Shown: piece after piece, positions 1 through 64,000 of the stretch | How the letters are laid out: each line of letters begins with the position of its first letter | Numbering within the stretch: the first letter of the stretch is position 1 | DNA from: an uncultured Pelagibacteraceae bacterium | Lineage (GTDB): Bacteria > Pseudomonadota > Alphaproteobacteria > Pelagibacterales > Pelagibacteraceae | Length of the DNA stretch: 64,000 nt | NCBI GenBank assembly: GCA_902537555.1 | Contig: CACBBR010000001.1 | Location: 69,501-133,500, forward strand | Direction of reading: 5' to 3' | The notes under the pieces: generated by a model | What the model was told of the DNA's origin: nothing | The model's database searches: none | The model's input: only the letters and a program-made list of their open reading frames with translations | Position numbers and translations under genes: made by a program

Positions 1-2
1 GA

Positions 3-1175
3 CCTTTTTTGCCAGATTTAATTTTGTCTATATCTACAATTTTATTTATTATATTTATTTATAAAAAAAAAGAATTTGATATTTTTCAAAGTATATATTT
101 TAAAATCTACATTTTATTTCTTATTTACCTAATTATTAGGTCTTTATTTACATTTGATTGGCTTTCTATAAGACCCTCTCTATTTTATTTTAGATTTGGT
201 TTTTTTTCCTTAGCAATATTCTATTTATTAAAAAAAAAAATTATAGATATTAAATTATTTATAACTATATCATCATTCCTGCTATTAGTTATTTTTTTTG
301 ACTCTAATTTACAGAATTTTACAGGACAAAATATTTTTGGATACAAACTTTATCATTCTGAGAGAATAAGTAGTTTTTTTAAAGATGAGCTTATTCTAGG
401 AGGTACAACTTTTAGAATATTTTCAATGATAATTCCTTTAATTTTTTTTTTAAATTTAAAGAGAAAATATTTAATTTCAATTTTAATATTTATATTAATG
501 ACATCTACAATCTTATTAAGTTCTGAAAGAACTTCCACAGGATTAATGATAATTTATATTTTGGCTTTTTTAGTTTTTGTACCAATTAAAATTACTCATA
601 AAATTATTTTTGCATTTATGGTATCTTTGTCTATTTCTATATTTTTTTATTTTAATGATGCACAAAGGGAAAGATTAGTAAATAAAACATTACATAGTAT
701 AAATATTGATAATAAAAAATACGACGTTATTTTGTTTTCTGCAATGCACCAATCTCACATTCTCACCTCGATTGAAATGTTCAAGGACAATTATTTTTTT
801 GGAAAAGGGCCTAAGATGTACCGAAAAGTTTGTGATGATATCAACTTCAAAAAGTTTAGAGTAGGAGATCATAGTTGTACAACACATCCTCATAATATAA
901 TAGCTCAATTCCTCGGGGAAGTAGGATTAGTAGGATTTATTTTTTTAATAATATTTTATTCTAAAATTATTCATGTTTTGTTTAAAAATATTTTTTCTAA
1001 AAATTCTAAGGATATAAATTTTCCTATAATAATGCTTTCATTTTCGGTACTTTTAAATTTCTTTCCTTTTATCCCATATGGAAATTTTTTTAATAATTGG
1101 CTATCAATGATTAGCTATTTGCCAATTCCATTCCTGATGTTTATATATTATGATGTTTCAACTAATAGAAAATAA
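3..1175 (+). CDS. O-antigen ligase/polymerase-like membrane protein (5' end cut by window)
   Basis: This is a polytopic inner-membrane protein with about ten hydrophobic segments. Near its C-terminal third it has a long polar loop with the pattern GKGPKMY...HPHN...FLGEVGLVGF, which resembles the periplasmic loop of the O-antigen ligase/polymerase (WaaL/Wzy) superfamily. An upstream RTSTG motif also fits that family. Such proteins join or polymerise lipid-linked glycan on the periplasmic face. The reading frame is open to the left window edge, and the first possible start inside the window is a TTG at position 9, so the true start probably lies outside. It overlaps the next gene by 26 bp, suggesting co-transcription. 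WaaL and Wzy cannot be told apart from sequence. Confidence 0.75.
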   Translation, partial: PFLPDLILSISTILFIIFIYKKKEFDIFQSIYFKIYILFLIYLIIRSLFTFDWLSIRPSLFYFRFGFFSLAIFYLLKKKIIDIKLFITISSFLLLVIFFDSNLQNFTGQNIFGYKLYHSERISSFFKDELILGGTTFRIFSMIIPLIFFLNLKRKYLISILIFILMTSTILLSSERTSTGLMIIYILAFLVFVPIKITHKIIFAFMVSLSISIFFYFNDAQRERLVNKTLHSINIDNKKYDVILFSAMHQSHILTSIEMFKDNYFFGKGPKMYRKVCDDINFKKFRVGDHSCTTHPHNIIAQFLGEVGLVGFIFLIIFYSKIIHVLFKNIFSKNSKDINFPIIMLSFSVLLNFFPFIPYGNFFNNWLSMISYLPIPFLMFIYYDVSTNRK

Positions 1176-2169
1176 TAATCTTTTTTTAATTTTTTTTTCT
1201 TTATCATCTTTGATCGCTTTTATATTTTTTTTTAAATTAGAACTAATTTCTTCACATTTAAATATATTTGATACATCTGATCATATAAGAAAAATTCACG
1301 AAAAAAAAATACCACCTATAGGTGGTTTAATATTTTTCATTATATTTTTAATATATTCTTTAATTATATATTTCTTTTATGAGAGTAATATTTTTTATCA
1401 TCAAAAGCATATTTTAATTTTTCTCATAACTTGTTTTCTGATTTTTTTAACAGGCCTAGTCGATGATAAAATAAATCTTAATTCTAAAAGAAAAACAATA
1501 ATTTTTCTTATATTGATATCAATTCTAGTTTTGAATGATGATGGGTTGATAATTTATTTTTTAAGATCTACTTTGTTAAATAAAACTTTTGCACTTGGAA
1601 ATATTTCTACATTTTTTACCATCTTTAGTATTTTTGTTTTTATAAATGCATTTAATATGTTTGATGGTATTAATTTACAATCTGGACTGTATTCACTGAC
1701 AATTTTTTTATTTTTCATAATCAAAGGCATTGAACCTTTAATATTTATTCCTTTTTCATTCGTATCCTTAATTTTTTTGATTTATAATTTTAAAGATAAA
1801 ATTTTTTTAGGAAATTGTGGTTCTTATTTTTTGTCTTTTTTAATTTCAGCATTCATCATCAAATCAAATATAAAGTTGTCACTTATATCAGTTGAGGAAA
1901 TTTTAATTTTAATGATGATTCCAGGATTAGATTTAATAAGATTGTTTTGTAAAAGATTAGTTAGTGGACAAAGCCCTTTTATTGCGGATAGAAATCATAT
2001 TCATCATATACTGTCTTCAAAGTTTAGCGATCTAATATCGGTCATCATAATTTTTTCTCTAACTTTTATTCCGATATTAATTTCACAATATTTAAATAAT
2101 TTTATAATTATTATATTTCAAATATTTCTTTACTTTTCTTTAATAGTTTATTTTAAGAAGTTTAATTAA
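1150..2169 (+). CDS. WecA/MraY-family polyprenyl-phosphate sugar-1-phosphate transferase
   Basis: This membrane enzyme transfers a sugar-1-phosphate (often HexNAc-1-P) to undecaprenyl phosphate, the first committed step of lipid-linked glycan synthesis. Family motifs are visible: an acidic pair DD at residues 105-106, NxxNxxDG at 166-173, a GNCGS version of the GDxGS motif at 221-225, and a HIHH metal/phosphate-site motif at 283-286. There are about ten hydrophobic helices and a normal family length (339 residues). The usual Asp of the GDxGS motif is Asn here. It overlaps the upstream ligase-like gene and converges on the Wzz-like gene, sharing its stop tetranucleotide with it. The sugar substrate cannot be read from sequence. 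Confidence 0.85.
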   Translation: MMFQLIENNNLFLIFFSLSSLIAFIFFFKLELISSHLNIFDTSDHIRKIHEKKIPPIGGLIFFIIFLIYSLIIYFFYESNIFYHQKHILIFLITCFLIFLTGLVDDKINLNSKRKTIIFLILISILVLNDDGLIIYFLRSTLLNKTFALGNISTFFTIFSIFVFINAFNMFDGINLQSGLYSLTIFLFFIIKGIEPLIFIPFSFVSLIFLIYNFKDKIFLGNCGSYFLSFLISAFIIKSNIKLSLISVEEILILMMIPGLDLIRLFCKRLVSGQSPFIADRNHIHHILSSKFSDLISVIIIFSLTFIPILISQYLNNFIIIIFQIFLYFSLIVYFKKFN

Positions 2170-3014
2170 AATTTAATGGCTTTTCTAAAATAAAAAATAA
2201 AAAATAAGACATAAACTGATAAAAATATTACAAATAGTAATTTAAATATATTAATAATTTTCATACTTATTTTTTCAATTTTGCTTAATTTTATTTGCAT
2301 GAGATCAAAATTTTTATCTATCTCTAAATTTATATTATATGCTGATTTAAGATTGTTATTATATTTATTTTGAAAACCTATATTTATATCATTAATAAGT
2401 TTTTTTATACCATCCTCTGTAATCTCATTTGTTGAAAAATTAAACTTTATTTTTTTTACTTTATTTTTTATAACTGAAGGATCACCTATCATCTGATAAC
2501 TGACTTGAAAATCAGCGAGAGTCATTTCTGCTGCTAGCATCAGATCCTTATATATTTTGTTATATTCACTTACAAAATCCTCTTTTGTAATTTTTATACC
2601 TCTGCTTTTCCAGTAATCCTCTAACCAATACTTGTTTTGAAATATTTCATAAAAAAATTTGGAATTTAATTTTAACCTAACTTCTTCTGAACCAAGTTGA
2701 TATTGTAATTTTTGATCTAAATTTTTATTCAGTTCTAATGCTAAAAATTTACTGTATATTTCAAAAAAATCATCTAAAACAAACTCAATTTTTAAAGTTG
2801 ATTTAAATCCACTATTCTCGTTTATAAACTCTGAAATATTATTACTATTTTCAACAATACTAGCTTCAACAGTCCAATTTTCTGGACTATTTTTATAAAT
2901 AATAATTGCTGAGGGAACATACAATATTAATACTATAAGAACTATTTTATATAATTTTTCTTTTAAAAAAAGCCACAATAATTCTAAAGAAAATTCATTT
3001 AAATCTTTTTTCAT
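2166..3014 (-). CDS. Wzz-like polysaccharide chain-length determinant/co-polymerase
   Basis: The 282-residue protein has the Wzz/PCP-1 layout: a short cytoplasmic N-terminus, one membrane helix at about residues 21-43, a periplasmic domain of roughly 200 residues rich in charged and helical sequence, and a second membrane helix near the C-terminus (about 252-275). There is no tyrosine-kinase domain, so it fits the class that sets O-antigen length. It is the only minus-strand gene in the glycan cluster and is flanked by a polymerase-like and a transferase gene, which supports the role. The call rests on topology and context; sequence motifs in this family are weak. Confidence 0.65.
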   Translation of the reverse strand: MKKDLNEFSLELLWLFLKEKLYKIVLIVLILYVPSAIIIYKNSPENWTVEASIVENSNNISEFINENSGFKSTLKIEFVLDDFFEIYSKFLALELNKNLDQKLQYQLGSEEVRLKLNSKFFYEIFQNKYWLEDYWKSRGIKITKEDFVSEYNKIYKDLMLAAEMTLADFQVSYQMIGDPSVIKNKVKKIKFNFSTNEITEDGIKKLINDINIGFQNKYNNNLKSAYNINLEIDKNFDLMQIKLSKIEKISMKIINIFKLLFVIFLSVYVLFFIFYFRKAIKF

Positions 3015-3062
3015 ATAATTAGTTAAAATAATATTTTATAGATAATTAATTAAAATATTCAA

Positions 3063-4256
3063 ATGCAAAATAATTTAAATTCTGTAAATAAATCATCTTC
3101 TTTTTCTATAATATTAATTCCATTCCTTCTTGTAATTCCTAAGGTAAATTTAATTTCTATTCCTGGTTTTTGGCAAGGTATAAGATTAGAAGATATCGTA
3201 ACATTACTTATGTTGGTTTTTATGATTTTAAATTCAAATAAATATACTTTAAAATTTAATCATCCAAACACAAAATTTTTTGTATTCATAGCATATGTAT
3301 TTTTATCTTACCTAATAGGCTATTTAAGTGGAATTTCATTTGGTTATATAGATTTAATTACAATCGCCAGAATAATAGAGTATAGCACTATAATTCTTTA
3401 TTTTTCAAATGTGAATTTTAATAAAGATAATAATAAAAAGATAATTTTATTTTTAAAAATTCTAATCATTATAAATTTTTTAGTTTCTATCGGTCAATAC
3501 TTTGAATTAGTTGGTTACTACAGTTCAAGAGGGTACCACGAACCAAATTTCGATTATTGGAGAGTTTTTGGTATTTTGTCTGGTTCATGGGAATTAAGCT
3601 TTGTGACATCAATTAGTTATTTTGTCATATATTTGGAAACAAAAAAAAAAATAAATGTGTATTTAATTCTAACCCTCATCATCTTATTTTTAGCTGGAAC
3701 AAGAGGCATTCAGTTTCCATTTATTCTAACTATAGTAATTTTGTATTTTCCTGAATTAATAAAAATACAAACAAAATTAAAATTTATTATTTATACTTTT
3801 ATTTTTGTTTCAATTTTTTATTTTATGTACTTTGTGCAGGATATTAATATTTTTTTTCTATTAAAATCATTAATAGATTTAATGTTTTATGGTTATGTCC
3901 CAGATTTTTCTGATTTATCAAAAAGTGAAGTCGTTTATTATTCATGGGTTCATAGACTTAAAGATTGGTTGATATATTATGAATTGATGAATACTAATCT
4001 AATTACATTTTTATTTGGCACAGGTTTCTCCTCTATTTATTATGAGTCTTTTAATTTTAGAATTTTGTTTGGTACAGGCTTGTTTGGTTTCTTGCTGTTA
4101 ATTTTATTAACTTTCAGAATTAATGTTTTTATAATAATTTTCTTATTTATTACTGGTATTACTTTAGATTTTACATCCAGTTTCAAACAATTCATAATAT
4201 TGTATTTTTTATTTCAATATATGAGATCTTATAATAAAAATGAAATTAGTAATTGA
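3063..4256 (+). CDS. O-antigen polymerase (Wzy)-like membrane protein
   Basis: This is a 397-residue polytopic membrane protein. An early stretch with the sequence PGFWQGIRLEDIV followed by a hydrophobic helix is typical of exopolysaccharide/O-antigen polymerases. A GTRGIQ segment near residue 217 resembles the family's loop arginine. The long loop followed by a FGTGFSSIYYESF region and a FGTGLFGF helix near residue 340 resembles the Wzy/WaaL superfamily. It begins 48 bp beyond the divergent Wzz-like gene and overlaps the next glycosyltransferase by 17 bp. With the other such protein at 3-1175, one may be the polymerase and the other the ligase, but which is which cannot be decided. Confidence 0.65.
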   Translation: MQNNLNSVNKSSSFSIILIPFLLVIPKVNLISIPGFWQGIRLEDIVTLLMLVFMILNSNKYTLKFNHPNTKFFVFIAYVFLSYLIGYLSGISFGYIDLITIARIIEYSTIILYFSNVNFNKDNNKKIILFLKILIIINFLVSIGQYFELVGYYSSRGYHEPNFDYWRVFGILSGSWELSFVTSISYFVIYLETKKKINVYLILTLIILFLAGTRGIQFPFILTIVILYFPELIKIQTKLKFIIYTFIFVSIFYFMYFVQDINIFFLLKSLIDLMFYGYVPDFSDLSKSEVVYYSWVHRLKDWLIYYELMNTNLITFLFGTGFSSIYYESFNFRILFGTGLFGFLLLILLTFRINVFIIIFLFITGITLDFTSSFKQFIILYFLFQYMRSYNKNEISN

Positions 4257-5367
4257 TGCCTCAAATATCATAGTCGAGAGTGGTGGTTTTATACACTTAA
4301 AAAAAATTCTAGAAAATTTTAATAACAAAAAAATTGAGGTCCTGTGTGTTTTAGCCTCAAAGGAAACAATTAACAGATTAAAAATTAATAACAAAAAAAT
4401 CAAATTTTTCACCCATAATTATTTAAATAAAGGAAGTAGATTTCATTTAGCTTTATGGAGATTATTTTATTTAAATAGGTTTTTGAAAAAAATTAATTGT
4501 TCAATTTTGTTTATATTAGGAGGTTATTTTTTTTTAAAAAAATACCCTACAATAATAATTATTCAAAATTTACTTCCGCTTATGAAAAATCCTGATTATC
4601 ATGAAAGATATAGAACTAAAATTAAAAATTTCATATTAAAAAATTTATACAAATTTTCAGTTGCAAGATCTGAAGGTGTAATTTTTTTATCAAAATATTC
4701 AAAAGAATTTTTTAAAAAGTATACTACACCAAAAATTGTTATTCCACATGGAATTGAGAAACAATTTTATTATAAAAAAAATATAAGAAATAAAAAAAAA
4801 TCAAAATTTGAAATTTTATATGTTTCAAAAAGAGAAACTTACAAAAATCATTTAAACATTGTTTATGGATTTCATCATGTTTTAAAAGATGGCATTAATG
4901 CCAGACTTACTCTTGTTGGATGTAGGGACTCTGATTATTCAAAGTCTAAACTTTTTAATTCTATAAAAATTATAAATGATAAATTTCCTGCCTCTATTAT
5001 AGTAAAAAAATTAGAGAAGCATAAAAATATACACAAAATTTATAGAAAATATGATTTACATGTGTTTGTCTCTTTATGTGAGTCATTTGGAATAATTATT
5101 TTAGAAACAATAGCCTCGTCATTGCCAATCATAACTAGCAACTTTCCAGTTTTTAGGGAGATATTGGGAAAAAATACTCTCTACTTTAATGCAAAAAACC
5201 CAATGAGCATTTTTAAAACTATAAAAAAATATAAAACTCAGTCAAATTTAAAAATGCAAAATACAAAAAAACTCTTTAAAATTTCAAAAAAATATAGTTG
5301 GAAAAATACAAGCGATAAAACTTTTAATTTTATATATAAAAATTTTAAAAATGAAAAAAATATTTAA
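4240..5367 (+). CDS. GT4-family glycosyltransferase
   Basis: This is a 375-residue soluble GT-B fold glycosyltransferase. The C-terminal half has the features of family GT4: IPHGI at about 171-175, the nucleotide-sugar domain start ILYVSKR, and the signature E-x7-E pattern in CESFGIIILETIASSLPII, with the paired glutamates that contact the donor sugar nucleotide. It probably adds one sugar to the lipid-linked oligosaccharide at the cytoplasmic membrane face. It overlaps the upstream Wzy-like gene (17 bp) and the downstream membrane protein (17 bp), so all three are likely translated from one message. Donor and acceptor are unknown. Confidence 0.85.
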   Translation: MKLVIDASNIIVESGGFIHLKKILENFNNKKIEVLCVLASKETINRLKINNKKIKFFTHNYLNKGSRFHLALWRLFYLNRFLKKINCSILFILGGYFFLKKYPTIIIIQNLLPLMKNPDYHERYRTKIKNFILKNLYKFSVARSEGVIFLSKYSKEFFKKYTTPKIVIPHGIEKQFYYKKNIRNKKKSKFEILYVSKRETYKNHLNIVYGFHHVLKDGINARLTLVGCRDSDYSKSKLFNSIKIINDKFPASIIVKKLEKHKNIHKIYRKYDLHVFVSLCESFGIIILETIASSLPIITSNFPVFREILGKNTLYFNAKNPMSIFKTIKKYKTQSNLKMQNTKKLFKISKKYSWKNTSDKTFNFIYKNFKNEKNI

Positions 5368-6319
5368 TAAAATAATTTCACATAATTATTTCAAATACTC
5401 ACTTATATTAACATCATTAATATTTATTTACTTATTTTTTAAGGATAATGAAAAAATAATAATAATTGTAAGTGAAGTTGAATATAACAGAATATTTTTT
5501 TTAATATTCTTTTCAATTTTTCTAATTTTTATTTATGCTCATTTAACTTTAACTTGTTTGAGAAAAGTATGTGGAATACAAATTAATACAAGACAATGGT
5601 ATTTGATATATTTTAATAGCCAATTTTTAAGTTCAATCCCTTTCTTTGGAATTTTGTATAGGGCTAGACAACTTAAAAAGTTTAATTTAAATTATGATAA
5701 ATTTGTAGGCATTTATATTCTTATTAGCTGGTTTTATCTGTTTTTTTCTTTATTATTTATATCTTTAGAGAGCTACGTATTTTTTGAGCAAGCTATTCTA
5801 TTAAATTTCAGATTATATTTGATTTTTTTTGTATCTTCTATTTTGGTATTTCTAATCCCATTTATATCAGGCTTCATTCTAGATAGATATATAAGTTATT
5901 TTAAAATTGAGAAAAACTTTTTTATATCTAGGATACAAAAACTAATACAACTTTTTATTTTGAATGTTTTCAATTTCAAATTAGTTAGAAGTTTTTTTAT
6001 AATTATTTTGGTCATTCATATTCTAGAATTTGTTGTAATTTCAGAATTAATCCAGTCTCTGGAAAGTGATATAAATTTTAAAAAAACATTTTATATTTTT
6101 TTTGGAGCTCAAATCATCGATGCATTAAATTTAATACCACAAAATTTAATAATATCCGAAATTGGAATTGGAATTCTTACTGATAAACTTGACTATGATT
6201 TTGAATTGGGAGTATTGATAAAAATCTATATGAGATTTGTTATTTTTTTTTCCTCAATACTAATGGCATTATTATATAATGTTTACTTGAGGTTATTAAA
6301 CTATAAATATGATCCCTAA
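5351..6319 (+). CDS. Flippase-like/lysylphosphatidylglycerol-synthase TM-type membrane protein
   Basis: This is a 322-residue protein with about eight membrane helices. Its pattern of a loop with YRARQLKKF, then helices and a C-terminal IPQNLIISEIGIG segment, resembles the membrane part of the LPG synthase/AglD/YbhN (UPF0104) family, where a similar position holds a Gly-rich SPGGLGVRE-like motif. Relatives occur in glycan clusters and are thought to help move or modify lipid-linked substrates. It overlaps the GT4 gene by 17 bp. The match is distant and is helped by context, so the assignment is tentative. Confidence 0.5.
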   Translation: MKKIFNKIISHNYFKYSLILTSLIFIYLFFKDNEKIIIIVSEVEYNRIFFLIFFSIFLIFIYAHLTLTCLRKVCGIQINTRQWYLIYFNSQFLSSIPFFGILYRARQLKKFNLNYDKFVGIYILISWFYLFFSLLFISLESYVFFEQAILLNFRLYLIFFVSSILVFLIPFISGFILDRYISYFKIEKNFFISRIQKLIQLFILNVFNFKLVRSFFIIILVIHILEFVVISELIQSLESDINFKKTFYIFFGAQIIDALNLIPQNLIISEIGIGILTDKLDYDFELGVLIKIYMRFVIFFSSILMALLYNVYLRLLNYKYDP

Positions 6320-6343
6320 ACTATTAATGATTTATTAATTATT

Positions 6344-7480
6344 ATGCAAAATTTAAATCAAACTATTTGTACTAGGTGTGTAATGGATAACACTGACTCA
6401 AATATAAAATTTAATAATAATGGTGAGTGTGATTATTGTAGTAATTTTGATAAAAATATAAAACCAAAATTAATGAGTTTTAAAACATCATCTAATGAAC
6501 TAAAAAATATTGTGAAAAAAATAAAAAAACAATCAAATAAGGATTATGATTGTCTAATTGGAATAAGTGGAGGAGTTGACAGTTCATTTTTAGCACACTA
6601 TGTCAAGAAAGAGCTTTCTCTTAACCCTCTTGTTCTACATGTTGATACAGGATGGAACTCAATAGAGTCAGTTAATAATATTGAACGAATTATTGATAAA
6701 CTTAATTTAGATTTAGTCACAATTGTTGTTCCCTGGAAAGAAATGAAAGATTTACAACTTTCATTTTTTAAAGCGCAACATCCAAATTTAGATATTCCAC
6801 AAGACCACGCAATATTTGCATCAATATATAACTATGCTGCGAAAAATAACATAAAGTATATTTTAACTGGAGGCAATTTTTCAACAGAGTGCATTAGAGA
6901 ACCTTTGCAATGGGCTTATCATGCCTCTGACTTGCTACATATAAAAGATATTCATAAAAAATTCGGAAATGATAAATTAAAAAAATTTCCAATGTGTAAT
7001 ATATTCACTTATAAAATTTTATATAGGTTTTTAAAAGGTATTAAAGTTGTTCAGCCATTAAATTATTTTGATTATAAAAAGGAAGATAGCATGAAGATAC
7101 TAGAGAATGAATATGGGTGGTTGAGATATGAACAAAAACATTACGAATCAAGATTCACAAAATTTTATGAAGGATTTTGGCTATTGAAAAAATTTGGATT
7201 CGATAAAAGAAAGGCTCATTATTCAAGCCTTATCCTTTCTAATCAAATGTCACGAGATGAGGCAATTAAAAAATTAGAAAAAGATCCTATAAGTGAAAGA
7301 GATGCAAAAAATGAGTTTAGCTATGTTTGTAAAAAGCTTGAGATAAGTGAAGATGAATTGAATTTGATAATGAATGGAAAAAATAAGTCTTTTAAGGATT
7401 ACAAATCTTTATTTTTAATTATACAATTTTTTGCCAAAATATTACTTTTTTTTAAACTAGAATCTCGACTTATAAGATGA
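6344..7480 (+). CDS. N-acetyl sugar amidotransferase (WbpG/PseA type)
   Basis: This is the synthetase part of an ammonia-dependent enzyme that converts an N-acetyl group of a nucleotide sugar into an acetamidino group. The N-terminus carries two CxxC pairs (C9, C12, C29, C32) in the characteristic TRCVMDNTD context. The PP-loop ATP-binding motif SGGVDS is at residues 75-80. Length (378) is normal for the family. It overlaps the HisH-like gene by 4 bp, which itself overlaps the HisF-like gene by 1 bp, giving the cassette known from Pseudomonas aeruginosa O-antigen (WbpG-HisH2-HisF2) and from pseudaminic/legionaminic acid modification. The sugar modified here cannot be determined. Confidence 0.9.
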   Translation: MQNLNQTICTRCVMDNTDSNIKFNNNGECDYCSNFDKNIKPKLMSFKTSSNELKNIVKKIKKQSNKDYDCLIGISGGVDSSFLAHYVKKELSLNPLVLHVDTGWNSIESVNNIERIIDKLNLDLVTIVVPWKEMKDLQLSFFKAQHPNLDIPQDHAIFASIYNYAAKNNIKYILTGGNFSTECIREPLQWAYHASDLLHIKDIHKKFGNDKLKKFPMCNIFTYKILYRFLKGIKVVQPLNYFDYKKEDSMKILENEYGWLRYEQKHYESRFTKFYEGFWLLKKFGFDKRKAHYSSLILSNQMSRDEAIKKLEKDPISERDAKNEFSYVCKKLEISEDELNLIMNGKNKSFKDYKSLFLIIQFFAKILLFFKLESRLIR

Positions 7481-8076
7481 TTGGAATAATTGACTATGGT
7501 TTAGGAAATATTAAAGCTTACCATAATATATATAAAGAGCATGATATAGATTTAAAAATTATATCTAATTATAAAGATATAAACTCTAAAATAGATAAGT
7601 TAATCTTACCAGGCATAGGGTCATTTGATAATGCTCTTACGCTATTAAAATCAAAAAATTTTTTTGACGAGATAATTAATTTTTCATTGAATTCAAAAAA
7701 TAAAATTTTAGGTGTATGTGTAGGAATGCAAATTCTATCTAGAGCAAGCGAAGAAGGTAATTTAGAAGGTTTGAGTATTGTAAAGGAAAATTTCAAAAAG
7801 CTTCCTTCCAAAATATTACCTCATATTGGTTGGAATAGTGTAACAATTAATAGAGAAATTGATATTTTAGAAAATATTACTAAAGATTGTTTTTTCTATT
7901 TTCTACATTCTTATGCTTTATTAAATAAATCTTCAGATATAAAAATATGTGAAACATCATATGAAATTAAATTTATAAGCGTTTACCAAAAAGAAAATAT
8001 TTATGGTATTCAATTTCATCCTGAAAAAAGTCATACTCAGGGATGTCAAATATTATTAAATTTTTACAATAGTTAA
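7477..8076 (+). CDS. HisH-like glutaminase for acetamidino-sugar synthesis
   Basis: This class I glutamine amidotransferase (199 residues) releases ammonia from glutamine for a partner enzyme. The catalytic triad is intact: nucleophile C81 in GVCVGMQ, H181 and E183 in FHPEKSH. The N-terminal DYGLGN and the oxyanion-region PGIGSF are typical of HisH. Its position between the WbpG-like and HisF-like genes, rather than in a his operon, shows it is the paralogue that feeds the sugar amidotransferase. Its start ATG overlaps the WbpG-like stop (ATGA), indicating translational coupling. Confidence 0.92.
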   Translation: MIGIIDYGLGNIKAYHNIYKEHDIDLKIISNYKDINSKIDKLILPGIGSFDNALTLLKSKNFFDEIINFSLNSKNKILGVCVGMQILSRASEEGNLEGLSIVKENFKKLPSKILPHIGWNSVTINREIDILENITKDCFFYFLHSYALLNKSSDIKICETSYEIKFISVYQKENIYGIQFHPEKSHTQGCQILLNFYNS

Positions 8077-8837
8077 TGTTAAGAAGTAGAATAATACCAT
8101 TTCTTTTAATTGATAAAAATACAGATACCGTAAAAACTATAAAATTTTCTAATAGAAATTATGTTGGAGATATACTTAATAATATTAGGATATTTAATGA
8201 AAAAGAGGTTGATGAGATCGTTGTTTTAGATATTGATATTTCAAATCTAAATTATGAACCAAATTACGAAATAATATCAAAAATTGCCAGTGTTTGCCGC
8301 ATGCCATTAACTTATGGTGGAGGCATTAAAAATATTTCAGTTGCAAAAAAAATAATAAACCTTGGTGTTGAAAAAATTTGCATAAATTCTGCAGCTATCA
8401 AAAATATTAATTTTTTAAAGTTAATATCAAATGAAATTGGATCTCAAAGCCTTTCAGTTTGTATAAATGTAAGAAAAGAGGGGAATAAGTACTCTATATT
8501 TTCAAACAAATTAGAATTTGTGAATATAGACTTGATAGATTATATCACTGATTTGCAATTAAATGGCGTGGGAGAAATTATTTTTAATCTCATTGATGAT
8601 GATGGGTCTTTGAATGGATATAATTTTTCATTTTTAGAAACAATAAATGATTATATAAATGTCCCTTCAATAATTTTAGGAGGGTGCTCTAATTATGAAA
8701 ATATAAAATTACTTTTTAGAAAGTTTCCTAAATTTGCCTCTGGATGTTCATCTGTTTTCATTTATAAAGGCAAATTTAAAGCAGTTCTAATCAATTATCC
8801 ATCCAAAAATCAAAAAGAATATATTTTGAATGGATAA
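8076..8837 (+). CDS. HisF-like subunit paired with the sugar amidotransferase
   Basis: This is a 253-residue (beta/alpha)8 barrel related to imidazole glycerol phosphate synthase HisF. Barrel landmarks are the GGGI phosphate loop at residues 81-84 and a second GGC loop near 210. Aligned to HisF, the catalytic Asp of the first strand (IPCLD in HisF) is Leu11 here, and the second catalytic Asp (about 130 in HisF) is Asn131. Cyclase chemistry is therefore unlikely. The likely role is an ammonia-conducting barrel that docks the HisH-like glutaminase and hands ammonia to the WbpG-like enzyme. It starts at the last base of the HisH-like stop codon. Confidence 0.9.
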   Translation: MLRSRIIPFLLIDKNTDTVKTIKFSNRNYVGDILNNIRIFNEKEVDEIVVLDIDISNLNYEPNYEIISKIASVCRMPLTYGGGIKNISVAKKIINLGVEKICINSAAIKNINFLKLISNEIGSQSLSVCINVRKEGNKYSIFSNKLEFVNIDLIDYITDLQLNGVGEIIFNLIDDDGSLNGYNFSFLETINDYINVPSIILGGCSNYENIKLLFRKFPKFASGCSSVFIYKGKFKAVLINYPSKNQKEYILNG

Positions 8838-8864
8838 ATAATTTAAATTTTTATAAAGATAATT

Positions 8865-9758
8865 ATGAAAAAAAAATATTTAATAGTTACAGGTGGAGCA
8901 GGCTTTATAGGATCAAATTTGATTAAATCTTTAATTAAATTTAAAAATTTTAATATTATAAGTTTAGATAATTATTCATCTGGAAACAAAAAAAATCATA
9001 TTAAGCATAAAAGAATTAAGTATATAAAAGGTGAAACTAAAAATATAAATCAAATTTTACAAAGTTACAAAAATTCAATAAATGCAATATTTCATTTTGG
9101 AGAATTCTCTCGAATATACCAAAGCTTTGAGAGATTTGATATTTGTTTTAAATCGAATACGATAGGATCACATGAGGTCTTTAAATTTTGTCTTAAAAAT
9201 AATATAAAACTAATCTATTCCGCAACTTCAGCTAGTTTAGGAAAATCATTAAATAAAAATTTGTCACCGTATGCTTTTTCTAAAGCAAAAAATTTAGAAT
9301 TACTTGAAAACCTAAAAAAATGGTTTGGACTGAGGTTTGAGGTAATTTTCTTTTATAATGTATATGGCCAAAATCATATTAGATCTGGATTAATGGCTAC
9401 AGTAATAGGAATTTTTGAAGATCAATTCAAAAAAAATATACCTCTAACAGTAGTTAAACCTGGAACTCAAAAAAGAAGATTTACTCATATAAGTGACACG
9501 GTTGATACATGTATAGAGGCCTGGATTAAAAATAAGTGTAAACTATACAGTATTTCACACAAACAAAGTTATTCTATAATTGAAGTTGCCAAAATGTTTA
9601 AGCGTAAAATAAAATTTATACCCTATCGCAAAGGTGAAAGATTTGCTTCCGCTTTAACCAAGATGTCTTTATCTAATAAAGTTTACTTGAAGTATGGAAA
9701 AGTAAATTTAAAAGAATATATAAATAATTTTGTATCCAATAATTCCTCAAAAAACTGA
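8865..9758 (+). CDS. NAD-dependent sugar epimerase/dehydratase (extended SDR)
   Basis: This is a 297-residue extended short-chain dehydrogenase. The NAD-binding GGAGFIG is at residues 10-16. The catalytic Tyr and Lys are Y136 and K140 in SPYAFSK, preceded by a Ser/Thr-rich SATSAS strand end. It resembles UDP-glucose 4-epimerase and related nucleotide-sugar enzymes but is somewhat shorter than GalE. The substrate is probably a nucleotide sugar for the adjacent glycan pathway. It is the last gene before the 5S rRNA and lies 27 bp after the HisF-like gene. Epimerase versus dehydratase cannot be settled from motifs. Confidence 0.85.
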   Translation: MKKKYLIVTGGAGFIGSNLIKSLIKFKNFNIISLDNYSSGNKKNHIKHKRIKYIKGETKNINQILQSYKNSINAIFHFGEFSRIYQSFERFDICFKSNTIGSHEVFKFCLKNNIKLIYSATSASLGKSLNKNLSPYAFSKAKNLELLENLKKWFGLRFEVIFFYNVYGQNHIRSGLMATVIGIFEDQFKKNIPLTVVKPGTQKRRFTHISDTVDTCIEAWIKNKCKLYSISHKQSYSIIEVAKMFKRKIKFIPYRKGERFASALTKMSLSNKVYLKYGKVNLKEYINNFVSNNSSKN

Positions 9759-9825
9759 TAAAAATTTAAAAAAACCTCAAAAATTATTTTACTTTACAAA
9801 TTTTTCATAAAAGAGTAATTATACC

Positions 9826-9943
9826 TGCCTGGTAATTATTGCGAAAGTGTAATACCCGATCCCATTCCGAACTCGGAAGTCAAGCCTTTCAGCGCCGATG
9901 GTACTTTGTCTTAAGACATGGAAGAGTAGGTCGTTGCCAGGCT
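9826..9943 (+). rRNA. rrf: 5S ribosomal RNA (standing apart from 16S/23S)
   Basis: About 118 nt. The ends pair as helix I (GCCTGG near 9827 with CCAGGC near 9937). The internal conserved CCCGATCCCATTCCGAACTCGGAAG segment of loop C and the GCGCCGATGGTA and GGAAGAGTAGG blocks are clear 5S signatures. No 23S sequence precedes it: the upstream neighbour is a sugar epimerase. This fits the known SAR11 arrangement in which a hypervariable surface-glycan island sits between the 23S and 5S genes. End positions are good to a few bases. Confidence 0.95.
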
Positions 9944-9955
9944 AAAATATAAATT

Positions 9956-10081
9956 ATGAAAATTGCAAGTTCACTAAAATCACTTAAAAAAAGAGACCAA
10001 AACTCAAAACTAGTAAGACGCAGAGGTAGAGTTTACATAATAAACAAAAAAAATCCAAAATTTAAAGCTAGACAAAAATGA
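9956..10081 (+). CDS. rpmJ: 50S ribosomal protein L36 (cysteine-free form)
   Basis: This is a 41-residue protein starting at the ATG 12 bp after the 5S gene. It has the L36 pattern [12 protein letters not shown]...[22 protein letters not shown]. The zinc-binding Cys/His residues of the zinc-ribbon form of L36 are absent, so this is the zinc-independent type common in alphaproteobacteria. It binds 23S rRNA in the large subunit. Its position directly after 5S suggests read-through transcription. Confidence 0.95.
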
Positions 10082-10107
10082 AGTCTAGAAAATAGCCTTA
10101 TTATAAA

Positions 10108-11196
10108 ATGATAGTTGGTTCGATATCGGAAAATAAGAAACAAGAAAGCAGAGTTGCAATAACTCCAGATATTTTAAAAAAATATAAATCATTGGGAATA
10201 GATATACATTTGTGTAAAGATTATGCCTCTCATATAGGAATAAAAGATGAAGAATATGCATCAGAGGGTGCAAAAATTTTTGTAAATTCTGAAGAAGTGT
10301 TAACTAGTTCAAATGCAATACTGCAAATGAATATGCCGAGTGATGAAAATTTAAATAAATTAGTAAAAGATCAAATTTTAATTGGTGTTCTAAATCCTTA
10401 CTCAAATGAGAAAAAACTTAAGGAATTGATATTAAAAGAAATTAATTGTTTTTCTTTAGAACTTTTACCAAGAATTACCAGAGCACAATCAATGGATATT
10501 TTGTCATCGCAAGCAAATTTAGCTGGATATAAGGCAGTAGTTGAAGCATTTGCAAATTTTCAAAAAGCAATTCCAATGATGATGACAGCAGCAGGAACAA
10601 TTTCAGCAGCAAAAGTTCTAATAGTTGGTGCTGGAGTTGCTGGTCTTCAAGCTATTGCAACTGCAAAAAGAATGGGTGCAATTGTATTTGCTACAGATGT
10701 TAGATTAGCTTCTAAAGAACAGGTTGAGAGTCTGGGAGGAAAATTTTTGACTGTTGAGGGAGCTGAGAATTTAGAAACTGACGGTGGTTATGCAAAAGAG
10801 GCATCAGAGGACTTTAAAAAAAAACAAGAGGAATTGCTAAAGGAAACTTTAAGAAAAATTGATATAGTAATTTGCACTGCGCTGATCCCAGGAAAAAAAG
10901 CACCGATTATTATAAAAAGAAATATGATTGAAGTTATGAAAAGTGGGTCAATAATATATGATTTAGCAGCATCTCAGGGTGGAAATTCTGAGTTAACCAA
11001 AGTAGATCAGATTGTTGACAGTAACGGCGTAAAAATTATGGGGGAAAAGAACATATTAAATAAGTTACCTTTTTCAGCATCAAATTTGTATTCAAAAAAT
11101 ATGTTTAATTTTGTTAATAATTTGTATGATAAAGAGAAAAAAAGATTTGAAATAAATCATGATGATGAAATAATTGATAAGACAATAGTAAAATAA
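10108..11196 (+). CDS. pntAA: NAD(P) transhydrogenase subunit alpha part 1
   Basis: This is the NAD(H)-binding domain I of the proton-translocating transhydrogenase, which uses the proton gradient to reduce NADP+ with NADH. The 362 residues match the split alpha subunit of alphaproteobacteria such as Rhodospirillum. The substrate-loop signature PRITRAQSMDILSSQANLAGY is near residue 130, and the Rossmann motif GAGVAGLQAIATAKRMGA is near 175. It is followed without a gap by pntAB and then pntB. Cofactor interconversion may matter here because the neighbouring sugar-phosphate enzymes (transaldolase, transketolase, GAPDH) handle or generate NADPH. Confidence 0.95.
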   Translation: MIVGSISENKKQESRVAITPDILKKYKSLGIDIHLCKDYASHIGIKDEEYASEGAKIFVNSEEVLTSSNAILQMNMPSDENLNKLVKDQILIGVLNPYSNEKKLKELILKEINCFSLELLPRITRAQSMDILSSQANLAGYKAVVEAFANFQKAIPMMMTAAGTISAAKVLIVGAGVAGLQAIATAKRMGAIVFATDVRLASKEQVESLGGKFLTVEGAENLETDGGYAKEASEDFKKKQEELLKETLRKIDIVICTALIPGKKAPIIIKRNMIEVMKSGSIIYDLAASQGGNSELTKVDQIVDSNGVKIMGEKNILNKLPFSASNLYSKNMFNFVNNLYDKEKKRFEINHDDEIIDKTIVK

Positions 11197-11499
11197 ATGG
11201 AAATAGATCCCTTCATATTCAGGTTAAGCATATTTATTTTGTCAATATTTGTTGGTTATTATGTTGTCTGGAGTGTTACTCCATCATTGCATACACCTCT
11301 CATGTCAGTAACTAATGCTATTTCATCTGTAATAATTGTTGGAGCAATTATAGCAGCATTAGCAGGATCTTCTGAAGATATTTTTGAGACTTCTAATATT
11401 TTTGGTTTTTTTGCAATAATTCTGGCGGCAGTAAATATTTTTGGAGGCTTTTTGGTCACTCAAAGAATGTTACAAATGTATAAGAAAAAGAAAAAATAA
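11197..11499 (+). CDS. pntAB: NAD(P) transhydrogenase subunit alpha part 2
   Basis: This 100-residue membrane subunit supplies the first three or so helices of the transhydrogenase proton channel (domain II). The sequence SVTPSLHTPLMSVTNAIS near residues 27-44 is the conserved family segment. The start ATG directly abuts the pntAA stop codon and pntB begins 3 bp downstream, so the three subunits are made from one message. The split between pntAA and pntAB is usual in alphaproteobacteria and differs from the fused PntA of E. coli. Confidence 0.95.
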   Translation: MEIDPFIFRLSIFILSIFVGYYVVWSVTPSLHTPLMSVTNAISSVIIVGAIIAALAGSSEDIFETSNIFGFFAIILAAVNIFGGFLVTQRMLQMYKKKKK

Positions 11500-11502
11500 A
11501 AA

Positions 11503-12897
11503 ATGTCAGCAAATTTATCAGCACTTTTTTACTTAATTTCAGGAATATTATTTATCTTGGCTTTAAGAGGACTATCTTCCCCCGAAACTTCAAGACAAGG
11601 TAACTATTTTGGTATCGCTGGTATGATAATTGCAATAATTATTACTTTTTTATCAGTAGGAAATTTTGGATTAGGCTTTATTTATGTTTTAGTTTTTCTT
11701 TTAATAGGAGGCTCAGTAGGGGCATTTATAGCATTCAGAATTCCAATGACCGCAATGCCTGAACTTGTGGCTGGGTTTCATAGTTTAGTTGGATTAGCTG
11801 CTGTTTTTGTAGCTATTTCAGCTTTTTTAAAACCAGAGGCTTTTAACTTAGGAATCGTAGGCAACATAAAACTAGCAAGTCTGATTGAAATGTCTCTAGG
11901 AGCAGCTATAGGTGCAATAACATTTTCTGGTTCGATTATAGCTTTTTTAAAATTAAGAGGAATTATGTCTGGTGCTCCGATAACTTTCAAAGGTCAGCAT
12001 TTAATAAATCTAATATTAGGTTTAGGAATAATATTTTTGATTTATTATTTATGCTCATATCAATCATCAAATATATTTTGGAGTATTGTTATAATATCAT
12101 TTTTAGTAGGTGTTTTGTTAATTATACCTATTGGTGGGGCAGATATGCCAGTAGTAATATCAATGCTTAATTCATATTCAGGTTGGGCTGCGGCTGGTAT
12201 TGGATTTACATTAGAGAATACTGCACTAATAATTACTGGTGCTCTTGTTGGTTCTTCTGGGGCAATCCTATCCTATATAATGTGTAAAGGAATGAATAGA
12301 TCATTTTTTAATGTAATACTCGGAGGCTGGGGTGCAACCGATCAATCCTCAAGTTCTGATAGCAAAGAGAAAAAGCCAGTAAAAAGTGGAAATGCAGATG
12401 ATGCAGCATTTTTAATGAAAAATGCGTCATCAGTAATTATAGTACCAGGATATGGAATGGCGGTAGCACAGGCGCAACACGCTTTAAGAGAAATGGTGGA
12501 TTCTTTAAAAAAAAATGGTGTAAAAGTCTCTTATGCAATTCATCCAGTTGCCGGTAGAATGCCTGGACATATGAATGTATTATTGGCAGAGGCAAATGTC
12601 CCTTATGATGAAGTATTTGAGTTAGAGGAAATAAACAATGACTTTGCTAATTGTGATGTTGCTTATGTTATCGGAGCAAATGACGTTACAAACCCAATTG
12701 CCAAAACAGATCCACAAAGCCCTATTTTTGGGATGCCAATTTTAGATGTTGAAAAAAGTAAATCTGTGTTATTTGTAAAAAGAAGTTTATCTCCTGGATA
12801 TGCTGGAATAGATAACGATCTATTTTATAGAGACAATACGTTAATGTTATTTGCAGACGCAAAAAAAATGACTGAAGAAATCGTTAAGAGTTTGTAA
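11503..12897 (+). CDS. pntB: NAD(P) transhydrogenase subunit beta
   Basis: 464 residues, the normal length. The N-terminal half has about eight to nine membrane helices (domain II), including the conserved FHSLVGLAAV segment with the proton-path histidine. The C-terminal third is the soluble NADP(H)-binding domain III, with GYGMAVAQAQHA near 320, HPVAGRMPGHMNVLLAEA near 347 and GANDVTNPIA near 390. These are diagnostic. It completes the pntAA-pntAB-pntB enzyme. Its stop codon is followed at once by the TTG start of the transaldolase gene, so the two are very probably translationally coupled. Confidence 0.97.
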   Translation: MSANLSALFYLISGILFILALRGLSSPETSRQGNYFGIAGMIIAIIITFLSVGNFGLGFIYVLVFLLIGGSVGAFIAFRIPMTAMPELVAGFHSLVGLAAVFVAISAFLKPEAFNLGIVGNIKLASLIEMSLGAAIGAITFSGSIIAFLKLRGIMSGAPITFKGQHLINLILGLGIIFLIYYLCSYQSSNIFWSIVIISFLVGVLLIIPIGGADMPVVISMLNSYSGWAAAGIGFTLENTALIITGALVGSSGAILSYIMCKGMNRSFFNVILGGWGATDQSSSSDSKEKKPVKSGNADDAAFLMKNASSVIIVPGYGMAVAQAQHALREMVDSLKKNGVKVSYAIHPVAGRMPGHMNVLLAEANVPYDEVFELEEINNDFANCDVAYVIGANDVTNPIAKTDPQSPIFGMPILDVEKSKSVLFVKRSLSPGYAGIDNDLFYRDNTLMLFADAKKMTEEIVKSL

Positions 12898-13590
12898 TTG
12901 ACTAAAATATTTTGTGATATTGCAGACCTTAAACATATAAGTAAATTTGATAAGAAAAAAATTGTTAAAGGCTTCACAACTAATCCAAGTTTGATTAGAA
13001 AAGCTGGAGCTAAAAATTATTCTAATTATACAAAAAAAATACTCAAATTAACCAAAAAACCTGTTTCATTTGAGGTTTTTGCAGATGATGAAAAAAAAAT
13101 GATTTTTCAAGGAAATAAAATTAGTAAATGGGGAAAAAACGTTTTTGTAAAAGTACCAGTCACCAATTCAAAAGGAAAGTTTATGGGAAATGTTATAAAA
13201 ACGCTCAATAAAAAAAAAATTAAATTAAATATTACTGCTGTCTATACATCAAGGCAAACAAAGCAAATTTTAAAAAAAATTAATAAAAAAACTAAGGTCA
13301 TCATTTCAATTTTTGCTGGAAGAATGGCTGATACTGGAAAAGATCCCATTCCCCAATTTAAAGAAAGTATAAAAATTTCAAAAAGGTATAAAAATGTAGA
13401 AATACTTTGGGCAAGCACAAGAGAACCATATAACTATCTTCAGGCAAAAAATTTAGGTTGCCAAATCATAACTGTTCCACCATCAATAATAGAAAAAATT
13501 GAAAAATTTGGAAAAAATTTTAAAAAACTTACAACAGAGACTGTTAAAGGTTTTTTGATTGATGCCAAAAAATCAAAATTTAAGTTATAA
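12898..13590 (+). CDS. tal: Transaldolase (small TalC/FSA-like type)
   Basis: Transaldolase moves a dihydroxyacetone unit between sugar phosphates in the non-oxidative pentose phosphate pathway. The 230-residue length matches the small class. Motifs are the N-terminal CDIAD, GFTTNPSL at 25-32, the Schiff-base lysine K85 in FVKVPVT, NITAVYT near 115 and FAGRMADTG near 138. The start is a TTG placed immediately after the pntB stop; no better start is seen, and the first residues already belong to the conserved strand. The Lys-rich sequence is typical of this genome. Fructose-6-phosphate aldolase activity cannot be excluded from sequence alone. Confidence 0.9.
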   Translation: MTKIFCDIADLKHISKFDKKKIVKGFTTNPSLIRKAGAKNYSNYTKKILKLTKKPVSFEVFADDEKKMIFQGNKISKWGKNVFVKVPVTNSKGKFMGNVIKTLNKKKIKLNITAVYTSRQTKQILKKINKKTKVIISIFAGRMADTGKDPIPQFKESIKISKRYKNVEILWASTREPYNYLQAKNLGCQIITVPPSIIEKIEKFGKNFKKLTTETVKGFLIDAKKSKFKL

Positions 13591-13593
13591 AAT

Positions 13594-13670
13594 TGGTTGC
13601 GGGGGACGGATTTGAACCGCCGACCTCAAGGTTATGAGCCTTGCGAGCTACCAGGCTGCTCCACCCCGCG
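13594..13670 (-). tRNA. Initiator tRNA-fMet(CAT), CCA encoded
   Basis: This 77-nt cloverleaf has anticodon CAT and an encoded 3' CCA. It is the initiator, not the elongator: the first base C faces A at position 72 (no Watson-Crick pair), and the acceptor, D-arm and T-arm sequences nearly match the E. coli initiator. In the anticodon stem the usual three consecutive G:C pairs are A29:U41, G30:C40, G31:C39, so one of the three is changed. It lies between transaldolase and gmhA, transcribed away from gmhA. Confidence 0.95.
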
Positions 13671-13764
13671 ATAATCTAAGAATTTATACATTAAAAATAT
13701 TTCAATGAAAGAAAAAAATTTTTTTTATTTTTAATTACTATTCATTTTATGTAAAGTTAAATTA

Positions 13765-14340
13765 ATGAAAAAAATTAATAATTTTATAAACGAATATGTA
13801 AATAATCTTTCAAACTCAATATTAAGTGCTGATATGAATAACCTTAACCTGGCAGCTGAAACAATTTTAAAATCTATTAAGAAAAAACAAAAAATTTTTA
13901 TTTGTGGGAACGGTGGATCAGCTGCGATTGCAAATCACTATGTTGTTGATTTTTTAAAATTTTTTAGAGAAAGAACAAATTATTCTCCTAAAATGATAAG
14001 TCTATCAGACAATATTGAGACAATTACAGCAATATCTAACGATTTAGATTATAAATATATTTTTAGTTATCAGGCCCAAAGCTTATGTAGTAAAGAAGAC
14101 TTAATTATAATCATCAGTTCATCAGGTAATTCAAAAAATATTATAGAATTATTGAAATTTTCTAAAAAAAATAAAATCAAAACAATTGGATTTAGTGGAT
14201 TTGATGGTGGATTTTTAAAAAAAAATGCAGATATTTCTGTTCACATAAAGGCTAATAATTATGGAATATCTGAAGATGCTCATCATATTTTAATGCATGC
14301 TCAGCTACAATTTTTGATTAAATATTTCGGCAAAAAATAA
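13765..14340 (+). CDS. SIS-domain sugar isomerase, GmhA-like
   Basis: This 191-residue single SIS-domain protein most resembles sedoheptulose-7-phosphate isomerase GmhA (heptose synthesis for LPS). Visible motifs are CGNGGSA at 47-53, the ISSSGNS phosphate loop near 117, the TIGFSGFDGG segment, and a C-terminal helix with H178. Compared with GmhA metal ligands (His, Glu, Gln, His), H58 and H178 are kept, but the Glu is D62 and the Gln appears to be E170. The function could therefore be the same with altered metal binding, or a related sugar-phosphate isomerase. It converges on rpsU with only 2 bp between the stops. Confidence 0.7.
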   Translation: MKKINNFINEYVNNLSNSILSADMNNLNLAAETILKSIKKKQKIFICGNGGSAAIANHYVVDFLKFFRERTNYSPKMISLSDNIETITAISNDLDYKYIFSYQAQSLCSKEDLIIIISSSGNSKNIIELLKFSKKNKIKTIGFSGFDGGFLKKNADISVHIKANNYGISEDAHHILMHAQLQFLIKYFGKK

Positions 14341-14342
14341 GA

Positions 14343-14549
14343 TTAGTATCTATTTTTAAGTTTATTAAGCTTTTTAACTCTTTTTATATTTTCTTGAAGA
14401 ATTCTCTTTTTTTTTTCAGAAGGTTTTTCATAATTATTTTTTAACTTAATAATTTTAAAAAAACCATCTCTCTGGAGTTTCCTTTTTAAAACTCTTAAAG
14501 CTTGTTCAACATTATTATCTTTAACCTCTATTTTAATAACAACCTCCAA
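14343..14549 (-). CDS. rpsU: 30S ribosomal protein S21
   Basis: This 68-residue basic protein contains the S21 core: VEQALRVLKRKLQRDG at about residues 14-29 and YEKPSEKKKR near 40-49. S21 joins the small subunit late and helps mRNA binding. It lies 54 bp downstream of trcR on the same strand and converges on the GmhA-like gene. The start ATG gives the expected short N-terminal strand MEVVIKIEV. Confidence 0.93.
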   Translation of the reverse strand: MEVVIKIEVKDNNVEQALRVLKRKLQRDGFFKIIKLKNNYEKPSEKKKRILQENIKRVKKLNKLKNRY

Positions 14550-14603
14550 AAAGCGATGTAATTACCACTTTATTAAATATTTGTCTATTAGTATTCATAA
14601 ATT

Positions 14604-15164
14604 TTATTGCGATTTCTCTTTTTGCTTTTTCTCTCTTTTTATTCTTCGTTCAGCCTTTTCAAGAGCTTCTGCTAAATCTTTTTGAGTAAATAACCCCATA
14701 GCAACAGGATCTTTTGCATTTAGGTTATTAAAATTCCAATAACTTTTATTTCTTATGGCTGTTGCAGAATTTTTAGTAATACCAACTAGTTTAGCTATTT
14801 GAGAGTCTTTTAAGATTGAATGCTGCTTTATTAACCACAGAGCTGAGTCTGGTTTATCTTGACGTTTAGATAAAGGGACATATTTTTTTGATTTTTTTTC
14901 ATCACTATCAATTTGTATTTCATTAACTCTTAAATTTAGGTTTCTGTCTGCATCTGCTGTAGAAAGTTCAATTTCCTCTTTTGTTAATTGTCCTGAGATT
15001 ATTGGGTTATAACCTACAATACCTTTTGCTACTTCACCGTCTGCAATTCCTTGTACTTCGACCTCATGCAACTTACAAAAATTTGCTATTTGCTTAAAAG
15101 TTAAAGATGTATTATCAAGTAACCAAACAGCTGTTGCCATCGGCATCAATGGTGCATCACTCAT
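14604..15164 (-). CDS. trcR: Cell-cycle transcriptional regulator TrcR (DUF1013)
   Basis: This is a 186-residue protein of the alphaproteobacterial DUF1013/TrcR family. The diagnostic N-terminus PLMPMATAVWLLDNTSLTFKQIANFC is followed by EVQGIADGEVAKGI near residue 35, and a second helix-turn-helix-like segment (SALWLIKQHSILKDSQIAKLVGITKN) lies near 110. In Caulobacter-type bacteria TrcR binds RNA polymerase at cell-cycle promoters. The C-terminus is rich in Lys/Glu. Its start overlaps the rpmE stop by 1 bp, so rpmE-trcR-rpsU may be one transcript. Confidence 0.88.
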   Translation of the reverse strand: MSDAPLMPMATAVWLLDNTSLTFKQIANFCKLHEVEVQGIADGEVAKGIVGYNPIISGQLTKEEIELSTADADRNLNLRVNEIQIDSDEKKSKKYVPLSKRQDKPDSALWLIKQHSILKDSQIAKLVGITKNSATAIRNKSYWNFNNLNAKDPVAMGLFTQKDLAEALEKAERRIKREKKQKEKSQ

Positions 15165-15394
15165 TATTTTTTAATTTCTGACCTGAAGTTTTGAAATTTT
15201 TTGTTAAATTTACTTACTCTTCCCTTATCAAGTATTTTTTGTTTTCCACCAGTCCAAGCTGAATGAGATTTGGGATCAATTTCAAGTTTTAAAGTTTCAC
15301 CCTCTGAGCCCCAAGTAGATCTTGTTTGGAATTTAATTCCATCTGTCATTTCTACATTTATTTTATGGTAGTTGGGATGAATGTTTTTTTTCAT
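15164..15394 (-). CDS. rpmE: 50S ribosomal protein L31 (cysteine-free form)
   Basis: This 76-residue protein begins [12 protein letters not shown] and contains [26 protein letters not shown], the hallmark of alphaproteobacterial L31. No cysteines are present, so it is the zinc-independent form. It bridges the two ribosomal subunits. It overlaps trcR by 1 bp. Together with the cysteine-free L36 in this window, neither of the two ribosomal proteins that often carry zinc does so here. Confidence 0.95.
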
Positions 15395-15429
15395 AGGCGG
15401 ACTTATAGCAAAAAGTTTGATAAAAACAA

Positions 15430-16176
15430 TTAAAAGTTCACTAAATTTTCCATCATTTTTGAAAAAATATTGCTACTGGCTGCTCTTATATTGATACTAT
15501 ATTCATCATACTTACTTATATCATTAACTTTACCCCCTGCTTCTTGCACAATTAAGACTCCTGCAGCTATATCCCATAAATTTATATTATTGTGAAAATA
15601 ACCATCTAATCTTCCCGAACCAACGTAAGCCATATCTAATGCCGCACATCCTGAATTTCTCATATTCAATTTAGGAAATACTGATTTCAATCCATACGAG
15701 TCTGATGAAAAGAGGCAATCTTCTATATTATTTTTATTTGATACTCTTATTCTGTGATTGTTAAAAAAGGCCCCATTATTTTCTTCAGCGAAAAAAATTT
15801 CATTTTTTAATGGATCATGAATTAAAGCAGATTTAAATTTATTATCGATTTTAAGTGCAATTGAAATTGCAAAATGTGGTATACCATGAAGAAAGTTTGT
15901 AGTACCGTCAATTGGATCAATAATCCAAACTTTATCCTTGTCATTATTTTCAATTTTACCACTTTCTTCTGACAAGAAAGAATAGTTTTTTTTTGCTTTA
16001 GTTAATTCCTCTATCAGTATTTCCTCAACTCTCTTGTCAGTTTTAGTTACGAAATCTCTTGGACCTTTTCTAGAAACTTGTAAATTTTCTACTTCTCCAA
16101 AGTCTCTAATAATTACTTTTGATGCTTTTTCGCAAGCTTTTATCATTATATTAAGGTTGGGAGATATAGAATTCAT
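15430..16176 (-). CDS. suhB: Inositol monophosphatase family protein (SuhB-like)
   Basis: This 248-residue metal-dependent phosphatase has the family metal-site motifs: EESG near residue 66, [10 protein letters not shown] near 86-95, and [15 protein letters not shown] near 200. SuhB-type proteins hydrolyse inositol-1-phosphate, and in E. coli SuhB also joins the rRNA antitermination complex. It follows efp by 1 bp at the end of the tkt-gap-pgk-fba-thiE-efp block, so it is probably co-transcribed. The true substrate is unknown; related sugar-phosphate phosphatases look alike. Confidence 0.88.
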
Positions 16177-16177
16177 A

Positions 16178-16738
16178 TTAAATTTTTTTTATGTATTCAA
16201 AAGTTCTGCTGTCTAAAATAATTTCATCTTCAGTTTCAATAAAAGGAGGAACTTGTATTTTGATACCATTGTAAAGTGTTGCTGGTTTATATGATGACGA
16301 AACTGTTTGCCCTTTTATAGAAGCATCGGTTTCTTTAATTTTACATAAAACTTGATTTGGAAGTTCAATTGAAATTGGTTTTTCATTATAAAAACTTACA
16401 GAAACACTAAGATTTTCAGTTAATAACTTTCCTTTTTCACCTATTATAATCTTTTTTATCTCTATTTGCTCAAAACTTTTAGGGTCCATAAAAAAATAAT
16501 TATTTTCGTCTTCGTATAAGTAATTAAAATCGATCTCTTCTAAAGATGCTTTTTCTACTGTTTCACTAGATCTAAATCTCTCATTTATTTTTGTATTTTT
16601 GACAACACTTTTCATTTCAACTTGTGCAAATGCACCACCCTTTCCAGGTTTCACGTGCTGTGTTTTTAAAACTTGCCACAAATCACTCTTGTATTCTATA
16701 AGCATTCCTACTCTGATTTCTCCAGCATTTATTTTCAT
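16178..16738 (-). CDS. efp: Translation elongation factor P
   Basis: EF-P relieves ribosome stalling at polyproline. The 186 residues have the three-domain pattern, starting INAGEIRVGM, with the tip loop HVKPGKGGAFAQV that carries the modifiable lysine (K33), and a C-terminal EF-P signature region near VPPFIETED. Modification by EpmA would be expected at K33, but no modification gene is in the window. It overlaps thiE by 4 bp and precedes suhB by 1 bp. Confidence 0.95.
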   Translation of the reverse strand: MKINAGEIRVGMLIEYKSDLWQVLKTQHVKPGKGGAFAQVEMKSVVKNTKINERFRSSETVEKASLEEIDFNYLYEDENNYFFMDPKSFEQIEIKKIIIGEKGKLLTENLSVSVSFYNEKPISIELPNQVLCKIKETDASIKGQTVSSSYKPATLYNGIKIQVPPFIETEDEIILDSRTFEYIKKI

Positions 16739-17349
16739 TTTAATTTTTTTGTAGCTTCTATAGGTTTATATTTTTTATTATTCCAAATGTAGCTTGAGAT
16801 AGCTAAAAAATTAGCTTTATTCAATAAGAGTTTTTTATAATTTTCCTTATTTATCCCCCCAATTGCTACAGTAGGGATGTTTGTTAATTTTTTGATTTCA
16901 CTTAAAATATTAGTATTGGCATGAAATTTTGTTTTCTTAGTTTTTGTATAATAAAATGCTCCAAAAGCTAAATAGCTGGGTTTTAACTTAATGGCATTTT
17001 TTGCAAGTCGGATTGAATTATGGCAAGTAATACCTATTATCTTTTTTCCAATTATTTTACGAGCTTTATTTAACTCCATATCCTTTTGTCCTAAATGGCA
17101 TCCATCAGCATCAAGTATTTTTGCTAACCAAGGATCATCATTAACTATAAATTTTACTTTATTGTCTTTACACAGTTTTTTAATTTTTTTTCCTATACTA
17201 ATTTTTTGATTAAATGAGTATTTTTTTAGTCTCATTTGAAATAAGCTCACTTTATTAGTTGAAAATATCGATTTTAAATTTCTATAGAAATCCTTTTTAA
17301 TTTTATTTGGAGAAATGAGATAAATAAATTTTTTTTTATTTATTCTCAA
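16735..17349 (-). CDS. thiE: Thiamine phosphate synthase (ThiE-like)
   Basis: This 204-residue (beta/alpha)8 enzyme joins HMP-pyrophosphate with thiazole phosphate. The motifs are recognisable: VNDDPWLAKILDADGCHLGQKDM (the family NDR...GVHLGQ region, with NDR here NDD), GITCHN near 107, a FGAFYYTKTK loop and the VAIGGINKEN phosphate loop near 165. It is basic and somewhat diverged, so a TenI-like relative remains possible. It lies between fba (14-bp overlap) and efp (4-bp overlap). thiD is elsewhere in the window; thiC and thiG are not seen. Confidence 0.8.
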   Translation of the reverse strand: MRINKKKFIYLISPNKIKKDFYRNLKSIFSTNKVSLFQMRLKKYSFNQKISIGKKIKKLCKDNKVKFIVNDDPWLAKILDADGCHLGQKDMELNKARKIIGKKIIGITCHNSIRLAKNAIKLKPSYLAFGAFYYTKTKKTKFHANTNILSEIKKLTNIPTVAIGGINKENYKKLLLNKANFLAISSYIWNNKKYKPIEATKKLK

Positions 17350-18346
17350 GTTTTTTTGACCATTTGCCTTTTACAGCTAAAGAGCACATTGTAGCTCTGT
17401 GATTAAAAGTATTTTGAGTTTCCTTAATATCATTAATATTTTTTGACCAGATTTTAAGGGCACTCTGTTGTAAAGCTCTACCAAACGAATAAGTCATGAT
17501 AAACTTGGTTTTGTTGTTTTTATTAATCAAATTTAAATTTTCTGTAGCCTCAATGTCTGATTGACCTCCGGACAAAAAAGCAATTCCAGGCACTTCTGTA
17601 GGAACAGAGTCTGATAGGCATTTGAGAGTTTTTTCTGCAACTTCTTCGCTAGATAATTTGGATTTTGATTGTTTGCCTGCTAATATCATATTTGGTTTTA
17701 AAATAATCCCTGAAAGATCAACTTTGTGTATGATCAGTTCTTCAAAACACTTTTCAATTACTTCTGAAGTTTTTTTTAAACAAGTATCAGCAGAATGATT
17801 ACCATCCATTAGTATCTCTGGTTCAACAATTGGCACCATCCCATTCTCTTGAGCTAATGAGGAGTATCTGGCAAGTGCGTGCGCATTAGTGTGAATTGCT
17901 AATTTACTTGGTTTATTATTACTGATTGAGTAAACACCTCTCCACTTTGTAAACCTAGCCCCTAAATTGTAATATTTTTTTAACCTTTCTCTAAGACCAT
18001 CTAACCCCTCAGTGATTTTTTCTCCTGGAGAGTTTGTCAATTCTTTAGCACCTGTATCAACTTTGATACCAGGTATTGAACCAGAGGAAAGAATTAATTC
18101 AGGTATTGATTTACCTAAACTTGTAATTTGGTTAATTGTTTCATCATAAAGAATAATGCCACCTATACAATCTTTTATACTTTCTGAAGAAAACAATGTT
18201 TGTCTGAACAGAAGTCTACTTTCAGGAGTAGATAATACATTTACATCCTGAAGCCGTTTTGTCATAGTACCGTTACTTTCATCTGCTGCAAGGATGCCTT
18301 TACCATTAGAAATTATTTTAAGTGCAATTATATTAAGTTCAGACAT
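17336..18346 (-). CDS. fba: Fructose-bisphosphate aldolase, class I
   Basis: This metal-independent aldolase interconverts fructose-1,6-bisphosphate with the two triose phosphates. The 336 residues follow the eukaryote-like class I family: GILAADESNGTMTKRL at 17-31, KWRGVYSI near 134, PIVEPEILMDGNH at 172-184, the Schiff-base lysine K217 in GIILKPNMIL, and LSGGQSDIEAT near 255. It overlaps pgk by 8 bp and thiE by 14 bp. Class I enzymes need no zinc or iron, unlike class II. Confidence 0.95.
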   Translation of the reverse strand: MSELNIIALKIISNGKGILAADESNGTMTKRLQDVNVLSTPESRLLFRQTLFSSESIKDCIGGIILYDETINQITSLGKSIPELILSSGSIPGIKVDTGAKELTNSPGEKITEGLDGLRERLKKYYNLGARFTKWRGVYSISNNKPSKLAIHTNAHALARYSSLAQENGMVPIVEPEILMDGNHSADTCLKKTSEVIEKCFEELIIHKVDLSGIILKPNMILAGKQSKSKLSSEEVAEKTLKCLSDSVPTEVPGIAFLSGGQSDIEATENLNLINKNNKTKFIMTYSFGRALQQSALKIWSKNINDIKETQNTFNHRATMCSLAVKGKWSKKLENK

Positions 18347-19526
18347 ATGAGTTTAGTGCAGTTATACCAGGTAGCTTTTTACCTTCAAGATATTCTAAAA
18401 AAGCTCCACCAGCAGTTGAAACAAAATTAAAATTATCAACAGCTTTTATATTATTCAATAATGAAACTGTATCGCCCCCACCTACCACAGAAAAAATTTT
18501 ATTTAATTTATTTTTTTCAATTATTTTTTCTGCTATTTCTATACTCCCATTAGCAAAATTTGGATTTTCAAAATAACCCGCTGGACCATTCCAAAATATA
18601 GTTTTACTATTTTCAATAATTTTTCGAATGTTATCAATAGTTTTTGGACCAATATCCAAAATCATCTCATCCGAGGCTATTTGATTTAATTTTTTGTTAG
18701 CAGAGTATCCTTTTAAACTTTTAGATACAAGCACATCTTCAGGATAAATTAATTTACATTTTTTTTTTATCGCAAGTGAAATAATTTCTTTTATTAATGT
18801 ATTACAATTTCTTTCTTTTATTGATTTACCAATATTATTTCCAAAATACTCAATAAAATTGTTAGCCATACCTCCAACAATTATAATATTATCAAGTTTT
18901 GGTATTAAATTTTTTATTATATTAATTTTAGTTGAAATTTTTGATCCTCCAATAATACAAGTAATTGGTTTTGTTATTTTAGAAGTAATTTTATTTAGAG
19001 CATTTAACTCTGAGTCAAATTGCAAACCAGAAAAAGATGGTAAAAATTTTGGAATTTGATGAATTGATGCATGCAATCTATGAGAACAGGAAAAAGCGTC
19101 ATTCACATATATATCTCCAAGACTTGCAATTTTTTTTGCAAAATTATTCTCATTTTCTTCTTCTTCTGCATAAAATCTGATATTTTCTAGAATTAAAATT
19201 TTTTCGTTAAATTTTTTAAAAAAAATTTTATTTTTAATTTTGTTTATATTTTCTTCAATTAACCTTACTTCTGTATTTAATTTTTTTTGCAAACTTTCAC
19301 TTATTGGTCTTAAGGAGAATTTCTTTATAAATTTTCCTTTTGGCCTTCCCACATGAGATATGATTATTATTTTTGCTTTTTGTTTTTTTAAAAAATTTAG
19401 AGTAGGAAGAATTTTATCAATTCTTGTCGTATCAGTTATTTTCCCTTTTTCTATAGGAACATTTAAATCTAATCTTAGTAAGATTTTCTTACTGTTTAGA
19501 TTTCTTTCATTTGCTATGCTTCTCAT
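18339..19526 (-). CDS. pgk: Phosphoglycerate kinase
   Basis: This enzyme interconverts 1,3-bisphosphoglycerate + ADP with 3-phosphoglycerate + ATP. At 395 residues it is the normal length. The N-terminal substrate site RLDLNVP is at about 18-24, with ISHVGRPKG near 57 and ENIRFY near 114. C-terminal signs are the FWNGPAGYFE loop near 315 and the ATP-site GGGDTVSLL near 345. It shares one base with the preceding gap stop and overlaps fba by 8 bp, so it sits in the middle of the tkt-gap-pgk-fba block. Confidence 0.96.
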   Translation of the reverse strand: MRSIANERNLNSKKILLRLDLNVPIEKGKITDTTRIDKILPTLNFLKKQKAKIIIISHVGRPKGKFIKKFSLRPISESLQKKLNTEVRLIEENINKIKNKIFFKKFNEKILILENIRFYAEEEENENNFAKKIASLGDIYVNDAFSCSHRLHASIHQIPKFLPSFSGLQFDSELNALNKITSKITKPITCIIGGSKISTKINIIKNLIPKLDNIIIVGGMANNFIEYFGNNIGKSIKERNCNTLIKEIISLAIKKKCKLIYPEDVLVSKSLKGYSANKKLNQIASDEMILDIGPKTIDNIRKIIENSKTIFWNGPAGYFENPNFANGSIEIAEKIIEKNKLNKIFSVVGGGDTVSLLNNIKAVDNFNFVSTAGGAFLEYLEGKKLPGITALNSYV

Positions 19527-20533
19527 TACGAGATTTTATGAAGTTTTTCAGCTATATCACACATTCTATTGGAAAACCCCCACTCATTATCATACCAAAC
19601 GGAGATTTTACCCATATTAGTTCCCACTATATTTGTTAAGGATGCATCAACGATGGCGGATGCAGAGTTATGATTGAAATCAATCGAAACTAATTTTTCA
19701 TATGTTACTTCTAAAATCTTTTTTAATTCTTTTTTTGCTGCTGTCTCAAATGCATCATTTATTTTATTTATACTGATATTTTTTTTTGTGCAAAAAACTA
19801 ACTCGACCAAAGATACATTTGGTGTAGGTACTCTCATTGCTATCCCCTCAATTTTGCCTTTAAGACTTGGAATAATTTCACCGATTGCCTTTGATGCTCC
19901 TGTTGATGTTGGAACTATTGACTGACTTGCTCCTCTTGCCCTTCTTAAATCTCTATGCGAATTATCTAAAATTCTTTGATCACTGGTAAATGCATGAATA
20001 GTAGTCATGAAACCTTTTTCAATTTTGAAACTATTATTTATTACATTGACAACTGGTGCTAAACAATTTGTTGTACACGAGGCTGCAGATATAATTTTAT
20101 CATTTTTAGATATGACATTTTCATTAACACCAAATACCACCGTTTTATCTGCATTTTTACACGGGGCAGAGACAATTACTTTTTTGGCTCCATTTTTTAT
20201 GTGTGCCATGAGTTTTTCTTTTGAATTAAACGTTCCAGTGCATTCAAAAACATAGTCAACTTTATATTTTTTCCAATCAATATCCTCAATTTTAGAATTT
20301 TGAGAGAACGTAATTTTGTGTTTGTTAATTTTTAATAGGTATTCATCAAATTTTATATCTGCATTAAATTTTCCATGAATAGAGTCGTGTTTTAAAAGAT
20401 TAGTAGTAACCTCTAAGTTAGTTCTGTTATTAATATGTTTAATATTTAATTTTTTATTATTAGACTCTATAATTGATCTAACGATCATTCGACCAATTCT
20501 GCCCATTCCATTAATACCGATTTTAATTGTCAT
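19526..20533 (-). CDS. gap: Glyceraldehyde-3-phosphate dehydrogenase
   Basis: 335 residues. The Rossmann motif GINGMGRIGR is at 6-15, the catalytic cysteine is C153 in SAASCTTNC, and the active-site His is H180 in TTIHAFTSDQ. At the two positions that set cofactor choice in this family, the usual acidic residue of NAD enzymes (Asp32 in Bacillus numbering) is N36, and the Leu-Pro pair (187-188) is N191-S192, closer to NADP-using enzymes. It lies 2 bp after tkt and shares a base with pgk. The dual role in glycolysis or gluconeogenesis cannot be separated here. Confidence 0.95.
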   Translation of the reverse strand: MTIKIGINGMGRIGRMIVRSIIESNNKKLNIKHINNRTNLEVTTNLLKHDSIHGKFNADIKFDEYLLKINKHKITFSQNSKIEDIDWKKYKVDYVFECTGTFNSKEKLMAHIKNGAKKVIVSAPCKNADKTVVFGVNENVISKNDKIISAASCTTNCLAPVVNVINNSFKIEKGFMTTIHAFTSDQRILDNSHRDLRRARGASQSIVPTSTGASKAIGEIIPSLKGKIEGIAMRVPTPNVSLVELVFCTKKNISINKINDAFETAAKKELKKILEVTYEKLVSIDFNHNSASAIVDASLTNIVGTNMGKISVWYDNEWGFSNRMCDIAEKLHKIS

Positions 20534-20535
20534 AT

Positions 20536-22494
20536 TTAAATTTTTATTAACTTTTTTGATTTATCTTTAATATTTGAAGCTATTAACCCAAAATGTTTAT
20601 AAATTTCTTTGTAAGGAGCGCTTTTTCCAAATTCATCAATTCCAAAAGTTATTCCATTATCACCTACATATTTTTTCCAACAATCAGTTGCTCCAGCCTC
20701 AATAGATATTTTTAATTTAGTCTCTTTTAAGATTTTGTTTTTATACGAATTAGATTGTAAATCAAAAATTTCCATGCAAGGTACCGAAATAACCTTTGAA
20801 TATATCTTATCTTTGGCCAATTTATGACTGGTTTCCAAAGCTAAGTTAACCTCAGAACCACTCGCTAAAATTGTCAAACTAACTTTTTTATTAGTTCTAA
20901 GTATTTCATAAGCCCCAAGTGAGCATTTATTTTTTTTTATATATTTATTTCTAATTGGATTGAGGTTTTGTCTAGTTAGACATAGGACACTTGGAGTTTT
21001 TGAACTTCTTAAAGCATGTTCCCAACATTCAATAGTCTCCAATCTATCTGCTGGTCTAAATACATTTAGATTAGGGATGGCTCTTAATCCTGTTAGCTGT
21101 TCAATGGGTTGATGGGTTGGACCGTCTTCACCTAGACCAATAGAGTCATGAGTCATTATATATATTACTTGCTGTTTCATCATTGCTGCTAATCTTATTG
21201 ATGGCTTACAATAATCAGAAAAAATTAAAAAGGTTCCTCCATATGGAATAAATTTACTGTGTAAAGCTAGCCCATTCATAACACCACACATTGCATGTTC
21301 TCTAACTCCATAATGAATATAGTTTCCATCAAAATTCCCTGGAGTAAATATTTTATGGTTTTTTGTTTTGGTATTATTTGACCCAGCAAGGTCTGCAGAC
21401 CCACCGATAAGTGTATTACTTTTTTTAACAAGAGAGTTGATTATTAACTCTGACGACTTTCTCGAGGCAATACTTTTATTTTCCTTTATGGCTTTTATTT
21501 TTTCACTCGAACAAGATTTTGTAAAATTATTTTTTGTGAATTTATTTATTTTATCTTTTTTTTTATTAAATATTTTATTCCACTTATTTTCAATTTTTTC
21601 TCCTTTTTTTCCAATTTTTCTCCAAATATTTAATATATTTTTTGGAACTTCGAATGGTTTATAATTCCATTTCAACTGCTTACGCACTAATTCTATTTCA
21701 TCATATCCCAAAGGACTCCCATGCGATGAAGCTTTGCCGGATTTATTTGGTGATCCAAATCCAATCTTAGTTTTGCAAGAAATTACTGTCGGTTTTTTTG
21801 CAGTTTGAACTCTTTTTAAAGCTTTGAAAATCTCGTCTTCTTTATGCCCATTTATGTCTATGTAATCCCAACCGTAACTATTAAACCTTTTTCTAAAATT
21901 GTCAGAAACCGCTAAACTAGTTGGACCATCAATAGAAATAGAGTTATTATCAAAAAGCAATATTAAATTTTTAAGTTTTAAATGTCCAGCAAGACTCATT
22001 GCTTCGTGACTTATGCCTTCCATGAGGCAGCCATCTCCAGCAATAACATAAGTTTTATGATTTATTATATCCTTACCAAGTTTTTTTTTTAAAATTTCTT
22101 CTGCTAATGCAAAACCTACTGCATTAGAAATCCCTTGACCCAAAGGTCCTGTTGTTGTCTCAATTCCAGAGTTATAAACATATTCGGGGTGACCTGCGCA
22201 TATAGAGTTAAATTGTCTAAAATTTTTTATGTCACTTAATTTAACACTTTTGTATCCAGTTAGATAAAGCAAAGAGTAAAGCAACATTGATCCATGACCT
22301 GCGGATAAAACAAATCTATCTCTATTTATCCAATTTGGATTTTTTGGGTTAAACTTAAGAAAATGTTTAAAAAGTATTGTTGAAACATCTGCCATACCCA
22401 TTGGCATTCCTGGATGCCCAGAGTTTGCCTTTTGGACTGCATCCATTGATAGGACACGTATTGAATTTGATAGGGTTTTATTTATTTCTCTCAA
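20536..22494 (-). CDS. tkt: Transketolase
   Basis: This thiamine-diphosphate enzyme transfers two-carbon units between sugar phosphates. The 652 residues contain GHPGMPMGMAD at 27-37, the ThDP/metal motif GDGCLMEGISHEA near 155, and the GLGEDGPTHQPIEQL loop near 455, all diagnostic. It heads the minus-strand block ending at suhB and is transcribed divergently from the coiled-coil/zapA genes. Its dependence on thiamine diphosphate gives a loose thematic link to thiE in the same block. Confidence 0.97.
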   Translation of the reverse strand: MREINKTLSNSIRVLSMDAVQKANSGHPGMPMGMADVSTILFKHFLKFNPKNPNWINRDRFVLSAGHGSMLLYSLLYLTGYKSVKLSDIKNFRQFNSICAGHPEYVYNSGIETTTGPLGQGISNAVGFALAEEILKKKLGKDIINHKTYVIAGDGCLMEGISHEAMSLAGHLKLKNLILLFDNNSISIDGPTSLAVSDNFRKRFNSYGWDYIDINGHKEDEIFKALKRVQTAKKPTVISCKTKIGFGSPNKSGKASSHGSPLGYDEIELVRKQLKWNYKPFEVPKNILNIWRKIGKKGEKIENKWNKIFNKKKDKINKFTKNNFTKSCSSEKIKAIKENKSIASRKSSELIINSLVKKSNTLIGGSADLAGSNNTKTKNHKIFTPGNFDGNYIHYGVREHAMCGVMNGLALHSKFIPYGGTFLIFSDYCKPSIRLAAMMKQQVIYIMTHDSIGLGEDGPTHQPIEQLTGLRAIPNLNVFRPADRLETIECWEHALRSSKTPSVLCLTRQNLNPIRNKYIKKNKCSLGAYEILRTNKKVSLTILASGSEVNLALETSHKLAKDKIYSKVISVPCMEIFDLQSNSYKNKILKETKLKISIEAGATDCWKKYVGDNGITFGIDEFGKSAPYKEIYKHFGLIASNIKDKSKKLIKI

Positions 22495-22547
22495 AAATTT
22501 ATCCTTTGTAGACTTAGGTGAATCAATTTATTAATATAGATATATAT

Positions 22548-22871
22548 ATGAAATCAATTAGTGAAAAAGAAAAAAAATTGATAGATACTTTAGATAAATT
22601 AAAAAATCTTGAAAATTTAAAGCCAGACAATTTAAGAGAACTAGAAATTCTTTATAATCAGAAAAATCAATTACAAATTGAAAAAAAAGAAATTGAAGGA
22701 AGGTATAGTTTGCTCAAACAAGAAAATGAGACCTTAAAACAACAATTTGATGATTTTAAGAAAAAAAATTATGAAGAAAAAAAAAAAGAAGATCAATTTA
22801 CTGAAAAAATTGATGAATTAAATCAAGAAACAGATAATTTGATGGAAGAAATTGATAAATGGCAAACGTAA
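22548..22871 (+). CDS. Small coiled-coil protein upstream of zapA
   Basis: This is a 107-residue protein from the ATG at 22548. An in-frame GTG 30 bp upstream is less likely because it adds a poorly helical leader. Nearly the whole protein is predicted coiled coil, with heptad-like Leu/Ile spacing and abundant Lys, Glu and Gln. Small coiled-coil proteins (DUF4164-like) precede zapA in many alphaproteobacteria, so a cell-division accessory role is possible. Its stop overlaps the zapA start by 13 bp. I do not recognise a specific motif. Confidence 0.7.
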   Translation: MKSISEKEKKLIDTLDKLKNLENLKPDNLRELEILYNQKNQLQIEKKEIEGRYSLLKQENETLKQQFDDFKKKNYEEKKKEDQFTEKIDELNQETDNLMEEIDKWQT

Positions 22872-23305
22872 ACGTAAAATTTAACGGAAAAGAATTCTTG
22901 TTATCTTGTGATGATGGTCAAGAGGAACATTTGGAGGAATTAGCCATATATTTAAATGAAAAATTTACAAGTCTAAAAAATTCTTTAGGGAATGTGGGGG
23001 AAAGCAAATTATTGTTAATCACTTCAATCTCGATTTTAGATGAATATTACGAAACAAAAAATAAAATAGATATGCAAAAAAAGGAAATAAATAAGATTAC
23101 TGAAAAATTTAAAGAGCTTAAAGCATTAGTTTATAGCTATAAAGAACTCAAAGAAAAGGAAATTTCTGAACTAAGTATAAGTCAAAATAATCTAAAAAAT
23201 GAAATTGAAGCAAATAGGAATGAATATGAGACTTTGGTTGATAAAACCACACTTGAAATAGAAAATTTTATCAAAAGAAATTATCCAGATACTAAGACCC
23301 AATAA
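22859..23305 (+). CDS. zapA: Cell division protein ZapA
   Basis: ZapA bundles FtsZ filaments at the division site. The N-terminal 90 residues match the family: VNVKFNGKEFLLSCDDGQEEHLEELAIYLNEK, then a helical region with LLLITSISILDEYYE. The C-terminal part is a long coiled coil, longer than in E. coli ZapA (148 versus about 109 residues). It overlaps the coiled-coil gene upstream and lies 8 bp before the 5-formyl-THF cyclo-ligase gene, so there is no room for a 6S RNA gene, which often sits there in other bacteria. Confidence 0.88.
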   Translation: MANVNVKFNGKEFLLSCDDGQEEHLEELAIYLNEKFTSLKNSLGNVGESKLLLITSISILDEYYETKNKIDMQKKEINKITEKFKELKALVYSYKELKEKEISELSISQNNLKNEIEANRNEYETLVDKTTLEIENFIKRNYPDTKTQ

Positions 23306-23313
23306 ATTATAAA

Positions 23314-23859
23314 GTGTCTAAGGAAATTTTAAGAAAAAGATTAATAAATTTAAGAAAAACAAAATATACAAATCAAAGTATAAGTTATGTTCAATTAAAA
23401 AAAATATTAAAAAGATTTAAATTTAAAAAAAATCTAATTATTGGTGGTTATTACCCAATAAATAATGAGATTGGATCTTTAGAGATTTTAAAAAAATTAG
23501 AAAACAATAATTTTAGAATTTCTTTACCAATTACAAAAAAAAAGAATATTATGAATTTTTATGAATGGTCTTTTAAAGATCCTCTTAGAAGTAGTAAAAG
23601 AGGCATTCCTGAGCCATATAAAAAAAATAAAGTATTGCCAGATATCTTACTAGTTCCTCTTGTTGGATTTGATAAGAATAAATTTAGATTAGGATATGGA
23701 GGAGGATTTTATGATAGATATATTAGCAAGCTTTCAAAATTAAAGAATGTTTTGACAATAGGTTTTGCTTTCCCATTTCAGGAAATTGAAAAAATTCCTG
23801 TAAATAAGTTTGACCAGCAACTAGACTTTATTTTAACAAATAAGAAAATTATCAGATGA
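23314..23859 (+). CDS. 5-formyltetrahydrofolate cyclo-ligase
   Basis: This enzyme converts 5-formyl-THF to 5,10-methenyl-THF using ATP. The 181 residues include GGYYPINNEIG near 50 and the diagnostic RLGYGGGFYDRYI near 128-140, where the ATP/folate loop lies. The start is a GTG at 23314, since no ATG precedes the conserved N-terminal helix. It overlaps the next gene by 4 bp (ATGA). The zapA-cyclo-ligase adjacency is widespread in proteobacteria and supports the call. Confidence 0.93.
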   Translation: MSKEILRKRLINLRKTKYTNQSISYVQLKKILKRFKFKKNLIIGGYYPINNEIGSLEILKKLENNNFRISLPITKKKNIMNFYEWSFKDPLRSSKRGIPEPYKKNKVLPDILLVPLVGFDKNKFRLGYGGGFYDRYISKLSKLKNVLTIGFAFPFQEIEKIPVNKFDQQLDFILTNKKIIR

Positions 23860-24662
23860 ATATTTTATTTTTAGGAGATATAGTCGGAAATAGTGGATGC
23901 GCTGCAATTAAAAAATTTTTACCTAAAATTATAAAATCAAAAAAAGTGAATTTTGTTGCAGTGAATGGTGAAAACGCTGCAAAAGATGGCGTTGGAATAA
24001 CTGAGAATATTGTAAATGAATTACTGAGTTGCGGAATAGATGTTATTACAACGGGAAATCATGTATGGGATCAAAAAGAGACATATGAATTTATAAAAAA
24101 ACAAAAAAGGTTATTAAGACCTCTAAATTTATTTGGTGATGTTCCGGGTGAAGGGTTTGGAATTTATGATTCCATTGGAGGTTATAAAGTTGGAGTATTA
24201 AATCTGATGGGTAATGTTTTTATGAAAAAATGTGAAGATGTATTTGTTAAAAGTCAAAAATTTATTAATGCATATAAATTAAAAAAAAATTACGATTTTC
24301 TGATCGTTGATTTTCATGGAGAGATAACAAGTGAAAAAATGGCCATCGGTCACGTATTTGATGGTAATGCAACGTTTGTTGTTGGTACTCATACTCATGT
24401 TCCTACAAATGATGGTAGAGTACTAGATAAAGGAACAGCATATTTAACAGATGCAGGAATGTGTGGAGATTATAATTCTGTAATTGGCATGAACACTGAA
24501 AATTCAATTAATAGATTTTACAAAAGAGAGTCTAAAAAACATTTTCCAGCAGAGGGAGAAGCTTCACTATGTGGTGCTATTATCGAGGCTAATCCATCAA
24601 ATGGTTTAGCAAAAAAAATAACTCCATTTATATTTGGTGGTCAACTTGGAAAGGATAAATAA
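23856..24662 (+). CDS. YmdB-like metallophosphoesterase (TIGR00282 family)
   Basis: This 268-residue binuclear-metal phosphoesterase has a family pattern beginning NILFLGDIVGNSG, then NGENAAKDGVGIT at about 40-52, TTGNHVWDQ near 69-77, VDFHGEITSEK near 151 and GTHTHVPTND near 178-187. These provide the Asp, Asn, His and Glu metal ligands. Bacillus YmdB hydrolyses 2',3'-cAMP and affects development and mRNA levels; the role in alphaproteobacteria is not established. It overlaps the cyclo-ligase gene and lies 3 bp before yebC. Confidence 0.9.
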   Translation: MNILFLGDIVGNSGCAAIKKFLPKIIKSKKVNFVAVNGENAAKDGVGITENIVNELLSCGIDVITTGNHVWDQKETYEFIKKQKRLLRPLNLFGDVPGEGFGIYDSIGGYKVGVLNLMGNVFMKKCEDVFVKSQKFINAYKLKKNYDFLIVDFHGEITSEKMAIGHVFDGNATFVVGTHTHVPTNDGRVLDKGTAYLTDAGMCGDYNSVIGMNTENSINRFYKRESKKHFPAEGEASLCGAIIEANPSNGLAKKITPFIFGGQLGKDK

Positions 24663-24665
24663 ATT

Positions 24666-25379
24666 ATGGCTGGTCATTCTCACTGGGCAGGAATCAAACA
24701 TAAAAAAGGAAAAGCTGATAAACAAAGATCTGCAATTTTTTCAAAACTTTCCAGAGAAATTACAGTTGCTGCTAAGCTTGGAGATAAAAATCCAGACATG
24801 AATTCTAGATTAAGATCAGCAATACAAGCAGCTAGATCTGCAAATATGCCTAAAGATAATATTGAAAGAGCAATAGACAAATCATCAATAGCAACTGATA
24901 GCAATTTTGAAAATATAAGATATGAAGGTTTTGGACCAGCAAAAACAGCAATAGTAGTTAACACTTTAACTGATAACAAAAATAGAACTGCAGCAAATAT
25001 CAGAACAATCTTTCAAAAATATGGAGGTGGACTTGGCACACAAGGTTCTGCATCGCATAATTTCATTCAAAAAGGCATCATAAAAATAAGTAAAGATCAA
25101 ATGGAAGAAGAAAAAATTTTTAATCTTGCTACTGATGCTGGAGCTGATGATTGTATTTTTTATGAAGATCATTATGAAATTCAAACAAATAAAGATGAAA
25201 TATATAATATAAAAACTTTAATAGAGAAAGAAATTACAAATTTTATATCAACAGAAATTGAGTGGATTCCTCTAAATAAAATTGAATTAAATGCAGATGA
25301 TAAAGAAAAAATGATAAAATTTTTAGAAATTTTAGAAGATGATGATGATGTACAAAATGTTTTTACAAATGCTATATAA
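24666..25379 (+). CDS. yebC: YebC/PmpR family protein
   Basis: 237 residues with the unmistakable start AGHSHWAGIKHKKGKADKQR, followed by ARSANMPKDNIERAI near 57-71 and YEGFGPAKTAIVV near 87. The family was first described as DNA-binding transcriptional regulators; some members are reported to act in translation of proline stretches. It is followed by a RuvC-like gene, as in most bacteria where yebC precedes ruvC. The spacing to ruvC is 9 bp. Confidence 0.95.
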   Translation: MAGHSHWAGIKHKKGKADKQRSAIFSKLSREITVAAKLGDKNPDMNSRLRSAIQAARSANMPKDNIERAIDKSSIATDSNFENIRYEGFGPAKTAIVVNTLTDNKNRTAANIRTIFQKYGGGLGTQGSASHNFIQKGIIKISKDQMEEEKIFNLATDAGADDCIFYEDHYEIQTNKDEIYNIKTLIEKEITNFISTEIEWIPLNKIELNADDKEKMIKFLEILEDDDDVQNVFTNAI

Positions 25380-25388
25380 TTTAACTTT

Positions 25389-25877
25389 ATGCTAATCATT
25401 GGAATAGATCCTGGAATTACGGGAGCGATTTGTTTTTATGAAAATGGAGAAATAAAAGATGTCATTGACATGCCCACAATGGCATCAGGAAGTAAAAATA
25501 AAAAGCAAATTAATGGTAGTCAGATATTTAATGAAATATCCACAAGGATTAAAAACTATAACTCTGAAAATATAAATGTAATAGTTGAGCAAGTTTCTGC
25601 TATGCCTGGTCAAGGTGTTACCAGCATGTTTAATTTTGGTCAATCATTTGGTGTCATAAAAGGAATATGTGCTGCAATGCAACTACCCATTTATTTTGTA
25701 AGACCTGCCAAATGGAAAAAATACTTTGATTTAATAAATTCTCAAAAAGACTCGAGTAGAGTCAAAGCAATAGAAATGTTTCCTAAATTTTCGTCATTCT
25801 TGTCTCGTAAAAAAGACTCTAATAAAGCCGATGCCATATTAATTGCTAATTATCATCAAAATAACCGAGAAAAATAA
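25389..25877 (+). CDS. ruvC: RuvC-like Holliday junction resolvase (phage-type)
   Basis: This 162-residue RNase H-fold nuclease has the first catalytic Asp in GIDPGITG (D7), the Glu in VIVEQVSAMPGQGVTSMFNFGQS (E69), and a C-terminal NKADAILIA with the last Asp; the other usual C-terminal Asp appears to be Asn. The segments MPGQGVTSMFNFG, PAKWKKYF and LSRKKDSNKADA look like phage-encoded RuvC rather than the E. coli type. It lies in the normal ruvC slot after yebC, but no ruvA or ruvB follows; tolQ is next. It probably resolves branched DNA, perhaps without RuvAB. Confidence 0.8.
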   Translation: MLIIGIDPGITGAICFYENGEIKDVIDMPTMASGSKNKKQINGSQIFNEISTRIKNYNSENINVIVEQVSAMPGQGVTSMFNFGQSFGVIKGICAAMQLPIYFVRPAKWKKYFDLINSQKDSSRVKAIEMFPKFSSFLSRKKDSNKADAILIANYHQNNREK

Positions 25878-25934
25878 ACTAAAGTTAACTTCATTAGTCA
25901 AATTCATGACACATTTTAGTGTGAAATCAAATAA

Positions 25935-26609
25935 ATGGATGCAGATATAACTTCACAAGCAGTTGGACTTGCAAGTAATACAGATTTTTCAATTTTAAGC
26001 TTATTTTTGAGAGCAGATATAATAGTTAAATCAGTAATTGTTATTTTAATCGCCAGTTCAATTTATTCTTGGGCAATAATTTTTGATAAAATTATTATGT
26101 TTAGAAAAATAAACAAAGAATCAGAGGATTTTGAAGAAAGATTTTGGAAGTCTAAGTCAGCTGAAACATTTTATAATAGTCTTCCAGCATCATTAGATAA
26201 TCCAATGGCTCAACTATTTAAAGATTCAATGCAAGCTGTCATGAAATCAAGATCAAAAACAAATATAAGTCAAAGACTTGAAAATATCTTAGAAGTTAAT
26301 ATCGAAAAACAAATGAATATTGTTAACAACAAATTTACTTTTCTTGCTACAGTTGGTTCAACAGCACCATTTATAGGATTATTTGGAACAGTTTGGGGAA
26401 TAATGAATTCTTTCCAATCAATTGCTATTTCAAGAAATACAAGCTTGGCTATAGTTGCCCCGGGTATTGCTGAGGCATTATTCGCAACTGCTTTAGGATT
26501 GTTAGCTGCAATACCAGCGGTAATTGCATACAATAAATTTGGCAATGACTCTAAAAAATATTCTCAAAAATTAGAAAACTTTTCCAAAAGATTTATCTCA
26601 ATAATTTAA
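25935..26609 (+). CDS. tolQ: Tol-Pal system protein TolQ
   Basis: TolQ forms the inner-membrane proton channel with TolR and energises the Tol-Pal complex during division. The 224 residues show three membrane helices (about 29-50, 133-155, 170-195), the cytoplasmic domain between the first two, and the conserved LATVGSTAPFIGLFGTVWGIMNSF and PGIAEALFATALGLLAAIPAVIAYN regions. It lies 57 bp after the RuvC-like gene and 1 bp before tolR. It is the first gene of the complete tolQRAB-pal-cpoB set. Confidence 0.95.
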   Translation: MDADITSQAVGLASNTDFSILSLFLRADIIVKSVIVILIASSIYSWAIIFDKIIMFRKINKESEDFEERFWKSKSAETFYNSLPASLDNPMAQLFKDSMQAVMKSRSKTNISQRLENILEVNIEKQMNIVNNKFTFLATVGSTAPFIGLFGTVWGIMNSFQSIAISRNTSLAIVAPGIAEALFATALGLLAAIPAVIAYNKFGNDSKKYSQKLENFSKRFISII

Positions 26610-26610
26610 T

Positions 26611-27027
26611 ATGGCATTTAAATTTAATCGTTCAGATAGAGAACCGATGAGTGAAATAAATGTTACTCCTTTTGTAGATGTGATGCTTGTTCTTTTAATT
26701 ATATTCATGGTTACAGCTCCATTACTAACAGTTGGGGTGCAAGTTGATCTACCTGAAACTTCAGCTGACTCTTTACCTGAGGAAAGTGAACCTCTTACAT
26801 TAACAATAAATTCAAAAGGCGAGGTTTTTATTCAAGAAACTAAAATTGAATTTGATAATTTAATAAAAAAGGTTCTTGCAGTATCTAAAAACAGAACTGA
26901 TACTAGAATTTATGTAAGAGGCGATAAAACTATCAATTATGGAAGAGTATTAGAAGTAATGGGTAAGCTTTCAGGTTCAGGTTTCACTAAAGTAGCTTTA
27001 ATATCTGAGCCATATAAAGAAAGATAA
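26611..27027 (+). CDS. tolR: Tol-Pal system protein TolR
   Basis: This 138-residue ExbD/TolR protein has a single membrane helix at about residues 23-41, and that helix includes the functional Asp in NVTPFVDVMLVLLIIFMV (D23). The periplasmic domain follows, containing LPETSA, the beta-strand pair and a C-terminal KVALISE segment. It partners TolQ in proton-driven energy coupling. It is 1 bp after tolQ and 2 bp before tolA. Confidence 0.95.
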   Translation: MAFKFNRSDREPMSEINVTPFVDVMLVLLIIFMVTAPLLTVGVQVDLPETSADSLPEESEPLTLTINSKGEVFIQETKIEFDNLIKKVLAVSKNRTDTRIYVRGDKTINYGRVLEVMGKLSGSGFTKVALISEPYKER

Positions 27028-27029
27028 AT

Positions 27030-28100
27030 TTGATTAACAAACTAGAATTAATTGGTGTTCCAAATACATTCAATAATTTTTCTTATGGAATGTTATTTTC
27101 ATTTATATTTCATGGATCAATATTTATGGCTGCAATTTTTACACTTCCATTTGTTGCAAAAAAACCAATAGAATTACCACCAAGTATTTCTGTTGAATTA
27201 ATTCAAATTTCTGAGCAAATGAATATTCCATTTGCTCCTAAAGCTGCTAAAATCATTAAAAAAGCAAAAAAAGATCAAAAAAAGCTACTCACCGAGCAGG
27301 CGCCACCAAAAGAAGTGAAAAAGGAGACAAATAAACAAGTAAAACTTGATAATCAAAAAGATGAGATTGACTTATCTAAGTCCAAAAAAGTTCCAGTTCC
27401 TGAAAAAAATAAAGAAAAAATTAAACTTGAAAAGACAGAAGCTGTTCCAATGCCTGAAAAAAAATTAGAAAAGATTGAGGCTAAACAAGAAGATAATCAA
27501 CAACCCTCTAAAGAAATTAAAGAAATTATTGTTGAAAAAGAAAAAAGGAAAAAAATTGAAAAAAAAGAAGTAGAAAAAGATTTAGTTATTAAAGAATTTG
27601 TTAAAAAAACAAAACCCATTAAAGAAAAAAAACCAAAGCAATCATCGGAGTTTGAAAAAGAAATGGATTTTGCGAAGATTGCAGAGACGTTGATAGCAAA
27701 AAATTATGAAAATATTGGAGAAGTAAAAAAAAAAACTGATGGGATTACTCAATCAGAGGATAAATCAATGATATTAACAAATTTATCTGTTACAACTAAA
27801 TATTCTATACAGATGCAATATAGAGATTGTTGGTCACCACCAATGGGAGCTGAGTATAAAAAAAATAATTATTTAGTTACAGTTAAGCTTGACTTAGAAA
27901 AGAATGGTAGAGTAAAGAGTAGAGAGATTTTAGAAATAAATCGAATGGGTAAAGATGGAAAATTTAGGATCTTTGCGGAAGCTGTTGATAGAGCAGTGTT
28001 AAAGTGTAATCCTATAAAAAATCTTCCACCAAAATCTTATGAAAACTGGAGTACTATGATATTAAGATTTAATCCAGAGGGAATGATGGTCGGGGAATGA
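27030..28100 (+). CDS. tolA: Tol-Pal system protein TolA
   Basis: 356 residues starting at a TTG 2 bp after tolR. The N-terminal membrane helix (about residues 21-43) has the SFIFHGSIFMAAIF pattern with the SHLS-like motif that contacts TolQR. A long Lys/Glu-rich helical spacer (about 80-215) spans the periplasm. The C-terminal TonB/TolA-like domain (about 260-356) begins QMQYRDCWSPP. It overlaps tolB by 4 bp (ATGA). The spacer composition reflects the genome's A+T bias. Confidence 0.9.
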   Translation: MINKLELIGVPNTFNNFSYGMLFSFIFHGSIFMAAIFTLPFVAKKPIELPPSISVELIQISEQMNIPFAPKAAKIIKKAKKDQKKLLTEQAPPKEVKKETNKQVKLDNQKDEIDLSKSKKVPVPEKNKEKIKLEKTEAVPMPEKKLEKIEAKQEDNQQPSKEIKEIIVEKEKRKKIEKKEVEKDLVIKEFVKKTKPIKEKKPKQSSEFEKEMDFAKIAETLIAKNYENIGEVKKKTDGITQSEDKSMILTNLSVTTKYSIQMQYRDCWSPPMGAEYKKNNYLVTVKLDLEKNGRVKSREILEINRMGKDGKFRIFAEAVDRAVLKCNPIKNLPPKSYENWSTMILRFNPEGMMVGE

Positions 28101-29461
28101 AAAAAATTTTATTTTTAGTATTTCTTATCTATTCAATTTTAAAACCATCAATTAGTTTTTCTCTAGTAGAAATTGATATCACTAGAGGTAATTTAGATCC
28201 TATGCCTATTTCGGTGTCACCATTTTTTTCTAATGATGATACTAATGATAAAATTAAAAATATACTTAATATTAATGATTTAGGATTAGAGATATCTAAA
28301 GTAATAGAAAATAATTTAGAAAAAACTGGATTATTTGATGCAATAGAAAGAGAAGCATTTTTACAAAAACCCGATATTGCACATCTAAAACCAAGATTTG
28401 AAGATTGGTCGTTGATAAAATCTCAAGTTTTAATAACAGGAAAAGTCGCAACTAAAATAATAAACAATAAAGATTATATAAATGTAGAGTTTAAACTTTG
28501 GGATGTGTTAGGTGCAAAGTTTGTCGATGGTTTTTCTTTAACAACTACTCCTCGTTCTTGGAGAAGAGTTGGTCATAAAATTTCAGACAAGGTATATGAG
28601 CGACTTACCGGAGAAAGTGGTTATTTTGATACTAGAATAATTTATGTGGCTGAAGAAGGACCAAAAACCCAAAGAGTTAAAAAGCTAGCTTTGATGGATC
28701 AAGATGGTTTTAATACTAAATATATTACTTTAGGAAATGAATTAGTATTAACTCCAAGGTTTAATCCTGCAGATGATAAAATTATAACTTATATGTCTTA
28801 TTTTAGAAATGATCCGAGGGTTTATATAGTAAATCTTCAAACTGGTGATAGAAAAGTTGTTGGTGATTTTAGAGGTATGACATTTGCACCAAGGTTTTCT
28901 CCTAATGGACAAAAACTTATTATGAGTTTGGCGAAAGATGGTAATTCAGAAATTTGGGTCAGAGATTTAGAAACGAATTTACAAGAAAAATTAACTGACC
29001 ATCCATCAATAGATACTTCACCATCATATTCACCAGACGGCAAATATATAACTTTCAACTCAGACAGAAGTGGTTATCAACAAATATATGTAATGAGGAG
29101 CGATGGATCAAATGTAAAAAGAATATCATTTGGAAAAGGCATCTATGGTACACCTGTATGGTCACCAAGAGGAGATCTAATAGCTTTTACAAAATTACAT
29201 AAAGGAAGATTTTTTATAGGAGTTATGCGAACTGATGGAACTGGTGAAAGATTGCTTACTGAGAACTTCTATCAAGAGGCACCTTCTTGGTCACCAAATG
29301 GCCGGGTTATCATATTTTACAGGGAGACAAAAACTGATAAAAAGGGTTCAGGATTTTCAGCAAAATTATGGTCAATAGATTTGACTGGATACAACGAGAG
29401 GTTGGTAAAGACTGAGACAGACGCATCTGACCCATCTTGGTCTCCTTTATTGAAAAATTAA
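28097..29461 (+). CDS. tolB: Tol-Pal system protein TolB
   Basis: This periplasmic protein (454 residues) has a signal peptide of about 21 residues, an N-terminal alpha/beta domain, and a six-bladed beta-propeller. The propeller blades appear as repeated SPDG/SPNG-type turns with FxSDRSG and W/SPRGD motifs (about residues 210-450). TolB binds Pal and shuttles the energised signal between membranes. It overlaps tolA by 4 bp and is separated by 96 bp from pal. Family-normal length and order in the cluster make the call secure. Confidence 0.96.
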   Translation: MKKILFLVFLIYSILKPSISFSLVEIDITRGNLDPMPISVSPFFSNDDTNDKIKNILNINDLGLEISKVIENNLEKTGLFDAIEREAFLQKPDIAHLKPRFEDWSLIKSQVLITGKVATKIINNKDYINVEFKLWDVLGAKFVDGFSLTTTPRSWRRVGHKISDKVYERLTGESGYFDTRIIYVAEEGPKTQRVKKLALMDQDGFNTKYITLGNELVLTPRFNPADDKIITYMSYFRNDPRVYIVNLQTGDRKVVGDFRGMTFAPRFSPNGQKLIMSLAKDGNSEIWVRDLETNLQEKLTDHPSIDTSPSYSPDGKYITFNSDRSGYQQIYVMRSDGSNVKRISFGKGIYGTPVWSPRGDLIAFTKLHKGRFFIGVMRTDGTGERLLTENFYQEAPSWSPNGRVIIFYRETKTDKKGSGFSAKLWSIDLTGYNERLVKTETDASDPSWSPLLKN

Positions 29462-29490
29462 CGAAAATAAAAGATTTATGTTAAATTTGG

Positions 29491-29519
29491 TTGATTTTTG
29501 TAGACAAAACATCTAATTA
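29491..29519 (+). promoter_or_regulatory. Possible sigma-70-type promoter for pal
   Basis: In the 96-bp gap before pal there is TTGATT, a 17-bp spacer and TAATTA. The gap is large for this genome and pal is usually abundant. In such A+T-rich sequence chance matches are common, so support is modest. Confidence 0.3.
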
Positions 29520-29546
29520 CATGATTAAGTTCTTAATATTCTATTG

Positions 29547-29552
29547 AAGGAG
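29547..29552 (+). promoter_or_regulatory. Strong Shine-Dalgarno of pal
   Basis: AAGGAG lies 5 bp before the pal ATG. Such a full match is rare here, where most genes overlap the preceding stop or have A-rich leaders. It fits high expression of this lipoprotein. Confidence 0.75.
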
Positions 29553-29557
29553 CAAAA

Positions 29558-30118
29558 ATGAATCTAAGCAAAATTTTTAAAAATGCATTTCTTGTAATTG
29601 TATTTGGGTTAATTGTAACTGCATGTGCAACCAAGAAGTCTGTTAAAACAACAACAGAGTCTTCATCTACTACTACTACTACTAAAGCAGCTGAGACTCA
29701 AAAAGCAGATCCAATTGAAAAATTAGATGCGTTAATGCAGGGAGATGTTTACATAGGCTCTGATACTGTAGGTGAGCTTGCAAGCGGAGTTCCTGACAGA
29801 GTATTCTTTGCAACAAATGAGACAATATTAACAACAGCTTCTAGAGAAACTTTAAGAAAGCAAGCTGCTTGGCTAAGACAAAACTCAAATGTAACTGTAG
29901 TGGTTGAGGGTCATGCAGATGAGAGAGGTACAAGAGAATATAACCTTGCTTTAGGTGAGAGAAGAGCAAATGCTGCCAAAGACTATTTAATGACTTACGG
30001 TGTTTCTTCTGATCGAATAAAAGTTTTAAGTTATGGAAAGGAGAGACCTGTTGATTCAGGATCTAACCCTCTTTCTTGGTCAAAAAATAGAAGATCTGTT
30101 ACTGTAAAAGCAAATTAA
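29558..30118 (+). CDS. pal: Peptidoglycan-associated lipoprotein Pal
   Basis: This outer-membrane lipoprotein binds peptidoglycan and TolB. The signal peptide ends in a lipobox VTAC, so C23 is the lipidated residue. A Thr/Ser-rich linker follows (about 28-50), then an OmpA-like domain with the peptidoglycan-binding VEGHADERGTREYNLALGERRANA at about residues 114-137. Length is 186 residues. It has a strong ribosome site and a possible own promoter, and is followed by a terminator-like hairpin. Confidence 0.96.
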   Translation: MNLSKIFKNAFLVIVFGLIVTACATKKSVKTTTESSSTTTTTKAAETQKADPIEKLDALMQGDVYIGSDTVGELASGVPDRVFFATNETILTTASRETLRKQAAWLRQNSNVTVVVEGHADERGTREYNLALGERRANAAKDYLMTYGVSSDRIKVLSYGKERPVDSGSNPLSWSKNRRSVTVKAN

Positions 30119-30133
30119 TACTAAAATTAAATT

Positions 30134-30165
30134 AGACCCTGACTTTAGGTGGTTAGGGTCTTCTT
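30134..30165 (+). terminator. Hairpin with U-rich tail after pal
   Basis: AGACCCT (30134-30140) pairs with AGGGTCT (30155-30161) around a 14-nt loop and is followed by TCTTTC. It resembles an intrinsic terminator or attenuator between pal and cpoB. The T tract is imperfect, so termination may be partial. Confidence 0.55.
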
Positions 30166-30195
30166 TCTGCCATTATTATAATTACTAATGTTTTT

Positions 30196-31215
30196 ATGAA
30201 ACCTATTTTTAAGTTAATCTTAATTAACTTGATCTCATTTTTATTTTTTTTTACAAATATTTCACTTTCTGAAAATCAAGAATTAGGAGAGATTTTAGAA
30301 ATTATTCAAAAGGATCTTAGAACTCTTGAGAGGGCCGTTTACTCACAATCGTTCTCTGAAAATTCTGAATCAAATACATCACAAAAAGCATCAACAAAAG
30401 AGTCGGAGCAGGCTTTAACAAAACATTTATTGAAGTTGAATGAAATTGAAGTTCAATTTCAAAATTTGACAAATAAATTTGAGGAAATAAACTTTAAGTT
30501 AGAAAAACTTTCAAATAAAATTACAAATGTTCAACAGGATAATCAGTTAAGATTTGAGCAAATCGAAAAAGGCATACTTAACAACACAAATGAAAATTCT
30601 TTTACTTCTTTACCAAAAACCGATCAAAAAATTACAACTGAGGATAAAAATAAAATAAAAATATTACCTGGATCTTCCCAACCTCAGTCGCTTGGAGAAT
30701 TATCTTATAAAGATATGACTACAAGTGATGATACACAGGTTATTGAGTCTGTTGAGCAAACTGAAGCAATAATATCCGAGGTTTTTAATTCTGAAGAAAA
30801 AATATTACCAGATACAAATCCTGAGGAACAATATGAATTTGCAAGAAATTTTTTAAAAGTTGGTGATTTTGTTAATGCTGAAAAAGCTTTTAGAGAGTTT
30901 GTTTTAACAAATCCTGAGAATGAGTTGTCAGGTAGTGCACAATACTGGTACGCTGAAACTTATAGATTAAGAGAAATGTATACTGACGCTGCAGCGGCAT
31001 ATTTGGAAGGTTATCAAAAGTATCCAAAGAGCAAAGTCGCCCCTGAGAATTTGCTTAAACTGGGAGTTTCATTGGTTCAAATGGGAGAAAAAGATCAAGG
31101 TTGTTTAATGATTGCAGGAGTAAAAAAACAATACCCTGATGCAACTCAACCTGTACTCCAAAAAGCAAAGTACTATGAAGAAAAAGAATTTGAGTGCAAA
31201 AAAGATAATTCATAA
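30196..31215 (+). CDS. cpoB: Cell division coordinator CpoB (YbgF)
   Basis: This 339-residue periplasmic protein has a signal peptide (about 1-25), a central coiled coil (about 80-125) that would trimerise, a low-complexity linker, and a C-terminal TPR domain from about residue 210 (EEQYEFARNFLKVGDFVNAEKAFREF...). CpoB links Tol-Pal activity with peptidoglycan synthesis at division. Its place immediately after pal is the standard order. The 3' end overlaps the tilS coding region by 41 bp. Confidence 0.9.
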   Translation: MKPIFKLILINLISFLFFFTNISLSENQELGEILEIIQKDLRTLERAVYSQSFSENSESNTSQKASTKESEQALTKHLLKLNEIEVQFQNLTNKFEEINFKLEKLSNKITNVQQDNQLRFEQIEKGILNNTNENSFTSLPKTDQKITTEDKNKIKILPGSSQPQSLGELSYKDMTTSDDTQVIESVEQTEAIISEVFNSEEKILPDTNPEEQYEFARNFLKVGDFVNAEKAFREFVLTNPENELSGSAQYWYAETYRLREMYTDAAAAYLEGYQKYPKSKVAPENLLKLGVSLVQMGEKDQGCLMIAGVKKQYPDATQPVLQKAKYYEEKEFECKKDNS

Positions 31216-32224
31216 TTTTTACTTAGAAAAATTAACTGACCCAAGAATAAATAAAATTTATTTAAATTTTAAAAAAAAAATATCTAACAATATTTCGAAT
31301 AATTTTTGTGTTGCTGTTTCAGGAGGAGCAGACAGTCTAGCATTGTCATTCTTGGCGAAATGTTATTCCATAGAAAAAAATAAAAAGGTTTATTTTTTCA
31401 TTGTTGATCATTTGTTGAGGGAAAATTCTACTCTTGAAGCAAATGTTGTAAAAAAAAAATTAAAAAAATTTAAAATTAATTGTGATATACTTACTTTAAA
31501 AAAAAAAATAAAAAACTCAAATCTACAATCATTTGCTCGAGATAATAGATATAAATTAATATTCAAACAAAGTTTAAAAAAGAAAATTGATACTGTTTTA
31601 ACTGCACATCATAGAGACGATTTGGTGGAGAACTTTTACATAAGATTATTAAGAGGTTCAGGATTAAAGGGTTTAATCTCATTTGGAAAAATTGAATCAA
31701 AATTAAAATCTGACGACAAAATTTCAATTTTAAGACCTTTAATTGATATATCTAAAAAGGATTTATTATATATATCAAAAAAAACATTTAATTTTTATGT
31801 TGATGATCCATCCAACCAGAATGATAAATTTTTAAGAGTAAAAATAAGAAAACTAATTTTAAGTTTAGAGCAAGAAGGACTATCATTTAATAAATTTCAA
31901 ATGTCTTTAAAAAATTTAAATAGTAGTAATTATGCTATAGATTATTATGTGAAAAAAAATATAAACGATAATTCAAATTATTTAAAACTAACAAATAGCG
32001 TCATTTTAAAACAGGATTTTTTTAGAAATCCAAATGAAATTGTCTTTAGGTCAATTACTGAAATTATACAACAAGTTGGTAATAAAAATAAATATACAAG
32101 AGGAGCAAAAATTGAAAATTTATTAAGTTCTTTGAGATCTAAAAATAATTATCTAAAAAAAACACTTTCAGGATGCATAATCCAAAAATTTAAGAAATCT
32201 GTCATTATTTCTAAGGAAAAATAG
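31175..32224 (+). CDS. tilS: tRNA(Ile)-lysidine synthetase TilS
   Basis: TilS changes C34 of the CAT-anticodon tRNA-Ile to lysidine, so it reads AUA. The PP-loop motif SGGADS is near residue 42 and a TAHHRDDLVENFYIRLLRGSG block near 140 is diagnostic. About 349 residues from the ATG at 31175; an in-frame ATG at 31139 would add 12 residues and deepen the overlap with cpoB. Position between cpoB and ftsH is conserved in alphaproteobacteria. AUA codons are frequent in this genome, making the enzyme important. Confidence 0.93.
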   Translation: MKKKNLSAKKIIHNFYLEKLTDPRINKIYLNFKKKISNNISNNFCVAVSGGADSLALSFLAKCYSIEKNKKVYFFIVDHLLRENSTLEANVVKKKLKKFKINCDILTLKKKIKNSNLQSFARDNRYKLIFKQSLKKKIDTVLTAHHRDDLVENFYIRLLRGSGLKGLISFGKIESKLKSDDKISILRPLIDISKKDLLYISKKTFNFYVDDPSNQNDKFLRVKIRKLILSLEQEGLSFNKFQMSLKNLNSSNYAIDYYVKKNINDNSNYLKLTNSVILKQDFFRNPNEIVFRSITEIIQQVGNKNKYTRGAKIENLLSSLRSKNNYLKKTLSGCIIQKFKKSVIISKEK

Positions 32225-32236
32225 TAAAATACTCTT

Positions 32237-32256
32237 AAATTGGCACAAATTGGCAC
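32237..32256 (+). repeat. Tandem 10-bp direct repeat before ftsH
   Basis: AAATTGGCAC occurs twice in exact tandem in the 66-bp gap upstream of ftsH. Each copy contains TTGGCA, which could act as a -35 element (the second copy is followed about 15 bp later by TAATAATT). It may be a promoter or operator; nothing identifies a regulator. Confidence 0.5.
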
Positions 32257-32290
32257 TTGTTAAATTTTTAATAATTCTTAATTTAACCCT

Positions 32291-34183
32291 ATGAATATGA
32301 AAAATTTAGGCATGTGGGCTATAATAGTAATCTTAATTATTGGCCTCTACAATATGTTTAAAAATCCTCAAGGATCAGTTAATCAAAAAAATAATATAAT
32401 TTTTTCAGAATTCTTAACGCAAGTTGAAAATGGCAGAGTTGTTCAAGTAGAAATTCAGGGAAAAAATATTAGAGGAGTTATGTCTAATGGTGAAATGTTT
32501 AATACTTACGCTCCTGATGATCCAAATTTAATTCAAAAACTAAGCGATAAAGGTGTAAGCATATCAGCTAGCCCTTTGGATGAAAAAATGCCTTCATTAT
32601 TTGGAGTGCTTTTATCATGGTTTCCAATGTTGCTTTTAATAGCTGTTTGGATTTTCTTTATGAGACAGATGCAAGGTGGCAAAGGCGGAGCAATGGGTTT
32701 TGGTAAATCAAAAGCTAAAATGATGAATGAGGTCAAAGGAAAAGTTACCTTCAATGATGTTGCAGGCGTAGAAGAAGCTAAAGAGGAAGTTGAAGAAGTT
32801 GTAGAATTTTTGAAAGATCCTAAAAAATTTAGTAGATTAGGTGGTAAAATACCTCGTGGTTGTCTTTTAGTTGGACCTCCTGGAACAGGTAAAACCTTAT
32901 TAGCGAGGGCAATTGCAGGTGAAGCAGGAGTTCCTTTTTTTACAATATCAGGCTCTGATTTTGTAGAAATGTTTGTGGGTGTTGGAGCTTCAAGAGTTAG
33001 AGATATGTTTGAACAAGGCAAGAAACATTCTCCATGTATAATTTTTATTGATGAGATCGATGCCGTAGGGCGAAGTAGAGGTGCTGGCTTAGGAGGTGGT
33101 AACGACGAAAGGGAGCAAACTCTTAATCAATTATTAGTAGAGATGGATGGCTTCGATACGAATGAGGGAGTGATTATAATTGCTGCTACTAATAGACCGG
33201 ATGTATTAGATCCAGCATTATTAAGACCAGGAAGATTTGATAGACAGGTAGTTGTTTCTAATCCTGATATCATTGGAAGAGAAAAAATACTTAAAGTTCA
33301 TGCTAAAAAAATAACAATGGCTCCAGACGTAAACTTAAGAACTATCGCAAGAGGAACACCAGGATTTTCTGGCGCAGATTTAGCAAACCTAGTCAATGAA
33401 GCTGCATTACTGGCTGCACGTAAAAATAAAAGAATTGTAACTTATATGGAATTTGAAGAGGCAAAAGATAAAGTTATGATGGGTTCAGAGAGAAGATCAA
33501 TGGTTATGAGCGAAGAAGAAAAAAAACTTACTGCTTATCATGAAGCCGGACATGCAATAGTGACAATTAATGAAAAAGCAGCTTATCCGATACATAAAGC
33601 AACAATTATTCCGAGAGGTAGAGCGTTAGGAATGGTTATGCAACTTCCCGAGAGAGATGAAGTTTCTCAAACAAGAGAACAACTTCATGCACAAATGGCT
33701 ATAGCAATGGGTGGAAGAGTTGCAGAAGAGATAATTTTTGGAGATGATAAAGTTACAACAGGCGCAGCAAGCGATATAGAGCAAGCAACAAAAAGAGCAA
33801 GAGCTATGGTAATGAGAGCTGGATTAAGTAAAGAGCTTGGACCTGTTTTATATGGAGAAAATGAAGAAGAGGTTTTTCTAGGTAGATCGGTGGCAAGACA
33901 ACAAAATATGTCAGAGGAAACTGCAAGAAAAGTTGATAGTGAAATAAGAAAATTTGTAGATCAAGGCTATGATAGAGCAAAAAAAGTTTTAACAGATAAG
34001 ATAGATGATTTACATAAATTGGCAAAAGCTTTACTAACCTACGAAACATTAACTGGTGAAGAAATAGAAGATATAGTTAATAAAGATATATATCCTAAAA
34101 ATAAAGAGGATTTAAAGGAAGAGGAGAATGATAAAAGTTCTGCATTAGGATCAATGGGGCTAAAACCAAAGATTGTTCATTAA
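32291..34183 (+). CDS. ftsH: ATP-dependent zinc metalloprotease FtsH
   Basis: This membrane-anchored AAA+ protease degrades misassembled membrane proteins and regulators such as RpoH. The 630 residues have two membrane helices (about 5-23 and 102-124), Walker A GPPGTGKT at 195-202, Walker B IIFIDEID near 251, the second region of homology [20 protein letters not shown], and the zinc motif HEAGH at 417-421. It follows tilS after a 66-bp gap with a tandem repeat and precedes folP by 6 bp. The regulators HflK and HflC are encoded later in the window and rpoH is also here. Confidence 0.98.
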
Positions 34184-34189
34184 CATTTA

Positions 34190-35242
34190 ATGAAAAAATA
34201 TTACACAAGAGCGTGTAATTTTTACTTTAACAAAAAATCTATAGAAAATGTAAAAAAAAAAATTTCTTTGCCTCTAGGAGGCAATAAATTACTTTCTTTT
34301 GATACGATTGAGATCATTTCTAGGTCGGGTAGAAAAAAAGTAAATATAAAAAATATTACAAGACTTCCCTCAAATATAAAAAAGAAAGTCTTAGCTGATA
34401 TTAAAAATATTTGTAAAATAAAAAAAATTCAAAATTTACAGTTAAATAATTTACCAATATTAATGGGCGTACTAAATATGACACCTGATAGTTTTTCTGA
34501 TGGTGGTAGGTATATAAAAAAAGTTTCAGCAAAAAAACAAATTGATAAATTAATAAAAGGTGGCGCAAAAATAATTGATATTGGAGGTGAGTCAACAAGA
34601 CCTGGATCTACTGAAGTTTTTCACACAGATGAGTGGATGAGAATTAAAAAAATAATGCAATATTTAAAACAAAAAAATTTTTTTGTTTCTTTAGATACAA
34701 GAAAAAGTTTTGTCATGAAAAATGCATCAAAATTCAAGTTAGATTTAATTAATGATGTCTCAGGACTAAGCTACGATAAGGAGACAGTAAATTTTTTACA
34801 AAAAAGTAAAAAACCATTCGTATTACATCATATGCAAGGTTCAACTAAAACAATGCAAATAAATCCAACTTATAAAAATGTCTTATTGGATATATACGAT
34901 TATTTTGAGAAAAAATTAGAATTTATAAAAAAAAAAGGAATTAAACATTCCAATATTATATTAGATCCTGGAATCGGGTTTGGTAAAAACTTGCAACATA
35001 ATATTACTTTAATTAATAATATTTCTATTTTTCATTCATTAGGATTACCAGTAATGTTAGGTGTATCGAGAAAAAAATTTATAAAAGATATATCAGATAA
35101 AAATGATAGCAAAGAAAGAATTGGTGGAACTGTATCTTCTTGTATCTATGGTATGTTACAAGGAGTACAAATTCTTAGAGTCCATGATGTTAATGAAGTT
35201 ACACAGGCAATTAAAGTTTTTAAAAAGTTAAATTATAGTTAA
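34190..35242 (+). CDS. folP: Dihydropteroate synthase
   Basis: This enzyme joins p-aminobenzoate with hydroxymethyl-dihydropterin pyrophosphate in folate synthesis. The core TIM barrel has MGVLNMTPDSFSDGG at about residues 92-106, the GAKIIDIGGESTRPGS segment near 125-140, and a DPGIGFGK loop near 258. The N-terminal 85 residues are an extension seen in alphaproteobacterial FolP. It shares one base with the start of glmM and follows ftsH closely; the ftsH-folP-glmM order is conserved in proteobacteria. Confidence 0.95.
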   Translation: MKKYYTRACNFYFNKKSIENVKKKISLPLGGNKLLSFDTIEIISRSGRKKVNIKNITRLPSNIKKKVLADIKNICKIKKIQNLQLNNLPILMGVLNMTPDSFSDGGRYIKKVSAKKQIDKLIKGGAKIIDIGGESTRPGSTEVFHTDEWMRIKKIMQYLKQKNFFVSLDTRKSFVMKNASKFKLDLINDVSGLSYDKETVNFLQKSKKPFVLHHMQGSTKTMQINPTYKNVLLDIYDYFEKKLEFIKKKGIKHSNIILDPGIGFGKNLQHNITLINNISIFHSLGLPVMLGVSRKKFIKDISDKNDSKERIGGTVSSCIYGMLQGVQILRVHDVNEVTQAIKVFKKLNYS

Positions 35243-36573
35243 TGATCAAAAAATATTTTGGAACAGATGGAATAAGAGGAAAGGTAAATCAAGAAAAAAT
35301 CAATGGTGAAATGTTTTTTAAATTTGGATTAGCTGCAGGCACATATTTTAACAATCAAAAAAAAACTAAACAAATAGCAATAATTGCTAAAGATACAAGG
35401 TTGTCAGGATATACGCTCGAACCGGCTTTAGTTTCAGGTTTAACTTCTGCGGGAATGCATGTATTTACTTTTGGTCCATTGCCATCAAATGGTCTTGCAA
35501 TGCTCACAAAAAAAATGAAAGCCAACATGGGTATCATGATCACTGCATCACATAATTCATTTGAAGACAATGGTTTAAAATTATTTGGACCTGATGGATT
35601 AAAACTATCTGATAAAATAGAAAAAAAAATAGAAAAATTAATTGACTCAAAAGTATTAAAAAATTTATCTAATCCTAAATTATTAGGCAGAGTCAAGAGA
35701 CTAGAGTATGGATCTGAAAAATACATTGAAATATTAAAAACAAATTTTCCAAAGCAATTTAATTTAAGAGGATTAAAAATTGCAATAGATTGTGCCAATG
35801 GAGCTGCTTACAAAGTAGGACCACAGCTACTTAGATCATTAGGAGCTGAGGTCTATGAAATAGGAACTTCCCCTAATGGCTTTAACATTAATAATAAATG
35901 TGGATCAACATTTCCAAATAAAATTAAATATTATACAAAAAAGACCAAATCACATATTGGAATTTCTTTAGACGGTGACGCTGATAGAATTATTATATGT
36001 GATGAAAAAGGCAAAATTATTGATGGTGACAAAATAATAGCAACAATTGCAGAAAGGTGGAAAAGAAAAAAAATTTTAAAAGGTGGTGTTGTTGGTACTT
36101 TGATGTCAAATTATGGGCTACAAAAATACTTTGCAGAAAATAAGATAAAATTTATAAGATCTAAAGTTGGTGATAGATATGTAAAAGATTTAATGCAGAA
36201 AAGTAAGTTTAATTTGGGAGGAGAACAATCTGGTCACATAATTTTGGGTAATTTTGCTACCACTGGTGATGGATTATTAGTTGCATTAGAAATTTTATTT
36301 TCTATGAGGAAAGGTAAAAAAGCCAGTGAAATTTTTAGAAACTTCACACCTACACCACAAATACTAGAAAATATAAAAGTAAAAGATAAATCAGTAATTC
36401 ATAGTTCTAAGTGCAAAAATGCAATTAAAAAAGCAAATATTATATTAAAAGGACAAGGAAGAATATTAGTCAGAAAATCTGGTACAGAACCTGTAATTAG
36501 AATAATGTGTGAAACTGAAAATAAGGATATTCTTTCTAATTGTATAAATATTGTAAAAAAATCAATTAAATAA
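35242..36573 (+). CDS. glmM: Phosphoglucosamine mutase
   Basis: GlmM converts glucosamine-6-phosphate to glucosamine-1-phosphate for UDP-GlcNAc, needed for peptidoglycan and LPS. The 443 residues begin KKYFGTDGIRGKVN, with the phosphoserine loop ITASHNSFEDNG near 99-110, the metal loop DGDADR near 241-246 and the C-terminal RKSGTEPVIRIM phosphate site. Overlap of 1 bp with folP and 1 bp separation from thiD indicate one transcript. Confidence 0.97.
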   Translation: MIKKYFGTDGIRGKVNQEKINGEMFFKFGLAAGTYFNNQKKTKQIAIIAKDTRLSGYTLEPALVSGLTSAGMHVFTFGPLPSNGLAMLTKKMKANMGIMITASHNSFEDNGLKLFGPDGLKLSDKIEKKIEKLIDSKVLKNLSNPKLLGRVKRLEYGSEKYIEILKTNFPKQFNLRGLKIAIDCANGAAYKVGPQLLRSLGAEVYEIGTSPNGFNINNKCGSTFPNKIKYYTKKTKSHIGISLDGDADRIIICDEKGKIIDGDKIIATIAERWKRKKILKGGVVGTLMSNYGLQKYFAENKIKFIRSKVGDRYVKDLMQKSKFNLGGEQSGHIILGNFATTGDGLLVALEILFSMRKGKKASEIFRNFTPTPQILENIKVKDKSVIHSSKCKNAIKKANIILKGQGRILVRKSGTEPVIRIMCETENKDILSNCINIVKKSIK

Positions 36574-36574
36574 A

Positions 36575-37387
36575 TTGAAAATAAATTCTAAAATTTTAGT
36601 TATTGCAGGCTCAGACTCCTCTGGTGGCGCAGGTATACAAGCAGATGTAAAAACTATAACAACATTAGGTTCTTATGCGATGACAGCAATAACTGCAATT
36701 ACAGCGCAAAATACAACAGGGGTAATGTCAATCATGCCTGTCAGTAATAAAGTAATTTCAAACCAGATTGAATTTTCAGCAAAAGACATAAAGCCAGATG
36801 CTATAAAAATAGGAATGCTTCATTCAAAAGGTGTAATTAATTCAGTAATAAAATCATTAAAAAAAATTAATGCCAAAAAAATCATATTAGACCCAGTGAT
36901 GGTGGCCAAAGGTGGAAAAAAATTAATAAATGACCAAGCCATAGAAATTTTGAAACATAAATTTCTATCCAAAGCCGATTTGATTACACCAAATATACCA
37001 GAAGCAGAGGTATTAACTAACTCGAAGATACTAACAGTAAAAGATGTAGTAAGTGTGGGAAATAAATTATTAAACTTGGGTGCTAAAAATGTTCTTATTA
37101 AAGGTGGTCATTTGAGATCTAAAAATATGCAAGATATATTTATTAATAAAAAAGAAGTTGTGATATTTAAAAATAAGAAAATAAGTACTAAAAATAGCCA
37201 CGGTACAGGCTGCACACTTTCAAGCGCAATAGCTACATATTTTTCGTGTGGAAAAACGTTAAAGAAATCTTGTGAAATGGCAATTAAATATGTAAATCAT
37301 TCTCTAAGAACACAACCAAACTTAGGAAAAGGTCACGGTCCTGTAAACCATTTGAATAGTATACGAATTAAGAGAATGTTTAGATGA
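36575..37387 (+). CDS. thiD: Hydroxymethylpyrimidine/phosphomethylpyrimidine kinase
   Basis: ThiD phosphorylates HMP and HMP-P to make HMP-PP for thiamine synthesis. The 270-residue ribokinase-family protein has [17 protein letters not shown] at about 11-27, DPVMVAKGG near 107 and the catalytic loop [13 protein letters not shown] near 206. The start is a TTG 1 bp after glmM; no ATG is near. HMP kinase activity lets a cell use imported HMP even when thiC is missing, which fits known SAR11 biology. It overlaps purA by 4 bp. Confidence 0.95.
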
Positions 37388-38676
37388 AAAATGTAGTTGT
37401 AGTAGGTTCCCAATGGGGAGATGAAGGAAAAGGAAAAATAGTTGATTGGCTCTCTAGCGAGGCTGATGTAATAATAAGATTTCAAGGTGGTCATAATGCT
37501 GGTCATACTCTTGTTATTGATGGTATTGTTTATAAATTAAGATTATTACCATCAGGAATTGTCAGAAAAAATAAAATATCAATAATTGGAAACGGTGTAG
37601 TAGTTGACCCATGGGCTCTATTAGAAGAAATTGATGAAATTAAATCAAAGGGCATAAAAATAAGTGCAGAAAATTTAATTTTGTCAGAAGCAGCGACTCT
37701 AATTTTACCTTTTCATAGGGAAATGGATGAGATCAGAGAGGACGCAGCTGGAAATTCAAAAATTGGAACAACCAGAAGAGGAATAGGGCCAGCTTATGAA
37801 GATAAAATAGGGAGAAGATCAATAAGAGTTATGGATCTTGCATCAGATAATAATTTAGATAAAAGATTAGAAGTAGTATTGCAACATCATAATGCTATTA
37901 GAAAAGGTCTAGGCAAAACTAAGTTTGAAAAAGATCAATTAAAAAAAGATTTGTTAAAAATTGCTCCACAAATATTAAAATATTCAAAACCTGTTTGGAA
38001 AAAAATTGATGAATTTAAATCCCAAAATAAAAAAATATTGTTTGAAGGTGCACAAGGCGTTCTTTTAGATGTTGATCATGGAACCTATCCATTTGTTACA
38101 TCATCTAATACAGTTGCCTCATCAGCTGCAACTGGAACAGGTTGTGGTATTAATTCAATCAACTATGTTTTAGGGATAACAAAAGCTTATACAACAAGGG
38201 TAGGAGAGGGTCCATTTCCAACAGAATTAACAGATGAAATCGGAGAGACTCTAGGCACTAGAGGAAAAGAGTTTGGAACAGTTACAAGTAGAAAAAGAAG
38301 ATGTGGTTGGTTTGATGGAGTGTTGGTTAGACAAACTCTTAAAATTTCAGGCATTGATGGGATTGCATTAACAAAATTAGATGTTCTTGATGAACTTGAT
38401 GAAATAAAAATGTGTATAGCATATGAGATTGATGGAAAAAAATTTGATTATTTACCTGCCTCAGCAGAGGATCAATTAAGGGCTAAACCAATTTATAAGT
38501 CTTTCACTGGTTGGAAGTCTTCAACAGTAGGTATAGAAAAATTTGAAGATTTACCAGATAATGCCAAAAAATATATAAAGGAGTTAGAAAAATTTGTTGA
38601 AACTACTATTTCAAGTATTTCAACCAGTCCTGAAAGAAATGATACAATCTTAATTAAGGATCCTTTTAAAATTTAA
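37384..38676 (+). CDS. purA: Adenylosuccinate synthetase
   Basis: PurA makes adenylosuccinate from IMP, aspartate and GTP, the first step from IMP to AMP. The 430 residues contain the P-loop [16 protein letters not shown] at about 8-23 with the catalytic Asp, QGGHNAGHT near 34-42, [14 protein letters not shown] near 128 and the GTP-site LTKLDVLD near 330. It overlaps thiD by 4 bp (ATGA) and converges on rpoH, the two stop codons sharing TTAA. Confidence 0.98.
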
Positions 38677-39563
38677 TTCGCTGGTAGTAAATTTTTTGAT
38701 TTTGCAGAATTTAGCATGTGCTTTTGAAGCTTTTCAAATGCTTTATTTTCTATTTGTCTAACTCTTTCTCTGCTAATTTTATATTTTTTACTTAGTTCAT
38801 CTAGAGTTACTGGTTCATCAGTTAATCTTCTAGAATATAAAATTTTTTTCTCTCTTTCATTTAATACTTTTATAGAATCTTGTAGCAGATCTTTTCTTTG
38901 CTCCATTTCATCACTTTGGGCAATTTTTAATTCATGATCCATATCGTTATCTACAACCCAATCCTGCCATTCATCTCCGTCCTCACCAATAGGTGCATTT
39001 AAAGATTGTTCTTTTCCTGAAAGTCTTCTATTCATTGATATAACTTCGTCTTCACTTACAGATAATCTTTTAGCAATATCTTCAACATGTTCTTTCCTAA
39101 GATCTCCCTCAGATCGTGGGGATATTTGATTTTTAATTTTTTTTAAATTAAAAAAAAGTTTTTTTTGAGCAGTTGTAGTTCCTATTTTTACTAAACTCCA
39201 TGATCTTAATATATATTCTTGTATTGATGCTTTAATCCACCACATTGCATAAGTTGCAAGTCTAAATCCCTTTTCTGGTTCAAATTTTTTTACAGCTTGC
39301 ATAAGTCCAACATTACCCTCTGAAATCATCTCGTTAAGAGGCAAACCATAACCTTTGTAACCCATCGCAATTTTGGCGACTAATCTAAGATGGCTGGTTA
39401 CAAGTTTTTCAGCAGACTTTACATTTCCAGTAGATTGCCAATTTTTGGCAAGCATGTATTCTTCCTCAGCCGCAAGCATGGGAAATTTTTTTATTTGAGC
39501 AAGATATGCAGCCAATCCCCCTTCATTAGAAAGTGTAGGCAAGTTATATGTAGAATTACTCAT
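38673..39563 (-). CDS. rpoH: RNA polymerase sigma factor RpoH (sigma-32)
   Basis: This 296-residue heat-shock sigma factor has region 2 with [64 protein letters not shown] (about residues 61-121), and region 4 [28 protein letters not shown] near the C-terminus. The region between them with [10 protein letters not shown] is the RpoH box. Only two sigma factors (RpoD and RpoH) are reported in SAR11, so this gene probably carries much of the stress response. It follows rluD by 46 bp on the same strand. Confidence 0.96.
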
Positions 39564-39609
39564 AAGAACTATTTATTTAATAAAGAAATTAATTTTTACA
39601 ATCCCTTTT

Positions 39610-40587
39610 TTACTTGATTTTACTTAGTTTTTTTAAAATATTCTCTAAATCATCAGGTAAATTTGAGGAAAATTCTAATCTTTTATTGCTTATTGGGTGT
39701 TTAAAACCTAGTTTCTTAGCATGTAGGAATTGCCTATTTAGTTCATTGATTAGTTTTTCAAGATCTGAGTCAATATTGATTAATTTTTTAAATTTTTTTT
39801 TATATTTTTTGTCTCCTAAAATATTATTACCTTTATTTGATAAGTGTACCCTGATCTGATGTGTTCTTCCTGTTTCTAGCTTACATTCAACAAGACTGAA
39901 AGTTGGTATTTTTTTAGTTTCATATACTTCTAAAGTTTTATAATTCGTTATAGCTCTTTTACCTTTTTTAAATGAAACTTCCATCAATTGCCTATTTTTT
40001 GAACTTCTTGCAATTAATGTATCAATTTTTCCATTTTGAGGTCTAATTTTACCCCAGACAAGAGCATGGTAAACCCTTGTGATTGAATGTTCGGAAAATT
40101 GTTTTGATAAATTTTTATGAGAAAAATTGTTTTTTGCAATAACGACTAGCCCAGATGTATCTTTATCTATTCTATGTACAATTCCAGGTCGTAATTCATT
40201 TCCAATATTTGATAAATTATTACCGCTGTAATTTATTAATGCATTCACAATTGTATTATCGTAATTTCCTGGTCCTGGATGCATAGAAATTCCTGCAGAT
40301 TTATTAATTACTATTAAATCTTTGTCTTCATAAATTATATCAAGATTATACTTGAATGGTTTTAAATTTTCTTTTTTTGGCTCGACAATATTTAAACAAA
40401 TTTCATCATTTAATTTTACTTTTCTGGATGGATCTACAGTTGTTAAATTGTTAATTTTTAAATTATTTTCTAGGATTAATGTTTTAACTCTAGATCGAGT
40501 TAATTTATTGTTTTGATTTGCTAATAAAGTATCTACTCTTAGATTTTTTTCTTTATTTTTAACAATAAAATTTATAATACTTTTCAT
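39610..40587 (-). CDS. rluD: Ribosomal large subunit pseudouridine synthase (RluD family)
   Basis: This 325-residue RluA-family enzyme has an N-terminal S4 RNA-binding domain (LRVDTLLANQNNKLTRSRVKTLI, about residues 16-38). The catalytic motif GIVHRIDKDTSGLVVIAKN at about 134-152 contains the conserved Asp that attacks uridine C5. The C-terminal part includes TGRTHQIRVHLS near 238. RluD modifies helix 69 of 23S rRNA; RluC cannot be fully excluded. Upstream it abuts tRNA-Arg on the opposite strand; downstream is rpoH, the usual alphaproteobacterial order. Confidence 0.92.
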   Translation of the reverse strand: MKSIINFIVKNKEKNLRVDTLLANQNNKLTRSRVKTLILENNLKINNLTTVDPSRKVKLNDEICLNIVEPKKENLKPFKYNLDIIYEDKDLIVINKSAGISMHPGPGNYDNTIVNALINYSGNNLSNIGNELRPGIVHRIDKDTSGLVVIAKNNFSHKNLSKQFSEHSITRVYHALVWGKIRPQNGKIDTLIARSSKNRQLMEVSFKKGKRAITNYKTLEVYETKKIPTFSLVECKLETGRTHQIRVHLSNKGNNILGDKKYKKKFKKLINIDSDLEKLINELNRQFLHAKKLGFKHPISNKRLEFSSNLPDDLENILKKLSKIK

Positions 40588-40608
40588 TAAGTTATATTAA
40601 TACTATAT

Positions 40609-40682
40609 GCGCTTGTAGCTCAACTGGATAGAGCGCCAGATTTCGGCTCTGGAGGTTCAGGGTTCGACTCCTTGCGGGCGCA
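40609..40682 (+). tRNA. tRNA-Arg(TCG), CCA not encoded
   Basis: This is a 74-nt cloverleaf: acceptor GCGCTTG with CGGGCGC (two G-U pairs), D-arm, anticodon stem CCAGA/TCTGG around a loop with TCG at positions 34-36, and T-arm CAGGG/CCTTG around TTCGACT. The anticodon reads CGA/CGN arginine codons. The encoded 3' end is the discriminator A followed by AAAAC, so CCA must be added enzymatically. It lies between divergent rluD and a hypothetical gene. Confidence 0.93.
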
Positions 40683-40700
40683 AAACAGTTTATATAAATT

Positions 40701-41354
40701 TTAAATAATCTTAAAAAATTTGGAATATTCATCAAAATTAGTGTTTTTCTTATAATTATTAATATTGAATGAATTACTTCGTCTTATATTTTTTGGTAAT
40801 TTCATTTTACCCTTTGAAATTATTGGGTATTTAGAATTAAGATAATTAAATAATGATAAATTGTTACTTAAATCGAATGTTTGTTTATGATTTATAAATT
40901 CAACATTTGAAAAAGTTTTAAGATAATAAATCCATGTTTCATACCAATTTTTATGATATTTAATTAAAGCTGATCTATCATCACGTTTAATCTTGATTTT
41001 ATGAAATTCTAAAAATTGATCGAAAAAATCTTGATCATTTCTATTCAAACTATCAATCCAATAACTTGAATTTTTATATAACAAGAAAATGATGTAGTTA
41101 TTGTTATTAAATTTTTCATTAAGAATTGGATTTGTTGAAATTGAATGTTTGTGTAATGGATTGTCGTAATTTTTAATATTATCAGTAGAATTAACAACCT
41201 CTACGTAAAAATTTTTTAACAAAAAACTCTCCAAATAGTTGGAAAATGTTCTCTGAGGGCAAAAAATAAGGATTTTTAATATTTTTTTTTTTTTTAACTT
41301 AAAAAATAAAATTCCTAATTTATTTCTAATATAATCGAAGTTAATTTTAGCCAT
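40701..41354 (-). CDS. Hypothetical protein, possible sulfotransferase-like
   Basis: This 217-residue protein is rich in Lys, Asn and aromatic residues. A segment ILIFCPQRTFSNYLESFLLK (about 27-46) has the strand-loop-helix shape of the PAPS 5'-phosphosulfate loop of sulfotransferases, and a later YHKNWYETWIYYL...VEFINHKQTF segment resembles the family's WY...YEDL region. No signal peptide is evident. The match is weak. It lies 18 bp from the 3' end of tRNA-Arg and 5 bp from the ABC permease gene on the same strand. A role in modifying surface glycan is only a guess. Confidence 0.35.
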   Translation of the reverse strand: MAKINFDYIRNKLGILFFKLKKKKILKILIFCPQRTFSNYLESFLLKNFYVEVVNSTDNIKNYDNPLHKHSISTNPILNEKFNNNNYIIFLLYKNSSYWIDSLNRNDQDFFDQFLEFHKIKIKRDDRSALIKYHKNWYETWIYYLKTFSNVEFINHKQTFDLSNNLSLFNYLNSKYPIISKGKMKLPKNIRRSNSFNINNYKKNTNFDEYSKFFKII

Positions 41355-41359
41355 ATATA

Positions 41360-42151
41360 TTATTCGCCCATGTTTATCAGAGTGCCCTTATTTTTTGCAG
41401 CATTAAAAGAATAGTAAAATAGTGTGATTGAAAGAGTAAAATAAAATACATTCCAAATAAAAGCATTGTATATATTTTTAATATCTACTGTCTGGTTTAT
41501 TAATATATTTCTAGCTTCTTCAAATATATATACCAATGGTAAAACATAAGCTATTTTTTGAAAAATTTCAGGCAATGTTTCTATTGGATAATAAATACAT
41601 CCGAAGGGTGCAAGTAAAAACATTGTAGACCATGCTATATTCTCAAATGATGGTCCAAATCTAAGTAAACCTGATGAAACTAAAATGCCAAGAGTAATTC
41701 CAAAAATGTAAAGGCTTAAAAATAATAAAAATAAAAATACTCCCAAATCAAGAATGGAGATACCAAATAAAGGAGATGTAAGAAGTATGGCTGGAACTAG
41801 ACCAATTAAAGATCTTATTAAAGCTGTTATAACTAATGAGGTTAAAATCTCACCAATTTTCATAGGAGCTATAAAAAGATTAGTAAAATTTCTGCTCCAA
41901 ATTTCTTCAAGAAAAAGCATATTAAAACCAATACTAGTTCTGAACAAAAAGTCATACAGTATTGCGCAAGTTAAAATTACACCAACTGCATTATTGTAAT
42001 AAGTTGTGTGTGTAGCAAAAAAATTTGATATAAATCCCCATAGGGTAATTTGAATAGTTGGCCAGTATACTAAATCTAAAATTCTGGGAAATGATCTAGT
42101 TATTAGGTAAAAATGTCTTAAAAATAAACCGTAAATTCTAGTTAAGCTCAC
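41360..42151 (-). CDS. ABC-2 type transporter permease
   Basis: This 263-residue inner-membrane protein with six hydrophobic helices fits the ABC-2 permease family, which exports drugs, polysaccharides or other hydrophobic molecules. The cytoplasmic N-terminus YGLFLRHFYLITRSFPRILDLVYWPTIQITLWG is typical, as are the EEIWSRNFTNLFIAPMK loop and the C-terminal LAPFGCIYYPIETLP segment. Its start overlaps the ATPase gene by 14 bp, so the pair forms one exporter. The substrate is unknown. Confidence 0.88.
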   Translation of the reverse strand: MSLTRIYGLFLRHFYLITRSFPRILDLVYWPTIQITLWGFISNFFATHTTYYNNAVGVILTCAILYDFLFRTSIGFNMLFLEEIWSRNFTNLFIAPMKIGEILTSLVITALIRSLIGLVPAILLTSPLFGISILDLGVFLFLLFLSLYIFGITLGILVSSGLLRFGPSFENIAWSTMFLLAPFGCIYYPIETLPEIFQKIAYVLPLVYIFEEARNILINQTVDIKNIYNAFIWNVFYFTLSITLFYYSFNAAKNKGTLINMGE

Positions 42152-42875
42152 TTTTACTCCTTGAAAGTTTTAAGAAAACTTCTTCTAAATTTGTTCTTCC
42201 GTGCTTCGCTATCAAATCATCAGGTTTGCCTTGGTCTATAATTTTTCCATTTTTCATCATTAGCACAGACTTGCACAATCGCGTAACTTCACTCATATTA
42301 TGAGAAGCTAAAAGTATTGAGATTTTTTTCTCTCTTTTGTATTCCTCTAAAAAAGTTCTAACAAAATCACCCACTTCTGGGTCTAAAGATGCGGTTGGCT
42401 CATCGAGCAAAAGTACTCTTGGTTCGTTAATTAATGCTTTTGCTAAACTCACCCTATTTTTTTGACCCGAAGAAAGTTCACCAGTAATATTATCCAATAA
42501 TTCCCCAATCCTCAGTTTTTCTGACAGATATTCAATTCTCTCCTCAATATTTTGAACTTTATAAAGTTTTGAATAAACATATAGATTTTGTTTAACAGTA
42601 AGTTTTTTTGGTAATTCAATATATGGAGATATAAAATTAATCATTTCAAGTATTTCAATTCTATGATCTTCAAGTTTAAGGTTATTAATCAATATTTGTC
42701 CACTTGTAGGTTTTAGCAACCCAAGCAACATTCCTATGGTAGTAGTTTTCCCTGAGCCATTTGGTCCCAGCAAACCTAGAATTTCATTTTCCTTAACATT
42801 AAAGGAAATACCTTTAACAGCTTCTTTTTTTCCGTAATTTTTTCTTATATCTTTGACTTCAATTAAATTTTTCAT
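42138..42875 (-). CDS. ABC transporter ATP-binding protein
   Basis: This 245-residue nucleotide-binding subunit has Walker A GPNGSGKTT near 38-46, signature ELSSGQKNRVSLAKAL near 137-152 (LSGGQ is LSSGQ here), Walker B VLLLDEPTASLDP near 158-170 and the switch His in LASHNMSE near 191-198. It drives the ABC-2 permease whose gene overlaps it. It overlaps the Sua5 gene by 4 bp. Substrate cannot be read from the ATPase. Confidence 0.93.
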   Translation of the reverse strand: MKNLIEVKDIRKNYGKKEAVKGISFNVKENEILGLLGPNGSGKTTTIGMLLGLLKPTSGQILINNLKLEDHRIEILEMINFISPYIELPKKLTVKQNLYVYSKLYKVQNIEERIEYLSEKLRIGELLDNITGELSSGQKNRVSLAKALINEPRVLLLDEPTASLDPEVGDFVRTFLEEYKREKKISILLASHNMSEVTRLCKSVLMMKNGKIIDQGKPDDLIAKHGRTNLEEVFLKLSRSKSELN

Positions 42876-43804
42876 TTCTTTGACGCTCTCAAAAGTCTAT
42901 CGTTAATTGCCTCACCAATTTGAATATTTGGAATTTTTTCAACTGCAATTTTTTTGTATCCATATTTTTTTATTTTTCTCAATATTTTATATAAATTTTT
43001 TGCTGCCTCTTTTAAATTTTTAGTTTTACTTAAGTAAAAATAATTTTTATCAATTTTTTTTCTTTTTTTTATCAAAATAAAAGCTTCTCCATGATTATTT
43101 TTTTTGGCATTTAGTCTCATAGGGATACCAGGAGAGTAATGTAATTTGCTGTTTCCTGGCATTTTCACATTTATTTTTCTTTTTTTGTTATTTTTTGATG
43201 ATTTGATGAATTTATAAATTGTTTTACTGTCTATACCACCCAATCTAAGAATATTTGGCTTACCGACAAGATTTATTATAGTAGACTCTAAACCTACCTT
43301 TGAGGGGCCACCTTCTAAAACAAATTTTATTTTATTCCCAAATTCATCAATCACGTCTTGTTTTGAAACTGGACTAATACTTGATGAAATATTTGCACTT
43401 GGAGCTGCGAGTGGATAATTAATTTGTTTTAACAACTTTCTTGTCAAATGATGACTAGGAAATCTTACAGCTACCAAATTTGAGTTATTTGTAACTTTTT
43501 TAGAAATTTTACTTGTATGTTTTAGTTTCAAAACAAATGAAATTGCTCCTGGACAAAATTTTTTGTAAAGCCTCTCGAAAACACTATTTAATTCACAATC
43601 CTTTTTTAATTGAATGATATTGTGATAGTGAACAATTAGGGGATTGTTATTGGGTCTTTTTTTTAATCTAAATATTTTTGATACAGCTTTATTTGAGTAA
43701 GCATTTGCAGCCAACCCATAAACAGTTTCTGTAGGGATTGCTACACATTCGTCATTATTCAAATATTTTATTGTTTTTTTAATATTTGAATCTTCATTTT
43801 TCAT
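42872..43804 (-). CDS. L-threonylcarbamoyladenylate synthase (Sua5 type)
   Basis: This enzyme makes TC-AMP for the universal t6A37 modification of tRNAs that read ANN codons. The N-terminal YrdC domain has AIPTETVYGLAANAY at about 21-35, KRPNNNPLIVHY near 48-59, RFPSHHLTRKLL near 114 and AAPSANISSSISP near 133-145. The C-terminal part with HYSPGIPMRL near 223 is the linker and Sua5 domain, so this is the longer Sua5 form (310 residues). It overlaps the ABC ATPase by 4 bp and is divergent from xseB. Confidence 0.93.
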   Translation of the reverse strand: MKNEDSNIKKTIKYLNNDECVAIPTETVYGLAANAYSNKAVSKIFRLKKRPNNNPLIVHYHNIIQLKKDCELNSVFERLYKKFCPGAISFVLKLKHTSKISKKVTNNSNLVAVRFPSHHLTRKLLKQINYPLAAPSANISSSISPVSKQDVIDEFGNKIKFVLEGGPSKVGLESTIINLVGKPNILRLGGIDSKTIYKFIKSSKNNKKRKINVKMPGNSKLHYSPGIPMRLNAKKNNHGEAFILIKKRKKIDKNYFYLSKTKNLKEAAKNLYKILRKIKKYGYKKIAVEKIPNIQIGEAINDRLLRASKK

Positions 43805-43824
43805 ATAATATTACAAACTAATAT

Positions 43825-44079
43825 ATGAATGAAAAAAATTTGCTAGATGATATTACGTCAAAATCTTTAAATGAGCTCACTGATTTGGCTGATAAAATTA
43901 TTAAAAATTTAGAAAATGAAATAAATTTAGAAAATAAATCAGAGGATTATGCTAATTTGATTAAAATTAATAAACTTATAGAAAAAAAATTTCAGAAAAA
44001 TTTGAAAGAAATATCAGAAAAATCAAATTTAAAAATTAAAGAGATTAAATCAAAGAAAGATGGAAAAAAAACTAAGTAA
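43825..44079 (+). CDS. xseB: Exodeoxyribonuclease VII small subunit
   Basis: This 84-residue helical protein has the XseB pattern of two amphipathic helices (SLNELTDLADKIIKNLENEINL and YANLIKINKLIEKKFQKNLKEISE). It stabilises the large subunit XseA in single-strand DNA degradation. The sequence alone is weak, but the xseB-ispA-dxs order is conserved widely and it overlaps ispA by 20 bp. XseA is not in the window. Confidence 0.75.
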   Translation: MNEKNLLDDITSKSLNELTDLADKIIKNLENEINLENKSEDYANLIKINKLIEKKFQKNLKEISEKSNLKIKEIKSKKDGKKTK

Positions 44080-44929
44080 AATTGTTAAAAAAACTAACAA
44101 TTATCTTTATAGATATTTTTCAAAAGAAAAAAATACAGATTTAATAAAGCCAATGTTGTATGGACTTCTTCCTGGAGGAAAAAAGTTAAGGTCAAAAATA
44201 TTATTTGATGTTGGTTTAATATTTGAGTTAGATAAAAAAACTATTTTGCAAGTAGCTGCAGCGGTAGAGTGTATTCATGCTTACTCACTCATACATGATG
44301 ATTTGCCTTGCATGGATAATGATAATTTAAGGAGAGGAAAGTTGACGACCCATAAAAAATTTAGTGAGTCCACAGCAATACTTGCTGGTAATTCTTTACT
44401 TACAATAGCTTTCCAAATTTTGAGCCAGAAAAAATTAAATTTGAGTGAAAAGAAAAAAATAAAATTAATAAACTTACTATCAGAGAGTTCTGGTCATTCT
44501 GGTATAGCTGGAGGCCAATATCTAGATTTAAGTTATGAAAAAATAAAAAAAAATAAAAAACAAATTATTGATATGCAAATAAAGAAAACTGGCAAGCTTT
44601 TTAGTTTTTGTTGTGTCGCACCAATTATTATGTCAGGTAAAATAAAATATTTAGGAATGTTTAATAAAATTGGTAATGAAATAGGCCTATTGTTCCAAAT
44701 CGCTGATGATTTAATAGATTTAAAGGGAAAAACATCAAGCGTCGGAAAAAAAACTAGAAAAGATTTAAAAATGGGAAAAGCTACTTTAATAAGTTTACTA
44801 GGTACTAAAAATACTATTAAATATGCAAATAACCTGAAATTAAATATATTCAAAAGTTTAAATAAATTTGGAAAAAAAAGTAGGGATCTAAAAGAAACCA
44901 TAAATTATATTTTAAGTAGAACAAAATGA
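44060..44929 (+). CDS. ispA: Farnesyl diphosphate synthase (IspA)
   Basis: This trans-prenyltransferase (289 residues) condenses IPP with DMAPP/GPP. The first aspartate-rich motif is DDLPCMDND near 79-87, with the two-residue insertion (DDxxxxD) typical of the bacterial FPP synthase. The second is FQIADDLID near 211-219. KLRSKILF near 38 binds IPP. It overlaps xseB by 20 bp and dxs by 4 bp, giving a short isoprenoid operon. The longer-chain synthase at 48574-49587 would use its product. Confidence 0.94.
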
Positions 44930-46839
44930 ACAACAATTACAAATTTTTAAATAATGTCAATTTTCCAAGTGATATCAGAAAATTATCTCAATCTGAGATA
45001 AAAGTTTTGGCTGACGAGGTCAGGCAAGAATTAATTGACGTTGTTTCAGAAACTGGTGGACACCTAGGAGCTGGTCTTGGAGTTGTAGAACTCACTGTGG
45101 TTTTGCATTATATATTTAATACTCCACATGATAAATTAATTTGGGATGTTGGGCACCAAACTTATCCTCATAAAATATTAACTGGTAGGAAAAATAAAAT
45201 TAGAACACTAAGAAAAGGGAGGGGATTGTCTGGTTTCACAAAAAGATCAGAAAGCGAGTATGATCCTTTCGGCGCTGCTCATAGTTCAACTTCTATATCT
45301 TCGGCATTAGGAATGGCTGTTGCTAATAAATTGTCAAATAAATCTGATAATGTAATTGCGGTCATAGGTGATGGAGCGATAAGTGCTGGTATGGCATATG
45401 AGGCAATGAACAACGCGGGAGAAAGTAAGACAAAAATGATAGTCGTTTTAAACGATAATGACATGTCAATTGCAAAACCTGTTGGAGCTATGAGAAAGTA
45501 TCTTGCAAAAATTCTGTCTGGTAAAATTTATTTTAGTTTTAGAGAGACATTAAAATTAATCATATCTGCCTTCTCAAAAAGATTTAAAAATAAAGCAGGA
45601 AAAGCAGAGGATTTTTTAAGATCTGCAGTTACTGGTGGTACTTTATTTAATTCCATGGGATTTTATTACATTGGGCCAATAGATGGACATGATATTGATA
45701 CAATGGTTTCTGTATTTAAAAATGCAAAAGAAATTAATTATGATGGTCCAATTTTAGTTCATGTAAAAACTGAAAAAGGAAAAGGTTATAAATTTGCAGA
45801 AAAATCAGAAGATAAATTCCATGGAGTTTCAAAATTTAATGTAAAAACAGGAGAACAGATAAAGTCTTCATCTAATGCACCATCATATACAAAAGTATTT
45901 GCTAACACCTTAATCAAGCATGCTGAAAAGGATAGTAAAGTTGTTGGTATAACAGCAGCGATGCCCTCAGGAACAGGTATGGATTTATTTGGAAAAAAAT
46001 TTCCTAACAGAATGTTTGATGTTGGAATAGCAGAACAGCATGCAGTAACTTTTGCCGCTGGAATGGCTACAGAGGGGTTTAAACCATATGCAGCAATATA
46101 CTCAACTTTTCTTCAAAGAGCTTATGATCAAGTTGTTCATGATGTTGCAATTCAATCCTTACCAGTAAGATTTGCAATTGATAGAGCTGGACTGGTTGGC
46201 GCTGATGGGCCAACACATGCAGGCTCGTTTGATATAACATACTTATCAACACTACCAAATTTTGTAGTAATGGCGGCTAGCGATGAAGCCGAACTTGTAA
46301 GAATGATCAATACCTCAATAGATATTAATGATAGACCCTCAGCCTTTAGATATCCAAGAGGAAATGGTTTAGGGATTGAATTACCAGAAATAAATGAAAA
46401 AATTGAGTTGGGTAAAGGAAAAATTATTAAAACTGGAAAAAAAGTTGTAATTTTAAATTTTGGTACAAGACTTCATGAGTGTATTTTAGCATCTGAAAAT
46501 TTATCTAAAAAAGGAATTAATATTTCTATAATTGATGCAAGATTTGCAAAACCTTTAGATGAAAATTTAATCTGGCAAATTGCAACAGAGCATGAAGTTT
46601 TAATCACAATAGAGGAGGGATCTATTGGTGGGTTTGGATCTCATGTTAGCCAATTTCTTAGTGAAAAAAATCTTCTAGATAGCAATTTAAAATTTAGATC
46701 AATGATATTGCCTGATAGATTTATAGATCATGATAAGCCAGAGTTAATGTATAAATTTGCAAATCTTGATTCAATTGGAATAGAAAATAAGATTTTAGAT
46801 ACATTAAATTCAAAAGTTTTAATAAAAAAATCTAATTAA
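44926..46839 (+). CDS. dxs: 1-deoxy-D-xylulose-5-phosphate synthase
   Basis: DXS starts the MEP isoprenoid pathway from pyruvate and glyceraldehyde-3-phosphate, using thiamine diphosphate. The 637 residues contain [16 protein letters not shown] near 67-82, the ThDP motif [19 protein letters not shown] near 147-165, and [17 protein letters not shown] near 365-381 with the catalytic Glu. It overlaps ispA by 4 bp and converges on aroC with shared TTAA stop codons. DXP can also feed thiazole and pyridoxal synthesis; pdxH is close by. Confidence 0.97.
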
Positions 46840-47921
46840 ATTTTATTTTGAGCAGTGTTCATTAAATAGTGGTCAAGAATTACACAATGCATCATAGCTT
46901 CTCCTATTGGGACTGCTCTAATTCCTACACACGGGTCATGTCTTCCTTTAACAGATATTGTTGTATTTTTGCCGAACTTATCAATCGTTTTTCTAGATGA
47001 TAAAATCGATGAAGTTGGTTTAACAGCAAATGAAATTTTTATTTCTTGACCTGTTGAAATTCCACCCAAAATTCCACCAGCATTGTTTGATTTAAAACTA
47101 GTTTTACCTTTTCTTTGTAAAATCTCATCAGAGTTTTCTTCCCCAGTTAGCATAGCTGAATTCATTCCTGATCCAATATTTACCCCCTTTACAGCATTAA
47201 TGCTCATCATCGCAGCTGCTAAATCCATATCTAATTTGGAATATATTGGCGCTCCAAGTCCTAAAGGTACTCCTCTTGCTCTTATCTCAATTATTGCTCC
47301 ACAAGATGAACCAGCTTTTCTTATGCCGAGTAAATATTTTTCCCAGAGCTTAATTACAGATTTGTCAGGACAAAAAAAAGGATTTGTGGATATAGTTTTG
47401 TCTTTCCATTTGTTTATATCACACCCTAAAATTCCTAATTGTATAACTGCACCGACTGCTTGATATTTAGCACCAATCTTATTTTTCAAAACTACTTTTG
47501 CAATTGCCCCTGCTGCAACTCTTGCTGCAGTCTCACGAGCTGATTGTCTTCCACCTCCTCTATAATCCCGAATTCCATACTTTTTAAAATAAGTGTAATC
47601 TGCATGTCCTGGTCGAAATTTGTTCTTTATTGTCTCATAATCTCTAGATCTCATGTCTTTGTTATAAATTATTAAAGATATCGGAGTTCCAGTAGTTTTT
47701 CCCTCAAAAACACCAGATAAAATATTAATTTTGTCATCCTCTTTTCTTTGTGTTGTGAATTTAGATTGACCTGGTTTTCGTTTATTAAGTTCTTTTTGAA
47801 TATCACTTTCCTTTATTGGAACATTTGGTGGGCATCCGTCCACAATACACCCAATTGCAGGACCATGAGACTCTCCCCAAGTAGTAAATCTAAATAACTT
47901 TCCAAAAGTATTAAATGACAT
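46836..47921 (-). CDS. aroC: Chorismate synthase
   Basis: AroC makes chorismate from EPSP using reduced FMN. The 361 residues have all signatures: [17 protein letters not shown] at about 17-33, [13 protein letters not shown] near 70-82, [40 protein letters not shown] near 102-141, and a C-terminal [17 protein letters not shown]. Its 5' end overlaps the longest pdxH frame, but not pdxH from the preferred start. It shares the stop tetranucleotide with dxs. Confidence 0.97.
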
Positions 47922-47953
47922 TATCTTACTGTATAAATTATTTTTTTAAAATT

Positions 47954-48577
47954 ATGAACGAAAAAAACTCATTAGGATTAAATCTTTGCTTTAAGGATCA
48001 TAATAACCCAATAAAACTTTTTGAAGAATGGTTCAATAAAGCAAAAAAAACTGAAATTAATGACCCAAATGCGTTTGCTGTAGGAACTGTTAATAAAAAA
48101 GGATTTCCAACAGTCAGAATGGTCCTTCTTAAAGATTTTGATAAAAACGGTTTCGTTTTTTATACGAATTTAAAAAGTGATAAAAGTAAAGCCATTAAGA
48201 ATTCTTCAAAAATTTCTATGTGTTTTCATTGGAAAAGCCTACAAAGACAAATTAGGATAATTGGTATTGCATCTAAAGTTTCAAAAAAAGAAGCTGATGA
48301 TTATTATAAATCAAGAGCATACGGAAGTAGAATTGGCGCTTGGGCTTCACAGCAGAGCAGCATTTTAAAAAAAAGAGACGATTTATATAAATCTATAAAA
48401 GAATTTAAAAAAAAATTCCCAAATCAAAAAAAAGTACCACGACCAGAGCACTGGTCAGGTTGGAGAATAAAACCTAAAGAAATAGAATTCTGGCTTGATG
48501 GTCAAAACCGAATTCATGAAAGATTGAAATACATTAAAAAAACTAAAAGTTGGAAAAAAGTATTGTTAAGCCCTTAG
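47954..48577 (+). CDS. pdxH: Pyridoxamine/pyridoxine 5'-phosphate oxidase
   Basis: PdxH oxidises PNP or PMP to pyridoxal 5'-phosphate using FMN. About 207 residues from the ATG at 47954; an in-frame start at 47915 would overlap aroC and adds an unrelated hydrophobic leader, so I prefer the later one. Motifs are FPTVRMVLLKDFDKNGFVFYTN near 47-68, the FMN site QRQIRIIGIA, SRIGAWASQQSS near 121-132, and the C-terminal signature PEHWSGWRIKPKEIEFWLDGQNRIHERL. It converges on the polyprenyl synthase gene, sharing TTAG. Confidence 0.95.
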   Translation: MNEKNSLGLNLCFKDHNNPIKLFEEWFNKAKKTEINDPNAFAVGTVNKKGFPTVRMVLLKDFDKNGFVFYTNLKSDKSKAIKNSSKISMCFHWKSLQRQIRIIGIASKVSKKEADDYYKSRAYGSRIGAWASQQSSILKKRDDLYKSIKEFKKKFPNQKKVPRPEHWSGWRIKPKEIEFWLDGQNRIHERLKYIKKTKSWKKVLLSP

Positions 48578-49587
48578 AAATTTCTCTCTATACTAAAAGA
48601 CGTTAAATTTTTAAGCACATTTTTTTCATCAGACTCCTCAAATACACTTAAAGAATTAGAAGCTAAATTTATATAATGCTCTGCTTTTTTATAACACTCT
48701 TTAATTATGTTATTTTTTTTTATTAGACTTAGAACATATTCTAAATCTTTCTTGTCACGAATTAGTTTTTCAAATAAAGATTTTAATTTTTCTTTTTCAA
48801 CATCATCTAATTTTTGATAAAGTAGAATTATAGGTAATGTTACTTTTCCCTCATAAAAATCATTACCAATGTTTTTTCCAAATAATTTTAATTCAGAATT
48901 ATAATCTAATGTGTCATCTGCAATTTGAAATGTGAGACCTAGGTTTTTTCCATAAAATTCTAAAGCATTTTTAAATTTTAAATCCTTTTCTGAAATAATT
49001 GCGCCAACTTTAGTCGCTGCTGCAAATAATGATGCAGTCTTTGAGGAAATAATATTAAGATATGTCTCCTCTAACATGTCTATCTCTTTATTATGTTGCA
49101 ATTGCAGAACTTCACCTTGAGCAATTTCTGATGATGTATTAGCCAAAAGTTTAAGTAATTCTAAATTTCCATCTTCAACCATCATTTCAAAACATTTGCT
49201 TAAGAGATAATCGCCTACTAAAATTGACGAGTGATTTCCCCAGATCTTATTTAAGGTCTTTTTTCTTCTTCTAATTTTAGAGTTATCAATTACATCATCG
49301 TGCATTAAAGTTGCCGCATGGATTAATTCAACACATGCAGCCAGATTAACATCTCTTAATCCTTTCTCGTATCCACAAATTTTTGAGCATTGCAATGTTA
49401 ATAGAGCTCTAAGTCTTTTACCTCCAGTGCTTAAATGATATTTTGTCATTTTTTGAACTAACTCAACTTTACTTGCTAATCTGGAATTAATTTTTTCTTC
49501 AACGAGAATCAACTTATCTTCAACTGAGCTTTTTAAGTCAGTATAAGAATTATTAATTTGTTTTTTAAGCTGTATTACAGTTCCCAT
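48574..49587 (-). CDS. ispB: Polyprenyl (octaprenyl-like) diphosphate synthase
   Basis: This trans-prenyltransferase (337 residues) makes the long side chain of ubiquinone. The first Asp-rich motif HDDVIDNSKIRR is near 97-108 with the compact DDxxD form, GGKRLRALL near 54 binds IPP, and FQIADDTLDY near 223-232 is the second Asp-rich motif. The compact first motif separates it from IspA. Chain length (8 to 10 units) cannot be read with certainty. It is divergent from the SppA-like gene. Confidence 0.9.
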   Translation of the reverse strand: MGTVIQLKKQINNSYTDLKSSVEDKLILVEEKINSRLASKVELVQKMTKYHLSTGGKRLRALLTLQCSKICGYEKGLRDVNLAACVELIHAATLMHDDVIDNSKIRRRKKTLNKIWGNHSSILVGDYLLSKCFEMMVEDGNLELLKLLANTSSEIAQGEVLQLQHNKEIDMLEETYLNIISSKTASLFAAATKVGAIISEKDLKFKNALEFYGKNLGLTFQIADDTLDYNSELKLFGKNIGNDFYEGKVTLPIILLYQKLDDVEKEKLKSLFEKLIRDKKDLEYVLSLIKKNNIIKECYKKAEHYINLASNSLSVFEESDEKNVLKNLTSFSIERNF

Positions 49588-49629
49588 GTTTTAAAACTAT
49601 TATATACAAATTATTATTATACTTATCAA

Positions 49630-49657
49630 TTGACGCACCTTATTCTTTAATTATAAC
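49630..49657 (+). promoter_or_regulatory. Likely sigma-70 promoter of the sppA-glyQS-ppdK run
   Basis: TTGACG, 16-bp spacer, TATAAC, in the 110-bp gap between the divergent ispB-like and sppA-like genes. The hexamers are among the best matches seen in the window and the start point would fall about 34 bp before the ATG. Confidence 0.5.
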
Positions 49658-49697
49658 TAGGGTTTATAATATATTTAAAAAACTTATAAAAATTTTA

Positions 49698-50507
49698 ATG
49701 TTTTCATTTTTAAAAAAAAAAAAAGTTATTAGCCATCTTAAACTATCAGGCGTTATAGGAAATGCTGGAAAATTTAGACAAGGAATAGATTATTCAAGCC
49801 AGGAAGAAATAATTAAAAAAGCTTTCTCACTAAAAAAAGCACTAGTAGTAGCAATTACAATAAACTCACCAGGAGGATCTCCAGTTCAATCACATCTGAT
49901 ATATAAACTTATTAAGGAACAATCCAAAAAAACAAAAAAAAAAGTGATTGTCTTTGCTGAAGATGTGGCTGCATCCGGTGGATACCTGATCGCTTGTGCT
50001 GGTGATGAAATATATGCAAACTCAAGTTCGATAATAGGATCAATTGGCGTTATTTCAGCATCATTCGGATTTAAAAACTTAATAGAAAAAATTGGAGTTC
50101 AAAGAAGAGTATATACAGCAGGAAAGAATAAAAGTACTTTAGACCCTTTTCTTGATGAAAAAGAAGAGGATATAAATCGGTTAAAAAATATTCAATTAGA
50201 AATTCATCAGGACTTTATTGATGTCGTTGAGGAGAGTAGAAAAGAAAAACTAAATAAAAACTCTGGTATTGAACTTTTTTCAGGCGAGTTTTGGGCTGGA
50301 AAAAAAGCAAAAGAATTAGGTTTAATAGATGGGTTGGGTAATGCAGAACAAATATTAAGAGAAAAATATGGAGATCAAATTGAGATTAAGAAATTTGAAA
50401 AAAGTAAAGGGTGGTTGTCAAAAAAATTATCATCCTCAGAAAATTATACTGATAAAGTAATCAGTTTATTAGAAGAAAGATCAATCTGGCAAAGGTATGG
50501 TCTATAA
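49698..50507 (+). CDS. S49-family signal peptide peptidase-like protease (SppA/SohB-like)
   Basis: This 269-residue serine protease has the ClpP-like fold of peptidase family S49. [15 protein letters not shown] is near 55-69, the nucleophile lies in [17 protein letters not shown] near 93-108, [10 protein letters not shown] follows near 112-121, and the likely catalytic Lys is in [11 protein letters not shown] near 140-150. The short single-domain form resembles the half-length bacterial SppA. No clear signal peptide or membrane anchor is seen beyond the Lys-rich start. A run of 13 A bases lies in codons 5-9. It overlaps glyQ by 11 bp. Confidence 0.88.
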
Positions 50508-51369
50508 AACAAAAAAAAAAACTTTATCTTTTCAGGACACAATCTTTAATTTACAAAAGTACTGGTCAAAAAAAGGTTGTGTCATATTACAACCGTACGA
50601 TCTAGAGGTAGGAGCTGGAACATTTCATCCAGCAACCACTCTAAGATCGCTTGGTCCAAAACCATGGAAAACTGCATATGTTCAACCATCACGTAGACCG
50701 ACTGACGGAAGATATGGTGACAACCCCAATAGATTACAACATTACTATCAGTTCCAAGTATTAATTAAACCCTCGCCAAAAGAAATAAAAAAGATGTATT
50801 TAAATAGCCTGTCATCAATAGGTATTAATTATGAGGAACACGATATAAGATTTGTTGAAGATGACTGGGAAAGTCCTACTCTTGGAGCAGCAGGCCTTGG
50901 ATGGGAAGTTTGGTGTGATGGTATGGAAGTAACGCAATTTACCTACTTCCAACAAATGGCTGGAGTAGAATGTAAACCTGTATCTGTCGAAATTACATAT
51001 GGATTAGAGAGATTGTGTATGTTTATTCAAAACAAAAAAAGTGTTTTTGACTTAATTTGGAATGATGAAGGAATAACTTACAAAGATGTATTTCATAAGT
51101 CAGAGAAAGAATTTTCAGCATATAATTTTGAATATGCCAACACTGATAATTTATTTAAAATATTTGAAATGCTTGAAGAGGAGACAAAATTATTAGTTGA
51201 AAAAAAAATTTCACTTCCAGCATACGATCAATGTTTAAAATGTAGCCATGTGTTTAATATTCTAGATGCTAGAGGGGTGATTAGTGTAGCACAAAGGGCT
51301 GAATATATTGCAAGAATAAGGGAACTAACTAAATCAATTGGGAAAGTTTGGATTGAAAGCCAAAGTTAA
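50497..51369 (+). CDS. glyQ: Glycyl-tRNA synthetase alpha subunit
   Basis: This is the catalytic alpha subunit of the tetrameric bacterial GlyRS. The 290 residues contain [39 protein letters not shown] near 19-57, [29 protein letters not shown] near 62-90, and the [11 protein letters not shown] segment near 151. These are diagnostic class II motifs. It overlaps the protease gene by 11 bp and shares one base with the glyS start. Confidence 0.97.
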
Positions 51370-53432
51370 TGTCAGAATTATTTGTAGAGTTATTTAGTGA
51401 GGAAATTCCTGCAAAGCTTCAGATAAATGCAAGGAATGAGTTAAAAAAAAATATTAAAAATTTTTTTATTGATAACCAAATTAAATTTAATGAAGATTTT
51501 AATGTTTATTCAACACCAAATAGACTAGTTCTCCATATTGATAAAATCCCTAATGAAATTAAACTCAACTCAGAGGAAATAAGAGGTCCAAATGTTAATG
51601 CTCCCGAAAAAGCTTTAGAGGGATTTATTAGATCAAACAATACAACATTAGAAAAAATTTTTAAAAAAAGTACTGAGAAAGGTGAATTCTACTTTTTTAA
51701 AAAGGAGCCTAGAAAAATAAAAGTTTCAGATTTATTAGAAAAAAATTTAAGTGAAATCTTAACAAAGATAACTTGGAATAAATCTATGAAATGGGCTAAT
51801 TATGATCTTTACTGGGGAAGACCTCTTAAATCCATTTTAGCAATATTTAATAAAAAACCTCTTAATTTTGTTTTTAACCACATAAATAGCTCTAACAAAA
51901 CTTTTACAGATAAATCACTAGAAGAAGGTTTAAAAATTTTTAACGACTTTAATTCGTATATAAAATTTTTTAAACAAAAAGGTATTTTAATTGATCAAGA
52001 TTTAAGAAAAAAAATAATACAGAATAAGATTAATGAAATAATTAATAAAAAAAATTTAAAAGTCGAACAGAATGAAAGGCTTATAGATGAAATAGTAAAT
52101 ATAGTTGAAAAACCAGCAGTAATTATTTGTGATTTTGACAAAAAATTTTTAAATGTACCTAGTGAAATATTGATTACAACTATGCAGAGTCATCAAAAAT
52201 ATTTACCAACCTTTGATGAAAAAAATAATCTTACAAATAATTTTTTTGTAGTTTCAGATATAAAAGACACTAAAGGGTTTGTTAAATTAGGAAATGAGAG
52301 AGTGATTGAGGCAAGATTAAACGATGCTGAGTTTTTTTGGGAAAAAAATAAAACTCAAAATTTAGTTAAGCAAGTAGATAAATTGAAAAATATAAATTAT
52401 TTTAAAGGTTTAGGATCCTACTTTGATAAAATTCAAAGAATGAGAAAGTTATCATCATTAATTTCTGATGATTTTTTAATTAGTAAAGATAAAATTGAAA
52501 TAGCCTCATCAATTTGTAAAGTTGATTTGATGTCCGATCTTGTTGGAGAATTTCCAGAACTCCAAGGTATTGTCGGTGGTCACTTTGCAAAGTTTCAAGG
52601 GTTTGATAAAGAAGTTTGTCTTGCTGTGTCTGAACAATATTTGCCTAACGGCATGGAAAGCAAACTACCAAAAAAAATGTACAGTATTGCTTTGTCTTTA
52701 AGTGATAAACTAGATTCATTAGTAGGTTTTTTTGGAATAAATCTGAAACCTACTAGTTCAAAAGACCCATATGCCATAAGAAGAATGGCTATAAGTCTTG
52801 TTAGATTAATTGTTGAAAATGAAACAAAAATCAAATTAAAAGATTTAATTGTTTACACTTGTTCAGCATATAGAGATCAGGGCTATGATTTTGACACCAA
52901 AAAAATACAAAATGAATTAAGCGATTTCATAATTGAGAGATTAAAAAATTATTTAAAAGAAAAAAAAATTAGACAAGATATAATTGAAAGTTCAACATTT
53001 TTGCTTGGATTGGATGATTTATTAAAGGCTTATAAAAAATCTTTATGCTTAAATAAAAATATTAAAAAAGAAATCGGTTTTGAAACTATTGCAGCATACA
53101 AAAGATCTTCAAATATATTAAATACTGAAGAAAAGATATCTATGGAAACTCTTGGTTTTGCAGATCCAGGCTTATTTAAAAATGATTATGAGAAAAAATT
53201 ATATAAAAAAATAAATGATATAAGAAAATATTTTTTGAGTATTGGAAAAGATGAAAATTACGAGGAAAGTCTAAAAATTTTATCAAGCATTAAGAATGAG
53301 GTAAATGATTTTTTCGATAATGTTATTGTTAACGATGAAGATATAATAATTAAAAAAAATAGATTAGAATTATTAAATATGTTGTGTAAAACTTTTGATA
53401 ACTATTTTAATTTTTCAAAAATAGAAGCCTAG
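51369..53432 (+). CDS. glyS: Glycyl-tRNA synthetase beta subunit
   Basis: This tRNA-binding subunit of the tetrameric GlyRS has 687 residues, near the normal length of about 690. It begins ELFVELFSEEIPAKLQ, with TPNRLVLHI near 46 and EVLITTMQSHQKYLPTFDEKNNLTNNFFVVSD-like sequence near 275-305. HD-domain-like GEFPELQGIVGGHFAK lies near 394, and YAIRRMAISLVRLI near 465-478. It shares a base with glyQ and is followed after 1 bp by ppdK, so the genes are co-transcribed. Confidence 0.96.
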   Translation: MSELFVELFSEEIPAKLQINARNELKKNIKNFFIDNQIKFNEDFNVYSTPNRLVLHIDKIPNEIKLNSEEIRGPNVNAPEKALEGFIRSNNTTLEKIFKKSTEKGEFYFFKKEPRKIKVSDLLEKNLSEILTKITWNKSMKWANYDLYWGRPLKSILAIFNKKPLNFVFNHINSSNKTFTDKSLEEGLKIFNDFNSYIKFFKQKGILIDQDLRKKIIQNKINEIINKKNLKVEQNERLIDEIVNIVEKPAVIICDFDKKFLNVPSEILITTMQSHQKYLPTFDEKNNLTNNFFVVSDIKDTKGFVKLGNERVIEARLNDAEFFWEKNKTQNLVKQVDKLKNINYFKGLGSYFDKIQRMRKLSSLISDDFLISKDKIEIASSICKVDLMSDLVGEFPELQGIVGGHFAKFQGFDKEVCLAVSEQYLPNGMESKLPKKMYSIALSLSDKLDSLVGFFGINLKPTSSKDPYAIRRMAISLVRLIVENETKIKLKDLIVYTCSAYRDQGYDFDTKKIQNELSDFIIERLKNYLKEKKIRQDIIESSTFLLGLDDLLKAYKKSLCLNKNIKKEIGFETIAAYKRSSNILNTEEKISMETLGFADPGLFKNDYEKKLYKKINDIRKYFLSIGKDENYEESLKILSSIKNEVNDFFDNVIVNDEDIIIKKNRLELLNMLCKTFDNYFNFSKIEA

Positions 53433-53433
53433 T

Positions 53434-56094
53434 ATGAAAAAAATTATATTTAATTTTAAATCCAATGAAATAAAAAAAATTAAACAACCAAAAAATATCC
53501 TTGGTGGCAAAGGTGCAAACCTTTCTGAAATGGGAAGAATGGGGCTGCCCGTACCCCCTGGTTTTACAATATCTACTGAGGTATGTAACTTGTTTTACAA
53601 GAATAAAAAAAAATTAAATAAAAAAATACTTAATGAAATAAATAAAGAACTAAAATTTATTGAAAAAGACTCAGGAAAAAAATTTGGAGATATAAGAAAT
53701 CCTCTCCTAGTTTCTGTAAGATCTGGAGCTAGGGTTTCCATGCCTGGTATGATGGATACAATTTTAAATCTAGGCCTAAATGACAATACAGTAATAGCAC
53801 TTGCAAAAAAAACTTCAAATTTAAGGTTTGCAAATGATAGTTATAGGCGTTTTATTCAAATGTATTCCAATGTTGTGTTGGGTATCGAAGCCTATCACTT
53901 TGAGGATATAATCGAGAACTACAAGTTAACAAAAGGAGTATTACTAGACACAGAATTAGACGAGTATGACTGGGAAGCTTTAATAAAAGATTTTAAAAAC
54001 ACTGTAAAAGAAAAAACAAAAAAAGATTTTCCTCAAAATGTCAAAGAACAACTGGTGGGAGCTATAAGTGCTGTATTTTTATCTTGGGAAAGTAACAGAG
54101 CAAAAGTCTATAGAAAATTAAATCAAATACCGTCAGATTGGGGTACAGCAGTTAATGTACAATCAATGGTTTTTGGAAATATGGGAAATGATTGTGCAAC
54201 TGGTGTAGTATTTACTAGAAACCCATCAGATGGATCAAAAAATATTTATGGAGAATATTTAATAAATGCACAAGGAGAGGATGTAGTTGCTGGAACCAGA
54301 ACACCCCAGCATATCACAAAAAAAGCCAGAGTTGAGTCAAAAGAAACTCTTAAGTCAATGGAAGAGACAATGCCAGAAACATACAGGCAACTTAAAAATA
54401 TTTTAAATAAGTTAGAAAAACATTACAAAGATATGCAGGACGTGGAGTTTACTGTTGAAAATAAAAAACTTTGGATGCTTCAAACGCGCTCTGGAAAACG
54501 AACAGCTAAGTCTGCTGTTAAAATAGCTGTAGATATGGTTAAAGAAAAGTTGATTACCAAAAAAGATGCAATATTGCGAATTGAACCAAGTTCTTTAGAT
54601 ACTTTGCTTCATCCAACTTTAGATGAGAAAGCAAACTTAGAAGTAATTGGGCTAGGCTTGCCTGCATCACCTGGTGCTGCAAGTGGAAAAGTTGTTTTCA
54701 CGTCTGAGGAGGCTGAAAGACTAAATAGTATGATGCAAAGTACAATATTAGTTCGTGTAGAAACTTCACCAGAAGATATACATGGTATGCATGCAGCAAA
54801 AGGAATACTGACATCAAGAGGTGGTATGACAAGTCATGCTGCAGTAGTTGCTAGAGGAATGGGACGACCATGTGTTTCTGGATCTAGTGAAATAGAAATT
54901 GATTATGAAAATAAATTATTCAAAACAAAAAATAAAGTAATTAAAGAGGGAGAACTAATTACAATTGACGGTTCAACAGGCAGAATAATGATTGGAGAGG
55001 TAAAAACAGTTAAACCAGAAATATCAGGTGATTTCTCAAAAATAATGAGTTGGTCTGATGACTTTAGAAAATTAAAAATTAGAACTAATTCCGAAACTCC
55101 ATTAGATAGTAAAACTGCTAGAGAATTTGGCGCTGAAGGTATTGGTTTATGTAGAACTGAACATATGTTTTTTGACGAAGAAAGAATTTTATCAGTAAGA
55201 GAAATGATATTATCAAAAACAATTAAAGATCGATCTAATGCACTCAAAAAACTATTGCCGCATCAAAAAAAAGATTTTATTGAAATATTTAAAATAATGA
55301 GAGGTTTACCAGTAACAGTAAGGTTGCTTGACCCACCACTTCATGAATTTTTGCCAAAAAGTAATAACGAAATTAATGATGTTGCAGTTTCACTAAATAT
55401 TCCTGTTAAAGAACTTGAAGTTAGAATTTCCGAACTTCATGAACAAAACCCAATGTTGGGTCATAGAGGTTGTAGATTAGCAATATCATTTCCTGAAATT
55501 TATGAGATGCAGTGTAGAGCAATTTTTGAAGCTTTAGTAGAATGTAAAAAGCAAAAAATACAATCTACTATGCCAGAAATTATGATACCTTTAGTTTCAA
55601 CAGAAGCAGAGATAAAAATCATGAAAGAATTAGTCATAAGAGTGGCAAAAAAAGTTCAAGAAGAAAATAAAATTAAAATTGATTTTTTAGTCGGAACAAT
55701 GATTGAACTCCCAAGAGCAGCAATCAAGGCAAAAGAAATTGCTAAACATGCTGAATTTTTTAGTTTTGGTACTAATGATTTAACCCAAACTACATTTGGA
55801 ATTAGTAGAGATGATAGTGGTAAATTCCTTAATGATTATATAGAGAACAAAATTTTTGATATTGATCCTTTTGTATCAATTGATGATGGAGTAGGGGACT
55901 TAATTAAAATTGCAACTGATAAAGGCAGAAAACAAAATCAAAAAATTAAACTTGGAATTTGTGGTGAGCATGGTGGTGATCCTAAAAGTATAGAATTTTG
56001 TGCAAAAACTGGCTTAGATTATGTATCATGTTCTCCTTACAGAGTTCCAGTTGCAAGATTAGCAGCAGCTCAAGCTCAAATAAAAAAAAATTAA
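53434..56094 (+). CDS. ppdK: Pyruvate, phosphate dikinase
   Basis: PPDK interconverts pyruvate + ATP + Pi with PEP + AMP + PPi. The 886 residues carry the N-terminal ATP-grasp domain (GGKGANLSEMGRMGLPVPPGFTIST near 24-48, SVRSGARVSMPGMMDTILNLGLN near 92-114), the phospho-His domain GGMTSHAAVVARGMGRPCVSG near 464-484, and the C-terminal PEP/pyruvate barrel (GLCRTEHMFF, FGTNDLTQTTFG, GICGEHGGDP). It can act in gluconeogenesis or glycolysis. It lies 1 bp after glyS and converges on nadC, sharing TTAA stop codons. Confidence 0.97.
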   Translation: MKKIIFNFKSNEIKKIKQPKNILGGKGANLSEMGRMGLPVPPGFTISTEVCNLFYKNKKKLNKKILNEINKELKFIEKDSGKKFGDIRNPLLVSVRSGARVSMPGMMDTILNLGLNDNTVIALAKKTSNLRFANDSYRRFIQMYSNVVLGIEAYHFEDIIENYKLTKGVLLDTELDEYDWEALIKDFKNTVKEKTKKDFPQNVKEQLVGAISAVFLSWESNRAKVYRKLNQIPSDWGTAVNVQSMVFGNMGNDCATGVVFTRNPSDGSKNIYGEYLINAQGEDVVAGTRTPQHITKKARVESKETLKSMEETMPETYRQLKNILNKLEKHYKDMQDVEFTVENKKLWMLQTRSGKRTAKSAVKIAVDMVKEKLITKKDAILRIEPSSLDTLLHPTLDEKANLEVIGLGLPASPGAASGKVVFTSEEAERLNSMMQSTILVRVETSPEDIHGMHAAKGILTSRGGMTSHAAVVARGMGRPCVSGSSEIEIDYENKLFKTKNKVIKEGELITIDGSTGRIMIGEVKTVKPEISGDFSKIMSWSDDFRKLKIRTNSETPLDSKTAREFGAEGIGLCRTEHMFFDEERILSVREMILSKTIKDRSNALKKLLPHQKKDFIEIFKIMRGLPVTVRLLDPPLHEFLPKSNNEINDVAVSLNIPVKELEVRISELHEQNPMLGHRGCRLAISFPEIYEMQCRAIFEALVECKKQKIQSTMPEIMIPLVSTEAEIKIMKELVIRVAKKVQEENKIKIDFLVGTMIELPRAAIKAKEIAKHAEFFSFGTNDLTQTTFGISRDDSGKFLNDYIENKIFDIDPFVSIDDGVGDLIKIATDKGRKQNQKIKLGICGEHGGDPKSIEFCAKTGLDYVSCSPYRVPVARLAAAQAQIKKN

Positions 56095-56927
56095 ATCTCT
56101 AATTTTAAATCCAAAGCTTGGATACTATGTGTTAATTCACCTACTGATATTCTATCAACCTTTGTTGAGGCTAAATTTTTAATGTTTTTTAAAGTTACTC
56201 CACCGGAGGCTTCAGTCTCATATTTTCCTTTTGCATATTTAATAGCTATCTTTAGCTTTTTTGGACTCATATTGTCAAAAAGAACTGTATTGAACTTTAG
56301 TCCATTAATTCTTTTAAATTGTTTCAATGTATCAACTTCAACAGTAATTTTTTTTCCTTTTTTATTTTTAACTGCTTTTTTCACTATCTCTTCAAATTTC
56401 TCTGTTGTGGCTAAATGATTATCTTTTATTAAATATTCATCACTTAAATTAAATCTATGATTTGTCCCACCCCCAATTTTTACTGCATACTTTTGAATAA
56501 CTCTTAAATTAGGAATTGTTTTTCTAGTGCAACAAATTTTAGTACTCTTACTCACTTTTTTCACAAATTTATTGGTTTTAGTAGCGATACCTGAGATATG
56601 AGAGAGAAAATTTAAAGCAACTCTTTCTCCAATTAATATATTTTTGATTTTACCCTCAATTAAAGCAATCACAGATCCTTTACTTACTTTTGATCCCTCT
56701 TTTTTTTTTATGTGAAATTTAATATTTTTGTCTATCAAATTAAAAGTCTGTTTAGCAAATTCTAGTCCTCCTATGATTCCTTTTTGATTACTAATCAGCT
56801 TAACTTTTGAAATTGAACTATTATTTAATAAATTTGTTGTTATGTCTCCTGAAGGATACAGATCCTCATTTAGAGCTAGCTTACATGTGGATCGGATAAA
56901 ATTTCTGCTTAATTGAATTTTGGGCAC
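56091..56927 (-). CDS. nadC: Nicotinate-nucleotide pyrophosphorylase (quinolinate phosphoribosyltransferase)
   Basis: NadC turns quinolinate and PRPP into nicotinate mononucleotide. The 278 residues include EDLYPSGDITTNLL near 20-33, GERVALNFLSHISGIATKTNKFV near 100-122, CTRKTIPNLRVIQKYAVKIGGGTNHRFNLSDEYLIKDNH near 134-172 with the active-site basic residues, and EASGGVTLKNI near 241. It lies 5 bp after nadA on the same strand. nadB is not between or beside them. Confidence 0.96.
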   Translation of the reverse strand: MPKIQLSRNFIRSTCKLALNEDLYPSGDITTNLLNNSSISKVKLISNQKGIIGGLEFAKQTFNLIDKNIKFHIKKKEGSKVSKGSVIALIEGKIKNILIGERVALNFLSHISGIATKTNKFVKKVSKSTKICCTRKTIPNLRVIQKYAVKIGGGTNHRFNLSDEYLIKDNHLATTEKFEEIVKKAVKNKKGKKITVEVDTLKQFKRINGLKFNTVLFDNMSPKKLKIAIKYAKGKYETEASGGVTLKNIKNLASTKVDRISVGELTHSIQALDLKLEI

Positions 56928-56932
56928 AGATT

Positions 56933-57922
56933 TTATCTGCCTATTTCAGCCATTCTTTCTACTGATTTCCTAGCTCTCTCAATTGTTTCATTATCCATAA
57001 TTAATTCATTACTCTCGTTTTCTAGGCAATCAAGAATTTTTGGTAGCGTAATTCTTTTCATGTGGGGGCATAAGTTACATGGTCTTATAAACTCTACATT
57101 AGGATTGTCTATCTGAACGTTATCACTCATTGAGCATTCAGTAACCATCATAACTTTTTCAGGTTGATTATCCTTAACATATTTTATCATCCCACTTGTT
57201 GATCCAGCAAAATCACTTGCTTCTATCACATCTGGAGGACATTCTGGATGAGCAATGATTTTAATTCCAGGATTATTTTTTCTTATTTCATTTATCTCTT
57301 CATCATTAAATTGTTCATGAACTTCACATGTACCTTTCCATGAAATGATCTCCACATCTGTTTGAGAGGCAACATACTTTGCTAGATAATCATCAGGCAA
57401 GAATATAACTTTTTTAACACCCAAAGAATTTACAATTTTAACAGCATTCGCTGATGTACAGCAGATATCTGTTTCAGCCTTAACTTCTGCTGAAGTGTTA
57501 ACATATGAAACTACAGGAACTCCTGGAAATTTTTTTTTTAGATCTCTTACATCCCTACCTGTTATTGATGATGACAATGAACAACCAGCTTTCATGTCTG
57601 GTAATAAAACTTTTTTTTTAGGGCTCATTAATTTGGCAGTCTCTGCCATAAAATGCACTCCACACATTACAATAATATTTGCATCTGTTTTTGCAGCTTC
57701 AATTGCTAAAGCAAGTGAGTCAGCAGAAAAATCAGAAATGCCATGATATATTTCTGGGGTTTGATAATTATGTGCGAGAATTACCGCATTTTTTTCTTTT
57801 TTTAATTTGTTAATTTTATAGATATAAGGAGCATGTGTTGCCCATTCTATCTCAGGAATGGATTTGGATACCTTCTGATAGATAGGATCTGTTGCTATTT
57901 TTATTTCAGTTGTGAATTCCAT
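56933..57922 (-). CDS. nadA: Quinolinate synthase A
   Basis: NadA uses a [4Fe-4S] cluster to condense iminoaspartate with DHAP to quinolinate. The 329 residues show HNYQTPEIYHGISDFSADSLALA near 51-73, the first cluster cysteine in VMCGVHFMAETAKLMSP near 90, DMKAGCSLS near 114, and CNLCPHMKRITL near 287 with the last cysteine. Iminoaspartate would need NadB or an aspartate dehydrogenase, neither of which is in the window. It is followed by nadC after 5 bp. Confidence 0.96.
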   Translation of the reverse strand: MEFTTEIKIATDPIYQKVSKSIPEIEWATHAPYIYKINKLKKEKNAVILAHNYQTPEIYHGISDFSADSLALAIEAAKTDANIIVMCGVHFMAETAKLMSPKKKVLLPDMKAGCSLSSSITGRDVRDLKKKFPGVPVVSYVNTSAEVKAETDICCTSANAVKIVNSLGVKKVIFLPDDYLAKYVASQTDVEIISWKGTCEVHEQFNDEEINEIRKNNPGIKIIAHPECPPDVIEASDFAGSTSGMIKYVKDNQPEKVMMVTECSMSDNVQIDNPNVEFIRPCNLCPHMKRITLPKILDCLENESNELIMDNETIERARKSVERMAEIGR

Positions 57923-57980
57923 AACAAAAACTTATCAACTTGAAATAGAATTGTCATTCATTTAATCTGACGCATTATTT

Positions 57981-58066
57981 GCGGCCATGCTGAAATTGGT
58001 AGACAGGCACGGTTGAGGGCCGTGTGAGCTTAGCTCATGAGAGTTCGATTCTCTCTGGCCGCACCA
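57981..58066 (+). tRNA. tRNA-Leu(GAG), CCA encoded
   Basis: This 86-nt class II tRNA has a long variable arm (GAGCTTAGCTC). Acceptor GCGGCCA pairs with TGGCCGC, and the anticodon stem CACGG/CCGTG encloses GAG at 34-36, which reads CUC/CUU leucine codons. T-arm GAGAG/CTCTC encloses TTCGATT. An encoded CCA follows the discriminator A. It is isolated between nadA and a 207-bp gap. Confidence 0.96.
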
Positions 58067-58273
58067 CAATCATTGAATTTACTATTAAAATTCTTTTTTA
58101 GGAGTTATCTGGGGTCAATTTTAAAGAACCATTCACAAACTTACAAGATGAGAGTAATTGCTGACAAGAAAACAATTCTTATCAAAATTTAGAAATTATA
58201 TTTCTCAAAACCCTCAATCTGATCCAAAAATTATTTGAATAATTTAAAATTAGAATTTTTTAATCAAAAAAAA
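58067..58273. other. Intergenic gap after tRNA-Leu
   Basis: These 207 bp are a large gap for this genome. I see no ORF with a recognisable product, no tRNA fragment, and no convincing hairpin terminator; the sequence is A+T-rich with short imperfect repeats such as ATTAGAATTTTT/AAATTATAATTT. It may be remnant sequence where a gene was lost or inserted next to the tRNA. Confidence 0.4.
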
Positions 58274-59251
58274 TTATAATTTAAGCTTTTTTTTATAGTA
58301 TTCAGATAAAATATTATAAACATCACAACTTGGATGATCGTTACTCAAAGATCTGGTCATATTATTTAAAGTTTTATTTTTTAATAAAAAATCATACGGA
58401 TCAAAAATTACAAAATCATTACCAGAATTAATTTTTGAAAAATATTTTTTCCACATTAATTGATTAGGGTTTTCCTTAGTTATAGAAGTTACATTTGGAA
58501 AATAAGTCAAATAAAATTTTCCTCCATTTGATTCAATCTTATTTTTAAGTAAAATTATTAATTCTGAGATATAAGTATTTTCTTCAGACTCAAAATCATT
58601 CCACAATTTATTGTACTCTGTTCTAAAAAAAAACTTTTTAAGAAAAGGTACATTCACAAAAGCATCCTTTGTCAGAGCAACAATTTTAAGATGTCTTATT
58701 TTATTATTAATCTTTTTCAAAATTGTATTATTAGACTTTTCATTTTTTTTCATCTTTAATATTAAAGAACAGGATTGAGGCAAAGGCAAATTATATTTTT
58801 TATTTTGAATAATTGCTAAATCACAAACTTCTTTAGATATTATAATATCATTATCATATAAGAAAACTAAAAAAATATCATTTTTCCCAATACTTATTTT
58901 TTCAACGATATCTAAGTAATTTATAACTGTTTTCCCATTTATTCCGAAATTGAAGACATCTAAATTTTTAGTTTTTTCTTGCATGTAGTCTGATAAAGTT
59001 TTTTTTTCAAATGCACAGAATTCGCCTTGGATAAAACTGTCTCCAAATAAAATTATTTTTTTCTCTGATTTGTTAAGTTTTTTTTCATCTAAAAATAAAT
59101 TATATGATATATTATTTATCTTTAGGTTATATGGATTGGCATATGGTTTGTAATAATCATCCCACCTCAAAAAAAATTCTAATAAAATTAGAGTTAAAAA
59201 AATACTAAAAATAGTTATAAGAGAGTTTATAATTAATCTTTTTTTTAGCAT
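58274..59251 (-). CDS. SGNH/GDSL hydrolase-like membrane-anchored protein
   Basis: This 325-residue protein has an N-terminal membrane helix (about residues 8-28) and a periplasmic domain. SGNH-fold signs are ILFGDSFIQGE with the nucleophile Ser at about 72, NFGINGKTVINYL with the Gly near 103-106, YDNDI with Asn134, and a C-terminal NDHPSCDVYNILSEYY with H306. The usual Asp two residues before this His is Asn, with an Asp adjacent. Such proteins often act as esterases or O-acetyltransferases on surface glycans. It is an orphan between tRNA-Leu and the tmRNA gene. Confidence 0.6.
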   Translation of the reverse strand: MLKKRLIINSLITIFSIFLTLILLEFFLRWDDYYKPYANPYNLKINNISYNLFLDEKKLNKSEKKIILFGDSFIQGEFCAFEKKTLSDYMQEKTKNLDVFNFGINGKTVINYLDIVEKISIGKNDIFLVFLYDNDIIISKEVCDLAIIQNKKYNLPLPQSCSLILKMKKNEKSNNTILKKINNKIRHLKIVALTKDAFVNVPFLKKFFFRTEYNKLWNDFESEENTYISELIILLKNKIESNGGKFYLTYFPNVTSITKENPNQLMWKKYFSKINSGNDFVIFDPYDFLLKNKTLNNMTRSLSNDHPSCDVYNILSEYYKKKLKL

Positions 59252-59378
59252 AAATAAATTACTTCTGTATTATCAAAACTATTTACTTTATTTTATTTTT
59301 TTAGAAAATTTATATTTTAATTAGGGTTTGAAAAAATTGACACTATAAATTAAAATTTTATTAGTATTAAAGTAAATA

Positions 59379-59635
59379 GGGGCGTTCTGTTGCCAGGTGC
59401 CCCAAACCCCGTAACTTAATTAATTAATTAATTAAGCTGCAAGTGCGTAACTTTCGTTAGCATTTATAAATTAGTCCATCACGGCGGAACAATACCGAAC
59501 GAAAGAACAACTTTTAGACATCCGTCGATCCTAATTCACCCCCCTAAGTTGAAAATGGTGGAGGTGGTGGGTACTGCCCCCACGTCCGTAATGGTTATTA
59601 CGAAATTCGTTTATCGTCATAGTTGGAAAACCAAC
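59379..59635 (-). ncRNA. ssrA: Two-piece circularly permuted tmRNA (ssrA)
   Basis: Read on the minus strand, the acceptor piece comes first. Its T-arm GTGGG/CCCAC encloses GGCAGTA and it ends CACCTCCACCA at 59556. An 11-12 nt spacer follows, then the coding piece starts GGGGGTG (59543). The two ends pair as a 7-bp acceptor stem (GGGGGUG with CACCUCC). The coding piece holds the tag frame at 59432-59461: Ala-Asn-Glu-Ser-Tyr-Ala-Leu-Ala-Ala then TAA. The 3' end near 59379 is set by a GGGGC/GCCCC hairpin. tmRNA rescues stalled ribosomes and tags proteins for proteolysis. The permuted order is known for alphaproteobacteria. Outer ends are approximate. Confidence 0.92.
59416..59435. repeat. (TTAA)x5 microsatellite in the tmRNA coding piece
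   Basis: Five perfect TTAA units begin at the tag stop codon and continue downstream on the tmRNA sense strand. Because the unit is 4 nt, TAA stops occur in all three frames just after the tag. The repeat is palindromic, so it is the same on both strands. Confidence 0.9.
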
Positions 59636-59641
59636 GCTATT

Positions 59642-59669
59642 AATATAAAAGCTAATATAATAGATTCAA
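59642..59669 (-). promoter_or_regulatory. ssrA: Likely promoter of the tmRNA gene
   Basis: On the minus strand TTGAAT is followed by a 16-bp spacer and TATATT, placing a start near 59635, just upstream of the acceptor piece. It lies in the 40-odd bp before thyX, so it is divergent from thyX. Confidence 0.5.
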
Positions 59670-59679
59670 TAATTTATTC

Positions 59680-60627
59680 ATGAAACTTACCAAAGATCAA
59701 ATAAACGATATAAAAGAACAACAAGCTCAAAATAATAAGACTAAGAGAGTAACCGCTCCTGAGCTAGAAAAAATTTTATACGAGGCTTTGCCAGCTTTAG
59801 ATCATGGCTTTATAAGAGTTGTTGATTATATGGGTGATGATAGCTCAATTGTTCAGTCTGCAAGAGTATCTTACGGAAAAGGGACTAAAAAAGTTTCAAC
59901 GGACAGTGGACTAATCAAGTATCTTATGCGTCATTGGCATAGCACTCCTTTTGAAATGTGTGAAATTAAATATCATGTAAAATTACCTATTTTTATCGCA
60001 AGACAATGGATTAGACACCGAACAGCAAATGTAAATGAATACTCAGCAAGATATTCAATTTTAGATAAAGAATTCTATCTACCCAATAAAGAAAATTTAG
60101 CTGCTCAATCAATTGCAAACAGACAAGGTCGAGGTGAGGTTATTGAAGGAGAACAAGCAAAAAAAGTTTTAGAACTTTTAAAAAGTGATGCAGAGAGAAC
60201 ATATCATAATTACGAGACTATGTTAAACCAAAGATATGATGGAACTACTATTGATGAGAATAAAAAAGGTCTAGCTAGGGAGCTAGCGAGAATGAATTTA
60301 ACTTTGAATACATATACCCAGTGGTACTGGAAAACAGACTTGCTTAACTTGATGAATTTTTTAAGATTGCGTGCAGATCATCATGCACAATACGAAATAA
60401 GAGTTTATGCAGATATAATGTTAGATACATTAAAGAGGTGGGTTCCAATCACTTATGATGCTTTCATGGATTACAGAGTAGGTGGAACAGAAGTCTCAGC
60501 TAAAGGAAAAATTGTTATTCAAAAATTATTAAATGGAGAAGATGTTAATCTTACTGACTCTGGGCTTTCAAAAAGAGAATGGAACGAACTTATGGAAGCT
60601 TTTCAAATTAAAGATAAGATTGTTTAA
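59680..60627 (+). CDS. thyX: FAD-dependent thymidylate synthase ThyX
   Basis: ThyX makes dTMP from dUMP with methylene-THF and NADPH-reduced FAD. The 315 residues contain the ThyX signature [19 protein letters not shown] near 107-125 (RHRxxxxxExSxRY), [20 protein letters not shown] near 87-106, and a C-terminal [18 protein letters not shown] near 229-246. Unlike ThyA it regenerates THF directly, so it does not demand dihydrofolate reductase for each cycle. It overlaps mrp by 20 bp in convergent orientation. Confidence 0.97.
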
Positions 60628-61432
60628 TTTTTTTAGCAAATTCTAAATATATTTTTGTAATTTCATGGTTTGGATCTTTTTCAACTATAGGAATTCCTTT
60701 ATCTCCGTACTTTCCTACATCAGCATTTATTGGAATTTGACCTAAAAATTTTTTTTCAAATTCTTTAGCTGTTCTTTCAACACCATTCTCACCAAAAATT
60801 GTATATTTTTTACCATCATCCCCAATGAAATGACTCATATTATCTATTAAACCAATTATATTAACTTTTAATTTATCAAACATTCTTATTCCTCTTTTAA
60901 CATCTTGAAGAGCTATCTCCTGAGGAGTTGACACAATTATTGCACCATCAACTTTTATTTCTTGTGCAAAAGTTAGTTGTGTATCTCCTGTTCCTGGGGG
61001 CATATCAACGATAATAAAGTCTAAATTTTTCCATCCAACTTTTTGGGTAAAGGTTTTTATTGCACTCGTTACCATAGGTCCTCGCCATATCATTGGAGTT
61101 TGTTCATCAGTGAGAAATCCAATAGACATGCATTGAATGTCATACTTGATGATCGGTTTTAAAATTTGACCATCACTTTCAGGTTTTTCATTAATTGAAA
61201 ATAATTTAGGTAAAGATGGTCCGTAGATATCGGCATCCAAAATTCCAACTTTGCAACCAACTTTTTTTAGTGCTAAAGCCAAATTCGTTGCAAAAGTGGA
61301 TTTTCCGACACCACCTTTGGCGCTTGAGATAGCAATTGTAAATTTTGTACCTGGAATAGGGTTTCTTTTGAAGGTTTTTGGCTCTGTTTTTGCCCTCATT
61401 GTGTCACTAAGACCTACTTTTTTATCGTTCAT
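60608..61432 (-). CDS. mrp: Mrp/ApbC-family iron-sulfur cluster carrier ATPase (short form)
   Basis: This 274-residue P-loop ATPase has [21 protein letters not shown] with a deviant Walker A near 35-55, [13 protein letters not shown] near 71-83, and [15 protein letters not shown] near 143-157. It loads or transfers Fe-S clusters. Most bacterial Mrp proteins carry an N-terminal MIP18 (DUF59) domain of about 90 residues. Here only some 30 residues precede the P-loop, so the domain is absent. A CxxC pair in the usual C-terminal place is also not evident. It converges on thyX. Confidence 0.88.
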
Positions 61433-61485
61433 AAAAATACACTTACCTTGTTTTTGACCATAAAGACACTATATAGAATGTCATA

Positions 61486-62577
61486 ATGATCATTTACAAA
61501 AATCAAAGCCCATGGGGAACACCACCAGGAAGTGGTGGAAATGGAGGAGGTTTCAGAAGAGGTCCAACTCCACCTAATCTAGATGAGGCGATTAAAAAAT
61601 TACAGGACACTATAAATAAATTTACAGGTAGCGGCGCAGGTGGAAAAAAACCCATTTTATTTGGATTAATAATATTAGTTGTAATATGGGCATTAAGTGG
61701 TTTGTATAGAGTTTTACCTGACGAGCAGGGTGTAGTATTAAGATTTGGAAAATTTGTTAACACTACCCAGCCAGGGTTAAATTATCATTTTCCATTTCCG
61801 ATTGAGAGTGTGCTGACCCCTAAAGTGACAAAAGTAAACAGAATGGATATTGGTTTTAGATCAGAGAGAGACAGTGGATTTGGCCAAGGTGGTGGTGTTG
61901 CAGATGTACCAGAGGAAAGTTTAATGTTAACCGGTGATGAAAATATTGTTAATATAGATTTTTCAGTATTTTGGGTAATTAAAGACGCAGGTAACTTTCT
62001 ATTTAAAATTCAGGACCCAGAGGGAACAGTTAAAGCCGCAGCAGAAACTGCAATGAGAGAAGTAATAGCAAGATCGAATATTCAACCAATTCTTACGGAA
62101 GGTAGAGCAGTTATTGAGCGAGATACACAAGATATTATTCAAGGTATACTCGATGAGTATGAGAGTGGAGTACAAATTACCCAAGTCCAAACTCAGAAAG
62201 CTGACCCACCTGATCAAGTAATAGATGCATTTAGAGATGTACAGGCTGCCAGAGCTGATATGGAAAGATCCAAAAACGAGGCAGAAGCATATGCTAATGA
62301 TGTCATACCAAGAGCTCGAGGAGAAGCTGCAAAAATTTTACAAGCTGCTGAAGCTTACAAAAAAGAGGTAGTTGCAAAAGCGGAAGGTGAAGCAAGTAGA
62401 TTTTTATCGATTTATGCAGAGTATGCAAAAGCAAAAGACGTAACTCAAGAAAGAATGTATTTGGAAACTATGGAGCAAGTACTTGCAGATATAAATAAAA
62501 TTATAATAGACAAAGACTCAGGATCTGGAGTAGTGCCATACCTTCCATTACAAGAATTAAAATCGGGGACAAATTAA
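61486..62577 (+). CDS. hflK: FtsH protease modulator HflK
   Basis: This 363-residue membrane protein of the SPFH/prohibitin family, together with HflC, forms a periplasmic cage around FtsH. The N-terminus is Gly/Pro-rich (PWGTPPGSGGNGGGF), followed by one membrane helix (about 57-76) and LPDEQGVVLRFGKFVNTTQPGLNYHFPFPIE near 82-112. The SPFH domain continues to about 260 and a coiled-coil segment to about 320. It shares a base with hflC, its usual partner. Confidence 0.96.
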   Translation: MIIYKNQSPWGTPPGSGGNGGGFRRGPTPPNLDEAIKKLQDTINKFTGSGAGGKKPILFGLIILVVIWALSGLYRVLPDEQGVVLRFGKFVNTTQPGLNYHFPFPIESVLTPKVTKVNRMDIGFRSERDSGFGQGGGVADVPEESLMLTGDENIVNIDFSVFWVIKDAGNFLFKIQDPEGTVKAAAETAMREVIARSNIQPILTEGRAVIERDTQDIIQGILDEYESGVQITQVQTQKADPPDQVIDAFRDVQAARADMERSKNEAEAYANDVIPRARGEAAKILQAAEAYKKEVVAKAEGEASRFLSIYAEYAKAKDVTQERMYLETMEQVLADINKIIIDKDSGSGVVPYLPLQELKSGTN

Positions 62578-63437
62578 TGAAAGCTGGAAAATTTATATTA
62601 CCAATAGTTATTTTGATTGCTGCCACACTATACTTTTCGATATTTATAGTTAAAGAGGTTAATCAAGCTATCGTACTTCAATTTGGTGATCCAAAAAGAA
62701 TTATTTTAAAACCTGGTCTTAATTTTAAACTTCCGTTCATCCAAAATGTGGTTTTTTTAGATAAAAGAGTTTTAAATTTAGATACTCCTCCAGAGGAAGT
62801 TATTGCCTCAGATCAAAAACGTTTAATTGTTGATGCATTTGCAAGATTCCAAATCGTTGATCCGTTAAAATTCTATATATCAGTTGGAAATGAGAGAGTT
62901 GCAAGATCAAGGTTGGCAACGATTATAAATTCCAGAATAAGAAACGTATTAGGTCAACAAAAATTACAAACACTACTATCTGAAGATAGATCCAAACAGA
63001 TGGCCTTAATTCAACAAGGTGTAAACAATGAAGCTGAAAACTTCGGTATCAAAATAGTTGATGTCAGAATTAAAAGAGCAGACTTACCTCAAGCCAATAG
63101 TGATGCAATTTTTAGACGAATGCAAACTGAAAGGGAGAGAGAAGCAAAAGAATTTAGAGCAAAAGGAGCTGAAATGGCTGTAACAATAACATCCACTGCA
63201 GACAAAGAAGTAACAGTAATTCTTGCAGATGCTCAAAAAAAATCTGAGATTATGAAAGGTGAAGGAGATGGTCTTAAGAATAAAATTTTTGCAGATGCAT
63301 TTGGACAAGACCCTGAGTTTTTTGGATTTTACAGAGCGATGCAAGCCTACCAAAAAGCTCTAATTGGTGGAGAAACATCTATGATTTTATCTCCTGATAG
63401 TGAGTTTTTTAAATTTTTTGGAAATAAAGAAAATTAA
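62577..63437 (+). CDS. hflC: FtsH protease modulator HflC
   Basis: 286 residues, SPFH family. One N-terminal membrane helix (about 6-24) is followed by VKEVNQAIVLQFGDPKRIILKPGLNFKLPFIQNVVFLDKR near 25-64, the AxFQIVDPLKFY segment near 89 and a helical region with RMQTEREREAKEFRAKGAE near 181-199. HflC partners HflK to regulate FtsH. Start overlaps the hflK stop (TAATG). The downstream DUF2065 and DegP genes complete a conserved alphaproteobacterial set of membrane quality-control genes. Confidence 0.96.
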   Translation: MKAGKFILPIVILIAATLYFSIFIVKEVNQAIVLQFGDPKRIILKPGLNFKLPFIQNVVFLDKRVLNLDTPPEEVIASDQKRLIVDAFARFQIVDPLKFYISVGNERVARSRLATIINSRIRNVLGQQKLQTLLSEDRSKQMALIQQGVNNEAENFGIKIVDVRIKRADLPQANSDAIFRRMQTEREREAKEFRAKGAEMAVTITSTADKEVTVILADAQKKSEIMKGEGDGLKNKIFADAFGQDPEFFGFYRAMQAYQKALIGGETSMILSPDSEFFKFFGNKEN

Positions 63438-63454
63438 ATTAAAAATAATTTAAA

Positions 63455-63640
63455 ATGAGAGAGTTGATCATAGCTTTTGGTCTTTTCTTATTTATTGAAG
63501 GTGTTTTATATGCCTTATTTCCATCAAAAATGAAAAATATGTTAAAAAAATTAGATTTGGTTGCAGATAGACAATTAAGAATAGGTGGTTTAATTTTTGC
63601 TTTAATTGGTTTTGCGATAATTCGTTATTTAAAAGTATGA
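63455..63640 (+). CDS. DUF2065 family small membrane protein (YjeT-like)
   Basis: This 61-residue protein has two membrane helices (about 5-20 and 43-58) and a basic loop (KMKNMLKKLDLVADRQLR). The pattern IEGVLYALFPSKMKNML and RIGGL matches DUF2065, a family routinely found after hflC. Its function is unknown. Its stop overlaps the start of the DegP-like gene by 4 bp (ATGA). Confidence 0.85.
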   Translation: MRELIIAFGLFLFIEGVLYALFPSKMKNMLKKLDLVADRQLRIGGLIFALIGFAIIRYLKV

Positions 63641-64000
63641 AAAGAGTAGTAAAAATTTTCACAGTTCTATTAGTTTCGCTTAATTGTTTTTCGATATCAT
63701 TTGCAAACTCAATTCCATCATCATTTGCAGATCTTGCAGAAAGATTGATGCCTTCAGTTGTTAACATATCAACAACAACAACAGTTACTACAAGATCAAA
63801 CCCTCTTCCGTTTGAATTTCCTCCTGGGTCCCCATTTGAGGATATGTTTGGTACACCGCAACAAAGACAGACTAGTGCATTAGGGTCTGGATTTATAATT
63901 GATGAAGAAGGTATAGTTATTACTAATAACCACGTAATACAAGGAGCACAAGATATAGTAGTAAGAGTTAATGGTGATAAAGATTATAAGGCAAAAGTTT
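63637..64000 (+). CDS. DegP/DegQ-family periplasmic serine protease (3' end cut by window)
   Basis: Only the first 121 codons are present. A signal peptide (about residues 1-23, cleavage after SFA) precedes the mature start LAERLMPSVVNIST, typical of the HtrA family. A Pro/Phe-rich loop (LPFEFPPGSPFEDMFG) follows, then ALGSGFIIDEEGIVITNNHVI with the catalytic His at residue 99. Asp, Ser and the PDZ domains lie beyond the window. It is coupled to the DUF2065 gene by a 4-bp overlap. DegP versus DegQ cannot be decided. Confidence 0.93.
   Translation, partial: MKRVVKIFTVLLVSLNCFSISFANSIPSSFADLAERLMPSVVNISTTTTVTTRSNPLPFEFPPGSPFEDMFGTPQQRQTSALGSGFIIDEEGIVITNNHVIQGAQDIVVRVNGDKDYKAKV

Follow-up and report, generated by a model that had tools for sequence, protein, structure and literature searches.

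The SAR11 bacteria very probably carry out housekeeping Holliday junction resolution by means of a nuclease of RuvC fold and phage/MOC1 type that acts on its own, is encoded in the chromosomal place of ruvC-ruvA-ruvB and would be aided by RecG where branch migration is needed. The best reading of the evidence is that RuvABC was replaced in situ by one-gene phage-type resolvases, and that this happened at least twice. According to a survey by Rocha and colleagues, nearly all bacterial genomes have branch migration systems and resolvases, and prophage resolvases may fill in for absent RuvC and RecU (PMC1193525). A SAR11 core cluster has been named ‘Putative Holliday junction resolvase’ (PMC3686209). 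Judged by title or abstract start, none of the papers listed, at most 20 per search, in the open-licence literature, which covers few subscription journals, reports RuvABC loss in SAR11.

The window analyzed here is a stretch of 64,000 nucleotides from an uncultured Pelagibacteraceae bacterium. Within it, the ruv slot is bounded on the left by yebC (24666..25379, forward strand), which encodes a YebC/PmpR family regulator, and on the right by tolQ (25935..26609, forward strand). Between them lies a single resolvase gene (25389..25877, forward strand) encoding a 162-residue MOC1-like, PHROG_1770-type protein of predicted RuvC fold (P0001), which is separated from yebC by 9 bp and from tolQ by a 57-bp spacer (25878..25934). 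No second gene is present between yebC and tolQ in the window among open reading frames of at least 60 codons, and neither ruvA, ruvB nor ybgC lies between the resolvase gene and tolQ. The original prediction had described a RuvC-like gene with phage-type motifs at 25389-25934, followed by tolQ after 57 bp. Its start, its three motifs and the distance to tolQ are all confirmed in the reading frame at 25389-25877, but its end is not, since the frame stops at 25877 and the remainder is the spacer.

What would be expected between yebC and tolQ? The prediction assumed that Alphaproteobacteria usually have the order yebC-ruvC-ruvA-ruvB-(ybgC)-tolQ, and this was checked in 20 RuvB regions, hand-picked among the best RuvB matches listed for 289 sampled Alphaproteobacteria. 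All of yebC, ruvC, ruvA, ruvB and tolQ are present in 15 of these regions, in the expected order up to overlapping open frames, and for the other 5 at least one of the five genes is absent from the stretch or gave no BLAST match at 1e-5. On the basis of this order in other Alphaproteobacteria, the yebC-tolQ interval is the expected place of ruvCAB. The order yebC, resolvase gene, tolQ was observed in 21 of 21 loci (the window’s own among them), and in 15 of 15 further loci of which 10 come from other genera. Of 80 named SAR11 loci, 79 share it, and no yebC was found in the remaining one. The same gene order across so many loci argues that the arrangement is not an assembly fault of the window’s genome. 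Moreover, in 6 of the 15 further loci (L189, L190, L194, L196, L197 and L201) the resolvase gene is followed first by ybgC and then by tolQ. The persistence of ybgC in these SAR11 loci indicates that the slot derives from a yebC-ruvCAB-ybgC-tolQ locus, that ruvCAB alone was exchanged and that the loss of ybgC was a separate event. The predicted joint absence of ruvAB and ybgC is correct for this locus and is refined beyond it, such that ruvAB loss is order-wide and ybgC was lost on its own.

Profile and structure searches indicate that the 162-residue protein is not a canonical RuvC. It matches the PHROG_1770 ‘Holliday junction resolvase’ profile over residues 1-159 with an E-value of 2.7e-36, and a phmmer search of PDB sequences places plant MOC1 at the top (E 1.6e-15) and bacterial RuvC at 0.0055. 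The match to Pfam RuvC (PF02075) reaches 19 bits and stays under the cut-off of 22.2, the match to NCBIfam RuvC (NF000711) reaches 26.3 bits against a cut-off of 163, and Pfam DUF3882 is narrowly under its cut-off (21.4 vs 22.1). Relatives were found in 123 phage records, with a top identity of 42%; Planktothrix phage PaV-LD and Salmonella phage epsilon15 carry proteins 42% and 36% identical to the resolvase over 94% of the query, and one phage record bears the domain note cd22992 MOC1 on its relative. On viral contigs, the 80 best loci in each scan include relatives of up to 48% identity, and a scan with a SAR11-only alignment gave no viral relative above 48% among the best 80 loci. The viral and SAR11 scans choose loci by short conserved patterns, such that residues inside the patterns are partly conserved by design. 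The label ‘phage RuvC’ used in the prediction is thus apt in that the protein is phage-like, but the protein is nearer to MOC1 and PHROG_1770 than to phage proteins of the RuvC type, for example the one from Lactococcus phage 67.

An AlphaFold2 model of the resolvase, calculated from an input alignment of P0001 with 49 viral and 6 SAR11 rows, has a pLDDT of 91.4. The top Foldseek match is MOC1 (E 7.9e-14, TM 0.88), and the top 12 Foldseek hits are all MOC1. In VIA, the top 9 rows are likewise MOC1, with Z-scores of 21.7-23.4 and rmsd of 1.6-1.9 (the best Z being 23.4), and RuvC comes next, E. coli RuvC scoring a Z of 16.6. The modeled fold is therefore nearer to MOC1 than to RuvC. MOC1, the plant chloroplast resolvase, thus provides the closest solved structures, which are 25-31% identical to the SAR11 protein and share the RuvC fold. 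Unlike MOC1, however, the SAR11 gene is chromosomal in a free-living bacterium and sits in the ruv slot. The PHROG_1770 phage resolvases, PaV-LD and epsilon15 among them, resemble it in the full-length profile match, whereas the SAR11 copies form one supported clade, are chromosomal and adjoin yebC and tolQ.

The catalytic tetrad of NtMOC1 has been described as D116, D118, E175 and E258 (PMC7078210). Mapping by alignment to MOC1 sequences places these residues at D7, G9, E67 and D148 of the SAR11 protein, so that three of the four catalytic acids are matched at equivalent places (D7, E67 and D148), and the fourth, D118, is replaced by G9 in the SAR11 resolvase and in all 49 viral rows. An alignment of 6 SAR11 and 7 phage proteins, collected by similarity alone with no use of patterns, shows no variation at D7, G9, E67 and K120. 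D7, E67 and K120 are also invariant in the 49 viral and 81 SAR11 rows, which were selected by patterns that partly include D7, G9, E67 and Q75. Residue 148 is D in 81 of 81 SAR11 rows; of the 49 viral rows, 48 have D or E there and one has a gap. D7, E67 and D148, together with the conserved K120, are predicted from these alignments to be the catalytic residues, with the three acids holding metal and K120 assisting cutting. The same mapping aligns the base-reading D183 of MOC1 with Q75 and Y180 of MOC1 with M72, and because of these replacements the cut-site preference is expected to differ from that of MOC1.

A fundamental question is whether RuvA, RuvB and RuvC have truly been lost or have moved elsewhere in the genome. 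RuvA, RuvB, RuvC, RadA and RecG were sought across 147 genomes of the order, of which 94 belong to the Pelagibacteraceae (SAR11; f1) and 53 to a sister family (f2). RuvB was found in 0 of 147 genomes at E 1e-10, RuvA and RuvC in 0 of 147 over cut-off, and RadA/Sms in 0 of 147 at 1e-30. The RuvA search returned 14 weak hits, each covering some 30 residues. The one checked is RecR, and the other 13 align to an identical region of the RuvA model (positions 107-140). The sole PF02075 match at E 0.001 in the order, in G134, is the MOC1-like gene itself. Each search recovered its family in the named bacterial controls expected to carry it: among 14 control genomes, RuvB was found in 10, RuvA in 12, RuvC in 8 and RadA in 10, and those without a match are mostly archaea. 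As far as these searches reach, relocation of ruvAB, which the original prediction had left as an option, is excluded.

One hypothesis is that this absence is a search artefact, in which ruvA and ruvB are present but were missed because the genomes are incomplete or AT-rich or because the proteins have diverged. The window’s own genome is 84.9% complete, and the first-look filters were heuristic. Moreover, its Pfam RuvB_N search returned two hits; the one that exceeds the cut-off is DnaX and the other, which falls short of it, is FtsH, so neither is RuvB. However, the genomes that lack RuvAB matches include single-contig ones at 99-100% completeness, and the same method recovered RuvB in 267 of 289 sampled Alphaproteobacteria, several of which have genomes of 0.8-1.4 Mb, which indicates that small size does not explain the absence of RuvB. 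With the checked weak RuvA hit also accounted for, and with the gaps described below for SAR11 genomes lacking the resolvase gene, an artefact of this kind is scarcely credible.

RecG, in contrast to RuvA, RuvB and RadA, was found in the genome search, with matches in 129 of 147 genomes (90 of 94 SAR11 and 39 of 53 sister-family genomes) and no match at E 1e-30 in the other 18. The RecG matches are always under the curated cut-off (the best at 656.2 vs 659.4 bits) and span nearly the whole model in most of those listed, and for the copy in the window’s own genome the best NCBIfam models are all RecG. RecG is thus the only canonical branch-migration helicase found in the order. As a separate observation, 38 of the 39 RecG-positive sister-family genomes have a second, weaker RecG-profile match (for example G002:C2:177728-178909, reverse strand); in those listed it falls in a frame of about 790-890 residues on the opposite strand, about 1 kb from recG, and this frame is possibly a shortened Mfd.

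The MOC1-like gene is present in 87 of 94 SAR11 genomes and in 0 of 53 genomes of the sister family. One SAR11 genome (G137) has the gene in pieces with an internal stop and another (G142) holds only a fragment at a contig edge. Five of the seven SAR11 genomes without the gene were tested, and all five also lack a tolQ match, so that the missing loci are probably assembly gaps. A broader profile search of the 289 class genomes found MOC1-like copies only in the four SAR11 genomes of the sample and three others, and neither yebC nor tolQ lies within roughly 1.5 kb of the copies in these three. The resolvase gene has a dN/dS of 0.04-0.07 over 7 pairs and is under strong purifying selection.

These data bear on an alternative hypothesis in which the protein is an accessory nuclease, acting for example on phage or replication intermediates, and junctions are left to a YqgF-like enzyme or to RecG with a topoisomerase. 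Viral resolvases are described as typically more promiscuous (PMC3864405), and YqgF has been put forward as a stand-in in genomes that lack RuvC and RecU; however, the same source notes that YqgF co-occurs with RuvC or RecU in most genomes and that no resolvase activity had been shown for it at the time (PMC1193525). An accessory role also fits poorly with a gene that is found in nearly all SAR11 genomes, in one place each and, in almost every locus read, with yebC and tolQ as its neighbors, with the purifying selection acting on it, and with a sister-family slot that is filled by another predicted resolvase rather than left empty. We therefore regard an accessory nuclease as improbable and favor a housekeeping role for the MOC1-like protein.

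The slot of the sister family is occupied by a gene of about 125 codons, of the PDDEXK_15 type and Hjc-like by profile, which was found in 43 of 53 sister-family genomes and in 0 of 94 SAR11 genomes and is flanked by yebC and tolQ in 8 of 8 sister-family loci read. Examples are L048:4169-4549 (reverse strand), L049:5353-5736 (forward strand), L050:4559-4930 (reverse strand) and L051:5301-5681 (forward strand). The MOC1-like gene and this gene are thus mutually exclusive between the two families. Its products match Pfam PDDEXK_15 (PF24608) with 31.2-33.8 bits, over the cut-off of 27, Hjc (PF01870) with 12.8-17.3 bits, under the cut-off of 21.1, and the PHROG_244 ‘RusA-like Holliday junction resolvase’ profile with E-values of 2.7e-21 to 8.2e-20. 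The protein is 48% identical to the resolvase of Roseobacter phage CRP-810, only 2 phage records being matched, and 145 confirmed relatives are present on viral metagenome contigs. A profile comparison of it with the MOC1-like protein gave no similarity, and a single sister-family protein compared with the PDB by sequence gave nothing of weight. A PDB search with A3 returned designed proteins only, with no stretch passing alone, and was set aside as compositional noise. The sister-family gene is predicted to encode a phage-like resolvase of the PD-(D/E)XK type that is unrelated to the MOC1-like gene.

A third slot gene, of 97-122 codons, was found in three genomes without RuvB, namely G171, G360 and G280 of families f27 and f122 (L075:3783-4151 and L076:3880-4206, both on the reverse strand, and L077:5295-5588 on the forward strand). 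It matches the PHROG_2002 ‘Holliday junction resolvase’ profile (E 5.1e-7 to 2.5e-10) and has no Pfam match of weight. Only two phage records were matched, and 39 relatives on viral contigs are 68-83% identical; in three of the viral relatives (78-80% identical) the third-type gene lies just upstream of an open reading frame of 471-473 codons, which PHROG identifies as a terminase large subunit in the one tested, and the others look alike. A modest model of a viral relative (pLDDT 73.2) has archaeal Hjc 1gef as its best hit, with a Foldseek E-value of 5.1e-3 and a Z of 6.7 at an rmsd of 3.8 over 85 residues, and since unrelated nucleases score at Z 4-6, the likeness to Hjc is only suggestive. 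An hhalign comparison of the sister-family gene with the third gene gave a weak match (probability 37%, E 3.5e-4), and PHROG_2002 and PHROG_244 cross-match between them. The two genes may therefore be distant relatives, and because of this weak match two folds, not three, are counted as certain. As judged from profiles, the ruv slot is occupied in different lineages by single genes for phage-type resolvases, which belong to three families and two folds.

Are the viral relatives of these genes simply host DNA? Across the 39, 80 and 80 viral loci, tblastn of the available stretch found no yebC, tolQ, tolR, ruvA or ruvB, and for this reason the loci do not look like host DNA from the slot. In the wider class sample, 22 genomes lack RuvB, 16 of which were listed outside SAR11, and tolQ loci were read in 7 of these. 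Besides the three genomes that carry the third gene, G215 has a RuvC-like reading frame on a 5.6-kb contig that includes a run of N, and G260, G311 and G232 have no yebC in the stretches read around tolQ. Nine other RuvB-less genomes gave no tolQ match or a partial, weak one (G185, G290 and G370 of family f41, G324 and G399 of family f92, and G246, G237, G182 and G348), and these nine are all at least 90% complete.

The phylogeny of the SAR11 resolvases was examined with a quick tree of 87 rows and a careful tree of 62 of those rows. L042 (more than 260 residues) and 42 of 80 viral rows that are at least 75% identical to a kept row were left out of both, and L058, L059, L040, 13 SAR11 rows and 9 RuvC rows were additionally left out of the 62-row tree; the RuvC rows were drawn from 14 of the 20 RuvB regions. 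The SAR11 copies form one clade (support 97 with 87 rows and 100/90 with 62 rows) and RuvC forms another (100 and 100/100, respectively). Under the model used, the AU test rejects a grouping of the SAR11 resolvases with RuvC of Alphaproteobacteria (p 1.9e-6 for 62 rows and 0.0035 for 87 rows). This result is in line with the proposal in the original prediction that a phage-like resolvase replaced the host enzyme and that the branch-migration genes were lost: the protein does not group within ordinary alphaproteobacterial RuvC, and no normal ruvAB set was found elsewhere in the genomes searched.

These observations can be set against the possibility that the gene is the original alphaproteobacterial ruvC, which diverged rapidly in place after ruvAB was lost. 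The slot is identical to that of ruvC, the overall fold is shared with E. coli RuvC, and both the Pfam and NCBIfam RuvC models give weak sub-threshold matches. However, PHROG_1770 and MOC1 match far better, the grouping with alphaproteobacterial RuvC is rejected, and the presence of an unrelated nuclease-type gene in the slot of the sister family indicates that the slot changes its occupant. Divergence in place is therefore very unlikely, and replacement by a phage-type resolvase is the preferred reading.

An additional question is the direction in which the gene moved. In the 62-row tree, SAR11 joins four viral rows at 98/91. The AU test, however, does not reject placement of all RuvC on the SAR11 stem (p 0.351 with 62 rows and 0.718 with 87 rows), and with 87 rows the tree constrained in this way is 13 log units better, so that the trees do not decide whether the SAR11 clade lies inside the phage radiation or is sister to it. 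Such an attachment of RuvC at the base of the SAR11 clade would be compatible with replacement as proposed but with transfer in the opposite sense, from a SAR11-like cell to phages. Such a transfer seems unlikely, given that chromosomal copies occur in so few of the 289 class genomes, that the viral relatives are many and diverse, and that the slot genes of other families have viral relatives too. We infer that transfer occurred from phage to host, and this phage origin is based on the family distribution and on the parallel with the other slot genes rather than on the trees.

How would such an enzyme work without its usual partners? In the proposed mechanism, RuvABC was lost and the ruvC-ruvA-ruvB place was taken by a one-gene phage-type resolvase, a dimer of which would bind and cut RecA-made junctions directly, with neither a RuvAB motor nor a RuvABC resolvasome. 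We infer the nuclease activity, the dimerization and the partnership with RecG, as well as the acquisition from phage, from the evidence described above. Chloroplasts are not known to have RuvAB. MOC1 also serves a compartment of bacterial descent (PMC7078210). In comparison with E. coli RuvABC, the SAR11 gene lies at the ruvC position of the alphaproteobacterial locus and its task is presumably the same, but no RuvA or RuvB was found in SAR11 and its nuclease is not of alphaproteobacterial RuvC descent. Firmicute RecU is a known non-orthologous replacement of RuvC; however, RecU acts with RuvAB and rarely adjoins their genes (PMC1193525), whereas in SAR11 RuvAB were not found and their place is taken.

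A further parallel is provided by the rus suppressors of E. coli, in which a single phage-type resolvase substitutes for RuvABC, the comparison being one of function only. RusA suppression of ruv mutants depends on RecG. In SAR11, RecG would provide branch migration where it is needed, as it probably does with RusA in E. coli ruv mutants. In a report on rus-1 and rus-2, activation of prophage RusA restored the recovery of recombinants and raised the UV resistance of priB ruv cells (PMC3533792). In contrast to these suppressors, the SAR11 state is apparently natural and order-wide, involves other nuclease families and is located in the ruv slot.

Taken beyond SAR11, the evidence makes it fairly probable that the yebC-tolQ interval is a replacement slot, in which streamlined marine Alphaproteobacteria swapped RuvABC for phage-type resolvases at least two and perhaps three times and now rely for recombination on just RecG and a phage enzyme. 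Repeated swaps at a single site would provide material for studying how a core machine is replaced, and would link housekeeping recombination in bacteria to phage enzymes and to chloroplast MOC1. SAR11 bacteria are very abundant in the ocean and are reported to recombine often, yet neither RuvABC nor RadA was found in the sampled order, and for this reason SAR11 offers a natural test of the need for a dedicated branch-migration motor. If the replacement is as we propose, some of the most abundant and reportedly most recombining cells in the ocean would finish the process using only RecG and an enzyme of phage type.
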